From Syntrophobacterales bacterium (GTDB taxonomy: Bacteria > Desulfobacterota > Syntrophia > Syntrophales > UBA2192): DNA of 46,786 nucleotides. The stretch spans positions 1 through 46,786 of the forward strand of contig JAGPKU010000013.1 in assembly GCA_018053845.1 (NCBI GenBank), given 5' to 3'. Below are positions 1 through 46,786 of this stretch, one piece after another (positions within the stretch are counted from its first letter, which is position 1; each line of letters begins with the position of its first letter). The notes below the pieces were generated by a model. That model was not told where the DNA came from. It did not search any database and was given only the letters and a program-made list of their open reading frames with translations. The position numbers were made by a program, and so were the translations under genes.

Positions 1-475
1 AGGCGTAGTTCAGGACGTCGCGCCCGATGTGGGGGAAGAGCCACAGGTAGACGCCGATGACGACGAGAACAACCAGGATGCTGTAGACGACGATCCGGGA
101 GGGCGTCCAGAAGCCGCCGCGCGGCGCGTCGTCCTCCGCGTCCTCCTCTTCCGGCTCTTCCTCCTCGGGCAGGGCTTTCGGCACGGCCGGCGCCGCGTCC
201 CCGCCCGCCGGGGTGCGCACCGTCGGCGCAGGGGCCGGCTCCTGCGCGGCGGCCGCCTTCGGGACGGGGGCCTCCGGGGTCGGCTCCGCCGTCTGCGCCC
301 GGGGTGCCGCGGGCGCCTCCTCCCGCCTTGCCTGCGGCGGGCCGGCGTCCTTGAGGGGGTTGATCTTGAAGAACTCGTGACCGCACCGGCCGCACCGCAC
401 CCAGACCCCGTCGCCCGTCATCAGCTCGTCGCTGAACCGGAACTTCGTCGCGCACTGCCTGCACTGGATAATCAT
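1..475 (-). CDS. Zinc-ribbon, single-membrane-span protein (MJ0042/DUF3426-like), C-terminus outside window
   Basis: The 158 visible residues begin with a zinc ribbon (Cys5, Cys8, then a CGRC pair near residues 33-36) of the type found in MJ0042/zinc_ribbon_5 proteins. A long low-complexity linker rich in Ala, Pro and Glu follows, then an acidic patch of Glu/Asp. One hydrophobic segment near residues 135-152 is a likely membrane span, so the ribbon should face the cytoplasm and the missing C-terminus the other side. Proteins with this layout are common in delta- and gammaproteobacteria; their role is unknown. The start is the ATG at 475, because the ribbon begins directly after it (MIIQCRQC). 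It lies upstream of nothing else visible on this strand. The family call is from the motif layout only. Confidence 0.8.
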   Translation of the reverse strand, partial: MIIQCRQCATKFRFSDELMTGDGVWVRCGRCGHEFFKINPLKDAGPPQARREEAPAAPRAQTAEPTPEAPVPKAAAAQEPAPAPTVRTPAGGDAAPAVPKALPEEEEPEEEDAEDDAPRGGFWTPSRIVVYSILVVLVVIGVYLWLFPHIGRDVLNYA

Positions 476-530
476 CGTTCCCTCTTCCCCTGTGCCTTGA
501 GCCCCGTGCCTCGAGCCTGCAGGGCCGCTG

Positions 531-1055
531 CTACTCCTCCATCACGTAGATGTCCGGCAGGTACCGGGCCTTCTCGTCGAAGTCGATCCCGTAGCCGAGG
601 ATGAACCCCTCGTCGAGGTCGAAGCCCACGTAGTCGGCCGTGAACTCGATCTTGCGCCGGTGCTTCTTGTCCACCAGCGCGCAGACCCTGAGGGAGCGGG
701 GGTTCTGGTCCCTGAGCTTCCTGACCAGGAAGTCCAGGGTGATCCCCGTGTCGACGATGTCCTCCACGATGAGCACGTCCTTGCCGGCGATGGGGGTCTC
801 GAGGTCCTTCGTGACGAGGACCTTGCCCGAGGTGGCCGTTCCGGACCCGTAGCTCGCGAGACGGATGAAGTCGATGACGCAGGGTGTCTTGAGGTGCCTC
901 ACGAGGTCCGCCATGAACATGAAGGCGCCCTTGAGGACGCAGACCACCACGAGGTCCTTCCCCTCGTAGTCCCGAGAGATCTTTTCCGCCATCTCCCGGA
1001 CAACCCGGTCGATCTCGTCGCGGGAGAAGAGGATCCGCATCCGGAGCTTTTCCAT
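531..1055 (-). CDS. hpt: Hypoxanthine phosphoribosyltransferase
   Basis: Purine salvage enzyme that transfers phosphoribose from PRPP to hypoxanthine or guanine, giving IMP or GMP in the cytoplasm. At 174 residues it has the usual length. The PRPP-binding loop is clear near residues 96-108 (VLIVEDIVDTG). The N-terminal part carries the LKGAFMFMADL segment and the C-terminal part carries DFVGFD/YGIDFDEKAR-like elements typical of the family. The ATG at 1055 follows an AAGGAGGGGG ribosome-binding site; Met6 is a possible but weaker alternative. A sigma-70 type promoter lies just upstream, overlapping the end of the preceding gene, so hpt is probably transcribed on its own. Confidence 0.95.
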   Translation of the reverse strand: MEKLRMRILFSRDEIDRVVREMAEKISRDYEGKDLVVVCVLKGAFMFMADLVRHLKTPCVIDFIRLASYGSGTATSGKVLVTKDLETPIAGKDVLIVEDIVDTGITLDFLVRKLRDQNPRSLRVCALVDKKHRRKIEFTADYVGFDLDEGFILGYGIDFDEKARYLPDIYVMEE

Positions 1056-1080
1056 AACCCCCCTCCTTCAACGATTGTTG

Positions 1081-1109
1081 AGACTAGCCAAGAGAGAGCG
1101 GATTGTCAA
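1081..1109 (-). promoter_or_regulatory. Sigma-70-type promoter of hpt
   Basis: Minus-strand TTGACA (1109-1104), a 17-bp spacer and TAGTCT (1086-1081). The -35 box is perfect, the -10 box matches 3 of 6. It overlaps the stop codon of the upstream cysteine-cluster gene. A 14-bp imperfect palindrome (TCAACGATTGTTGA, 1068-1081) covers the expected transcription start and could be an operator. Confidence 0.5.
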
Positions 1110-2017
1110 CGTGAATCCATGGGTTCCCGGCATCGGAGCACGACGGCGTCGAGGCGTTCCCGGATGATCGCCTCGGCCCTGCGCACATCCCCGGCGCTGC
1201 GGAAATCGGACTGCAGGCTCAGAAAGATCCGGTCGAAGCGGGATTTCCCGCAGCCCAGGGCCCCGTAGTCGATGGCCTGGATCGAGTACTCCGTCCCGTC
1301 GAAGCTGTACTTGCCGAAGCGGTTGGCCGCCTCGGAGCGGAAGGGCCAGGCGAGCTTGAGCTCGAAGAACCGGCGCGCCCCGTTGCGGATCTCCGGGCGG
1401 GCGAAGCGCGCGGGGCCCGGCATCTCCCCGAGGGACTCGCTGACGTGCCGGAAGAATTCCTTCACGAGATCGATGTCGGTGACGCAGACGCCGTAGAGGT
1501 ACCAGTCGTCGAGGATCTCGAGCAGGGCGAGCTTCTCGGCGCGGGCGAGGTAGCTGTAGCTCGGGCAGAAATGGCCGTCGCAGAGATCGCGGCCGTAGAA
1601 GGAAGCCTCCCGGAGGTCCCGCCCGCCGTTCTGCATGGGGTGCAGCAGGCAGCCCACCCTGCGTTCCTCCGCGTCGAGGAAGCCCACGTACTCGCAGCAG
1701 TGGATGACCTCGTAGCGCCTCGTCCCGTCCTCGAGCCCCTTCACCGTGTCGGAGAAGCGGGGCAGGTCCTCGGGGCCGCCGACGGTGGTGCGAAAGAGCG
1801 CCGTGCGGCGTCGCAGTCTCGCCGCCAGGGCCTCGCGGCCCGAGTCGGCGTAATTGTAAAGGCCGCAGCAGGCGCCGCAGGACTTCGAGGCGTCGGGCTG
1901 GCAGAGGTGGACGAAGGGGCTGTCGGGCCCGTCGTGCAGGGACAGCGGTCTGCGGGTTGTGGGCGAGCCCCCCTTTGCCGGTTCACACATGACTTGAAAA
2001 TTTTCCCGATCGCGCAT
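1106..2017 (-). CDS. Cysteine-cluster protein, putative metal chelator (YkgJ-like)
   Basis: 303 residues. Several close-spaced cysteines are visible: SCGACCGLYN in the N-terminal quarter, then HCCEY, GCLLHP, LCDGHFC and YGVC. Such clusters mark proteins annotated as putative zinc- or iron-chelating (YkgJ type), but this one is longer than the usual YkgJ and the match is to the pattern, not to a full family. No signal peptide or membrane span is seen. I chose the ATG at 2017 because GGGGGAA precedes it at good spacing; the ATG at 1990 has no ribosome-binding site. The gene is divergent from the unknown gene at 2156 and has its own likely promoter at 2101-2130. Metal or redox role is an inference. 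Confidence 0.7.
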   Translation of the reverse strand: MRDRENFQVMCEPAKGGSPTTRRPLSLHDGPDSPFVHLCQPDASKSCGACCGLYNYADSGREALAARLRRRTALFRTTVGGPEDLPRFSDTVKGLEDGTRRYEVIHCCEYVGFLDAEERRVGCLLHPMQNGGRDLREASFYGRDLCDGHFCPSYSYLARAEKLALLEILDDWYLYGVCVTDIDLVKEFFRHVSESLGEMPGPARFARPEIRNGARRFFELKLAWPFRSEAANRFGKYSFDGTEYSIQAIDYGALGCGKSRFDRIFLSLQSDFRSAGDVRRAEAIIRERLDAVVLRCREPMDSR

Positions 2018-2100
2018 AAGGTGTTCCCCCGGCCCGCCTTTCGAGGCCGGGATGCCGGACGGCGGAAGCGGGTCGTGAACACCCGCCGCCGTTCGAGCCG

Positions 2101-2130
2101 GGTATATCGGCAAATCGCTTCCGGGGTCAA
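2101..2130 (-). promoter_or_regulatory. Promoter of the cysteine-cluster gene
   Basis: Minus-strand TTGACC (2130-2125), an 18-bp spacer and TATACC (2106-2101), 5 and 4 matches to consensus. It would give a leader of about 75 nt. It sits inside the divergent region, so the plus-strand gene at 2156 may be affected by the same site. Confidence 0.45.
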
Positions 2131-2155
2131 GCACAAAGGTGGAGGGCAGAGGCAC

Positions 2156-2536
2156 ATGAACCGGCGCGGGGAGATCCGGATGCCCAACGGGCTGGTGGCG
2201 GAGATCTGGGACGGGTCCCGGATGATCGCCGCCGATACGGCCAGCGTCGTGCTCGTCGTCAGGGTCCCCGTTGCCGTGAAGGGGGAATACTTCGAGTCGT
2301 CGGCCGACTGCGAGAGGACGAGGCGGGTCTTCGGTCCCGAGATCGTCTTCGAGTTCCGCAACGAGCGGACCTTCGTCCCCGCCGGGGAGCGGGAGGCCCT
2401 GTTCGAGGAATTTCTCGCCGCCTTCAGGAAGGACGTTCTGCCCTACCTGTCGAAGGAGCATTTCCCGCGGCGCTACGTCCTCTCGAAGCACCGGGAGATC
2501 GTGAAGAACCCGTGGAAGTACCCCGAGCGGGACTAG
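2156..2536 (+). CDS. Conserved-looking protein of unknown function, 126 aa
   Basis: I do not recognise this protein. The reading frame has the codon bias of its neighbours, an ATG at 2156 and a GGAGG ribosome-binding site 10 nt upstream, so it is likely real. The product is soluble, with a first half of alternating hydrophobic residues that suggests a beta-rich fold (ASVVLVVRVPVAV) and a charged helical second half ending in KNPWKYPERD. No cysteine pair, signal peptide or membrane span is present apart from one isolated Cys. It is divergent from the cysteine-cluster gene and followed by an inverted repeat (2604-2676) that could end its transcript. Confidence 0.6.
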   Translation: MNRRGEIRMPNGLVAEIWDGSRMIAADTASVVLVVRVPVAVKGEYFESSADCERTRRVFGPEIVFEFRNERTFVPAGEREALFEEFLAAFRKDVLPYLSKEHFPRRYVLSKHREIVKNPWKYPERD

Positions 2537-2603
2537 GCGGCCACCCCGGGGAGTCCCCGCGAGGGCCTTGCATTCATCTGCAAGAGGCCATTTCATGAAG
2601 GTC

Positions 2604-2676
2604 GGAAGAGCGGAAGAGAGGAAGAGCGGACGGAACGAATATGCATTTCAACTCCACGCCGCGCTTCCGCTCTTCC
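2604..2676. repeat. Intergenic inverted repeat, copy 1 of the GAAGAGCGGA family
   Basis: The 13-bp arm GGAAGAGCGGAAG (2604-2616) is perfectly complemented by CTTCCGCTCTTCC (2664-2676), with 47 nt between. The flanks repeat the same words in degenerate form (AGAGGAAGAGCGGA; TTCCTGCCTTCCTGCC). The same 10-bp core pair recurs at 6289-6338 and 12626-12684. It lies at the 3' side of the 126-aa gene. Confidence 0.8.
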
Positions 2677-2762
2677 TGCCTTCCTGCCTTCGTCATCGGG
2701 TGCGGTCGTCCTGCACCCGGAGACGATGAACCCGCTTGAACGCGGAATTGCTGAAGGTAGAC

Positions 2763-5261
2763 ATGTCCTGTCATGGACCCCAACACCGCCTGCTCGAGAC
2801 CTTCCTGGCCTTCGTCGAGAAGCCGAGCCGCTACATCGGCGGCGAGGCCAACGCCGCGGACAAGGACCGCGCCGCCTGCCGGCTGCGCGTCGCCCTGGCC
2901 TTCCCCGACGCCTACGAGGTGGGCATGTCCCACCTGGGGCTCCAGATCCTCTACGCCATCCTGAACGCCCACCCGCACGTCTGCGCCGAGCGCGTCTACG
3001 CCCCCTGGCCGGACATGGAGGCGAGGCTGCGGGCGGCGGGGCTGCCCCTCGCGACGCTCGAGTCCGGCACGCCGCTTGAGGCCTTCGACCTCATCGGCTT
3101 CTCCCTGCAGTACGAGCTGTCCTACACCAACGTCCTGACCATGCTCGACCTGGGACGGGTGCCGCTGCGCGCGAAGGACCGGCGCGAGGGGGACCCCATC
3201 GTGATCGCCGGGGGTCCCTGCGCGTTCAACCCGCTGCCCATGGCGCCCTTTTTCGATGCCTTCGTCATCGGCGAGGGTGAGGAGGTGATCTCCGAGATCG
3301 CCGACGTTCTCCTGGAGGCAACGGAGAAGAGCCGGCGGCGCGAGGAGATCCTGGAGCGCCTCGGCGTCCTGGGGGGCCTCTACGTCCCGGCCCGGTTCCG
3401 GGGGGGGAGCCGGGTGCGCAAGCGCCTCGTCGCCGATCTCGACCGGTGGCATCACCCGCTGAGGCCCGTCGTGCCGCTCATGAACACGATCCACGACCGC
3501 ATTTCCCTCGAGATCGCCCGGGGCTGCACCCGGGGATGCCGGTTCTGCCAGGCCGGGATGGTCTGGCGGCCCGTGCGGGAGCGCAACCCCTCGACGCTGC
3601 TCGCGATGGCCGAGGAGGCCCTCGGGGCGACGGGCTACGACGAGATCTCGCTGCTGTCCCTGAGCGCGGGCGACTACTCGCGGATCGAGCCGCTGCTGGG
3701 GGAGCTGATGAACCGCTACAGCCGCCGGCGGGTGGCCCTGGGGCTGCCGTCGCTTCGCGTCGAGACCCTGACCCCGAGGCTCATCGAGGAGATCCGCCGC
3801 GTCCGCAAGACGAGCTTCACCATCGCCCCCGAGGCCGGGACGCAGCGGCTGCGCGACATCATCAACAAGGGCAACACCGAGGCGGACCTCCTCGAGACGG
3901 CCCGGCGCGTCTTCGAGGGCGGGTGGAAGTCCATCAAGCTCTACTTCATGATCGGCCTGCCCGGCGAGCGCGGGGAGGATCTCGAGGGGATCGCCGACCT
4001 GGCCCACCGCGTCATGCGGGAGGGCAGGGGGCGGCAGGTCAACGTGGGACTCTCCACCCTCGTCCCCAAGCCGCACACGCCCTTCCAGTGGGTCCGCCAG
4101 ATCGGCCTCGAGGAGACGCTGGCCGCGCAGGGACACCTCAAGCGGCGGCTGGCGAACCGCAACATCAGCTTCAAGTGGCACGACGCCCGGATGAGCCTCC
4201 TGGAGGGGCTCTTCTCGCGGGGTGACGAGCGGCTCGCCGACCTCGTGGAAAAGGCCTGGTCGCTCGGCGCCCGATTCGACGGGTGGAGCGACCGTTTCCT
4301 CTTCGAGCGCTGGGAGGAAGCCCTTCGGCGATCGGGCATCCGCCTCGAGGAGCACCTGCGCGGCCGGGGCACGGCGGAACCCCTGCCCTGGGAGATCGTC
4401 GATGCCGGGCTCGACAGGGCATTCCTGCTTGCGGAATACGAAAAATCCCTGCGGGGCGAGCCGACCCCCGACTGCCGCCGCGAGGGTTGCCGGGGCTGCG
4501 GGGTCTGCGACGGCTCGATCGTCGTCATCCGGGAGGCCGAGGGGGTCCCGGACCGCCCGGCCCCCGCCGCCGATGCGGCTCCGGCGGCCGGCGCGCCCCC
4601 GGTTTCTCGCTGGCGGCTCGTCTTCGCCAAGACGGGGATGTCGCGGTTCCTCTCCCATCTCGAGGTCTCCTCGGCGCTGACCCGGGCCGTCAAGCGAAGC
4701 GGCCTCGCCCTTCGGTACTCGGAGGGGTTCCACCCGCACCCGAAGATCTCCTTCCCCTTCGCCACGGCCGTGGGGATGGAGAGCCTCGAGGAGTTCGCCG
4801 ACATCCAGCTCGAGGGCGTCATCGGCGACGCCCGGGAGGCTGCGGGGAGGATCAACGCGGCGCTGCCCCGGGGCCTCGAGGTCCGTCGCATCGAGCGCCT
4901 CGAAAGCGGCGAGGCGCCCGTGGCGAAGATCGTCAGGGGGTTTCGCTACCGCGTTTCCCTGCCCCCCGAGCTTTGCGGGGAGGACCTGGAGCAGCGCATC
5001 GCCCGCTTCCTGGCGCTGCCGTCCGTCATCGTGGAACGAGAGGGCAGGGACGGGGTATCGCGCAAGGACGTGCGCCCCCACGTGGAGGGGATTGCCTTGG
5101 ATCGCGTCGCCGGCTCCCTGGAGATCGTCCTCCGGTTTGCCGACGGCCGGACCGCGAGGCCGGCCGACATCCTCGGCCTGGCCCTCGGGCTGGACGACGA
5201 GGGACTCCGGGGCCTGCGGATCGTCAAGACGCGGACGATCCTGGTCGGCGACGAGGGCTGA
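2763..5261 (+). CDS. B12-binding-domain radical SAM protein (TIGR03960) fused to a TIGR03936/DUF2344 domain
   Basis: 832 residues in three parts. Residues about 1-230 resemble a B12-binding-like Rossmann region (VGMSHLGLQILY; IAGGPCAFNP). The radical SAM core has the [4Fe-4S] motif CxxxCxxC at Cys255, Cys259 and Cys262. A cysteine-rich linker (CRREGCRGCGVCDG) precedes the TIGR03936/DUF2344 domain from about residue 616 (RWRLVFAKTGMSRFLSHLE). The fused form is known; its reaction is not, though its usual place beside rng and rplU hints at an RNA or ribosome role. I chose the ATG at 2763, with GAAGG 5 nt upstream, over an in-frame TTG at 2736, because family members start close to the VEKPSRYIGGE motif. 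Here rng is not next to it. Confidence 0.9.
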   Translation: MSCHGPQHRLLETFLAFVEKPSRYIGGEANAADKDRAACRLRVALAFPDAYEVGMSHLGLQILYAILNAHPHVCAERVYAPWPDMEARLRAAGLPLATLESGTPLEAFDLIGFSLQYELSYTNVLTMLDLGRVPLRAKDRREGDPIVIAGGPCAFNPLPMAPFFDAFVIGEGEEVISEIADVLLEATEKSRRREEILERLGVLGGLYVPARFRGGSRVRKRLVADLDRWHHPLRPVVPLMNTIHDRISLEIARGCTRGCRFCQAGMVWRPVRERNPSTLLAMAEEALGATGYDEISLLSLSAGDYSRIEPLLGELMNRYSRRRVALGLPSLRVETLTPRLIEEIRRVRKTSFTIAPEAGTQRLRDIINKGNTEADLLETARRVFEGGWKSIKLYFMIGLPGERGEDLEGIADLAHRVMREGRGRQVNVGLSTLVPKPHTPFQWVRQIGLEETLAAQGHLKRRLANRNISFKWHDARMSLLEGLFSRGDERLADLVEKAWSLGARFDGWSDRFLFERWEEALRRSGIRLEEHLRGRGTAEPLPWEIVDAGLDRAFLLAEYEKSLRGEPTPDCRREGCRGCGVCDGSIVVIREAEGVPDRPAPAADAAPAAGAPPVSRWRLVFAKTGMSRFLSHLEVSSALTRAVKRSGLALRYSEGFHPHPKISFPFATAVGMESLEEFADIQLEGVIGDAREAAGRINAALPRGLEVRRIERLESGEAPVAKIVRGFRYRVSLPPELCGEDLEQRIARFLALPSVIVEREGRDGVSRKDVRPHVEGIALDRVAGSLEIVLRFADGRTARPADILGLALGLDDEGLRGLRIVKTRTILVGDEG

Positions 5262-5295
5262 AGGCGGCGGGTGGGCGGATGGGCCCGGTCTCCGG

Positions 5296-6216
5296 TCAGC
5301 CTCTCCGGCGGTCCCACTTGAAGCAGCTTCCCGGGAACTGCTTGGCGTACTTCTTCATCTCCGATGCCCGCTCCGTCATCTCGCCGAAGTGGCTGAAGGG
5401 CCCCGCGGACGTGTCGGTGATCCCGATGGAGATGCTGGTGAGGGGGAAGGTCCTTGCGGCGCCCTGGCGGTCCACCGAATGGATGCAGCCCCTCTCGCGG
5501 TCCTCGGCGTCGTAGAAGCCCGGGATGATCCGGTCGAAGGTGGTCACCAGCTCCTGCGAGGCGGCCTCGATGCCCTCGGGGCTCATGATGTAGACGAAGT
5601 CGTCGCCCCCGATGTGCCCCACGAAGCTGCGCTCCCGCTGCTTGTCCTTCACCGCGCCGAGAATGAGCCGACCCGTGATGCGGATGATGTCGTCGCCCCG
5701 GGAGAAGCCGTACTTGTCGTTGAGGGGCTTGAACTGGTCCAGATCGGCCCAGGCCAGCGCGAAGGGCTCCCCCCGGTCGAGGCGCTCCTGGATCTCGCGG
5801 TTGATGGAGATGTTGCCGGGCAGGCGCGTCAGGGGGTTGATCTCCACGATCCGCTCCGAGCGCAGGATGCACAGATTGACCCGCCGCAGGATCTCCCGGT
5901 CCAGGGCCCGCCGCCAGATGTAATCCTCGAACAGCAGGGAGTCCCCCGGGGTGAGAGCGTCTTCGTCGCCCAGCACGGCCAGCACCGTGAGGTTGCGGAA
6001 CATGGGGTCCTCCTTGAGCTGGCTCAGGGCGCCGACGGAGACGAGGTCCTTCGGGTCCACGTCGAGGACGACCAGGTCCGGCGGGCTCGTGCTGCAGATC
6101 AGTCCCATGGCCGACTGGATGCGGTCGAACAGAATGACCCGGTAGCCGTGACGGATCCGGTTCTCCACGGTGCTCGTGAGCCCCATGTCGCGGGAGATGA
6201 CGATCACGGTTTTCAT
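5296..6216 (-). CDS. Receiver-like/GGDEF-type protein with altered GGDDF site
   Basis: 306 residues. The first 115 or so look like a response-regulator receiver: VVLDVD around Asp52/Asp54 could hold the phosphoacceptor, but the acidic pair usually near residues 8-9 is Ser8-Arg9-Asp10, so phosphorylation is doubtful. The second half is a diguanylate cyclase domain with DLDQFKPLNDKYGFSRGDD and the signature at 203-207 reading GGDDF instead of GGDEF. The inhibitory RxxD site is RxxS here. It may still make cyclic di-GMP, or may only bind GTP or c-di-GMP. It follows the HDOD gene on the same strand after about 200 nt that hold an inverted repeat, so it may or may not share that transcript. Confidence 0.85.
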   Translation of the reverse strand: MKTVIVISRDMGLTSTVENRIRHGYRVILFDRIQSAMGLICSTSPPDLVVLDVDPKDLVSVGALSQLKEDPMFRNLTVLAVLGDEDALTPGDSLLFEDYIWRRALDREILRRVNLCILRSERIVEINPLTRLPGNISINREIQERLDRGEPFALAWADLDQFKPLNDKYGFSRGDDIIRITGRLILGAVKDKQRERSFVGHIGGDDFVYIMSPEGIEAASQELVTTFDRIIPGFYDAEDRERGCIHSVDRQGAARTFPLTSISIGITDTSAGPFSHFGEMTERASEMKKYAKQFPGSCFKWDRRRG

Positions 6217-6288
6217 GTCGCGCCGCTTCTCCTTCCATCGGGCCGCTCGACGGGCCGGCGATTCGAAATCATGAAGTGAGGAAGCCGT

Positions 6289-6338
6289 GAAGAGCGGAAG
6301 ATCGGCGGGGATGAAAAATCTTGTCCCGTCCGCTCTTC
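6289..6338. repeat. Intergenic inverted repeat, copy 2 of the GAAGAGCGGA family
   Basis: GAAGAGCGGA (6289-6298) is complemented by TCCGCTCTTC (6329-6338) with 30 nt between. Outer degenerate copies (GTGAGGAAG on the left, TTCCTCATTCC on the right) extend the symmetry. It lies between the HDOD and GGDEF genes, downstream of the former. Confidence 0.75.
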
Positions 6339-6422
6339 CTCATTCCTGCTCCCCCGGTTTCCGCAAGGCTGCATCCGAGGCGAATCAAACGCGGATCGCG
6401 GGACCCGACCCCGGCCGTGCGG

Positions 6423-7262
6423 TCAGGACCTGAACTCCTCCTCGGTCTGCTCGACGGAATCCTCGAGCTCTTTGAGGATTTCCCTCAGGTCCGCCTCCGA
6501 CAGGCCGAGGGTGTCCCAGGCCCCGGGATTGACCTCGGGGACGAGGCGGTCGCCCGAATACCCGATGCCCCGGGCCTTCACGATCACGTCGGCCGTGTGG
6601 ACGATGGCCGTCTCGAGAGACGCCAGGGAGGAGCCCTGGGGACGGTGATGGTTTGCGATGCACTCGCAGAGCTTCCGGGGGAAGTGCCATTTTTCCGCCA
6701 GCCAGCCCGCCACGGCGGCATGGGTCTCGGAGAAGCGGCCGCGCTCGGCGTCGAAGATGGCGATCCCCGCCGCCTCGGCCTCCTTGACCGTCCGGTCGTA
6801 CTCCTCGGGCCAGACGAGGGTGAGGATGACCTTGCCCACGTCGTGCAGCAGCCCCGCCACGAAGACCTCCTCCGGCTCCTTGAGGCCTTTCATGCGGCCC
6901 ATGACCTTCGAGGCGATGGCGACCCCGATGGAGTGCTCCCTGAGGCCGATCATGGCCTTGTGCATGATCTCGAAGACCGACACGCTCAGCAGCAGCCCCT
7001 TCACCACGTTGAGACCCAGGAGCATGACGGCGTGGTTGACCGACGAGATCCGGCCCGGGAACCCGTAGAGGGCCGAGTTCACCATCTGGAGGATCTTGGT
7101 GGTCAGGGCCGGGTCCTGTGAGACGAAGTTGCTGATTTCATTGAGAGATATCTTTGGATTCTCGATGATCGCCGACAGCTGCTTCAGCACGCTGGGGATC
7201 GTGGGGATGGTGCTGATGTTCTCCACCCGGTTCCGGAGGGCTCTGGGGTCCATCTCAGCCAT
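6423..7262 (-). CDS. HDOD-domain signalling protein
   Basis: 279 residues that are almost all HDOD domain. The N-terminal part shows TIPTIPSVLKQL and ISNFVSQDPALTTKILQMVNSALYG, followed by the modified HD core GLLHDVGK and NHHRP. HDOD proteins are regulatory and usually lack phosphodiesterase activity; they occur in chemotaxis, stress and c-di-GMP signalling. The start ATG overlaps the end of the 98-aa gene by 8 nt, so the two are translationally coupled. The neighbour downstream is a GGDEF-type protein, which suggests a small signalling unit. The signal or target cannot be read from the sequence. Confidence 0.9.
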   Translation of the reverse strand: MAEMDPRALRNRVENISTIPTIPSVLKQLSAIIENPKISLNEISNFVSQDPALTTKILQMVNSALYGFPGRISSVNHAVMLLGLNVVKGLLLSVSVFEIMHKAMIGLREHSIGVAIASKVMGRMKGLKEPEEVFVAGLLHDVGKVILTLVWPEEYDRTVKEAEAAGIAIFDAERGRFSETHAAVAGWLAEKWHFPRKLCECIANHHRPQGSSLASLETAIVHTADVIVKARGIGYSGDRLVPEVNPGAWDTLGLSEADLREILKELEDSVEQTEEEFRS

Positions 7263-7551
7263 ACATCGCCTCGATATGCTCTTGAACCGCCTTCTTGAGG
7301 AGCGCCATCCGGGGGTTGCCCCCCACCTTCCGGAATCGCTCCTCCAGGGCGGCGAGGAGTTCCTCTTTCGGCCTCGCGGGCCGGGACGGTCCGTCGATGT
7401 AGACGCTGTCGACGCCCATGTTCTCGATCTTCGAGATGCGGGCCTCCGTCAGTTCGGTCCCCGCGGCCATGAGGACCATGCCCGAGGAATTTTCCAGGGG
7501 CCGGGCCAGCTTCATGCCCGGCCTGAGCTGCTCGACGGGTATTTTGGGCAT
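7255..7551 (-). CDS. 98-aa protein resembling the N-terminal domain of HD-GYP proteins
   Basis: The pattern VEQLRPGMKLARPLENSSG...LMAAGTELTEARISKIENMGVDSVYI resembles the small beta-rich domain found in front of HD-GYP phosphodiesterase domains (DUF3391-like), here without any catalytic part. A charged helical tail follows (ALEERFRKVGG...AVQEHIEAM). The stop overlaps the HDOD gene start by 8 nt, so the two products are probably made in fixed ratio and may act together as a split sensor/effector pair. That pairing is inferred. The ATG at 7551 is preceded by GAAAGGA at about 9 nt. Confidence 0.75.
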   Translation of the reverse strand: MPKIPVEQLRPGMKLARPLENSSGMVLMAAGTELTEARISKIENMGVDSVYIDGPSRPARPKEELLAALEERFRKVGGNPRMALLKKAVQEHIEAMYG

Positions 7552-7676
7552 CGATTCGCGGTCCTTTCGCTGACGTTGTCAAGATGAGGCATGCAAATTC
7601 CGTGGAAAAATGTTAGAAGGGAGCATCGGGCCCCCGCGCACGGGAAAAGGCCGGGGCACCGGGCCGATAAAAGTTG

Positions 7677-7704
7677 TTGACAAACAGCGTTGAATCCCTA
7701 TAAT
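7677..7704 (+). promoter_or_regulatory. Near-perfect sigma-70 promoter of rplU-rpmA
   Basis: TTGACA (7677-7682), a 16-bp spacer and TATAAT (7699-7704): both boxes match consensus exactly in an otherwise GC-rich sequence. Expected transcript start near 7711, giving a leader of about 27 nt before rplU. Strength fits a ribosomal protein operon. Confidence 0.85.
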
Positions 7705-7737
7705 TGCTGTTTTCAATTTCCCTTCAAGGAACCGGAC

Positions 7738-8049
7738 ATGTACGCAGTCATCAAAACGGGCGGAAAACAGCACAGGGTCTCCGAGGGTGACGTCCTGAGG
7801 GTGGAAAAGCTCGAAGGCCTCAAGGGCGACACCGTCGTCTTCGAGGAGGTCCTGTTGGTGTCGAAAGAGGACCAGACCCGCGTGGGCACCCCGGTGGTCG
7901 AGGGCGCCAGGGTCGTCGGCGAGATCGTCCACCAGGGCAAGGGGCCCAAGATCATCATCTTCAAGAAGAAGCGCCGCAAGGGGTTTATGAAGAAGACGGG
8001 GCACCGGCAGCCTCTCACCGAGGTCCGGATCAAGGAAATATCGCTTTAA
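7738..8049 (+). CDS. rplU: 50S ribosomal protein L21
   Basis: 103 residues, the normal size for bL21. It starts [14 protein letters not shown], the family signature, and ends with the basic segment [23 protein letters not shown] that contacts 23S rRNA. The ATG at 7738 has AAGGA 7 nt upstream; an in-frame codon at 7690 lies between the promoter boxes and is excluded. First gene of the unit driven by the promoter at 7677-7704, with rpmA 22 nt downstream. Confidence 0.98.
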
Positions 8050-8071
8050 TCAGCTTCAGGAGCGTGGAACG

Positions 8072-8326
8072 ATGGCACACAAGAAAGGCCAGGGCAGCAG
8101 CCGCAACGGCAGAGACAGCAACGCCCAGCGAAGGGGGGTCAAGGTCTACGGCGGCGAAGCCGTCAGCGCAGGCTCCATCCTCATCCGCCAGCTCGGCACG
8201 AAGATCCACCCGGGACGCAACGTCGGCATCGGCAAGGATTATACGATTTTCGCCAAGATCGACGGCGTCGTGAAATTCGAGCGCTTCGGGAAGGACCGCA
8301 AGAAGGTCAGCGTCTACGCGTCCTAG
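8072..8326 (+). CDS. rpmA: 50S ribosomal protein L27
   Basis: 84 residues, starting [20 protein letters not shown], the conserved flexible N-terminus that reaches the peptidyl-transferase centre. No N-terminal cleavage extension of the Firmicutes type is present. The ATG follows AGGAGCG. It is co-transcribed with rplU and followed by a strong intrinsic terminator. Confidence 0.98.
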
Positions 8327-8374
8327 CCTTCCCGGCTCCCCGAGACACACAACCCGGCGTGAATCAGATTGTCC

Positions 8375-8405
8375 AGGCCCTCGGTGATCGATCGAGGGCC
8401 TTTTT
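8375..8405 (+). terminator. Intrinsic terminator after rpmA
   Basis: A perfect 9-bp stem, AGGCCCTCG (8375-8383) with CGAGGGCCT (8393-8401), a 9-nt loop, then TTTTTGTT. It separates rplU-rpmA from obgE, so obgE needs read-through or its own promoter. Confidence 0.9.
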
Positions 8406-8475
8406 GTTGGCATCGGAGCCCGCAGCCGGGGCTTCCCCGGCTCCCCGGGAAACGATGCGGGTCAGGGGTGGATTC

Positions 8476-9498
8476 TTGAAGTTCGTCGACGAGGCGAAAA
8501 TCTACGTCAAGGCCGGCGACGGGGGCCGCGGCTGCGTGAGCTTCCGGCGGGAGAAGTACGTCCCCCGGGGCGGCCCCAACGGGGGCGACGGCGGCAAGGG
8601 CGGCGACGTGGTCGTCGTGGCCTCGGCAAGCCACCGGACCCTGCTGGATCTCAAGTTTCAGCAGCACCACGTGGCGCGCCACGGGGGCCACGGCGAGGGC
8701 AGCGACCGCACGGGCCGCAATTCCGAGGATGTGGTGATCCCCGTGCCGGTCGGGACGATCGTCGCCGATGACGCAACGGGGGAGGTCCTGGCGGACCTCG
8801 TCGAGGACGGCCAGCGCGTCATCGTGGCCAGGGGCGGCCGGGGCGGAAAGGGGAACGCCTTTTTCGCCACGTCCACCAACCGGGCGCCCCGCTATGCCCA
8901 GCCGGGCGAGCAGGGCGAGGAGCGCTGGATCCGCCTCGAGCTGAAACTGCTGGCCGACGTCGGGGTCATCGGGTTCCCCAACGCCGGCAAGTCGACCCTC
9001 ATCGCCCGGGTCTCGGCGGCGAAACCGAAGATCGCCGACTACCCCTTCACGACGCTCACCCCGAACCTCGGCGTCGTGCAGTACAAGAATTTCGGCACCT
9101 TCGTGATCGCCGACATCCCCGGCCTCATCGAGGGGGCCCACCGGGGCGTCGGGCTCGGGACCCGGTTTCTGCGGCACGTGGAGCGGACGGCCGTCCTGGT
9201 CCACCTCCTGGATCTCTCCGGCGAGGCCCCCGTGAGCGGGTGGCGCAATTTCGAGACCATCAACCGGGAGCTCGAGCTCTACGACCCGGCCCTGGCGAAA
9301 AAACCCCAGGTCGTGGCGATCGGCAAGGCGGATCTCCCGGAAACGAGGGAACGGGCGAAAAAAGAAATTGACTTCTTCCGGCGGAAAAAGATAGAAGTCT
9401 TTTTAATTTCGGCAGTTACGGGCGAGGGGATCGACGCCCTGATCGCGGCGGTCGTGAAAAAACTCAAAGGGGATGAACGGGAAGACCATGAGCACTGA
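8476..9498 (+). CDS. obgE: GTPase Obg/CgtA, ribosome maturation
   Basis: 340 residues from a TTG start. The first 155 residues are the Gly-rich Obg fold (KFVDEAKIYVKAGDGGRGCVSF; GGPNGGDGGKGGDV). The G domain shows G1 GFPNAGKS (166-173), G3 DIPG (214-217) and a G5-like SAVTG (about 312-316). The G4 motif reads GKAD (283-286) instead of NKxD, which is unusual because the Asn contacts guanine. Obg binds the 50S subunit and links its assembly to growth and stress. TTG at 8476 is preferred: AGGGGTGG precedes it and family members start at MKFVDEA; the ATG at 8455 would add seven residues. The gene overlaps proB by 11 nt. Confidence 0.95.
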   Translation: MKFVDEAKIYVKAGDGGRGCVSFRREKYVPRGGPNGGDGGKGGDVVVVASASHRTLLDLKFQQHHVARHGGHGEGSDRTGRNSEDVVIPVPVGTIVADDATGEVLADLVEDGQRVIVARGGRGGKGNAFFATSTNRAPRYAQPGEQGEERWIRLELKLLADVGVIGFPNAGKSTLIARVSAAKPKIADYPFTTLTPNLGVVQYKNFGTFVIADIPGLIEGAHRGVGLGTRFLRHVERTAVLVHLLDLSGEAPVSGWRNFETINRELELYDPALAKKPQVVAIGKADLPETRERAKKEIDFFRRKKIEVFLISAVTGEGIDALIAAVVKKLKGDEREDHEH

Positions 9499-10642
9499 GC
9501 GCAAGAAAATCCTCGCCGGCGTCCGGCGGGCCATCGTCAAGATCGGCAGCGGCGTCCTCACGGGCAGCGAGGGCCTCGACCGGGACATCATCCAGCAGCT
9601 CGTCGACGAGATGGCGGCGCTGATCAAGAAAGGCTACCACATCGTCATCGTCACCTCCGGGGCCATCGCCTCGGGGAAACACCGCATGGGCATCTCGGGC
9701 AAGCTCAAGAGCATGCCCGAAAAGCAGGCCTGCGCCGCCATCGGGCAGAGCCGGGTCATGCGCGTCTACTCCACGGCCTTCGGGAAACACGACCTCTACG
9801 TGGCCCAGATCCTGCTGACCATGGAAGACCTGACGGACCGCAAGCGCTTCATCAACGTGAAGAACACCCTGTCCACCCTGATGGAGTGGAACGTCATCCC
9901 CATCATCAACGAAAACGACACCGTTGCCGTCGACGAGATCAAGTTCGGCGACAACGACCACCTCGCCGCGATGGTGGCCAACATCACCGAGGCCGACCTC
10001 GTCATCAGCCTGACGAACACGGAGGGGCTCTTCGACCGCAACCCCAAGGCCCCGGGGGTGAAAAAAGCCAGGCTGATCGGGGTGGTGCGCGAGATCACCG
10101 ACGAGATCGAGGCCATGGCCACGGCCGAGACGGACCCCACCGGCATGGGCGGGATGCGCAGCAAGATCCTGGCGGCCCGGAAGGTCACGGCATGCGGGAT
10201 CCCCTACATCATCGCCCGGGGCAAGAAGAAGGGGATCCTCGGAGAGATCTTCTCGGGCAAGGACGTGGGGACCCTCTTCCTCCCCATGACGGAATGCCTG
10301 TCGAGCCGGGAGTACTGGATCGCCTTCACGCTGCGCTCGCGGGGAAAGCTCTTCGTCGACGACGGCGCGAGGAAGGCCATCGTGGAGAACGGCAAGAGCC
10401 TGCTGCCCTCGGGCATCGAGCGTGTGGAGGGGGAATTCGTCGTGGGCGACCCTGTGCTCGTGATCGGCCCGGACGGGAAGGTCGTCGCCAAGGGCCTCGT
10501 CAACTACAGCGCCCAGGAACTGCACAAGATCCAGGGCCTCAAGTCCTCGAAGATCGAGCAGGTTCTCGGCTACAAGCACTACGACGAGGCCATCCACCGG
10601 GACAACATGGCCGTCCAGAAGGCCCAGAGGGCGAGAGGGTAG
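9488..10642 (+). CDS. proB: Glutamate 5-kinase (proline biosynthesis)
   Basis: 384 residues. The amino-acid kinase domain shows VVKIGSGVLTG-like (AIVKIGSGVL), TSGAIASGKHRMG, the INENDTVAVDE segment and the TDPTGMGGMRSKILAA loop; a PUA domain occupies roughly the last 90 residues (RGKLFVDDGARKAI...GLVNYSAQEL). It phosphorylates glutamate with ATP, the first step to proline, and is usually feedback inhibited by proline. Start ATG 9488 is favoured because GGGAAG precedes it; the ATG at 9473 has its purine run touching the start codon. Overlap with obgE implies coupling. proA, often next, is absent here: an opposite-strand ogt follows. Confidence 0.95.
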   Translation: MSTERKKILAGVRRAIVKIGSGVLTGSEGLDRDIIQQLVDEMAALIKKGYHIVIVTSGAIASGKHRMGISGKLKSMPEKQACAAIGQSRVMRVYSTAFGKHDLYVAQILLTMEDLTDRKRFINVKNTLSTLMEWNVIPIINENDTVAVDEIKFGDNDHLAAMVANITEADLVISLTNTEGLFDRNPKAPGVKKARLIGVVREITDEIEAMATAETDPTGMGGMRSKILAARKVTACGIPYIIARGKKKGILGEIFSGKDVGTLFLPMTECLSSREYWIAFTLRSRGKLFVDDGARKAIVENGKSLLPSGIERVEGEFVVGDPVLVIGPDGKVVAKGLVNYSAQELHKIQGLKSSKIEQVLGYKHYDEAIHRDNMAVQKAQRARG

Positions 10643-10698
10643 GGCACAGGGCCCGGGGTACAGGGAATCCCGCCGTCGACTTTCCCCCCCGATCCCCT

Positions 10699-11265
10699 CT
10701 ACGCGATGACGTATTCCGGGAGCACCTTCCCGGTTTTGTCGAACCGCACGCCTTCCATCTCCAGCAGGGCCCGCTTGAGCGCGAGCCCGCCGGAGAAGCC
10801 CCCAGGCGAGCCGTCCGACCGGACAACCCGGTGGCAGGGGAACAGCAGGGGGAAGGGGTTCTTCGAGCACCCCCGGCCTGCGGCCCTCGCCGCGCCGGGG
10901 GCCCCTGTTCTCGCGGCGAGCCGCCCGTAGGGGATGACCTTCCCACGGGGGACGGCTGCGAGCGCGGCAAGCACCCTCCGCTCGAAGGGCGTCAGCCGGT
11001 CCCTGTCGAGCACGGTGGCGTCGAAGGGGACGGGCTTCCCCGCCAGGATGCCCCGAATCCCCCTTGCGAGGGTTGCGACGGCACCGCAGGATCCCTCGGT
11101 CGCCTTCGGGAAAAGACTGCGGATCTCCCGGATCGTTTGCCGTTCCGGGGCCGGCAGGCCGATGCGGACGACCCGTGGGCCGCGCCCGTCCTCGGACCAG
11201 ACGATTGCCGCAGAGCCGAGGCGGGTCTCGACGAGCTCGAAGAAATAAAGCGGAGGGGCGGTCAT
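10699..11265 (-). CDS. ogt: Methylated-DNA--protein-cysteine methyltransferase
   Basis: 188 residues. The acceptor motif PCHRV is present with Cys144; before it lie the helix-turn-helix DNA-binding segment (VPRGKVIPYGRLAARTG) and the Arg finger region. The protein removes O6-methylguanine by irreversible transfer of the methyl group to the cysteine. The N-terminal 85 residues are a poorly conserved domain as in Ogt. The ATG at 11265 has GAGGG 5 nt upstream; a longer frame to 11340 lacks support. It points toward proB, and the stretch up to the TauE gene is a divergent promoter region with a possible weak minus-strand promoter (TTGCAC 11340-11335, TAGGAT 11318-11313). Confidence 0.93.
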   Translation of the reverse strand: MTAPPLYFFELVETRLGSAAIVWSEDGRGPRVVRIGLPAPERQTIREIRSLFPKATEGSCGAVATLARGIRGILAGKPVPFDATVLDRDRLTPFERRVLAALAAVPRGKVIPYGRLAARTGAPGAARAAGRGCSKNPFPLLFPCHRVVRSDGSPGGFSGGLALKRALLEMEGVRFDKTGKVLPEYVIA

Positions 11266-11382
11266 GGAACCCTCGTTTGACAGGAAGCCTCCGCTTCCCC
11301 CGGGATGCGGCAATCCTACCAGAAACCGGCCCGGGTGCAAAGCGATACGTCACGAGGGGGCCGAGGCAACAGAAGGGGGCCG

Positions 11383-12108
11383 TTGGCGGATATCTATTTC
11401 TACCTGATCGTTGTCGCCTTTCTGGCCGGGTTCATCCAGGGACTTTCCGGGTTCGGCTCCGTCCTGTTGTCGCTGCCCCTCATGGTGCTCTTCCTGGACA
11501 TCCGCGAGGCGATCCCCCTCGTCAACCTCATGGGCGTGATCCTCACGGTGATCCTCATCGTCCAGCTCCGGGCGCACTGGGAATGGGGGAAGATCCTGCC
11601 GCTGCTGGCCGGGGCCTGCCCGGGGATCCCCGTCGGGGTCTGGCTCCTCAAGCGGATGGACCCCGTGCACGTCCAGGCCGTTCTCGGGGTGGTTCTCCTG
11701 GCTTATGCCCTCTACGGGCTGCTCTTCAAGCTGCCGATCGGGAAATGGACCGGCCGCTGGGCCTATCTGTTCGGTTTCCTCGCCGGCTGCCTGGGCGGCG
11801 CCGTCAGCGCCTCGGGCCCGCCGGTGATCGTCTACACCTCCCTGCAGGCCTGGACGAAGGACCAGATCAAGGTCACCCTCCAGGGGTTCTTCGTCGTCTC
11901 GGGGCTGATCATCGGCTTCTTCCACGCCGCCGGAGGCCTGACGACGCACCGGGTCATCGTGCTTTTCCTGGTCACGATCCCCAGCCTCCTGGCCGGGACG
12001 TGGACCGGCTCGCTCCTGTACGGCAGATTCAGGGAGGAAGGCTACCGCAGGGTCATGCTCGGTCTTCTGGGCGCTCTCGGTGTCTTCACGCTGGCGAGGG
12101 TGCTCTAG
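11383..12108 (+). CDS. TauE/SafE-family membrane permease
   Basis: 241 residues, very hydrophobic, with about 7-8 membrane spans. The family signature near the N-terminus is clear (FLAGFIQGLSGFGSVLLSLPLM), and it repeats in the middle (FGFLAGCLGGAVSASGPPVIVY), reflecting the two-fold repeat of TauE/SafE permeases. Members export sulfite, sulfoacetate or related organic anions; the substrate here cannot be told. The start is TTG at 11383 with GAAGGGGG just upstream, as no ATG fits; the extension to 11305 looks like intergenic sequence. Single-gene unit, ending before a weak terminator at 12197-12240. Confidence 0.85.
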   Translation: MADIYFYLIVVAFLAGFIQGLSGFGSVLLSLPLMVLFLDIREAIPLVNLMGVILTVILIVQLRAHWEWGKILPLLAGACPGIPVGVWLLKRMDPVHVQAVLGVVLLAYALYGLLFKLPIGKWTGRWAYLFGFLAGCLGGAVSASGPPVIVYTSLQAWTKDQIKVTLQGFFVVSGLIIGFFHAAGGLTTHRVIVLFLVTIPSLLAGTWTGSLLYGRFREEGYRRVMLGLLGALGVFTLARVL

Positions 12109-12196
12109 GGCGGGGTGCGGGGACTCGGATGAAGATGGAAGTGAAGAAGACGGGAAGGCGGCAAGCGCGGGAAATCCTGCAAGAGGCTGTCCGCTG

Positions 12197-12240
12197 AAAG
12201 CCGTTCCGAACTTCTGAACTTCCCAACATCACGGCTTTTT
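12197..12240 (+). terminator. Possible intrinsic terminator after the TauE/SafE gene
   Basis: AAAGCCGT (12197-12204) pairs with ACGGCTTT (12231-12238), followed by T residues. The loop is long (26 nt), which weakens the call. It lies about 90 nt after the stop and just before the rpsT promoter. Confidence 0.5.
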
Positions 12241-12265
12241 CCGGGCGCGGTCCCTGTTTTTCAGC

Positions 12266-12294
12266 TTGACAGGTCCTCGAAACTTATGTATGAA
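12266..12294 (+). promoter_or_regulatory. Sigma-70 promoter of rpsT
   Basis: TTGACA (12266-12271), a 17-bp spacer and TATGAA (12289-12294). The -35 is perfect and the -10 matches 4 of 6. The leader to the TTG start is about 32 nt. Confidence 0.75.
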
Positions 12295-12332
12295 AGCGCC
12301 TTCGAGATTGTACCCGCAAGGAGGATACGCGT

Positions 12333-12602
12333 TTGGCTACCCATCGTTCGGCGGAAAAAAGGGACCGGCAGAGCAAGAAGCGCAAGGCCCGCAACGCGGC
12401 CGTGAAATCGCGGACGAAGACCGAGATCAAGAAAGTGCTGGCTGCGGTGGAGAGCAAGGACGGGGAGGGTTCCGAGAAGGCCCTCAAGAGCGCCATCCGG
12501 GTCATCAAGAAGGCCGCCTCGAAGGGCGTCTATCACAAGAACAACGCCTCGCGCAAAGTCTCCCGCCTGACCCGTAAGGTCGCCGCCCTGAAAAAAGCAT
12601 AG
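12333..12602 (+). CDS. rpsT: 30S ribosomal protein S20
   Basis: 89 residues, very basic, with the S20 pattern ATHRSAEKRDRQSKKRKARNAAVKSR and the C-terminal NNASRKVSRLTRKVAAL helix. The start codon is TTG at 12333, placed 8 nt after a full AAGGAGG site; no ATG is available. S20 binds 16S rRNA early in 30S assembly. In E. coli S20 also starts with UUG and this takes part in autogenous control, so the TTG here may be regulatory. Monocistronic, with its own promoter and a strong terminator. Confidence 0.97.
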   Translation: MATHRSAEKRDRQSKKRKARNAAVKSRTKTEIKKVLAAVESKDGEGSEKALKSAIRVIKKAASKGVYHKNNASRKVSRLTRKVAALKKA

Positions 12603-12625
12603 AACCGCGGCAGAGCGGAAGATCG

Positions 12626-12684
12626 GAAGAGCGGAAAAAAACCTGAAGGCCCGGGGCCTTCAGGTTTTTTGCGATCCGCTCTTC
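12626..12684. repeat. Intergenic inverted repeat, copy 3 of the GAAGAGCGGA family
   Basis: GAAGAGCGGA (12626-12635) is complemented by TCCGCTCTTC (12675-12684). The pair encloses the bidirectional terminator at 12635-12670. A second GAGCGGAAGA lies just upstream (about 12613). Confidence 0.8.
12635..12670. terminator. Bidirectional terminator between rpsT and lptE
   Basis: An 11-bp stem, ACCTGAAGGCC (12641-12651) with GGCCTTCAGGT (12655-12665), and a 3-nt loop. It has an A-tract on the left and a T-tract on the right, so it can end both converging transcripts. Confidence 0.92.
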
Positions 12685-12720
12685 TCAATTTCCGGCCTTT
12701 AGGCCTGCCGCTTCGCGGCA

Positions 12721-13272
12721 TCAGAATCCCGACATCAGGTTCCGGTAGGCCTTCTCGGCCATGTCGGCGGAGAGCTTCTGCAGGGCGGCCTGCTTGTTGG
12801 TCGACGTGGTGTTGGGGTTGGCCTGGTCGATCCGGAAGCTCTCGCTGCCCGAGAAGCTCTCCACGCTCCAGAGTTTCTTGCCCGTCCTGCGCTCCTCGAA
12901 CGAGAGATTCAGCACCATGACCGCGCGGCTCTCCGACGCCTTGTCATACCGGTCGTAGGCGACGTAGGACGTGGACAGCGAGGCGATCGCGCCCCTGAGA
13001 ACGGCATCGGCCTCCTCGCGGCCGGCGGCAAGGCGGAATCGGGGGCTCTTCCTGAACTGATCCTCGAAGCCGCTCCGGACGTAGATCTCCACAAAGGGCT
13101 CGCTCGTGGAGTTGACGATGTTGTCGACGAAGACGGTCCGGATCCCGCTGTCGAGCCACTCCCCCCCGGGCGAGAACCGGTACCCGCACCCCGTGACGGT
13201 TACGGAGAGGCACAGCAACGCCAGAGCCGTTCCGACAAGCGTCTTTCCCTTGACCTGATGCCTGATGCCCAA
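12721..13272 (-). CDS. lptE: LPS-assembly lipoprotein LptE
   Basis: 183 residues. A signal sequence (TLVGTALALLCLSVTV) leads to a lipobox-like VTGC with Cys29 as the lipidated residue, followed by GYRFSPGG, the usual start of mature LptE. LptE plugs the LptD barrel that inserts lipopolysaccharide into the outer membrane, so the cell has an LPS outer membrane. The gene follows leuS by 10 nt on the same strand, as in many proteobacteria. The best start is TTG at 13272, lying inside an intergenic-type repeat of TGATGCC words; no ATG gives a full signal peptide, so the exact start is uncertain. holA, often next, is absent. Confidence 0.88.
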   Translation of the reverse strand: MGIRHQVKGKTLVGTALALLCLSVTVTGCGYRFSPGGEWLDSGIRTVFVDNIVNSTSEPFVEIYVRSGFEDQFRKSPRFRLAAGREEADAVLRGAIASLSTSYVAYDRYDKASESRAVMVLNLSFEERRTGKKLWSVESFSGSESFRIDQANPNTTSTNKQAALQKLSADMAEKAYRNLMSGF

Positions 13273-13282
13273 TGCCCGACGC

Positions 13283-15868
<2,586 letters not shown>

Positions 15869-15938
15869 GGCATTCTCCTCGCGGGTCCCTTTCTTGCGCG
15901 TCAAAAAGGGGTAGCACAGGGGCCGGTTTCTTTCAACG

Positions 15939-17390
15939 CTATTTTTTCCAGAACGCGGGGACGAGCAGGATGAGGACGGTGTAGATCTCGAGCCTCCCGA
16001 GCAGCATGCACACCGAGAGGATCCACTTGGCCGCCTGGGGCAGCCCGGCGTATGTCGACGCGGCGTTGACGAGCCCGAGGCCGGGACCGACGTTGCCGAT
16101 CGTGGCGGCCACCCCCGAGATCGCGGTGACCATGTCCACGCCCAGCAGGGTCAGGGCCAGCATGGCCGACAGGGCCAGGGCGATGTAGAGGAAGAAGAAG
16201 CTGCGGATGCTCGAGACGATCTCCGGCGGCACGGCGACCTTCGCGATCTTGACGGAGAGGACGGCATGGGGGTGGATCAGGCGGTAGAGCTCGATGAAGG
16301 TCTGCTTGACGACGATCATCAACCGCAGGCACTTGATGGCGCCCCCCGTGGAACCGGCGCAGCCGCCGATGAACATGAGCACGACGAGGATGAATTTCGA
16401 CGGGGCCGGCCACTGGTCGAAATTGGCGGTGGCAAACCCCGTGGTCGTCAGGATGGAGACGACCTGGAAGGCGGCGAACCGGAGCGACTCCCCGAGGCCG
16501 GCGAAGACGTGGAGCCGCAGATCGAGGGTGACGAGCGCCGTGGCGACGAGCACGATGGAGACGTAGAGACGGAATTCCGGGTCCCGGAGGAGCGGCTTCG
16601 CCTCCCCCCGGAAGAGCCGGTAGTGCAGGGTGAAATTCACCCCGGCGACGAACATGAAGACGATGATGACGATCTCGATGGCCAGGCTGTTGAACCGGGC
16701 GATGCTCGCGTCGTAGGTGCCGAACCCCCCCGTGGCCATGGTGGTGAAGGTGTGGCAGACGGCGTCGAAGACGCTCATCCCCCCCAGGTAGAGCAGGACG
16801 GCCTCGACGGCGGAGATCGCGATGTAGACGAACCAGAGGTTCCTGGCCGTCTCGGCGATCCGGGGCGTGAGCCGGTCCTTGACGGGCGAGGGGATTTCCG
16901 CCTTGAAGAGCTGCATGCCGCCGACGCCCAGGATGGGGAGAATGGCGATGGAGAGGATGATGATCCCCATGCCGCCCAGCCACTGGGTCAGGGCCCGCCA
17001 GAAGAGGATTCCCCTCGAGGTCGTGTCGAGATCCGAGATGACCGACGCCCCCGTGGTCGTGAACCCCGACATGGTCTCGAAGAACGCGTCGCAGAAGGTC
17101 GGCACGACTCCCGAGAACAGGAAGGGCAGCCCCCCGAAGGCCGAGGCGAGGACCCACGCCAGGGTCACGATCAGGAAGCCCTCGCGGTGCGTGAGACTGA
17201 TCCGCTCCCCCGTCCTTCGGATGAAGACGTACATCCCGAGCCCCGCCCCCATCGTGACGAGGGAAGCCAGGCCGATGGCTCTCCATGCCGCCTCGTGCAG
17301 GGCCGCGGCGATGACGAAGGCCGGCAGCATGGCGGCCCCGATCAGAAAGACGAAGATCCCCAGGATGTGGAAGATGTTCTTGAGGTTCAT
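15939..17390 (-). CDS. trkH: Trk-type potassium uptake protein, membrane subunit
   Basis: 483 residues, strongly hydrophobic, with the four M1-P-M2 repeats of the SKT superfamily. Pore-loop segments are visible: [37 protein letters not shown] and [12 protein letters not shown]. It forms the K+-conducting channel in the inner membrane. Its start overlaps the trkA stop by 4 nt (ATGA), so the RCK subunit and the channel are coupled, which fits the known TrkA-TrkH complex. Confidence 0.95.
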
Positions 17391-18751
17391 TCGAAGTATT
17401 CCAGCTTCACCATGAGGATCTTCTCCACCTGCGGGATGGACGAGCGGAAGGTGAAGATGATGACGTGGTCCCCCGGCTCGATGACCGTGTCGCCGCCGGG
17501 GATGATCATCTTCTCGCCCCGGATGACGGCGCCCACGATCGTGCCCGGCGGGAAGGCGATGTCCTTGACGGGCCTGCTCGTGATCTCGGAGGTCGCCAGG
17601 GCGACGACCTCGAAGGCCTCGACCCGCTCGTCGTGCAGCGGGGCGGCGGTGACGATCTTGCCGCGCCGGACGTAGTGGAGGATCTTGCTGATGGCGGCGT
17701 GCCGGGGGTTGATCACCCCGTCGATGCCGACCCTCGAGACCAGCGGCATGTACTCGACCCGGTTGATCAGGGCGATCGTCTTTTTCACGCCCAGGCGCTT
17801 GGCGAGGAGCGCCCCGAGGATGTTGGCCTCCTCGTCGTTGGTGACGGCGACGAAGACGTCCATGTCCCGGATGTTCTCCTCCAGCAGGAGCTCCTGGCTC
17901 GTGCCGTCGCCGTGCAGGACGACGGTCCGGTCGAGCCTCTCGGCCAGGAGGCGGCAGCGGTCCCGCCGCTTCTCGATGATCTTGACGCCGATCCCCTTCC
18001 CCTCGAGGACCTCGGCGAGCATCCGCCCCGTGTTGCCCCCTCCCATGATCACGATCCGCCGGGCCGGCTCCGCCTTGCGCCCGAAGACCCGCAGCAGCTC
18101 CTTCGCCTCCTCCGCGGCGGCGACGGCGAAGAAGTAGTCGCCTTCCCGGATGACGGAGTCCCCCCGGGGCTCGATGAGCGTCTCGTCGCGGATGATGGAC
18201 GTGATGAGCATCTTGCTGTCGGGATGGCTCTCCCGGAGTTGCTGGAGGGTCTTCCCCGTCACGGCGCCGCCCGGCACGGGGAAGCCGATGAGCTTGATGC
18301 GGCCGTCGTGGAAATCCGTGACCTCCGCGGCGCCGGGGAACTCGATGAGGTCCAGGGCGTTCTTGACGGCCTCCCGCTCGGGGTTGATGCAGAGGTTGAT
18401 GTTGAGGTGATCCTTGCCGAAGAGCACGGAGTACTCGTCGAGCTCGGGGTTGCGGATCCGGGCGATCTTGAAGGAGACCCGGGACTGCGTCGAGGCCAGC
18501 AGGCAGGCCACCATGTTGGTCTCGTCGCTGTCGGTGACGGCGATGACCATGTCGGCCTGCTCGAGGCCCGCCTTCTTGAGGACCTCGGGGCTGCTGCCGC
18601 TGCCGTGCAGCGTCATGACGTCGAGGGTCTCCGCGAGCTCCTGCAGCCGCTCCTCGTCCCGGTCGATGAGGATGACGTCCTGTTTTTCCTTGGAGAGGAT
18701 GTCGGCGATGTGGTACCCCACCTCCCCCGCCCCGATGATGATGACCTTCAT
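17387..18751 (-). CDS. trkA: Trk system regulatory subunit TrkA
   Basis: 454 residues with two RCK units: the first NAD-binding motif IIGAGEVG at 5-12 and a second, IVIMGGGNTG, near 230, each followed by a TrkA_C domain. It binds nucleotides on the cytoplasmic face and gates TrkH. The ATG at 18751 has GGAGGGACCC upstream. The frame is open further upstream, but that part overlaps the preceding gene in another frame and is not conserved in appearance. Confidence 0.95.
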   Translation of the reverse strand: MKVIIIGAGEVGYHIADILSKEKQDVILIDRDEERLQELAETLDVMTLHGSGSSPEVLKKAGLEQADMVIAVTDSDETNMVACLLASTQSRVSFKIARIRNPELDEYSVLFGKDHLNINLCINPEREAVKNALDLIEFPGAAEVTDFHDGRIKLIGFPVPGGAVTGKTLQQLRESHPDSKMLITSIIRDETLIEPRGDSVIREGDYFFAVAAAEEAKELLRVFGRKAEPARRIVIMGGGNTGRMLAEVLEGKGIGVKIIEKRRDRCRLLAERLDRTVVLHGDGTSQELLLEENIRDMDVFVAVTNDEEANILGALLAKRLGVKKTIALINRVEYMPLVSRVGIDGVINPRHAAISKILHYVRRGKIVTAAPLHDERVEAFEVVALATSEITSRPVKDIAFPPGTIVGAVIRGEKMIIPGGDTVIEPGDHVIIFTFRSSIPQVEKILMVKLEYFE

Positions 18752-18776
18752 GGGTCCCTCCCCGCCGCTTCCGGGT

Positions 18777-19358
18777 TCAGCCGATCGGAAGGGCCTCTTC
18801 CTCCCGTGCAATCCGGATGTCGATCTGCACCTTGTCTTTGACGTTGAGCCGCAGCTTGTGGATCCCCAGCAGGGTTTTCTGCAGGTAGGACTCGTCGGAC
18901 AGCAGGCAGGGCGTCGCGGCGGCGAGGGTGTCGAGATCGCCGGAGAGGAAGTCGAACATCCCCGTCGTGAAGTGGGTGGTCATCTCCGCCGGCTCCAGCA
19001 GCGAGCGGTCCGCCGCGGGGACCTCGACGGCGAAGTCGTAACAGTGCATCCGGACCGCCGTCTCGGCCATCCGGGCCCCCGCGTCCCGGAGGGTTTCGTA
19101 GCGGAGATCCCGGCGCTTCCCCAGCCCGAAGAGGACGATTTTCCGCGGGGGGATCCTCCGCTGCGGGCCGATGAGCACCCTCTCCGAGAACTCGCCCCGG
19201 ATCCTGCCCTCTGCGATCAGCCTCGAGACAAGCCCGTTGAGGCGCCAGTCCACGAACCCCCCGTTTCCGCGGGGGGGCCGCTCGTCGGAGAAAAAGCCCA
19301 GCACCAGGCACTCATGATCGAGCCGGTCCAGGCTTTCCGTTGTCACCTTGATCCGCAT
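18777..19358 (-). CDS. Stand-alone peptidase-M17 N-terminal (macro-like) domain protein
   Basis: 193 residues. The sequence resembles the N-terminal domain of leucyl aminopeptidases (DHECLVLGFFSDERPPRG; KIVLFGLGKRRDL; ETLRDAGARMAETA), but the catalytic metal-binding peptidase domain is missing altogether. The frame ends cleanly 25 nt before trkA. The fold is related to macro domains, so ligand binding rather than peptidase activity is likely; the ligand is unknown. Its ATG lies inside nusB with a 47-nt overlap, so translation is probably coupled. I am sure of the gene and fairly sure of the family. Confidence 0.75.
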   Translation of the reverse strand: MRIKVTTESLDRLDHECLVLGFFSDERPPRGNGGFVDWRLNGLVSRLIAEGRIRGEFSERVLIGPQRRIPPRKIVLFGLGKRRDLRYETLRDAGARMAETAVRMHCYDFAVEVPAADRSLLEPAEMTTHFTTGMFDFLSGDLDTLAAATPCLLSDESYLQKTLLGIHKLRLNVKDKVQIDIRIAREEEALPIG

Positions 19359-19767
19359 GGTCCTTCAGCAGTTTCGAGTACAAAGCATCGAGGATGCCGT
19401 TGATAAAGGAACCCGAGTTTTCGGAGCCGAATTCCTTGCCGAGGTCGATGGCCTCGTTGAGGGCCACCTTGGGGGGGATCCCCCGGCCGTAGAGGAGCTC
19501 GTAGACGGCCAGGCGCAGGATGTTCCGGTCGACCCGCGCCATCCGCTCGAGGGACCAGTTCTCGGAGCAGGAGCTGATCATCCGGTCGATCGCCTCCCGG
19601 TGCGCCCACGTCCCCTCGACGAGTTCCGAGGCGAACGCGCGGGCCTCCGCGGGCGCATGGAAGTGACCCCAGAAAAGCTCGATGGCCTCCCGGGGGTCGA
19701 TTCTCAGCACATCGAGCTGATAAAGAACCTGCAAGGCGATTTCCCTTGCCTTCCTTCTGAGACGCAT
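19312..19767 (-). CDS. nusB: Transcription antitermination factor NusB
   Basis: 151 residues, all helical, with family segments RRKAREIALQVLYQLDV at the N-terminus, MARVDRNILRLAVYELL in the middle and VALNEAIDLGKEFGSENSGSFINGILDAL near the end. NusB with NusE (S10) binds boxA RNA and supports rRNA operon antitermination. It sits at the end of the rib gene series, as in many bacteria, 33 nt after ribH. Confidence 0.97.
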   Translation of the reverse strand: MRLRRKAREIALQVLYQLDVLRIDPREAIELFWGHFHAPAEARAFASELVEGTWAHREAIDRMISSCSENWSLERMARVDRNILRLAVYELLYGRGIPPKVALNEAIDLGKEFGSENSGSFINGILDALYSKLLKDHADQGDNGKPGPARS

Positions 19768-19800
19768 GGCATTTCCCGCCGGGTCGCCGCGGCACCGGAT

Positions 19801-20265
19801 TTACAGGTTTCGAAACAGGTCCACCATCTCGATCGCGGCCAGGGCGGCATCCCAGCCCTTGTTGCCGCTCTTGGTGCCCGCGCGCTCGATGGCCTGCTCG
19901 ATCGAGTCGGTGGTCAGGACGCCGAACACGATGGGGACCTCCGTCTCCAGGGCCGCCTGGGCCACGCCCTTGGAGACCTCCGCCGCGACGTAGTCGAAGT
20001 GGGGCGTCGCGCCCCGGATCACCGCGCCCAGGCAGATCACGGCGTCGAACTTGCCCGTCTTGGCGACCTTCTTGGCCACCAGCGGGATCTCGAAGGCCCC
20101 GGGGCACTTGAAGATCCGGATGTCCTGTTCCCGGGCGCCCGCCCGGGTGAGCCCGTCCAGGGCGCCCTCGATGAGCTTGCCGCTGATGAAGTCGTTGAAC
20201 CGGCTCGCCACGAGGGCGAACTTCATCCCCTGGGCAACGATTTTCCCTTCCGTGATGTTCTTCAT
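19801..20265 (-). CDS. ribH: 6,7-dimethyl-8-ribityllumazine synthase
   Basis: 154 residues. Family segments are [51 protein letters not shown] and [23 protein letters not shown]. It joins 5-amino-6-ribitylaminouracil with dihydroxybutanone phosphate in the penultimate riboflavin step and forms large shells. The ATG at 20265 gives the usual length. Preceded by ribBA and followed by nusB. Confidence 0.97.
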
Positions 20266-20327
20266 GCTGTTTTTCCGCTCCCTGTCAGGCTGATGGATTT
20301 CTTGGTTCAACCCCCTGTGCCCTTTGC

Positions 20328-21530
20328 CTAGACCTTCAAAATGTGCCCCATCTTTTCCTTCTTCGTCCGCAGGTACCGGAGGTTCGCCTCGTTGGGCTTG
20401 ATCTCGATGGGGACCCGCTCGACGATCGTCATCCCGTAGCCCTCGAGGCCGACGACCTTCTTGGGGTTGTTCGTGAGCAACCGGATCTTCCGCACGCCGA
20501 GATCCACCAGGATCTGGGCCCCGATGCCGTAGTCCCGCAGATCTTCCTTGAACCCGAGCTCGAGGTTGGCCTCCACGGTGTCGCGGCCGTGCTCCTGGAG
20601 CTCGTAGGCCTTGACCTTGTTCACGAGGCCGATTCCCCGGCCCTCCTGGTGCATGTAGACGATGACGCCCTTGCCCGCCTCGTGGATCATCTCCATGGCC
20701 GCATGGAGCTGGTCGCCGCAGTCGCAGCGCATGGAGCCGAAGACGTCGCCCGTCATGCATTCCGAGTGCACCCGGACGAGCACGGCGTCCTCGGGCCCGA
20801 TCTCCCCCTTCACGAGGGCGACGTGCTTGAAGTCGTCCACGTCGTTCTCGTAGACGATGAACTTGAAGTCCCCGCCGAAGGCGGTGGGCAGCGTGGCCGT
20901 GGCCGCCCTTCGGACGAAGGATTCCGTCTTCATTCGGAAGTTGATCAGGTCGGCGATGGTGACGATCTTGAGGCCGTGCTCCTTCGCGAAGATCTCGAGG
21001 TCGGGCATCCGGGCCATGGTGCCGTCGTCCTTCATGATCTCGCAGATCACCCCGCTGGGCTTGAGCCCCGCCAGCCGCGCCAGGTCCACGGAGCCCTCGG
21101 TCTGGCCCGTGCGCACCAGCACCCCGCCCCTGCGGGCCAGGATCGGGAAGACGTGCCCCGGGCTCACGATGTCCCCGGGCTTGACGTTGTCCGCGATGGC
21201 CGTGCGGATCGTCGTGGCCCGGTCGTGGGCCGAGATGCCCGTCGTGACCCCGCGCCGGGCCTCGATGGAGACGGTGAAGGCCGTCTTGAAGCGCGACTGG
21301 TTGTCGTTGACCATGAGGTGGAGGTTGAGCTTCTCCGCCAGCTCGTCGTTGAGGGTCAGGCAGATGAGACCGCGGCCGTACTTGGCCATGAAGTTGATGG
21401 CCTCGGGGGTGACGAACTCGGCGGCCATGCAGAGGTCGCCCTCGTTTTCGCGGTCCTCGTCGTCGACGAGGATCACCATCCTGCCGTTCTTGATGTCTTC
21501 GATCGCTTCGGGAATCGTGCTGACCGCCAT
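20328..21530 (-). CDS. ribBA: Bifunctional DHBP synthase / GTP cyclohydrolase II
   Basis: 400 residues. The N-terminal RibB half has the acidic loop [11 protein letters not shown] (23-33) that binds metal and ribulose 5-phosphate, and the RARGG-like [18 protein letters not shown]. The C-terminal RibA half has the zinc site Cys258, Cys269 and Cys271 (HSECMTGD...RCDCGDQL) and HQEGRGIGL. It supplies both precursors of riboflavin. ATG 21530, with AGGTG upstream, is favoured over the in-frame GTG at 21539. ribE lies upstream. Confidence 0.97.
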
Positions 21531-21539
21531 GATATACAC

Positions 21540-21627
21540 CTAAAGACGGCTAAAGGCTTAAGGCAAAGGGCAAAAGGCAAAGAGAAAATCCCGAGCCGTT
21601 CGCCATTCGCCTTACGCCATTTGCCAT
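21540..21627. repeat. Degenerate reiterated intergenic sequence between ribE and ribBA
   Basis: The left half repeats AAGGCTTAAGGCAAAGGGCA-type words; the right half repeats CGCCATTCGCC, TTACGCC and ATTTGCC. The halves are roughly complementary, so a long imperfect hairpin is possible. The unit is not an exact tandem repeat. Confidence 0.6.
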
Positions 21628-22263
21628 TCATTTCATGAACCCGTGCTCCCGGAGGAAATCCATGTCGATCCCCTTTCCGGTGCGCAGGAGCTTTTCCACG
21701 TACTTTCCGAGGATGTCCGTCTCGAGGTTCACGGCATCCCCCGCCCTCTTCTCCGGCAGCGTCGTCTTCTGCGCCGTGAGGGGGATGATGTTAACATAAA
21801 ACCGGTCGCCTTCGCACGCATTAACGGTGAGGCTGATCCCGTCGACGGCGACGGACCCCTTGGGGACCACGTACTTCGAAAGGCCCGGCTCCACGACGAT
21901 CCCGAAGACGATGGAGCCGGCGCGCGGCGTCCTCTCGGCGATCCGCCCCACGCCGTCCACGTGCCCCAGGACGAAGTGCCCGCCGAGGAAATCGCTCATC
22001 CGCAGGGCCTTTTCCAGGTTGACGCGGTCGCCCGCCCGGAGCCGACCGAGGGTCGTCTTCGAGAGCGACTCGGCGGAGACGTCGAAGGTGAAGCTCCCCG
22101 CGCCGAGGGCCGTCACCGTCAGGCAGGCGCCGCTTACGGCGATGCTGTCGCCGATCTTTACGTCGTCGAGGGGCAGCGCCGTCGCCACCTCGAGCCGGGC
22201 GTCTTCGCCCTTGCGGATGAGGCTGCGGACCGTCCCCGTGTCCTGGATGATGCCGGTGAACAT
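21628..22263 (-). CDS. ribE: Riboflavin synthase, alpha chain
   Basis: 211 residues with two lumazine-binding repeats. Each has the expected pattern: MFTGIIQDTG and AVSGACLTV in the first, HVDGVGRI and AVDGISLTVN in the second. It dismutates two ribityllumazines to riboflavin plus the pyrimidine precursor. Starts at ATG 22263. It lies directly downstream of nrdR with only about 100 nt between, where many related genomes have ribD; no ribD-like frame is present here. Confidence 0.97.
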   Translation of the reverse strand: MFTGIIQDTGTVRSLIRKGEDARLEVATALPLDDVKIGDSIAVSGACLTVTALGAGSFTFDVSAESLSKTTLGRLRAGDRVNLEKALRMSDFLGGHFVLGHVDGVGRIAERTPRAGSIVFGIVVEPGLSKYVVPKGSVAVDGISLTVNACEGDRFYVNIIPLTAQKTTLPEKRAGDAVNLETDILGKYVEKLLRTGKGIDMDFLREHGFMK

Positions 22264-22265
22264 AA

Positions 22266-22360
22266 AAAACAGGCTCCAGGCTTCAGGCTTCGGGCTTCAG
22301 GATCAAGAAAAGAGATCCGGGGACCTATTTCCTGATGCCTGGCGCCTGGTGCCTGATGCC
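22266..22360. repeat. Degenerate reiterated intergenic sequence between nrdR and ribE
   Basis: The left half reiterates CAGGCTTCAGGCTTCGGG-type words; the right half reiterates CCTGATGCCTGGCGCCTGG-type words. Left and right are near reverse complements. Similar TGATGCC words occur at about 13253-13275. Confidence 0.65.
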
Positions 22361-22362
22361 TT

Positions 22363-22818
22363 CTACTTCGATTTCAGCAGCTCCTTCAGCTCGTCGAGGA
22401 ACTCGTTGGCGTCGCGGAACTGCCGGTACACCGACGCGAACCGCACGTAGGCCACCTTGTCGAGGTCGTGGAGCTCCTGCATGACCCGCTCGCCCACGAA
22501 CGTCGAGGGGACCTCCTTGAGCTGCGATTCCTGACAGGCCCTCTCGATGCGGTCCACGACGGCCTCGATCGCGTCGATGCTCACGGGCCGCTTCTCGCAG
22601 GCCTTCTTGATCCCCGCGAGGATCTTCGCGCGGTCGAAGGCCTCGCGCCGCCCGTCCTTCTTGACGACCATGGGCAGCACTTCCTCGACGAACTCGTAGG
22701 TGGTGAACCGCTTGCCGCAGGCGGCGCACTCGCGCCGCCTGCGGATGGCGTTGCCGTCCTTGCTGATCCGGGAGTCGATGACCCGGTTTTCCGTGTCGGC
22801 GCAAAAGGGGCACTTCAT
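22363..22818 (-). CDS. nrdR: Transcriptional repressor NrdR
   Basis: 151 residues. A zinc ribbon (Cys3, Cys6, Cys31, Cys34) with the basic recognition stretch [19 protein letters not shown] is followed by an ATP-cone domain ([26 protein letters not shown]). NrdR binds ATP/dATP and represses ribonucleotide reductase genes. Its start overlaps the stop of the dCMP deaminase gene by 4 nt, tying both to nucleotide supply. Confidence 0.97.
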
Positions 22819-23282
22819 CGTTTCCTCACCTCGATGCCCGACTCCTCGAGCAGGCGCGCGGCCAGCTCGTCGCTGTAGCCCTCCCGGTAGACGATCTCCG
22901 TGATCCCGGCGTTGATGAGCATCTTGAGACAAATGCTGCAGGGGTGGTTCGTGCAGTACAGGGTCGCGCCCCGGATGCTCACGCCGTGGACGGCGGCCTG
23001 GATGATCGCGTTCTGCTCGGCGTGGAGCCCCCGGCAGAGCTCGTGGCGTTCGCCGGAGGACACTTTCATCTCCTCGCGCAGGCACCCGAGCTCGAGGCAG
23101 TGCCGCAGGCCGCTCGGGGCGCCGTTGTAGCCCGTCGTGAGCAGGCGCTTGTCCTTGACCAGCACGGCCCCCACGCCGCGCCGCAGGCACGTGGAGCGCC
23201 TCGAGACGAGATCCACGATGTCCATGAAGTACTCGTCCCAGCTGGGGCGGGCGATGCCCTGCTTTTTCCTGTCCGCCTTCAC
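22815..23282 (-). CDS. Deoxycytidylate deaminase family protein (ComEB-like)
   Basis: 155 residues. The cytidine-deaminase zinc site is complete: HAE (His87, Glu89) and PCSIC (Cys115, Cys118). The [19 protein letters not shown] start and [11 protein letters not shown] segment fit dCMP deaminases, which make dUMP for thymidylate synthesis. I propose the GTG at 23282; the longer frame to 23357 adds residues that look like translated intergenic repeat. It sits between glyA and nrdR, a common arrangement, and one-carbon supply by GlyA also serves thymidylate synthesis. Confidence 0.9.
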
Positions 23283-23408
23283 GCTCGATGCCTGTTCATT
23301 GCGCGGTGTTGCAGAATCCCCGGTTTCCAGGTCCGAGGAACGAGGACCGGGGCACAAATGACGAATTCTCGAACTTCGTGCCTCGATCCTGTATCCTCCG
23401 CGCCGGCG

Positions 23409-24662
23409 TTATCCCCTTGCGATGCGCTCCGCGTACAGCGGGAAGCGCCCGCAGAGCTCGCTGACCTCTTTGCGGACCTTGGCGATCGTCGCTTCGTTCT
23501 TGAGGTCCTTGAGGACCGTCGAGATGAACCGTCCCACGAGCTTCATCTCCGCTTCCTTCATCCCCCGGGACGTGATGGCCGGGGTGCCGACGCGGATGCC
23601 GCTGGTCACTTGGGGGCCCCTCGTGTCGAAGGGGATCATGTTCTTGTTGGCCGTGATGCCCGCCCGGTCCAGGGCGTCGGCGCCCTCGGCGCCGGTCACG
23701 CCGATGGAGGTCACGTCGATGAGCATGAGGTGGTTGTCCGTGCCGCCCGAGACGAGGCGGAACCCCTCGGCCATGAGCGTGTCGGCCAGGGTGCGGGCGT
23801 TTTCCCGGATCTGCCGCTGGTACTGCCGGAACTCCTCCGTCAGGGCCTCCTTCAGGGCCACGGCCTTGGCGGCGATGATGTGCATGAGCGGCCCTCCCTG
23901 CATGCCCGGGAACACCCGGCCGTCGAGGGCCTTCTGGTAGTCCTGCTTGCACAGGACCATGCCGCCGCGGGGGCCCCGCAGCGTCTTGTGCGTCGTGGTC
24001 GTCACGAACTCGCACAGCGGGACGGGGTTCGGGTGGATGCCCGCCGCCACGAGCCCGGCGATATGGGCGATGTCGAACAGCACCACGGCCCCGACCCGGT
24101 CGGCGATCTGCCGGAAGGGCTCGGAGGGGATCTCGCGGGGGTAGGCGCTCGCGCCCACGACGATGACCTTCGGCTTGTGCTTCTTCGCCTGGGCCTCCAC
24201 CTCGTTGAAGTCGATCCGCTCCGTCGCCCGGTCGACGCCGTAGTGGACGACGTTGTAGAAGCGGCCCGAGAAGTTGACGGGGCTGCCGTGGGAGAGGTGC
24301 CCGCCGTGGGCGAGGTTCATGCCCAGGATCGTGTCGCCCGGCTGGAGCATGGCGAAGTAGACCGCCATATTGGCCTGCGTGCCCGAGTGGGGCTGCACGT
24401 TGGCGTGGTCGGCCCCGAAGAGCTTCTTCGCCCGCTCGATGGCCAGCGCCTCGACGATGTCGACGAACTCGCAGCCGTGGTAGTAGCGCTTGCCGGGGTA
24501 GCCCTCGGCGTACTTGTTCGTCATGACGCAGCCCTGGGCTTCGAGGACCGCCTCGTCGACGAAGTTCTCCGACGGGATCAGTTCCAGCTTGCCGGCCTGG
24601 CGCTTCGTTTCCTCCAGGATGGCGGCCGCCACCTCGGGGTCCACCGTGTTGAGCAATGACAT
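23409..24662 (-). CDS. glyA: Serine hydroxymethyltransferase
   Basis: 417 residues, normal length. The PLP lysine is Lys226 in [13 protein letters not shown], with upstream signatures [22 protein letters not shown]-like ([14 protein letters not shown]) and [11 protein letters not shown]. It converts serine and tetrahydrofolate to glycine and methylene-tetrahydrofolate. ATG 24662 is preceded by GAGGAG at 4 nt. Only 7 nt separate it from rpiB, so the two are in one operon. About 125 nt of reiterated sequence follow before the dCMP deaminase gene. Confidence 0.98.
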
Positions 24663-24669
24663 CGTCTCC

Positions 24670-25131
24670 TCACCCTCCTGTTTTGCTGCAGAGTTTCTGT
24701 TCCAGTTCCCGGATCTTGTCGAGGCGCCTCTGGTGGCGCCCCCCGTCGAAGGGGGTCTCCAGCCACGCCCGGGCGATCCCCCCGGCCGCCTCGGGGTCCG
24801 TCTTGCGCCCGGCCAGCACGAGGACGTTCGAGTCGTTGTGCTGCCGGGAGAGCCGGGCCGTCTCCACGTCGAGGCACAGGGCCGCCCGCACGCCGGGGAA
24901 CTTGTTGGCCACGATCGCCATCCCCACGCCGGAGCCGCAGACGAGGATGCCCCGCTCGAACCGGCCCGAGGAAACCCCCTCGGCCGCGAGGATGCCGTAA
25001 TCCGGGTAATCGACGGACTCCTCGGTGCCGGTCCCCATGTCCACGATCCGGTGGCCCGCCGCGGCAAGCGACGCCTTGACGGCCTCCTTGAGGGCGAACC
25101 CCGCGTGGTCGGATCCCATGACGATGGTCAC
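24670..25131 (-). CDS. rpiB: Ribose 5-phosphate isomerase B
   Basis: 153 residues. Family features are [10 protein letters not shown], the phosphate-binding CGSGVGM and [15 protein letters not shown]. It interconverts ribose 5-phosphate and ribulose 5-phosphate. The start is GTG at 25131, directly after a GGAGGAGG run; Met5 is an alternative but would cut the first strand of the fold. It sits between fabF and glyA with gaps below 10 nt. Confidence 0.96.
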
Positions 25132-25140
25132 GCCTCCTCC

Positions 25141-26394
25141 TCAGTCCCTGTATCGGCGGAAGACGAGAACCGCGTTGACGCCGCCGAAGCCGAAGGTGTT
25201 GGACAGCGCGGCCTCGACGGCCGTTTCCTTCGCCCGGTGCGCGACGTAGTCCAGGTCGCAGCCCTCGTCGGGTTCGTCCAGGTTGATCGTGGGCGGAATG
25301 ATCCCGTCGCAGAGGACCTTGACGGCCACGATGGCCTCGAGGCCGCCCGCCCCTCCCAGCATGTGTCCCGTCATCGATTTCGTGGAGGAGACGGCCAGCT
25401 TTCGGCTGTGCTCCCCGAAGACCCGCTTGATGGCCTGGGTCTCGTAGACGTCGTTGAGCGGCGTTGCCGTCCCGTGGGCGTTGATGTAGCCGACGGCGGC
25501 CGGATCCATCCCGCAGGATCTCAGGGCGGCCTCCATGCTGCGCGCGGCCCCCTCGTGCCCCGGGGGCGGGGCGGCCATGTGGTAGGCGTCGGCCGTGCAG
25601 CCGTACCCGCAGATCTCGGCGTAGACCCTCGCGCCGCGCCGGCGGGCGTGGTTCAGATCCTCCAGGACGAGGATGCCGCCTCCCTCGCCGATGACGAAGC
25701 CGTCGCGGCGGCGGTCGAAGGGGCGGCTGGCCTTCTCGGGCTCGTCGTTGCGGGTGGAGAGCGCCCGCATGGCGTTGAACCCGGCCACCGCGAAGGGGGT
25801 GACGGCCGCCTCGATGCCGCCCGCGAACATCGCATCGGCGTAGCCGTCCTTGATCAGCCGGAACGCCATGCCGATGGCGCTCGTGCCGGCGGCGCAGGCC
25901 GTGACGGGGCAGCTGATGGGCCCCTTGGCCCCGTAGCGGATGGAGATCTGTCCCGCGGCGAGATTGGGCAGGACGGCCGGGATGGTGAACGGCGAGATCC
26001 TCCGGGGGCCGCTCTGCTCGAGGACGGTGTGTTCCCGCTCGATGGTCCGGACCCCCCCGATGCCCGAGCCGACGATGGTGCCCACGCGCTCGGCGTTGCC
26101 GCCGTCGATGACGAGTCCCGCGTCCTGCACGGCCATCTCGGCGCAGGCCAGGGCGTAGACGATGAAATCGTCGAGCCGGCGCAGCTCCTTCTTCTCCACG
26201 TAACGCAGGGGGTCGAAGTTCTTCACCTCGCCGGCGATCTTCGTGGCCAGAGGGCCGGCGTCGAACTTCGTGATGGGCCCGATGCCCGAGCGGCCGGCGC
26301 AGAGGGCCGCCCAGGTCTCGTCGACGGAGTTGCCGACGGGGTTCACGGTTCCCATGCCGGTGATGACGACGCGCCTCTCCACGGGCAGCTCCAC
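25141..26394 (-). CDS. fabF: 3-oxoacyl-ACP synthase II
   Basis: 417 residues. The thiolase-fold triad is visible: Cys167 in TACAAGTSAIG, a His in NAHGTATPLND near 309 and a His in SMTGHMLGGAGG near 346. It condenses malonyl-ACP with acyl-ACP in chain elongation. The best start is GTG at 26394, with another GTG four codons later; neither has a strong ribosome-binding site, so coupling with acpP just 9 nt upstream is likely. Confidence 0.96.
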   Translation of the reverse strand: MELPVERRVVITGMGTVNPVGNSVDETWAALCAGRSGIGPITKFDAGPLATKIAGEVKNFDPLRYVEKKELRRLDDFIVYALACAEMAVQDAGLVIDGGNAERVGTIVGSGIGGVRTIEREHTVLEQSGPRRISPFTIPAVLPNLAAGQISIRYGAKGPISCPVTACAAGTSAIGMAFRLIKDGYADAMFAGGIEAAVTPFAVAGFNAMRALSTRNDEPEKASRPFDRRRDGFVIGEGGGILVLEDLNHARRRGARVYAEICGYGCTADAYHMAAPPPGHEGAARSMEAALRSCGMDPAAVGYINAHGTATPLNDVYETQAIKRVFGEHSRKLAVSSTKSMTGHMLGGAGGLEAIVAVKVLCDGIIPPTINLDEPDEGCDLDYVAHRAKETAVEAALSNTFGFGGVNAVLVFRRYRD

Positions 26395-26403
26395 GCAGGC
26401 GGC

Positions 26404-26646
26404 CTAGCCGGCCAGGCCCTTCTTCTTCTTGATGTAGTCGACGGCGTCCTGGATCGTCCGGATCTTCTGCAGCTCCTCGTCGGAGATCTCGATGCCGAAG
26501 TTCTCCTCCATGGCCATGATCAGCTCGACCAGGTCGAGGGAATCCGCGCCCAGGTCCTCGATGAAGGATGCCTCGGGCACGCACTCCTCCCGGGTCACAT
26601 CCAGTTGTTCCACGATGATCTCGATGACTTTTTCTTCGATGGACAT
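26404..26646 (-). CDS. acpP: Acyl carrier protein
   Basis: 80 residues, acidic. The phosphopantetheine site is Ser36 in [12 protein letters not shown]. An optimal AAGGAGG lies 7 nt before the ATG at 26646, fitting the high amounts of ACP needed. The C-terminus is unusually lysine-rich (KKKKGLAG). In the fab series between fabG and fabF. Confidence 0.98.
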
Positions 26647-26723
26647 CAATCCGCCTCCTTCAGAAGTGTGCATTCCGTTTCCGCTCGAACGGCCTGTCCC
26701 GGGGCGCGGCGCGCTGCACGCGG

Positions 26724-27467
26724 CTACATGTAGAGACCGCCGTTGACCCCGATCACCTGTCCCGTGATGTATCCGGCTTCATCGGAGGCCAGGAACAGCA
26801 CGACACCGGCGACATCGTCCGGTGTGCCCAGCCGGCAGAGGGGGATCTCCCCGAGAACCCGCTGCCGCTGCTCCTCCGTCAGGGCGGAGGTCATATCCGT
26901 GTCTATGAGTCCGGGGGCCACGGCGTTGACGCAGATGCCGCGCGGCGCCAGCTCCCGGGCCAGGGACTTCGTCAGCCCGATGAGCCCGGCCTTCGAGGCG
27001 CCGTAATTCGCCTGGCCGGCGTTGCCCGCCAGGGCGACGACCGACGAGACGTTGATGATGCGGCCCCCGCGCTGCTTCATCATGGCGCGGGCCACGGCCC
27101 TGCAGCAGTGGAAGGCCCCCTTGAGGTTCGTGTCCATGACCCGGTCCCAGTCGCGGTCCTTCATGCGGACCAGCAGGCCGTCGCGGCTCTCGCCGGCGTT
27201 GTTCACCAGGATGTCGATGCGGCCCCTCTCCCGGATCAGGGCGACGATCGCCCCGGCGGTTTCCCCGTCGTCGGCGACATCGAAGCGCACGGTCTTGCCG
27301 TCGCCGCCCGCCCGGCCGATGAGGCGAAGCGTCTCGCGGGCCGCCTCCTCGTTGCGGGCGTAATTGACGCAGACGAAGGCCCCCGCGGCCGCCAGCCGCA
27401 CGCTCACGGCCCGGCCGATTCCCCGCGACCCTCCCGTGACGAGTGCAACCTTGTCTTGCAGTCTCAT
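26724..27467 (-). CDS. fabG: 3-oxoacyl-ACP reductase
   Basis: 247 residues, short-chain dehydrogenase fold. NADPH site TGGSRGIG at 11-18, NNAG at 89-92, and catalytic Ser142, Tyr155 and Lys159 in the order NVSS...YGASK. The C-terminal [16 protein letters not shown] is typical of FabG. ATG 27467 follows GGGACGGGC. About 80 nt separate it from fabD. Confidence 0.96.
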
Positions 27468-27550
27468 GCCCGTCCCAAGCCTGTTGACCGGGGGTGCATC
27501 CTTCCCGCCTTCATCCCCTCTTACCCTCTTTCTGGCTGGAAGGGCGCCTT

Positions 27551-28537
27551 TCATCCGGACGGTTTTGAACAGCCCGTCGTCTCCGCTGAAGGTGCCTGTT
27601 TCGAAAGCGTTTCGACGGTCCTCTGCAGGGACTCGAGATTTTCCACGTTCAGCACCCGGAGGTCCCGGCGGATCCGCAGGGCCAGGGCCGACAGCACCCT
27701 CTTGGGACCCACCTCGACGACCGTGTCGATCCCCATCGCGGCCATCCTCTCGATCGTCTCGAGCCAGCGCACGGGCTGGTGGATCTGCCGGACGAGCAGC
27801 CCCCTTGTCGTGGCGGCCGAGTGGAGCGCCCCGGGGTCGCAGTTCGGGATCACGGGCACCGAGCCGTCCCGGAAGTCGACCCTGTCGAGATCGGCGCCGA
27901 ACCGTTCGGCCGCCCCTTCCAGCAGGGCGCAGTGAAAGGGCGCGCTCAGCGGGAGTTTCAGGGCACGCTTCGCTCCGGCGGCAAGGGCCTTGGCCATCAC
28001 CGATTCCACCGGGGCCGCATAGCCCGAAACGACGGTCTGGTCCGGGGCGTTGTAACACGAGGGGCTCACGAGCCCCTCCCCGGCGCTGACCTCCCGGCAG
28101 AGCGCCTCGACCCTGTCGCGCCCCAGTCCCTGGATGGCGGCGTTGGCGCCCACGCCGGGGGCGACGGCTTGCTGCTGCCGGGCAGCCCTCTTCCGGACGA
28201 GCCGCAGGGTGTCGGCGAACCCCAGCGCCCCCGCCGCGCAGAGCGCCCCGTATTCCCCGAGGCTGTGGCCCGCCATGGCCGACGGGCGCATCCCGAGGTG
28301 CCGCTCGAAGACCCGCCAGGCGGCGATCTCGAGGGTCAGGGTCGCCACCTGGGTGTTTTCGGTCAAATCCAGCGACTCCCGGGGCCCCTCGAAGCACAGG
28401 CGCCCGATGTCCGTGCCGAGCACCGCCTGCGCCTCCTCGAAGCACGCCCTGGCGGGCTCGAACTGCCGGAACAGGTCCCTGCCCATGCCCACGTACTGCG
28501 AGCCCTGCCCGGGAAATAGCACGCCCAGCCTGGCCAT
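27551..28537 (-). CDS. fabD: Malonyl-CoA:ACP transacylase
   Basis: 328 residues. Nucleophile Ser92 lies in GHSLGEY, the oxyanion-related FPGQGSQ is at 8-14, and the catalytic His is in APFHCALLE near 203. It loads malonyl groups on ACP. The product has about 15 more C-terminal residues than usual (KQAPSAETTG...). It directly follows rpmF by 19 nt. In many relatives plsX and fabH lie between rpmF and fabD; both are missing here. Confidence 0.96.
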   Translation of the reverse strand: MARLGVLFPGQGSQYVGMGRDLFRQFEPARACFEEAQAVLGTDIGRLCFEGPRESLDLTENTQVATLTLEIAAWRVFERHLGMRPSAMAGHSLGEYGALCAAGALGFADTLRLVRKRAARQQQAVAPGVGANAAIQGLGRDRVEALCREVSAGEGLVSPSCYNAPDQTVVSGYAAPVESVMAKALAAGAKRALKLPLSAPFHCALLEGAAERFGADLDRVDFRDGSVPVIPNCDPGALHSAATTRGLLVRQIHQPVRWLETIERMAAMGIDTVVEVGPKRVLSALALRIRRDLRVLNVENLESLQRTVETLSKQAPSAETTGCSKPSG

Positions 28538-28556
28538 AGGTTCCCCGGCGGTGACG

Positions 28557-28742
28557 CTATTCGCCCTTTTCGACGTTCAGCACGCCCCTGCCCTTGTAGG
28601 TGCCGCAGTTGGGGCAGGCCCGGTGGGGCAGCTTCGGCTCGTTGCACTGGGGGCAGACCGAGCCGGCCGGCGCCTTGATGAAGTCGTGGGCCCTCCGGCT
28701 GTTCCGTCTCGATTTCGAGTGTCTCTTGACTGGGTTCGGCAT
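28557..28742 (-). CDS. rpmF: 50S ribosomal protein L32
   Basis: 61 residues, basic N-terminus ([21 protein letters not shown]) and a four-cysteine zinc ribbon: CPQC and CPNC. The zinc-binding form is the one seen where zinc is not limiting. It lies between yceD and fabD, the classic yceD-rpmF arrangement. Confidence 0.98.
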
Positions 28743-28758
28743 GGCTTGGGTTACTCCG

Positions 28759-29298
28759 TCACGTTGATGTTCTTGCCTTGAAGTTCTTCAGCGCCTCCAG
28801 GCGGCGGTCGACCGCGCCGGGCCGGCACGCGCAGGATTCCGTGTTGAGGTTGGCGCCGCACTGCGCGCACAGCCCGCGGCAGGTTTCGGCGCAAAGCGGT
28901 TTCATGGGGACCAGCAGCAGGATCTGCTCGAAGACCAGGGCGTCGAGGTCGATCATGTCCTCCCGGTAGTGCCCGAACGAGATGTCCTCGTCGGAGAGTT
29001 CCTCCTTCTGTTCCTCCATCGTGTCGCGCGAGGGGACCAGGATGTGGCGGAACCCGCCCTGCACGGGCAGCCGGAAGGTCTCCAGGCACCGCCCGCAATC
29101 CAGGTCCAGTGCCGCCTCCACGCGGATGTCGAGGGTGACCGTCTCGAGGATCCTGTGGATCTCGACGGAGACCTCCGCCGGGAAAATCCGGAAGTCGATC
29201 CAGCCTCCCCCCTGCAGGAATTCCCGGTACCAGTCCCCGTCGAGCCGGTACTGGAGCCGGCGCCCCTCCTCGGGAATGAGCGATACCTGAACCTTCAA
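28759..29298 (-). CDS. yceD: YceD/DUF177 family protein (large rRNA subunit accumulation)
   Basis: 179 residues. The DUF177 core shows [14 protein letters not shown] and the C-terminal cysteine cluster [19 protein letters not shown] with the LEALKNFK end. In E. coli the homologue is needed for normal 23S rRNA accumulation, and the gene is paired with rpmF in most bacteria. The start is TTG at 29298, with AGGGA about 6 nt upstream; no ATG is available. It is the first gene of the long rpmF-fab-rib series. Confidence 0.9.
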
Positions 29299-29357
29299 AG
29301 AGTGTCCCTGGCGAATGGATTCACGCTTCCCTCGGGGAAGCCTTTGCGAAAGAGTAG

Positions 29358-29387
29358 TTGTTAATTACAAAACCCTTATTTTGTCAA
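29358..29387 (-). promoter_or_regulatory. Probable promoter of the yceD-rpmF-fab series
   Basis: A perfect minus-strand TTGACA (29387-29382) sits in a clearly AT-rich patch. The -10 is weak; TAACAA (29363-29358) at 18 bp is the best spaced, while TGTAAT at 29369-29364 is closer to consensus but too near. The call rests on the -35 box and base composition. Confidence 0.4.
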
Positions 29388-29520
29388 GTACATTTTGGCG
29401 CAGGGCCGGCGGGTGAGCCCCGCCGGATCAGGGACGAAACCCGCCTTTGGCATGATCCCCCAGGGTCCCTCGCCGGGGTGCGGGCACTCCCGGATTTCCC
29501 CGCGGCGCGAATTTTTCACC

Positions 29521-29549
29521 TTGACATTTCAGCCGCTTTCATTTAGCTT
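29521..29549 (+). promoter_or_regulatory. Promoter of the tRNA-Gln/tRNA-Glu unit
   Basis: TTGACA (29521-29526), a 17-bp spacer and TAGCTT (29544-29549). The -35 is perfect, the -10 weak. The tRNA begins 27 nt later. Upstream, a perfect 8-bp hairpin (CCGGCGGG 29406-29413 with CCCGCCGG 29419-29426) separates it from the yceD promoter. Confidence 0.55.
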
Positions 29550-29575
29550 TCGAGGCTTCCAGATCGAGGAGATCC

Positions 29576-29649
29576 TGGGGGATCGTCTAGTGGTAGGACT
29601 CAAGACTCTGGATCTTGCTACCAAGGTTCGAATCCTTGTCCCCCAGCCA
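29576..29649 (+). tRNA. tRNA-Gln(CTG)
   Basis: The acceptor stem TGGGGGA (29576-29582) pairs with TCCCCCA (29639-29645). The anticodon loop reads CTCTGGA, giving anticodon CTG for codon CAG, and the T arm holds GGTTCGAATCC. The discriminator is G and CCA is encoded (29647-29649). 74 nt. Confidence 0.97.
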
Positions 29650-29650
29650 A

Positions 29651-29725
29651 GGTCCCATCGTCTAGCGGTCAGGACGCTGGCCTCTCACGCCGGAAACCAG
29701 GGTTCGATTCCCTGTGGGACCACCA
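29651..29725 (+). tRNA. tRNA-Glu(CTC)
   Basis: The acceptor stem GGTCCCA (29651-29657) pairs with TGGGACC (29715-29721). The anticodon loop CTCTCAC gives anticodon CTC for codon GAG. The T arm holds GGTTCGATTCC and CCA is encoded. It follows tRNA-Gln by a single nucleotide, so both come from one precursor. Both tRNAs read G-ending codons, which suits the GC-rich genes. Confidence 0.97.
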
Positions 29726-29732
29726 GAAACGC

Positions 29733-29767
29733 AAAGGAGTCTGACGTCGCCGTCAGGCTCCTTTTTT
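29733..29767 (+). terminator. Intrinsic terminator after the tRNA pair
   Basis: AGGAG-T-CTGACG (29735-29746) pairs with CGTCAG-G-CTCCT (29751-29762), including one G-T pair, with loop TCGC and a T-run. Eight nt after tRNA-Glu. Confidence 0.92.
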
Positions 29768-29786
29768 GTTCGGGAAAGCGAATGCC

Positions 29787-30659
29787 GTGCCCCGCGCCGT
29801 CCTGGCCCTGATCGTCATGTCCCTCATCTGGGGCTACAACTGGGTCCTCGTGAAGGAGGCTATGCGCTTCGCTTCGCCCTTCGACTTCTCGGCCCTCCGC
29901 ACGGTCGGGGGCGGCCTCATCCTCCTGGGCGTCCTGGCCTGGCGGGGGGAGTCGCTCAGGCCGCCGGACTGGGCCCGGACACTCCTCGTGGGGCTTCTCT
30001 GCACCACCTTCTCCGTGGGGTTCGCCACGTGGGCGCTCGTCGAGGGGGGCGCCGGGAAGATGGCCATCCTCGTCTACGCGATGCCCTTCTGGGTGATCCT
30101 CATGGCTTGGCCCCTGCTGGGCGAGCGACCCCGGGGCCTGCAGTGGCCCGCCATGGCCCTGGCCCTGGCAGGTCTCGTCCTGCTCGTCGAGCCGTGGCAT
30201 TACCGGGGCGACTGGTTTCCGAGCGCGCTGGCCGTTGCGAGCGGGCTGGCCTGGGCGGCCAGCGCCGTCGTGACGAAGCGGATGGATCGGAACGGCGGGG
30301 TGAACGTGCTGTCCCTGTCGGCCTGGCAGATCCTGTTCGGGGGGGCCTTGCTTGCCGCCGCCGCTCTCGCCGTGCCCTCGGCGCCGATCCGGTGGACCCC
30401 CTGGATGGCCGGGACCATGGCGTACAACGTCGTGCTCACGAGCGCCGTGGCCGTCCTGCTGTGGTTCTACGTCCTGAAGGTCCTGCCGGCCGGCATCGCC
30501 GGCCTTGCCTCCCTGGCCACGCCGGTCCTGGGTCTCCTCTTCGCCTGTGCCCTGCTGGGGGAGCGGTTTTCCCCCCCCGAGGCCTGGGGCGGGGCGCTCA
30601 TCGTCGCGGCGCTTGCCCTGCTGGCCTTTCAGGGGGTCCGGAACAACGGTCGGCGCTGA
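29787..30659 (+). CDS. DMT-superfamily (EamA) permease
   Basis: 290 residues with about ten membrane spans in two EamA repeats: the first starts VLALIVMSLIWGYNWVLVKEA, the second SALAVASGLAWAASAVVTKRM. The C-terminal LATPVLGLLFACALLGERFS is characteristic. These carriers export amino acids or metabolites; the substrate is unknown. I chose GTG 29787 with GGGAAAG upstream. A TTG at 29766 lies in the T-run of the tRNA terminator and is unlikely. Single gene, convergent with the small membrane protein. Confidence 0.88.
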   Translation: MPRAVLALIVMSLIWGYNWVLVKEAMRFASPFDFSALRTVGGGLILLGVLAWRGESLRPPDWARTLLVGLLCTTFSVGFATWALVEGGAGKMAILVYAMPFWVILMAWPLLGERPRGLQWPAMALALAGLVLLVEPWHYRGDWFPSALAVASGLAWAASAVVTKRMDRNGGVNVLSLSAWQILFGGALLAAAALAVPSAPIRWTPWMAGTMAYNVVLTSAVAVLLWFYVLKVLPAGIAGLASLATPVLGLLFACALLGERFSPPEAWGGALIVAALALLAFQGVRNNGRR

Positions 30660-30686
30660 CGCGGAGGCGGGCGCGCAGAGGGACCG

Positions 30687-31103
30687 TCACATCCCGAACC
30701 CCGTCGACTGGAATTCGTTGAGGAAGAGCATGGCCGCCGTCAGGAAGCCCAGCAGCGTCACTGTCTCGGCGGTGATCATGATTGTGCGGTCCTGCCCCTC
30801 CACGGGCTTTTCGAACTGCGCGATCCGGTAGAGGAACCGCATGACGGCCTTGTGGACCGAGAGGACCCCCACCACGGCACACCCCCCGAAGAAATAGAGC
30901 AGCCAGTCTTCCGCCGCTCCCGTGTAGTTGGCGTGGAACAGGAACAGCCACGCCGAGATCAGGAACAGCGGCCCCAGCTTGAACTCGTAGAGGAAGGGGC
31001 GCACGCCCGGGAGACCGGAAAGGGTCTTGATGATTTCGTTTTCCCGCAGGGCGGGGTGCATCAGCCGGTTGAACCGTTGTTTCAGTGTTTCCTTGATTTT
31101 CAT
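30687..31103 (-). CDS. Small membrane protein of unknown function
   Basis: 138 residues. The N-terminus is basic and soluble (KIKETLKQRFNRLMHPALRENEIIKTLSG), followed by hydrophobic stretches near residues 49-62 and 70-84 and another near 112-128, so two or three membrane spans are likely. I do not recognise a family. The ATG at 31103 has GGAGG 8 nt upstream; a longer frame to 31181 is not supported. It has no operon partner. A possible -35 box (TTGACA, 31594-31589, minus) lies almost 500 nt upstream, which would mean a long leader or a separate small RNA. Confidence 0.65.
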   Translation of the reverse strand: MKIKETLKQRFNRLMHPALRENEIIKTLSGLPGVRPFLYEFKLGPLFLISAWLFLFHANYTGAAEDWLLYFFGGCAVVGVLSVHKAVMRFLYRIAQFEKPVEGQDRTIMITAETVTLLGFLTAAMLFLNEFQSTGFGM

Positions 31104-31779
31104 TGTCGAAGCCTCCACTTGCAGCTCAGCAGCACGCGCAAGCCGCATGGCTTCCGACCACGAACGCCTTGGTCTCTTCACTCGAGAGGGATCTCTTCGA
31201 AGGGGCTGACGGATTCAGCGGGAAGGAGCGGATTTCGGCCGTTGATCACTGCGGTGATCGGCAGGGCGGCATAGGTCCTGGAGTCGGTCTGTCGCTCCTT
31301 CAGGCAAGGCATCCGTGGGGATGCGTGCTGAATGGTTCGATCGGCCCGGGCGGTTCGCCCGGGACCCGTCATGACTCCCCTATGAGTGGTCCCGAAGGAC
31401 GAGAAGAACGTTTCGATACAGCATGGAACACCTCACATGACCGGAAGGGTCCGCTTCCCTGTGCTGGTGTTTGTCGGCGGGCATGGCCCGGAAGGGAAAA
31501 GGCCCTTTACGAAAGTCATGAGGCCCGCGCTGCAGGGAGCTCTTCCGGATTGTTTTCGACGCGCTAATTTGTCACGTCGCCTTCCGTTTGTCAATGATTA
31601 TTAGCAAGGACCGTACCTCCCGACGAAAAAAAAGAGAATATTTGTTAATGCCCCGGGATTTCAAGCGGTTTGTCCATCGTCACCCAGGCGGGAGACCCGC
31701 CTCCCGGCCGGCAGATGGAACCTTTTTGTCACATTCCATGGCCGGTTCATCGCAACCGTACCGGGGGCCGCGCTTTTGC
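31104..31779. other. Gene-free stretch upstream of the Sir2-like gene
   Basis: No reading frame here has a ribosome-binding site or convincing codon use. Visible structure: hairpins at 31244-31259 (GATCAC/GTGATC), 31345-31363 (CCCGGGC/GCCCGGG, 5-nt loop) and about 31687-31701 (GGCGGG/CCCGCC), plus an AT-rich patch at about 31560-31650. Low GC compared with the genes suggests regulatory or decayed DNA. A small RNA cannot be excluded. Confidence 0.6.
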
Positions 31780-31807
31780 TTGACAGGTCTGCAGGGATCG
31801 CTAAGAT
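31780..31807 (+). promoter_or_regulatory. Sigma-70 promoter of the Sir2-like gene
   Basis: TTGACA (31780-31785), a 16-bp spacer and TAAGAT (31802-31807). Leader to the ATG about 35 nt. Confidence 0.7.
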
Positions 31808-31849
31808 TCAACGAGCCGGGCGTCCGACACCCGACGAGGAGAAGAACCC

Positions 31850-32692
31850 ATGGATCTGAAGGAAAATCTCAAACACGCTTCGACCGTCCTCCTCGAGGCC
31901 GACGCCGTGCTCGTCACGGCGGGGGCCGGCATGGGCGTCGATTCGGGACTTCCCGATTTCCGGGGCAACGAGGGGTTCTGGAAGGCCTACCCGCCCATGG
32001 CCAGGCTGGGGGTTTCCTTCGTGGAGATGGCCGACCCCCGGTGGTTCGAGCGGGACCCCGCGCTGGCCTGGGGCTTCTACGGCCACCGCCTGAACCTCTA
32101 CCGCAGGACCGTCCCGCATGCGGGGTTTGCCCGCCTGCTCGAGATCGGCCGCGGAAAGCGGGAGGGCTACTTCGTTTTCACCTCCAACGTCGACGGCCAG
32201 TTCCAGTCGGCCGGCTTCGACGGGGACCGCATCGAGGAATGCCACGGCTCCATCCATCACCTCCAGTGCTCCCGGCCCTGTTCGCAGGACATCTGGGAGG
32301 CCCGGGGGGTGTGCGTCGATGTCGACGAGGCGCAGTTTCGCGCCCGCGAGCCCCTGCCGCGCTGCCCCCGCTGCGGGGCGCTGGCCCGGCCCAATGTCCT
32401 CATGTTCAACGACTGGGACTGGGTCGAGCACCGCACCCGGGCGCAGAGCGGGCGCTTCCGCCGCTGGCTGGACGGCCTGGCGCGCATCGGCGCCTTTCTC
32501 GCCGTGGTGGAACTCGGTGCGGGCAGGGCCGTGGCCACCGTGCGCATGACCTCGGAGGGCATCGCCGGGGCGGGCAAGGCCGTCCTGATCCGCATCAACC
32601 CCCGGGATTACGACGTTCCGGCGGGACACATCGCCATCCCCCTGGGTGCCGAGGAAGGCATCCGTCGGCTCACGTCGGGCATGGGCCGATAG
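31850..32692 (+). CDS. Sir2-like NAD-dependent deacylase/ADP-ribosyltransferase family protein
   Basis: 280 residues. The NAD pocket is visible as TAGAGMGVDSGLPDFRG (23-39, variant of GAGxSxxSGIPDFRG), TSNVD (111-115, usual TQNID) and the catalytic His132 in ECHGS. A zinc-ribbon-like set Cys140, Cys144, Cys172 and Cys175 is kept. The changes in the NAD loop place it in a divergent Sir2 subgroup, so lysine deacetylation is possible but not certain; ADP-ribosylation or NAD hydrolysis are alternatives. The ATG at 31850 has GAGGAG upstream and its own promoter. The next gene is a small ABM-domain protein after about 100 nt. Confidence 0.85.
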   Translation: MDLKENLKHASTVLLEADAVLVTAGAGMGVDSGLPDFRGNEGFWKAYPPMARLGVSFVEMADPRWFERDPALAWGFYGHRLNLYRRTVPHAGFARLLEIGRGKREGYFVFTSNVDGQFQSAGFDGDRIEECHGSIHHLQCSRPCSQDIWEARGVCVDVDEAQFRAREPLPRCPRCGALARPNVLMFNDWDWVEHRTRAQSGRFRRWLDGLARIGAFLAVVELGAGRAVATVRMTSEGIAGAGKAVLIRINPRDYDVPAGHIAIPLGAEEGIRRLTSGMGR

Positions 32693-32717
32693 CCTACCTG
32701 CACCGCCAACAATGCAC

Positions 32718-32746
32718 TTGTTTTCCAACGGTTTCGGCGGTAGATT
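32718..32746 (+). promoter_or_regulatory. Weak candidate promoter of the ABM-domain gene
   Basis: TTGTTT (32718-32723), a 17-bp spacer and TAGATT (32741-32746), 3 and 4 matches to consensus. It lies in an AT-richer patch between the two genes. Confidence 0.3.
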
Positions 32747-32794
32747 GTCATAGAAGGCTGGATTCTGATCATCCTGGGAAAGGAGGTAAGAGTT

Positions 32795-33133
32795 ATGGCC
32801 GTACGAGTGATGATCAAGAGGCGGGTGCCGCCCGACAAGGCGGGAGAGCTCCACGGGCTCATCACCGAGCTCCGGAGCATGGCGTCGAGGCAGCCCGGGT
32901 ATATATCGGGCGAGACCATGCGCAACATCAAGGACCCCAATGAATATCTCGTCATCAGCACCTGGGAGACTCTCGAGGACTGGAACAACTGGATCGCCAC
33001 GAAGAAGAGGCAGGAACTGCAGGGCATGATCGACGCCCTGATCGGCAGGGAGACCGTCTACGAAATCTACGACTACCCGGACAAGCGGCTCTTCAAGGCC
33101 CTTCCCGAGGACTACCTGCAGAGGGCGACCTGA
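32795..33133 (+). CDS. Antibiotic-biosynthesis-monooxygenase (ABM) fold protein
   Basis: 112 residues. The dimeric alpha/beta-barrel pattern is clear: VRVMIKRRVPPDKAGELHGLITELRSMASRQPGYISGE, then EYLVISTWETLEDWNNWIATKKRQEL. Small ABM proteins act as monooxygenases, haem degraders or simple stress proteins; no haem ligand can be assigned. The start has an ideal AAAGGAGGT 8 nt upstream, so it should be well translated. A terminator follows at 33211-33237, making this the end of the sir2 unit or a single gene. Confidence 0.8.
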   Translation: MAVRVMIKRRVPPDKAGELHGLITELRSMASRQPGYISGETMRNIKDPNEYLVISTWETLEDWNNWIATKKRQELQGMIDALIGRETVYEIYDYPDKRLFKALPEDYLQRAT

Positions 33134-33210
33134 GCCGCAGCCTCTGCCCGCAGGAGGGCCGCGCGTCGAGACGAGTCCCCCGTCGGCACGAAACCGACCA
33201 GACCCGGACG

Positions 33211-33237
33211 AAAACGCCGCGCCTCCGCGCGGCTTTT
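33211..33237 (+). terminator. Intrinsic terminator after the ABM-domain gene
   Basis: A 7-bp stem, GCCGCGC (33216-33222) with GCGCGGC (33227-33233), loop CTCC, then TTTT. An A-run precedes it. Confidence 0.75.
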
Positions 33238-33239
33238 CG

Positions 33240-33269
33240 TTGACACCCCCCGGGCTTTTCCACTATAAC
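33240..33269 (+). promoter_or_regulatory. Sigma-70 promoter of the elbB-fumarase unit
   Basis: TTGACA (33240-33245), an 18-bp spacer and TATAAC (33264-33269). It begins 2 nt after the preceding terminator, giving a leader of about 100 nt before elbB. Confidence 0.75.
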
Positions 33270-33375
33270 GATGCAACGGCCCGACCCCCGCATGGCCATG
33301 GCCCCTGCGGCATGGCGGCGGGACCGGGCCCGCCCGTCACACAAACGGACCCACAACAATCGGGAGGTGAAAGCC

Positions 33376-34035
33376 ATGGCGAAGGTCGGAGTCGTATTGT
33401 CGGGCTGCGGCGTCTACGACGGCGCCGAAATCCACGAGGCCACCCTGACCCTGTACTTCCTCGACAGGGCGGGGGCGCAGATCGTCTGCATGGCGCCGGA
33501 CGTGAGCCAGATGCACGTGATCGATCACACCCGCGGCGAGCCCGGCACGGAGTCGAGAAACGTGCTGTGCGAGTCGGCGCGCATCGCCCGGGGCGAGATC
33601 AAGAACATGAAGGACGTCAGGGCCGACGACCTCGACGCCCTGATCTTCCCGGGCGGCTACGGTGCGGCCAAGAACCTCTGCGACTTCGCGGTGAAGGGCC
33701 CCGACTGCTCGGTGAACCCCGAGGTGGCGAGGCTCGTCCGGGAGATGCATGCGGCGAAAAAGCCCGTGGGCTTCATCTGCATCGCCCCGGTCATCGCCGC
33801 CAGGGTGCTCGGCGCGGCGCACCCGAAGCTCACCATCGGCAGCGACCCCGGGACGTCGGGGGCCATCGAGGCGATGGGCGGCCGGCATGTCCAGGCCCCG
33901 GTCGAGGGCGTCGTCGTCGACGAGGCCAACCGGATCGTCACGACGCCGGCCTATATGCTGGGGCCCACGATCTCTAAGGTGGCCCAGGGCATCGAGAAGC
34001 TCGTGGCCGAAATCCTGAAAATGGCGAAGGCGTAG
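33376..34035 (+). CDS. elbB: ElbB-type DJ-1/PfpI-family protein (glyoxalase-like)
   Basis: 219 residues. The ElbB hallmark GCGVYDGAEIHEATLTL opens the protein and the nucleophile elbow has Cys135 in GFICIAP. E. coli ElbB (formerly linked to isoprenoid synthesis) has glyoxalase III-like activity; the cellular role is unsettled. ATG 33376 has GGGAGGTGA upstream; the longer frame to 33271 overlaps the promoter region. It lies 40 nt before the fumarase genes in the same direction, so it is likely in their transcript; a link to detoxifying reactive carbonyls in that pathway is only a guess. Confidence 0.92.
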   Translation: MAKVGVVLSGCGVYDGAEIHEATLTLYFLDRAGAQIVCMAPDVSQMHVIDHTRGEPGTESRNVLCESARIARGEIKNMKDVRADDLDALIFPGGYGAAKNLCDFAVKGPDCSVNPEVARLVREMHAAKKPVGFICIAPVIAARVLGAAHPKLTIGSDPGTSGAIEAMGGRHVQAPVEGVVVDEANRIVTTPAYMLGPTISKVAQGIEKLVAEILKMAKA

Positions 34036-34075
34036 CGACGGGCCGCGTCGGATCCGCCTGCGCGGGGGTGAGGAA

Positions 34076-34915
34076 ATGAGAGAAATCCAGGCATCAGCCG
34101 TCACGAAGGCCGTCCGCGATCTCTTCATCGACGCCAACTGCAACCTCGGCGAGGACGTGCTCGCGGCCTACGACCGGGCCATCGAGAGGGACGAGTCCCC
34201 CGTGGCCCGCGAGGTCCTGCGGGAGATCAAGGAGAACGCGCGCGTCGCCCGGGAGGAGCAGTCCCCCATCTGCCAGGACACGGGGCTGGCCGTCCTGTTC
34301 ATCGAGGTCGGGCAGGACGTGCACGTCGTCGGGGGAGACCTGAGGGCGGCGATCAACGAGGGTGTCCGGCAGGGTTACGGCGAGGGCTATCTCCGGAAGT
34401 CGGCCTGCCATCCCTTCACGAGGGCCAACACGCAAGACAACACGCCCGCCGTCGTCCACTTCGACATCGTGCCCGGCGAGAAGATCCGGATCGCCGCCGT
34501 CCCGAAGGGGGGCGGCGCGGAGAACATGAGCCGCGTGGACATGCTCTCTCCCTCGGCGGGGCTCGAGGGGATCAAGGACTTCGTCGTCCGGCGCATCGAG
34601 GCCTCGGGCTCCAATCCCTGCCCGCCCACGGTGGTGGGCGTGGGGATCGGCGGCACCTTTGAGCGTTCGGCCCTGCTGGCCAAGAAGGCCCTGATGCGCA
34701 GGATCGGCGAGCGCAACCCCGACCCCCTGCTGGCGGCGGTCGAGGTGGAGGTCCTGGAACGGATCAACCGGCTGGGCATCGGCCCCATGGGCTACGGCGG
34801 CACCACGACGTCTCTCGATGTCTTCTTCGAGGTCGAGCCTTGCCACATCGCGAGCCTTCCCGTGGCGGTCAACGTCCAGTGCCACGCGGCGAGGCATAAA
34901 GAAGCGGTCCTCTAG
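34076..34915 (+). CDS. Class I fumarate hydratase, alpha subunit
   Basis: 279 residues, matching the N-terminal half of iron-sulfur (class I) fumarases, here as a separate subunit. Likely [4Fe-4S] ligands are Cys66 in PICQDTG, Cys182 in NPCPPTVVGVGIGGT and Cys269 in QCHAARH. It hydrates fumarate to malate and is oxygen-sensitive, fitting an anaerobe. The related L-tartrate dehydratase has the same subunit layout, but the mutase cluster nearby favours fumarase. The beta subunit follows after 34 nt. Confidence 0.93.
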   Translation: MREIQASAVTKAVRDLFIDANCNLGEDVLAAYDRAIERDESPVAREVLREIKENARVAREEQSPICQDTGLAVLFIEVGQDVHVVGGDLRAAINEGVRQGYGEGYLRKSACHPFTRANTQDNTPAVVHFDIVPGEKIRIAAVPKGGGAENMSRVDMLSPSAGLEGIKDFVVRRIEASGSNPCPPTVVGVGIGGTFERSALLAKKALMRRIGERNPDPLLAAVEVEVLERINRLGIGPMGYGGTTTSLDVFFEVEPCHIASLPVAVNVQCHAARHKEAVL

Positions 34916-34949
34916 AAGCAGAATGGCGGAGGGTGAGAAGGGAAGACGC

Positions 34950-35504
34950 ATGACTGAAATCAGACTGAAGACACCGCTGACCGAGGGGGATGTGGAGCAG
35001 CTCCACATCGGCGACCGGGTCCTGCTGACGGGGGTGATCTACACGGGGCGCGACGCGGCCCACAAGCGCCTCTTCGAACTTGTCGCAGCGGGGAAACCGC
35101 TGCCCGTGGACCTCCGCGGCCAGGTGATCTACTACGTGGGCCCGGCGCCGGCCAAGCCCGGACAACCCATCGGCTCCGCGGGGCCCACGACGAGCTACCG
35201 CATGGACGCCTATGCCCCGAAGCTCATGGAGCTGGGCCTCAAGGGGATGATCGGTAAGGGGAACCGCTCCGCCGAGGTCGTCGAAGCGATGAAGAGATTC
35301 AAGGCCGTCTACCTGGGCGCCACGGGCGGGGCGGGGGCCCTCCTGGCGAAGCGGATCCGCAAGGCCGAGACGATCGCCTACGAGGACCTCGGTCCGGAGG
35401 CCATCCAGCGCCTCGAGGTGGAGGACTTCCCCGTCGTCGTCATCAACGACGTCCGGGGAGGCGATCTCTACGTGCAGGGGGCGAGACGATACCGGAAAGA
35501 CTAG
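34950..35504 (+). CDS. Class I fumarate hydratase, beta subunit
   Basis: 184 residues, the C-terminal half of class I fumarases: IRLKTPLTEGDVEQLHIGDRVLLTGVIYTGRDAAHKR and GPTTSYRMDAYAPKLMELGLKGMIGKG are family segments that bind substrate. It completes the enzyme with the preceding gene. I chose ATG 34950 (GAAGGGAAG upstream) over ATG 34923, which lacks a ribosome-binding site and would add nine residues. Confidence 0.93.
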   Translation: MTEIRLKTPLTEGDVEQLHIGDRVLLTGVIYTGRDAAHKRLFELVAAGKPLPVDLRGQVIYYVGPAPAKPGQPIGSAGPTTSYRMDAYAPKLMELGLKGMIGKGNRSAEVVEAMKRFKAVYLGATGGAGALLAKRIRKAETIAYEDLGPEAIQRLEVEDFPVVVINDVRGGDLYVQGARRYRKD

Positions 35505-35631
35505 TGCGGGAAGCCGAAAGCAGGCCCTGCGGGACCGGCCGGCCGCCCCGGCTTCGGCCATGGGGTTCCCCCTTGCCGAAGGGCGGTCCCGAGGCGGTCC
35601 GCACCCTACGCAACAGAGGAGGAAGACGTTT

Positions 35632-36849
35632 ATGGCAAGAGCACTGGAAGGAATCCGAGTCGTCGACCTGAGCCACGTGCTGGCGGCCCCCACCGTGACG
35701 ATGTACCTCGCCGATCTCGGCGCCGAGGTCCTGCACATCGAACCCCCCATCGGCGACGACGCCCGCGAGTTCGGCCCCTTTGCGGGGGAGCACGACAAGA
35801 ACCACAGCGGTTATTTCATCAGCCTCAACCGCAACAAGAAGGGGATCGTCTTGAACCTCAAGCACCCCAAGGCCAAAGAAATCCTGACGGAGCTCATCAA
35901 GATGTCCGACGTCGTCGTGGAGAACTTCCGCCCCACGACCATGCGCAAGCTGGGCTTCGGCTGGGAGGACCTCAAGCGGATCAACCCCCGAATCGTCTAT
36001 TGTTCGATCTGCGGATTCGGCCAGGACTCGCTGCCCGAGTATGCCGAGCGGCCTTCCTACGACATGGTGGCTCAGGCCTACAGCGGCCTGATGAGCATCA
36101 CCGGGCCCGAGGGCGGCCCCCCCTGCCGGGTCGGCTCCTCCGTAGGCGATATCCTCACGGGGCTGCAGGCTACGATCGGCATCCTGGCGGCCCTGCGCCA
36201 CCGGGACAGGACGGGCCGGGGCCAGCACGTGGACATGGCGATGATCGACAGCGTCTTCGCCACCCTGGAGAACGCCGTGGTGCGCTACACGATCAGCGGT
36301 GAGATCCCGGGGCCCCTGGGCGGGATCCACCCCTCCATCACGCCCTTCCAGGGATACAAGACGAAGGACGGAAGCTACATCATCGCCGCGATCGGCACGG
36401 ACGCCCTCTTCGCCCGGTACGCGAAAGTCATCGGCCGGCCCGACCTGCCCGGGGACGAGCGCTTCAGGACCAACCCCCTGCGGACGAAGAACCGCAACGC
36501 CCTCAACGCGATCCTCGACCCGATCATGGCCTCGAAGACGACGGCGGAGTGGGCGGCGATCTTCGAGAAGGAGGGGCTTCCCTACTCACCGATCAACAAC
36601 ATGAGGCAGATCTGCGAGGACCCGCACATCGCCTATCGCCGGATGCTCGTCGAGATCGACCAGCCCCGGGTGGGGAAGATGCGGATCGCCGGATCGCCCA
36701 TCAAGATGTCCGAGACCCCCGGAGAGGTCTACATGCCGGCGCCGCTGCTGGGCCAGCACACCGACGAGGTGCTCCAGTCCCTTTTGGGCTACAGCGACGA
36801 GACGCTCGCGCAGCTCAAGAAGGAGGGCGTCATCAACGACGGCTTCTAG
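35632..36849 (+). CDS. Class III (CaiB/BaiF) CoA-transferase
   Basis: 405 residues. The start ARALEGIRVVDLSHVLAAPTVTMYLADLGAEV is the family signature, and the catalytic Asp144 lies in PSYDMVAQAYSG. The C-terminal part has PLLGQHTDEVL. Such enzymes move CoA between carboxylic acids through a mixed-anhydride mechanism, for example succinyl-CoA to another acid. In this neighbourhood a role in activating propionate or a dicarboxylate is plausible; the substrate cannot be read. AGAGGAGG precedes ATG 35632. The gap to the fumarase is 127 nt, and a strong terminator closes the unit. Confidence 0.92.
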   Translation: MARALEGIRVVDLSHVLAAPTVTMYLADLGAEVLHIEPPIGDDAREFGPFAGEHDKNHSGYFISLNRNKKGIVLNLKHPKAKEILTELIKMSDVVVENFRPTTMRKLGFGWEDLKRINPRIVYCSICGFGQDSLPEYAERPSYDMVAQAYSGLMSITGPEGGPPCRVGSSVGDILTGLQATIGILAALRHRDRTGRGQHVDMAMIDSVFATLENAVVRYTISGEIPGPLGGIHPSITPFQGYKTKDGSYIIAAIGTDALFARYAKVIGRPDLPGDERFRTNPLRTKNRNALNAILDPIMASKTTAEWAAIFEKEGLPYSPINNMRQICEDPHIAYRRMLVEIDQPRVGKMRIAGSPIKMSETPGEVYMPAPLLGQHTDEVLQSLLGYSDETLAQLKKEGVINDGF

Positions 36850-36863
36850 CGCGGCGGCCGGGC

Positions 36864-36897
36864 AAAAAAGCGGGGCGACGGGCGCCCCGCTTTTTTT
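36864..36897. terminator. Bidirectional terminator between the CoA-transferase and the carboxyltransferase genes
   Basis: An 8-bp stem, GCGGGGCG (36870-36877) with CGCCCCGC (36883-36890), a 5-nt loop, six A before and seven T after. It serves both converging transcripts. Confidence 0.93.
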
Positions 36898-36948
36898 ATG
36901 GCTTTGAGGTGACGGCCTGCGGGCCGGCGGGAATCGGTCCCGCCCGCT

Positions 36949-38484
36949 CTACAGGGGGATGTTGCCGTGCTTCTTCCAGGGCCGGTCCTCCCTCTTGTTG
37001 GCGAGCATCTGCAGGGACCGGATGATCATGGGCCGCGTCTCCCGCGGCTCGATGACGTGCTCGATGAGGGCATGGCGCGCCGCCTGGTAGGGCGTGGCGA
37101 AGTTCTCGATGTACTCCTGGGTCTTCTGCTTCAGGCTCTCGGGGTCCTCCTTGCGGAAGATGATCTTTGCGGCCCCCTCGGCGCCCATGACGGCGATCTC
37201 CGCCGAGGGCCAGGCCATGACGATGTCCGCCCCCGTCTGCCCGGAGCACATGCCGAGGTAGGAGCCGCCGTAGGCCTTGCGGATGACGATGGTGATCTTC
37301 GGCACCGTCGCCTCGGGGTAGACGTAGAGCATCTTGGCGCCGTGGCGGATGATGCCGCCGTACTCCTGCGCCGTCCCCGGGAGGTAGCCCGGGACATCGA
37401 CGAAGGTGAGGATCGGCAGGTTGAAGCAGTCGCAGAACCGGATGAACCGCGAGGCCTTGTCGGAGGAGTTGATGTCGAGGCACCCCGCGAGCACCGCCGG
37501 CTGGTTGGCGATGATCCCTACGGGCTGGCCGTTCATGCGGGCGAAGCAGGTGATCATGTTCATCGCGTAGAGGGCCTGGCTCTCGTAGATCTCGCCGTTG
37601 TCGACGACCATCTTGATGATGCGCTTCATGTCGTAGGGGCGATTGCTCGCCTCGGGGACGAGCGTGTTGAGGGCGTCCTCCATGCGGTCCGCGGGGTCGC
37701 TGCACTCCGCGACGGGGGGCTTCTCACGGTGGTTGGAGGGCAGGTAGCTCAGCAGCCGCTTGATCTGGTCGATGCAGTCCTCGTCGCTGGCGGCCACGAA
37801 ATGCGCCACCCCGCTCTTGGTGTTGTGCGTCATGGCGCCGCCGAGCTGCATGGCCGTGACGTCCTCCCCCATGACGGCCTTGACGACCTGGGGGCCCGTG
37901 ATGAACATCTGGGCGTATTCCTTGTCGACCATGTAGATGAAGTCCATCAGCGCCGGCGAGTAGACGGCCCCTCCGGCCGAGGGGCCCATGATGGCGCTGA
38001 TCTGCGGGATGATCCCCGAGGCCATGGTGTTCTTGTAAAAGATCCGCCCGTAGCCCGCCAGCGAGTCCACGGCCTCCTGGATCCTCGCGCCGCCCGAGTC
38101 GTTGAGGCCCACGATGGGGGCCCCGGCGGCCACGGCGCGGTCCATGCACTTGACGATCTTCGTCGCGTGCATCTCGCCCAGGGAGCCGCCCATGGTGCTG
38201 AAGTCCTGCGCGAAGGCGAAGACGGTCCGGCCGTCGACCCTGCCGTAGCCCGTCACGACGCCCTCGCCGGGGACCTCCGTCTTGTCCATGCCGAAGTTCG
38301 TGCAGCGGTGCTCGACGAACTTGTCCAGTTCCACGAAGCTCCCCTCGTCGAAGAGGCGCCCGAGCCGCTCGCGGGCCGTGAGCCTCCCCGTGGCCTTCAC
38401 CTTCTCGAGGGCCTTGGTCCCGCCGCCCATCTCGATCTTCCGCTCGGCGGCCCTCATGCGTTCGATTTTTTCCTGATTCGTCAC
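36949..38484 (-). CDS. Biotin-dependent acyl-CoA carboxyltransferase (methylmalonyl-CoA decarboxylase alpha / propionyl-CoA carboxylase beta)
   Basis: 511 residues in two crotonase-like halves. Family features include TGRLTARERLGRLFDEGSF, the CoA/biotin-binding GGSLGEMHATKI, NDSGGARIQEAVDSLAGYG, and FVDVPGYLPGTAQEYGGIIRHGAKMLYVY. It moves CO2 between (S)-methylmalonyl-CoA and biotin on a carrier protein, so it acts as methylmalonyl-CoA decarboxylase alpha subunit (sodium pump) or as part of a transcarboxylase or carboxylase. The start is GTG at 38484 with GAGGTGAT upstream. It is last in the unit mutase-meaB-epimerase-carboxyltransferase. No biotin carrier is encoded beside it, but an OadG-type subunit gene begins at 46566. 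Confidence 0.92.
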   Translation of the reverse strand: MTNQEKIERMRAAERKIEMGGGTKALEKVKATGRLTARERLGRLFDEGSFVELDKFVEHRCTNFGMDKTEVPGEGVVTGYGRVDGRTVFAFAQDFSTMGGSLGEMHATKIVKCMDRAVAAGAPIVGLNDSGGARIQEAVDSLAGYGRIFYKNTMASGIIPQISAIMGPSAGGAVYSPALMDFIYMVDKEYAQMFITGPQVVKAVMGEDVTAMQLGGAMTHNTKSGVAHFVAASDEDCIDQIKRLLSYLPSNHREKPPVAECSDPADRMEDALNTLVPEASNRPYDMKRIIKMVVDNGEIYESQALYAMNMITCFARMNGQPVGIIANQPAVLAGCLDINSSDKASRFIRFCDCFNLPILTFVDVPGYLPGTAQEYGGIIRHGAKMLYVYPEATVPKITIVIRKAYGGSYLGMCSGQTGADIVMAWPSAEIAVMGAEGAAKIIFRKEDPESLKQKTQEYIENFATPYQAARHALIEHVIEPRETRPMIIRSLQMLANKREDRPWKKHGNIPL

Positions 38485-38525
38485 GGTTCATCACCTCTTT
38501 CTTTTTTTGGGGTTCTGTTCGGGTC

Positions 38526-38927
38526 TCAGTCTCGTTCGCTCAGCTCCAGCAGCACGCCGCCGGTGGAGCGGGGGTGCACGAAGGCGATTTTCGCGCCGCC
38601 CGCGCCGTAGCGGGGCTTCTCGTCGATGAGCCGCACGCCCTTGGCCTTCATCTCCGCCAGGGCCGCCTCGAGGTTGTCCACGCGCAGCGCCAGGTGCTGG
38701 ATCCCCTCGCCGTTCTTCTCGATGTACTTGGCCACGGGACCGTCCGGCGCGGTCGACTCGAGCAGCTCGATCTCCGTCTCGCCGATCGGGAGGAACGCCA
38801 CGCGCACCTTCTGCTCGGCCACCTCCTCGACGCCCACGGATTTGAGCCCCATCGCCTCGTAGACCTTCAGGGACTCGGCGATGCTCTTCACTGCGATACC
38901 GATGTGATCCAAACGTGTGATCTTCAT
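38526..38927 (-). CDS. mce: Methylmalonyl-CoA epimerase
   Basis: 133 residues, vicinal-oxygen-chelate fold. Metal ligands fall in the expected places: His8 in LDHIGIAV, a second His in [11 protein letters not shown] near 78 and the Glu in LLELSE at the end. It interconverts (R)- and (S)-methylmalonyl-CoA. ATG 38927 has only a weak ribosome-binding site; the gap to meaB is 31 nt, suggesting one transcript. Confidence 0.96.
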
Positions 38928-38958
38928 GCTGACTAGACCTCCTGATTCGTCTGTGCCT

Positions 38959-39957
38959 TCAGGTAACGGTGATGCTGTAATTCTGGAGAAAGGACAGGAT
39001 CCGGGCCGCCCCCGAGGTGGCCGTGATCTTCCCGCCGACCACTTCCTTCTCGATGAGGGGCAGGAGGTTGACGACCTGGGCGTTCCTGGCGAACCAAGCC
39101 TCCAGCCCTTCCTTGACCAGGGCCCACATCCACAGGCGTGACTGCTCGCTGCGCTTCCTCTCCAGCTCCCCCTTGTCGTTCATGATCCTGCGGTGCTTGA
39201 GCACGACGTCCCAGATCTCCTCGAGCCCCGCCCCCGTGAGGGAGCTGCACAGCAGCACGGGCGTGCTCCAGTCCGGCGAGGGGGGCGAGAGCAGGTGCAT
39301 CGCCGTCTCGTACTGCGCCCGGGCGAGCTTGGCCCGCTCCACGTTGTCGCCGTCGGCCTTGTTGACCGCGATCGCATCGGCCAGCTCCAGGACGCCCTTC
39401 TTGATCCCCTGGAGCTCGTCCCCGGCCCCGGCGATCATGAGCACGAGGAAAAAGTCCACCATGGAGGCCACGGCGACCTCCGATTGCCCCACGCCGACCG
39501 TCTCCACCAGGATGACGTCGTAGCCGGCGGCCTCGCAGATCATCATGGTCTCCCGGGTCTTGCGGGCCACCCCGCCGAGGGTGCCCCCCGAGGGGGAGGG
39601 GCGGATGAAGGCCCGCTCGCTGGTGGAGAGCTTCTCCATCCGAGTCTTGTCGGCCAGGATGCTGCCGCCCGTCCGGGGGCTGCTCGGGTCGACGGCCAGC
39701 ACGGCCACGCGGTGGCCCTTCTCGGTGAGCATCGTGCCGAAGCTCTCGATGAAGGTGCTCTTGCCCGCGCCCGGCACGCCCGTGATCCCCAGGCGGACGG
39801 CCTTGCCCGTGTAAGGCAGCAGCGCGTCCAAGACGGCCTGCGCCGTTTCCTGGTGCTCCGGCAGGATGCTCTCGATCAGCGTGATCGTTTTGGCCATGAC
39901 CAGCCGGCTGCCGCCCGTCACGCCCTGGACGTAGTAGTCGATTCCCTTTTCGGCCAT
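38959..39957 (-). CDS. meaB: MeaB/ArgK-type GTPase, methylmalonyl-CoA mutase chaperone
   Basis: 332 residues. G1 is GVPGAGKS at 60-67, followed by [18 protein letters not shown] and the [10 protein letters not shown] switch region; NKAD gives G4. MeaB protects methylmalonyl-CoA mutase and controls cobalamin loading. It follows the mutase gene by 73 nt, the usual pairing. Confidence 0.96.
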
Positions 39958-40030
39958 CGCCCTGCACCGGGTTCGAAGCGTTGCGTTGATGCGGCAAGGC
40001 CGGGGGAGGGGTTCTCCCCCGGCCGTCGTC

Positions 40031-42175
40031 CTAGGCCGCCCGTTTCAGGTACTTGTTCTCCAGCAGGGACAGGACCTTGTCCGCCGATTCGGGGATCGAG
40101 GTCCCCGGCCCGAAGATCCCCACGACCCCCGCCTTGTAGAGGAAGTCGTAGTCCGTCGGGGGGATGACGCCGCCGGCGATGACCAGGATCTCGCCCGCGC
40201 CCATCTCCTGGAGCTTCCGGATCAGCTCGGGCACCAGCGTCTTGTGGCCCGCCGTGAGGCTCGAGGCGCCCACGACGTGGACGTCGTTCTCGAGGGCCAT
40301 CCGGGCCGCCTCCTCGGGGGTCTGGAACATGGGGCTGATGTCGATGTCGAAGCCCAGGTCGGCGAAGGCCGTGGCGACGACCTTGATGCCGCGGTCGTGG
40401 CCGTCCTGGCCCATCTTCGTGACGAGCATCCTCGGGCGCCGGCCCGTCTGCTTCAGGAAGTTCTCCGTGCGCTTCTGCAGGCCCCGGATCACGTCGCTTT
40501 CGCCGTACTCGGAAGAGTAGACGCCGGAGATCATCCGGGTGGTGGCCACGTAGCGGCCGAAGACCTTCTCCATGGCGTCGCTGACCTCGCCCACGGTGGC
40601 GCGAAGCCGGATGGCCTGGATGGAGGCCTCCAGGAGGTTGCCGCCCTTTTCGGCCGCGGCCGTGATGTTCTCCAGGGCCTTCTTCACGGCGGCCCCGTCG
40701 CGCCTGGCCTTGAGTTCCTTGATCCGGGCGATCTGCTCGTCGCGCACCGTGCTGGGCACCTCGAGCACCTCGACGGGGGGCTCTTCCTTCACGCGGTACT
40801 TGTTGACGCCGACGATGACGTCCTTGCCCTGGTCGATGCGGGCCTGGCGCCTGGCCGCCGACTCCTCGATGCGGAGCTTCGGCATGCCCGTCTCGATGGC
40901 GCGGGCCATGCCGCCCAAGGCCTCGATCTCGTCCATGATCTTCTTGGCCTCGCGGATGATGGAGCCCGTGAGGGCCTCGATGTAGTAGGAGCCGCCCAGG
41001 GGGTCCACCACGTGGCAGATCTGGGACTCCTCCTGAATGATGATCTGGGTGTTGCGGGCGATGCGGGCCGAGAAGTCCGTCGGCAGGCTGATCGCCTCGT
41101 CGAAGGAGTTCGTGTGGAGCGACTGGGTGCCGCCCAGGGCCGCCGCGAGGGCCTCGAGGGTCGTGCGGATGATGTTGTTGTAGGGGTCCTGCTCCGTGAG
41201 GCTCCAGCCCGAGGTCTGCACGTGGGTGCGCAGCACCGTGGAGCGGGGGTTCTTCGGGTTGAACTCGCTGACCGTCTGGTGCCACAGGTAGCGGGCCGCG
41301 CGCAGCATGGCGATCTCCATGAAGAAGTTCATCCCGACGCCGAAGAAGAACGAGAGCCGGGGAGCGAAGTCGTCGATGGAGAGGCCGCCGTCGATGGCCG
41401 CCCGGATGTACTGCTTGCCGTCCGAGAGCGTGAAGGCCGTCTGCAGGACCGAGTTGGCGCCCGCCTCCATGATGTGGTAGCCGCTGATGGAGATCGTGTT
41501 GTAGCGCGGCATGTGCTTCGAGCAGTAGGCGATGATGTCCGAGACGATCCGCATCGAGGGCTGGGGCGGGTAGATGTAGGTGTTGCGGGTGAGGAATTCC
41601 TTGAGGATGTCGTTCTGGATCGTGCCTGCGAGCTGCTCCTGCTTGACGCCCTGCTCCTCGGCGGCGACGATGTAGCCCGCCAGGATCGGCAGCACGGCGC
41701 CGTTCATCGTCATGGAGACGGTCACCTTGTCCAGGGGGATCCCGTCGAAGAGGACCTTCATGTCCTCCACGGAGTCGATGGCGACGCCGGCCTTGCCGAC
41801 GTCGCCGGCCACGCGCGGGTGGTCGGAGTCGTAGCCGCGGTGCGTGGCCAGGTCGAAGGCCACCGAGAGGCCCGTCTGGCCCGCGGCGAGGTTTCTTCGG
41901 TAGAAGGCGTTGGATTCCTTCGCCGTGGCGAACCCGGCGTACTGCCGGATCGTCCAGGGCTGGTTGGCGTACATGGTGGCCACGGGGCCGCGGACGTAGG
42001 GGGCCATGCCGGAGAGGGTGTTGACGAAGTCGAGACCCTCGAGATCCTCCGCCGTGTAGATGGGCTTCACGGTGATCCCCTCGGGCGTCTCCCAGTTGAG
42101 CGCCTCGACGGGCTTCCCCTTGAGTTCCTTCGCAGCCTGTTCCATCCATTTCTTCATCTGGGGGTGTTGAGCCAT
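40031..42175 (-). CDS. Methylmalonyl-CoA mutase, single-chain form
   Basis: 714 residues. The N-terminal TIM barrel shows [30 protein letters not shown] and [12 protein letters not shown]; the C-terminal cobalamin domain has DGHDRG (Asp591, His593, Gly596), SLTAGHKTL and [12 protein letters not shown]. It isomerises (R)-methylmalonyl-CoA to succinyl-CoA using adenosylcobalamin. ATG 42175 follows AAGGAGGAAGACA; the frame runs open much further upstream, through the transposase gene, but that part is out-of-frame noise. Catalytic and B12 parts are on one chain, unlike the split archaeal form. The closest upstream region holds an 11-bp piece (GAATCGGACAA) of the element described at 43109-43204. 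Confidence 0.97.
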
Positions 42176-42306
42176 TGTCTTCCTCCTTGATTCAGCCTGT
42201 GCGTGAAAGGCCTGTGTTGCTGTGTCGATCCCGGTTGTCCGATTCCGCCTCGATGCCCGCGGCGCGGCATCGATGTCCCCGCCCCGAAGGGACCCGCTTC
42301 CGCTCC

Positions 42307-43056
42307 TCAGGGCAGCATCCGTGGGTCCTCCGCCGCGACCCGCTGGCCCAGGAGGCCTCGGGCGAGCCTGACGAGATTCTCCCCCCGATGGTTGTACCGC
42401 CACTCGATTTCCTTGAGGTAGAGCGGGAAGTACGCTCGGGGCACCCCGCGGTAGTGCCTGAGCCACTGCCGGGTGAAGGACCAGAACCCGTCGATCTCCG
42501 GCGGGATCTCGCGGTCCCTCCGGGTCCCCGGCGCGCCGTTGACCACGACGCTGCCGCCGCGGACATCCAGGGACGTGCAGGCCAGGGTCCCGCCGCAGTA
42601 TCGCAGCTCCCCGGCCTCCGCGGCGCCTTCGCCCTCGGCGACGGGGATCGCGAAGAGACGGCCGTTGCCCTGGTAGATGCCCAGGGCCATCCGCTCCCCC
42701 GACCGGGAGAAGTCCGGGCGGAACCGCACGCCGTCCCCGGCGATCGCCGCCCCCCCGTCCGTCCTGGCCAGCAGGGCCTTCAGGGCCTTCATCTCGTGCG
42801 TGTAGATGGCGGTCCGCAGGATCCGAAACCATCGCTGGACCGTCTTGAGGTCCAGCGGCACCTGGTGCCGAAGTCGGTAGGCCGGTACCCCCAGGCAGAA
42901 ATATTCGAGCAGCCGGCCCTTCCAGTAGGGGGAGATCTTTGCGGAACCCCAGAACGTCCTGTCGAACTTGCGCGTCAGGCCGCAGCGGCCGCAGCGCCGC
43001 TGCCCCGTGGAAAGGCGCCAGAAGCTCGTTCCGCCGCATCGAGGACAAATCAACAT
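42307..43056 (-). CDS. Degenerate IS1595-family transposase
   Basis: 249 residues. The N-terminal zinc ribbon (Cys4, Cys7, Cys22, Cys25) and the C-terminal [18 protein letters not shown]...[12 protein letters not shown] are typical of ISXO2/IS1595 transposases. The middle is short and the catalytic pattern is poor: the usual EVDET motif corresponds to IAGDGV (Asp108), the SD motif perhaps to SLD (Asp164) and the final Glu/Asn to Asp189. Activity is therefore doubtful, yet the frame has no stop. No obvious terminal inverted repeats or target duplications are seen. Start ATG 43056 is chosen because the ribbon follows; ATG 43092 is possible. It lies between the 96-bp element and the mutase gene. 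Confidence 0.75.
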
Positions 43057-43108
43057 GACCGACTCTGTCTGCAGGACAGGTGCAACCGACATGGGGTAAG
43101 GTTTGTGC

Positions 43109-43204
43109 GCGCTTCTAGCACCGGGACCGGGCGAAAACTATCGGGTACCGTCTGATTCTGCTGTAGGACTCGTTCAGGGGCGCCTGTCGGGTTTTGTCTG
43201 ACAA
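43109..43204 (-). promoter_or_regulatory. 96-bp element, copy A (inverted relative to copy B at 46400-46495)
   Basis: Read on minus, it aligns with copy B over 96 positions without a gap, 62 identical. Conserved parts are TGTCnGACA plus a second GACA half-site (positions 2-20), GTCCTACA, AGAAT, CnGAC, CCCGATAG and TAGAAGCGC. CCTACA and CGATAG stand 18 bp apart in both copies and could be a weak promoter, with the palindrome at an activator position. It lies about 50 nt upstream of the transposase gene and may originally have served the mutase operon. Confidence 0.7.
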
Positions 43205-43303
43205 CATCCGCAAGGCCCCGTGCTGCAAGGGTTGCGAGGCGCTGCACCCGGCCGCGGGACCCGTTTCCCCGCGGCCGCCCGACCGTTTGGCTCAAATATT
43301 CAC

Positions 43304-43331
43304 TTGAAAAGCGGCGGCGAATTTGTGTAGA
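43304..43331 (+). promoter_or_regulatory. Candidate promoter of the malic enzyme gene
   Basis: TTGAAA (43304-43309), a 16-bp spacer and TGTAGA (43326-43331), in an AT-richer patch. Leader about 20 nt. The rest of the 302-nt gap 43057-43358 holds copy A of the 96-bp element and otherwise nothing recognisable. Confidence 0.4.
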
Positions 43332-43358
43332 CGGGTGCAAAACAAGCGGGGGGTTGAC

Positions 43359-44705
43359 ATGCCGACCGTCGAAGAATTGCTCGCCCGGGCCGCGCAGCCG
43401 TCGAAGGACGCCCTGCGGATGCACCCGTTCTACCGGGGAAAGCTCCAAGTGGCCCCGAAGTGCGCCATCCGGGACTTCTCGGATTTCTCCATCTGGTACA
43501 GCCCGGGGGTCGCCGCCCCGTGCAAGGACATCCAGGCGAACCCCGAGAGGGTCTTCGAGCACACCAACAAGGGCAACCTGATCGCCGTCGTCACCAACGG
43601 GACGCGCGTGCTGGGACTGGGCGACATCGGCCCCGAGGCGAGCCTGCCCGTCATGGAGGGCAAGGCGATCCTCTTCAAGTACCTGGGCGGCGTCGACGCC
43701 GTGCCCATCGCCCTGCGCACGAAGGACCCCGCGCAGTTCATCGAGACCGTCAAGCTCCTCGAGCCCGCCTTCGGCGGCATCAACCTCGAGGACATCTCCC
43801 AGCCGGAGTGCTTTCGGATCCTCGACACCCTGCGGGCCGAGATGAACATTCCGGTATGGCACGACGACCAGCAGGGGACGGCCTGCGTGATCCTCGCCGG
43901 GCTTCTCAACGCCCTGAAGATCGTCGGCAAGCGCCTGCAGGACGCCCGGATCGTGCTCTTCGGCATCGGGGCGGCCAACGTGGCCACCTACCGCCTGCTC
44001 CGGGCGAGCGGGGCCGACCCGGCGCGGATCGTCGCCGTCGACTCCAAGGGGACGCTGCACCGCGGCCGCGGCGACATCGAGGCCGCGCAGAGGGACTTCG
44101 CCGTCAAGTGGCGGATCTGCCTCGAGACCAACGGGGCGGGCCTGGTCGGGACCGTGGCCGACGCGCTGAAGGGGGCCGACGTCTTCATCGGCGCCTCCAC
44201 CCCGGGGCCGGGCGTCATCAAGCCCGAGTGGGTCCGGGGGATGGCGAAGGACGCCGTCGTCTTTCCCTGCGCGAACCCCGTCCCCGAGATCTGGCCCTGG
44301 GAGGCCAAGGCGGCGGGCGCTCGGATCGTCGGGACGGGACGGAGCGACTTCCCCAACCAGATCAACAACTCGCTGGGCTTCCCCGGCATCTTCCGGGGCG
44401 TGCTCGACGTGCGGGCCCGGAACATCACCGACGAGATGGCCGTCGCCGCCGCGGAGGAGATCGCCCGGGTGGCCGAGGAGAAGGGCCTTTCCGACGACCG
44501 CATCGTCCCCGCCATGGACGACGAGGATCTCTACCCCCGCTGCGCCGTCGCCACGGCCCTGAAGGCCCAGGAGCAGGGGATCGCGCGGGTCGAAAAAACC
44601 GGGGAGGAGCTCTACCGGGAGGCCGTGGCGGCGGTCCGCGGCGCGCGCGAGATGACCCGCGTCCTCGTGGAGCAGGGGGTCATCGCCCCCGCCCCGGCGG
44701 AGTGA
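43359..44705 (+). CDS. Malic enzyme (short form, without phosphotransacetylase domain)
   Basis: 448 residues. Catalytic Tyr47 lies in WYSPGVAAPCKDI; the Lys is in VMEGKAILFKYLGG; metal and substrate residues are in HDDQQGTA and the Rossmann motif is FGIGAANVA. It decarboxylates malate to pyruvate with NAD(P)+. The length matches the short single-domain type, not E. coli MaeB with its extra domain. I prefer ATG 43359, preceded by GGGGGG, over the upstream codon at 43323, which overlaps the candidate -10 box. It links the fumarase product to pyruvate. The CoA-transferase follows after 120 nt. Confidence 0.93.
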   Translation: MPTVEELLARAAQPSKDALRMHPFYRGKLQVAPKCAIRDFSDFSIWYSPGVAAPCKDIQANPERVFEHTNKGNLIAVVTNGTRVLGLGDIGPEASLPVMEGKAILFKYLGGVDAVPIALRTKDPAQFIETVKLLEPAFGGINLEDISQPECFRILDTLRAEMNIPVWHDDQQGTACVILAGLLNALKIVGKRLQDARIVLFGIGAANVATYRLLRASGADPARIVAVDSKGTLHRGRGDIEAAQRDFAVKWRICLETNGAGLVGTVADALKGADVFIGASTPGPGVIKPEWVRGMAKDAVVFPCANPVPEIWPWEAKAAGARIVGTGRSDFPNQINNSLGFPGIFRGVLDVRARNITDEMAVAAAEEIARVAEEKGLSDDRIVPAMDDEDLYPRCAVATALKAQEQGIARVEKTGEELYREAVAAVRGAREMTRVLVEQGVIAPAPAE

Positions 44706-44825
44706 CGGCGGAGCAACAGGGGCACCGCGGGGAAAGGGGGCCGGGCGAAGCGGCGAAACAGGCGGTCCGGAGCCGTTGACGCGGGCCTGAAAGGTTTCAA
44801 TTCAGCACAAGGAGGCAAAACCACT

Positions 44826-46322
44826 ATGGGAATCGAGAGCCGTATCTTCAACAAGGAACTGCTGTCCAAGATCACGACGGCCGAGGAGGCCGCCAGGCAC
44901 ATCAAGGACGGGATGATCGTCGGCACGAGCGGGTTCACCCCCTGCGGGTACCCCAAGGCCGTGCCGCTGGCCGTGGCCGAAAGGGTCAAGAAGGGCGAGA
45001 AGCTCCGGCTGTCCCTTCTGACGGGCGCTTCCGTCGGCGTCGAGCTCGACGAGGCCTGGGCCGAGGTGAACGCCATCGCCAGGCGCTACCCCTACCAGAC
45101 GGGCAAGAAGATCAACCAGCGGATCAATAGCGGCGACACGATGTTCTTCGACATCCACCTGAGCCAGATGGCCCAGCAGCTGCGCTACGGCTTCCTGGGC
45201 AAGATGGACGTGGCCATCGTCGAGGCCGTCTGCATCCTGGAAAACGGCGGGGTCGTCCCGTCCACCTCGGTCGGCAACTCACCCACCTTCCTCCAGCAGG
45301 CCGAGAAGGTCATCATCGAGGTCAACACGAGCCAGCCCATGGAACTCGTCGGGATGAGCGACATCTTCATCCCGGCCGACCCGCCGGCACGCCACCCGCT
45401 GCCGATCACGGACGTCAACCAGCGCATCGGCACGATCTACATGCCCTGCGACCCGCGTAAGGTCGTGGCCGTCGTGCCCTGCGACATCGGGGACAAGACG
45501 CGGCCCCTGGCCCCCATCGACGAGCAGTCCAAGGCCATGGCCCGGCACCTGATCAAGTATCTCGAAAAGCATTACGGCGCGGTGCTCCCGCCCCTGCAGT
45601 CGGGCGTGGGCAACGTGGCCAACGCCGTCATGGCGGGCCTCGTGGAGAGCGACTACAAGAATTTGAAGGTCTGGACGGAGGTCATCCAGGACGCCATGTT
45701 CGACCTCATCGACGCGGGCAAGCTCAACGCCGTCTCCGGCACGTCGCTCTCCCCCTCGCCCGAGGGCCTGCAGCGCTTCTACAAGAACATCATGAAGTAC
45801 CGCGACAAGATCATCCTGCGGCCCCAGGAGGTCAGCAACAACGCGGAGATCGCCCGACGCCTGGGCCTCATCGCCATGAACACGGCCCTCGAGGTGGACA
45901 TCTACGGCAACGTCAACTCCACCCACACCTTCGGCACCACCATGGTCAACGGCATCGGCGGCTCCGGCGACTTCTCCCGCAACTCGGGGCTCGTCGTCTT
46001 CCTGACGCCGTCGGCGGCCAAGAAGGGGGCTATCTCCCGCGTCGTGCCCCACGTGACCCATTACGATCACACGGAGCACGAGGTGCACCTCGTCGTGACG
46101 GACCAGGGGGTGGCCGACCTGCGCGGGCTCGACCCGAAGGAGAAGGTGCCCCTCATCATCGAGAACTGCGCCCACCCGGACTACCGGCCCCTGCTGTGGG
46201 ACTACTACAGGCGCGCCCAGAAGAAGGTGGGCGGCCACATCCCCATGCTTCTCGACGAGGCATACAGCTGGCACGTGCGCTTCAACGAAACGGGAACCAT
46301 GAAACCCGAGGGGGCGGCCTGA
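44826..46322 (+). CDS. Acetyl-CoA hydrolase/transferase family CoA-transferase (succinyl-CoA:acetate type)
   Basis: 498 residues. Family signatures include GTSGFTPCGYPKAVP at the start, a conserved Glu285 in WTEVIQDAMFDLIDAG that aligns with the thioester-forming Glu of AarC-type enzymes, LRPQEVSNN, EVDIYGNVNSTH and NGIGGSGDFSRNSG. It likely moves CoA between succinyl-CoA and acetate or propionate, saving ATP in the methylmalonyl-CoA pathway; the exact acceptor is not visible. AAGGAGG precedes the ATG at 44826. A long GC hairpin without T-run follows at 46351-46375. Confidence 0.93.
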   Translation: MGIESRIFNKELLSKITTAEEAARHIKDGMIVGTSGFTPCGYPKAVPLAVAERVKKGEKLRLSLLTGASVGVELDEAWAEVNAIARRYPYQTGKKINQRINSGDTMFFDIHLSQMAQQLRYGFLGKMDVAIVEAVCILENGGVVPSTSVGNSPTFLQQAEKVIIEVNTSQPMELVGMSDIFIPADPPARHPLPITDVNQRIGTIYMPCDPRKVVAVVPCDIGDKTRPLAPIDEQSKAMARHLIKYLEKHYGAVLPPLQSGVGNVANAVMAGLVESDYKNLKVWTEVIQDAMFDLIDAGKLNAVSGTSLSPSPEGLQRFYKNIMKYRDKIILRPQEVSNNAEIARRLGLIAMNTALEVDIYGNVNSTHTFGTTMVNGIGGSGDFSRNSGLVVFLTPSAAKKGAISRVVPHVTHYDHTEHEVHLVVTDQGVADLRGLDPKEKVPLIIENCAHPDYRPLLWDYYRRAQKKVGGHIPMLLDEAYSWHVRFNETGTMKPEGAA

Positions 46323-46350
46323 AAGAGCTTCCCGCTGAAGACGCCGGGGA

Positions 46351-46375
46351 CCGGGGGCCATCGCCCCGCCCCCGG
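46351..46375. other. GC-rich hairpin after the CoA-transferase gene
   Basis: CCGGGGGC (46351-46358) pairs perfectly with GCCCCCGG (46368-46375), with a 9-nt loop. No T-run follows on either strand, so it may act as an RNA 3' end stabiliser or a weak terminator. Confidence 0.45.
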
Positions 46376-46399
46376 CAGGGGGCGCGTTCCGGTGTCGGG

Positions 46400-46495
46400 G
46401 TGTCGGACAAAGACTGACACAATCTCAATGAGCGGTCCTACAAGAGAATCGGACAATGCCCGATAGCGCAGGGCGGCCCGCGGTGATAGAAGCGC
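46400..46495 (+). promoter_or_regulatory. 96-bp element, copy B (upstream of the OadG-type gene)
   Basis: Same element as at 43109-43204 but on plus, 62 of 96 identical, no gaps. Here the palindrome is GTGTC-GGACAAAGACT-GACAC, an extended inverted repeat. The end of the element lies 70 nt before the OadG-type start codon, so a promoter within it would give a leader of about 90 nt. Confidence 0.7.
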
Positions 46496-46565
46496 AACCG
46501 GTTGACCCGCCAATCAAACACCATTGCTTCGACAACGTGCAGCGTGTCCGAAAGGGAGCATGCGA

Positions 46566-46786
46566 ATGAAACTGTTATTTGGCCTGACTGTGGCATTGAT
46601 CGGGATGGGCACGGTGTTTTTTGCCCTGGTGCTGCTGGTGGGCGTCATCAAGGTGCAGAGCTACCTGGTGTCGCTTGCGGAGCGGCGGAAGGCCCCGAGG
46701 GTTTCGGCGGCACCGGCCGCCGGGTCGGCGGCGATGGCGGCCCCCGCGGGGGACGAGGGGGAGGTTTTGGCCGTGATAGCGGCGGC
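46566..46786 (+). CDS. OadG-type sodium-pump decarboxylase gamma subunit, C-terminus outside window
   Basis: 73 residues are visible. A single N-terminal membrane span (LLFGLTVALIGMGTVFFALVLLVGVI) is followed by a basic stretch, an Ala/Pro linker and the start of the EVLAVIAAA motif typical of the OadG/MmdD family. This subunit anchors biotin-dependent decarboxylases that pump sodium. With the carboxyltransferase at 36949-38484, it suggests a methylmalonyl-CoA or oxaloacetate decarboxylase whose biotin and beta subunits lie beyond the window. ATG 46566 follows AAGGGAG at 7 nt. Confidence 0.85.
   Translation, partial: MKLLFGLTVALIGMGTVFFALVLLVGVIKVQSYLVSLAERRKAPRVSAAPAAGSAAMAAPAGDEGEVLAVIAA

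Follow-up and report, generated by a model that had tools for sequence, protein, structure and literature searches.

Domesticated transposases are, as such, an already known kind of protein, and in eukaryotes the recruitment of DDE transposases as transcription regulators is a classic theme. TldR is derived from TnpB and has lost its nuclease. It is a transposon-derived protein turned transcription regulator (available text of PMC13418256), a history that the protein considered here would share; however, TldR is RNA-guided and TnpB-derived, whereas the present protein is of the DDE type and would recognise DNA itself. InsA of IS1 is described as a zinc finger plus HTH without DDE, which represses a promoter partly overlapping the IS1 left end (available text of PMC12428005). 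The IS1595 and IS1 families are related, according to a title in the reference list of the same paper. For the IS1595 family, 8-bp duplications and a zinc finger plus DDE have been described, and a terminal GG is given for the related Merlin elements (available text of PMC8101967). No worked case of a bacterial IS-type DDE transposase kept as a regulator was found in searches of an open-access library, which is weak evidence of absence, as most subscription papers lie outside it. The term 'DDE' occurs zero times in the available text of a review of prokaryotic mobile-element recruitment (PMC8987985).

The window is the whole stretch of DNA that was analysed, 46,786 nucleotides of contig JAGPKU010000013.1 from a Syntrophobacterales bacterium (assembly GCA_018053845.1; order Syntrophales). 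The gene at 42307-43056 is real and derived from an IS1595-family transposase. The initial annotation had described it as an open frame, and its coordinates and its freedom from stops and frameshifts are as described there. The gene and the operon that follows it are laid out as below.

42307 to 43056, minus strand: IS1595-family transposase gene, apparently domesticated; 249 codons, with ATG at 43056 and the TGA end at 42307 (ORF, Pfam/NCBIfam, orthologs, regional dN/dS)
Residues 1-35 of the 249-aa protein: zinc ribbon
Residues 36-95: HTH region
Residues 96-183: catalytic core, degenerate
Residues 184-240: C-terminus, conserved
40031 to 42175, minus strand: methylmalonyl-CoA mutase gene, first gene past the transposase-derived gene after a 131-bp gap (Pfam, conserved order)
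36949 to 39957, minus strand: rest of the propionyl/methylmalonyl-CoA cluster, with MeaB-type GTPase, glyoxalase-fold (epimerase-like) protein and carboxyltransferase (Pfam, synteny)

Elsewhere in the window, two adjacent tRNA genes (29576-29722, plus strand) are the only Rfam matches above the gathering score.

The zinc ribbon of the IS1595 family is matched above the Pfam cut-off (Zn_ribbon_IS1595, PF12760, E 6.9e-6), with cysteines C4, C7, C22 and C25 invariant in all seven proteins of the genus. An intact C-terminal IS1595 signature had been claimed alongside it, and here the matches fall below cut-off: DDE_Tnp_IS1595 covers profile positions 118-153 of 153, the last 36 (E 4.4e-4), and the NCBIfam model transpos_IS1595 matches the C-terminus only (E 1.8e-8). 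The restriction of the DDE match to the C-terminal part is common to the window protein and its six congeners. An altered DDE core is borne out by comparison with an intact relative, whose motifs are EMDET, YYTDDW and GIEGFW and against which all three DDE positions are changed in the window copy, to G, G and D. The first catalytic motif is preserved in none of the seven genus members; six lack its Asp in the aligned column, and G003 has an Asp in that column in an unrelated context. The second Asp is kept in five (Gly in the window, His in G001) and the catalytic Glu in six (Asp in the window). Catalysis is presumed lost because the motif context is gone. Structure models of the window protein and the intact relative were of low confidence (mean pLDDT 43.5 and 46.8), so the catalytic pocket was judged from the alignment alone, and a profile search of solved structures returned weak zinc-ribbon and unrelated hits (best E 0.03).

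All genomes of the genus (7/7) carry the gene, and in each it immediately precedes the methylmalonyl-CoA mutase gene on the same strand, which answers the question that the initial annotation had asked of relatives; the G002 copy was read from two contigs, each with part of the gene's 3' end, the operon being on the other contig. The mutase gene is followed by MeaB-type, epimerase-like and carboxyltransferase genes wherever the genus contigs extend far enough. Such an orthologous fixed position in several species is expected of exaptation, whereas a mobile IS1595 element would be expected in several places or copies: in the source genome the gene is single, a second copy, which if intact would have marked it as an ordinary mobile element, being found neither by DNA nor by protein at E <= 1. 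On the other side of the gene, the divergent neighbour (43359-44705, plus strand) is a malic enzyme in the window and G001 only, and the other five genus genomes have a CaiB-like CoA-transferase frame in its place (CaiB judged by eye).

Matches to the window protein at E <= 1e-5 were obtained in 18 of the 149 genomes searched, the strong ones being in the seven genus genomes, where the six congeners are 65-73% identical to the window protein, and in G034, of a different family, whose relative shows 52-54% protein identity over nearly the whole length. A profile search of 155 genomes of the order gave nine matches at E <= 1e-15, namely the seven of the genus, the insertion sequence (IS) of G034 and a distant match in G035; the rest of the 18 are matches of limited length, to the C-terminus or zinc ribbon of distant elements, and were set aside. 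Public genome contigs yielded 23 loci on scanning, of which L047 to L051 appear to be genus records already in the count and were not counted twice. In a Candidatus Torokbacteria contig (L053:86-838), a 50-51% identical protein likewise has its first motif altered (GIDKT), and a clear right end is lacking; this may be another decayed or domesticated case. Of 46 genomes, 37 have mutase homologs at E <= 1e-100. Upstream of eight of these homologs from beyond the genus (L093 to L100, 65-84% identity), inspection by eye of the listed frames of at least 110 codons showed no transposase-derived gene.

Selection on the gene differs along its length. Pooled dN/dS (bootstrap 95% interval) is 0.13 (0.04-0.27) in the zinc ribbon, 0.14 (0.07-0.25) in the HTH region and 0.20 (0.10-0.38) in the C-terminus, compared with 0.56 (0.42-0.72) in the catalytic core, where the interval lies below 1 and above the values for the other regions. 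The low dN/dS proposed earlier as a check of retention is found in three regions and not to the same degree in the core. For the whole gene the median is 0.29, against 0.12 for the mutase, 0.17 for the MeaB-type and 0.06 for the epimerase-like gene, and the seven coding sequences of the genus contain no internal stops. Purifying selection without mobility, as expected of exaptation, is thus seen outside the core (0.13-0.20). Pairwise dS of the gene correlates with that of the mutase gene (r 0.83) and is 1.2 to 2.2 times as high, and an AU test does not reject the topology of the host genes for it (p 0.162), its own tree being poorly supported. GC3 is 0.80-0.90 in the genus copies, close to that of the host operon (0.97 in the mutase gene), and 0.54 in the G034 element; the contrast with the latter indicates that the gene is old in the genus lineage. 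Together, these comparisons may be read as one old insertion, vertically inherited and retained, and domestication of the transposase is well supported. The proposal that it was kept as a DNA-binding protein gains strength from the occurrence in the same place in 7/7 genomes, with purifying selection on both putative DNA-binding parts. A decaying insertion, the other possibility raised at the outset, does not describe the present state of the gene, although the gene did begin as an insertion that split the control region from the mutase gene.

The relative in G034 (locus L052) is an intact-looking IS, with D, D and E present and a full DDE domain match (E 2.3e-24). Its ends, read from the sequence, are GGTAATTCCCC... 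and ...ATTACC (GGTAAT ends), with inner repeat arms detected, and it is flanked by an 8-bp target duplication, TTACCTTT; ends and duplication fit the IS1595 family as described in the available text of PMC8101967. The window gene resembles this element in sequence (52-54% identity), in the order of its domains, in its zinc ribbon and C-terminal signature, and in having a collinear left element end, 63 nt ahead of the start codon. It differs from it in that the catalytic motif is lost, the right end is absent, and the gene is a single copy with host-like codon use in a genus-wide fixed place beside the mutase operon. The leader and control region upstream of the gene contain the features listed here, together with a further copy of one of them.

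43057 to 43068, minus strand: block directly before the ATG, ACAGAGTCGGTC, nearly invariant in the genus (10/12 columns invariant in five genomes)
43072 to 43100, minus strand: surviving piece (remnant) of the left terminal inverted repeat of the IS, a presumed operator (alignment with congeners, shuffles); best-conserved 17 nt at 43080-43096
43109 to 43204, minus strand: '96-bp element', putative host regulatory region upstream of the IS-derived part (alignment; profile R1 match at 43133-43204)
43113 to 43120, minus strand: putative -10 box TGCTAGAA facing the gene and the mutase operon (by eye)
46401 to 46468, plus strand: another copy of the 96-bp element; it precedes an oxaloacetate decarboxylase gamma-chain gene and has no adjoining transposase gene

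In G034 the left end starts 66 nt before the ATG of the IS gene, with the matching part at -63, and the matches in G002, G003, G004, G005 and G006 start at -63 or -62 from the ATG. Out of 1000 dinucleotide shuffles each, the left-end score was reached by 0 in G002, 1 in G003, 0 in G004, 13 in G005 and 0 in G006. For the window and G001, 481 and 902 of 1000 shuffles score as high, and neither is significant alone; the window copy is degraded, with a 19-nt deletion after the remnant. As the window remnant by itself is indistinguishable from chance, it was recognised through its congeners. Among these five congeners 23/24 remnant columns are invariant, against 28/81 four-fold columns of the gene, and the two spacers of the same leader have 1/16 and 7/17 invariant columns. 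The remnant occurs once per genome, at this gene only, in 5/7 genus genomes (<= 3 mismatches). No right-end remnant was found past the stop codon by downstream alignment judged by eye, and an inverted-repeat search around the window gene gave only chance-like pairs. The paired, GG-starting terminal repeats expected of the family are reduced here to a left-end remnant that lacks GG; the right border of the element, where one copy of an 8-bp target duplication like that of the G034 relative would stand, is lost. The earlier statement that there are no terminal repeats thus holds for the window read alone, but comparison reveals a degraded left end at about 43072-43100. Survival of the left end alone is what would be expected of a binding site, unlike plain decay. 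No Shine-Dalgarno sequence is recognisable in the 43057-43068 block. The first codons of the gene also keep their synonymous positions.

The initial annotation had suggested, as speculation, that the protein binds the palindromic element next door, and the distribution of the 96-bp element speaks against this. Its profile R1 is found in 15/60 genomes at E <= 0.1, including all seven of the genus, with several hits near E 0.03-0.1 that may be chance. At E < 0.01, copies outside the genus occur in G036 (two copies), G020 and G014, which belong to other families, carry weaker copies and lack the gene; the copies lie near LuxR-type response-regulator and CoA-ligase-type genes, or precede a gene for acetyl-CoA synthetase (neighbours assigned by Pfam for G036 and G020, by eye for G014). 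An earlier pattern search (<= 3 mismatches) had found 8/60 genomes, the seven of the genus and a likely chance hit in G052, and alone would wrongly suggest that element and gene always occur together. Because the element is present in genomes without the gene, and in a second window copy without a transposase gene, it is probably not the main target of the transposase-derived protein, and its binding by that protein is disfavoured. R1 has no match in L093 to L100, the eight mutase loci from beyond the genus, so the element does not appear to be tied to the mutase gene either. A relative of the LuxR-type response regulator is encoded in each of the seven genus genomes (best per genome 63-67% identical). 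Most likely, the 96-bp element predates the insertion and serves the host as the activator region of a response-regulator circuit; probably it is the region that the response regulator binds. The locus would have this promoter region in common with LuxR-type response-regulator circuits near acyl-CoA genes in Syntrophales, from which it differs in that the host control region there exists without a transposase-derived gene. A box similar to TGCTAGAA stands after the second element copy. A variant of the element, TCCTAC...AGATTCAGAC....CCGAT, was noted in G001, G004 and G005 at loci L079, L080, L082, L083 and L085 (about 1500), with a frame starting ATGATG within about 100 nt downstream in 3/5 of these loci.

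The retained IS end is a better candidate site than the 96-bp element for the transposase-derived protein. On the explanation preferred here, an IS of the IS1595 family inserted itself, in the ancestor of the genus, between a host promoter and the operon of methylmalonyl-CoA mutase. The transposase lost its catalytic site and the element its right end, but three parts of the protein (zinc ribbon, HTH region and C-terminus) were retained, as was the left end of the element. The comparisons show the origin, the fixed position, the single copy, the loss of the catalytic motif, the selection on the DNA-binding parts and, in five genomes, the conservation of the left end. As a further step, the protein would bind the retained left end, about 12 nt past the putative -10 box, and binding would repress transcription of its own gene and of the mutase operon. 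A regulatory role is what we infer for the protein, with repression a more likely sign of its effect than activation. Such a protein would be InsA-like, and in five genomes a candidate site is conserved at the place expected for one, near the putative promoter. Zinc-binding and HTH parts without catalysis are common to both, and terminal-repeat binding near the own promoter, with repression, is presumed here and described for InsA (available text of PMC12428005). InsA, in contrast, belongs to a mobile element and is produced in the absence of a frameshift, whereas the element here is immobile and has a host metabolic operon downstream; IS1 membership is not claimed. That an InsA-like, catalysis-dead protein binds the retained IS end and represses both its own gene and the mutase operon is, on the comparative data, marginally favoured over its negation. 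The presumed operator is weak in 2/7 genomes (the window and G001) although the gene stays.

Several other explanations bear on the same observations. The protein may be domesticated with its target elsewhere, as a trans-acting inhibitor of related IS1595 elements that binds ends without cutting, or as a protein binding DNA at other sites, in which case its place beside the mutase gene would be merely inherited. DNA-binding parts kept with catalysis lost do give it the look of an inhibitor, and there is no close mobile relative in the seven genus genomes, other hits being short or 31% identical. This explanation leaves unaccounted for, however, that in five genomes no part of the leader is conserved as well as the left IS end and that there is a single remnant site per genome, yet self-repression alone would need a site too; overall, it is rather unlikely. 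An idle protein, its frame preserved solely to keep ribosomes on the long leader from promoter to mutase gene and so avert Rho-dependent termination, would agree with the position of the gene between putative promoter and operon in 7/7 genomes, and no stops would be expected. It does not predict invariant zinc cysteines, nor dN/dS values as low as 0.13-0.20 in just the DNA-binding and C-terminal parts, and is judged improbable.

Decay of an insertion too recent to have gathered stops could draw on the relaxed core (dN/dS 0.56), on the loss of the right IS end and on the loss of much of the left end in the window copy. It is contradicted by the comparative data, since the gene is found without a stop in 7/7 genomes at 65-73% identity to the window copy, is old in the lineage by its GC3 (0.80-0.90 vs 0.54 in the G034 element) and is under strong purifying selection outside the core, which makes such decay highly improbable. 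Hardly credible at all is a transposase that, through an unusual catalytic site, is still active or moves itself: the second Asp is kept in 5/7 and the Glu in 6/7 genus members, but there is one copy in one orthologous place, the first catalytic motif context is gone in all seven, the right end is gone, and the Pfam DDE domain is matched only C-terminally in the window protein and its six congeners.

With repression from the retained IS end as the preferred reading, the chances are about even that a whole DDE IS unit, a dead transposase plus one terminal repeat, became a repressor-operator pair for a central metabolic operon, that of methylmalonyl-CoA mutase in Syntrophales. The 96-bp element, for its part, stands at the head of two transcription units in the window and is one of a wider Syntrophales set, and it may mark a response-regulator regulon for acyl-CoA metabolism. 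As the likely ancestor type, the surviving putative site and the candidate operon are each identifiable, the passage from mobile element to regulator is directly testable here. More generally, genes annotated 'transposase' that adjoin metabolic operons may be regulators.
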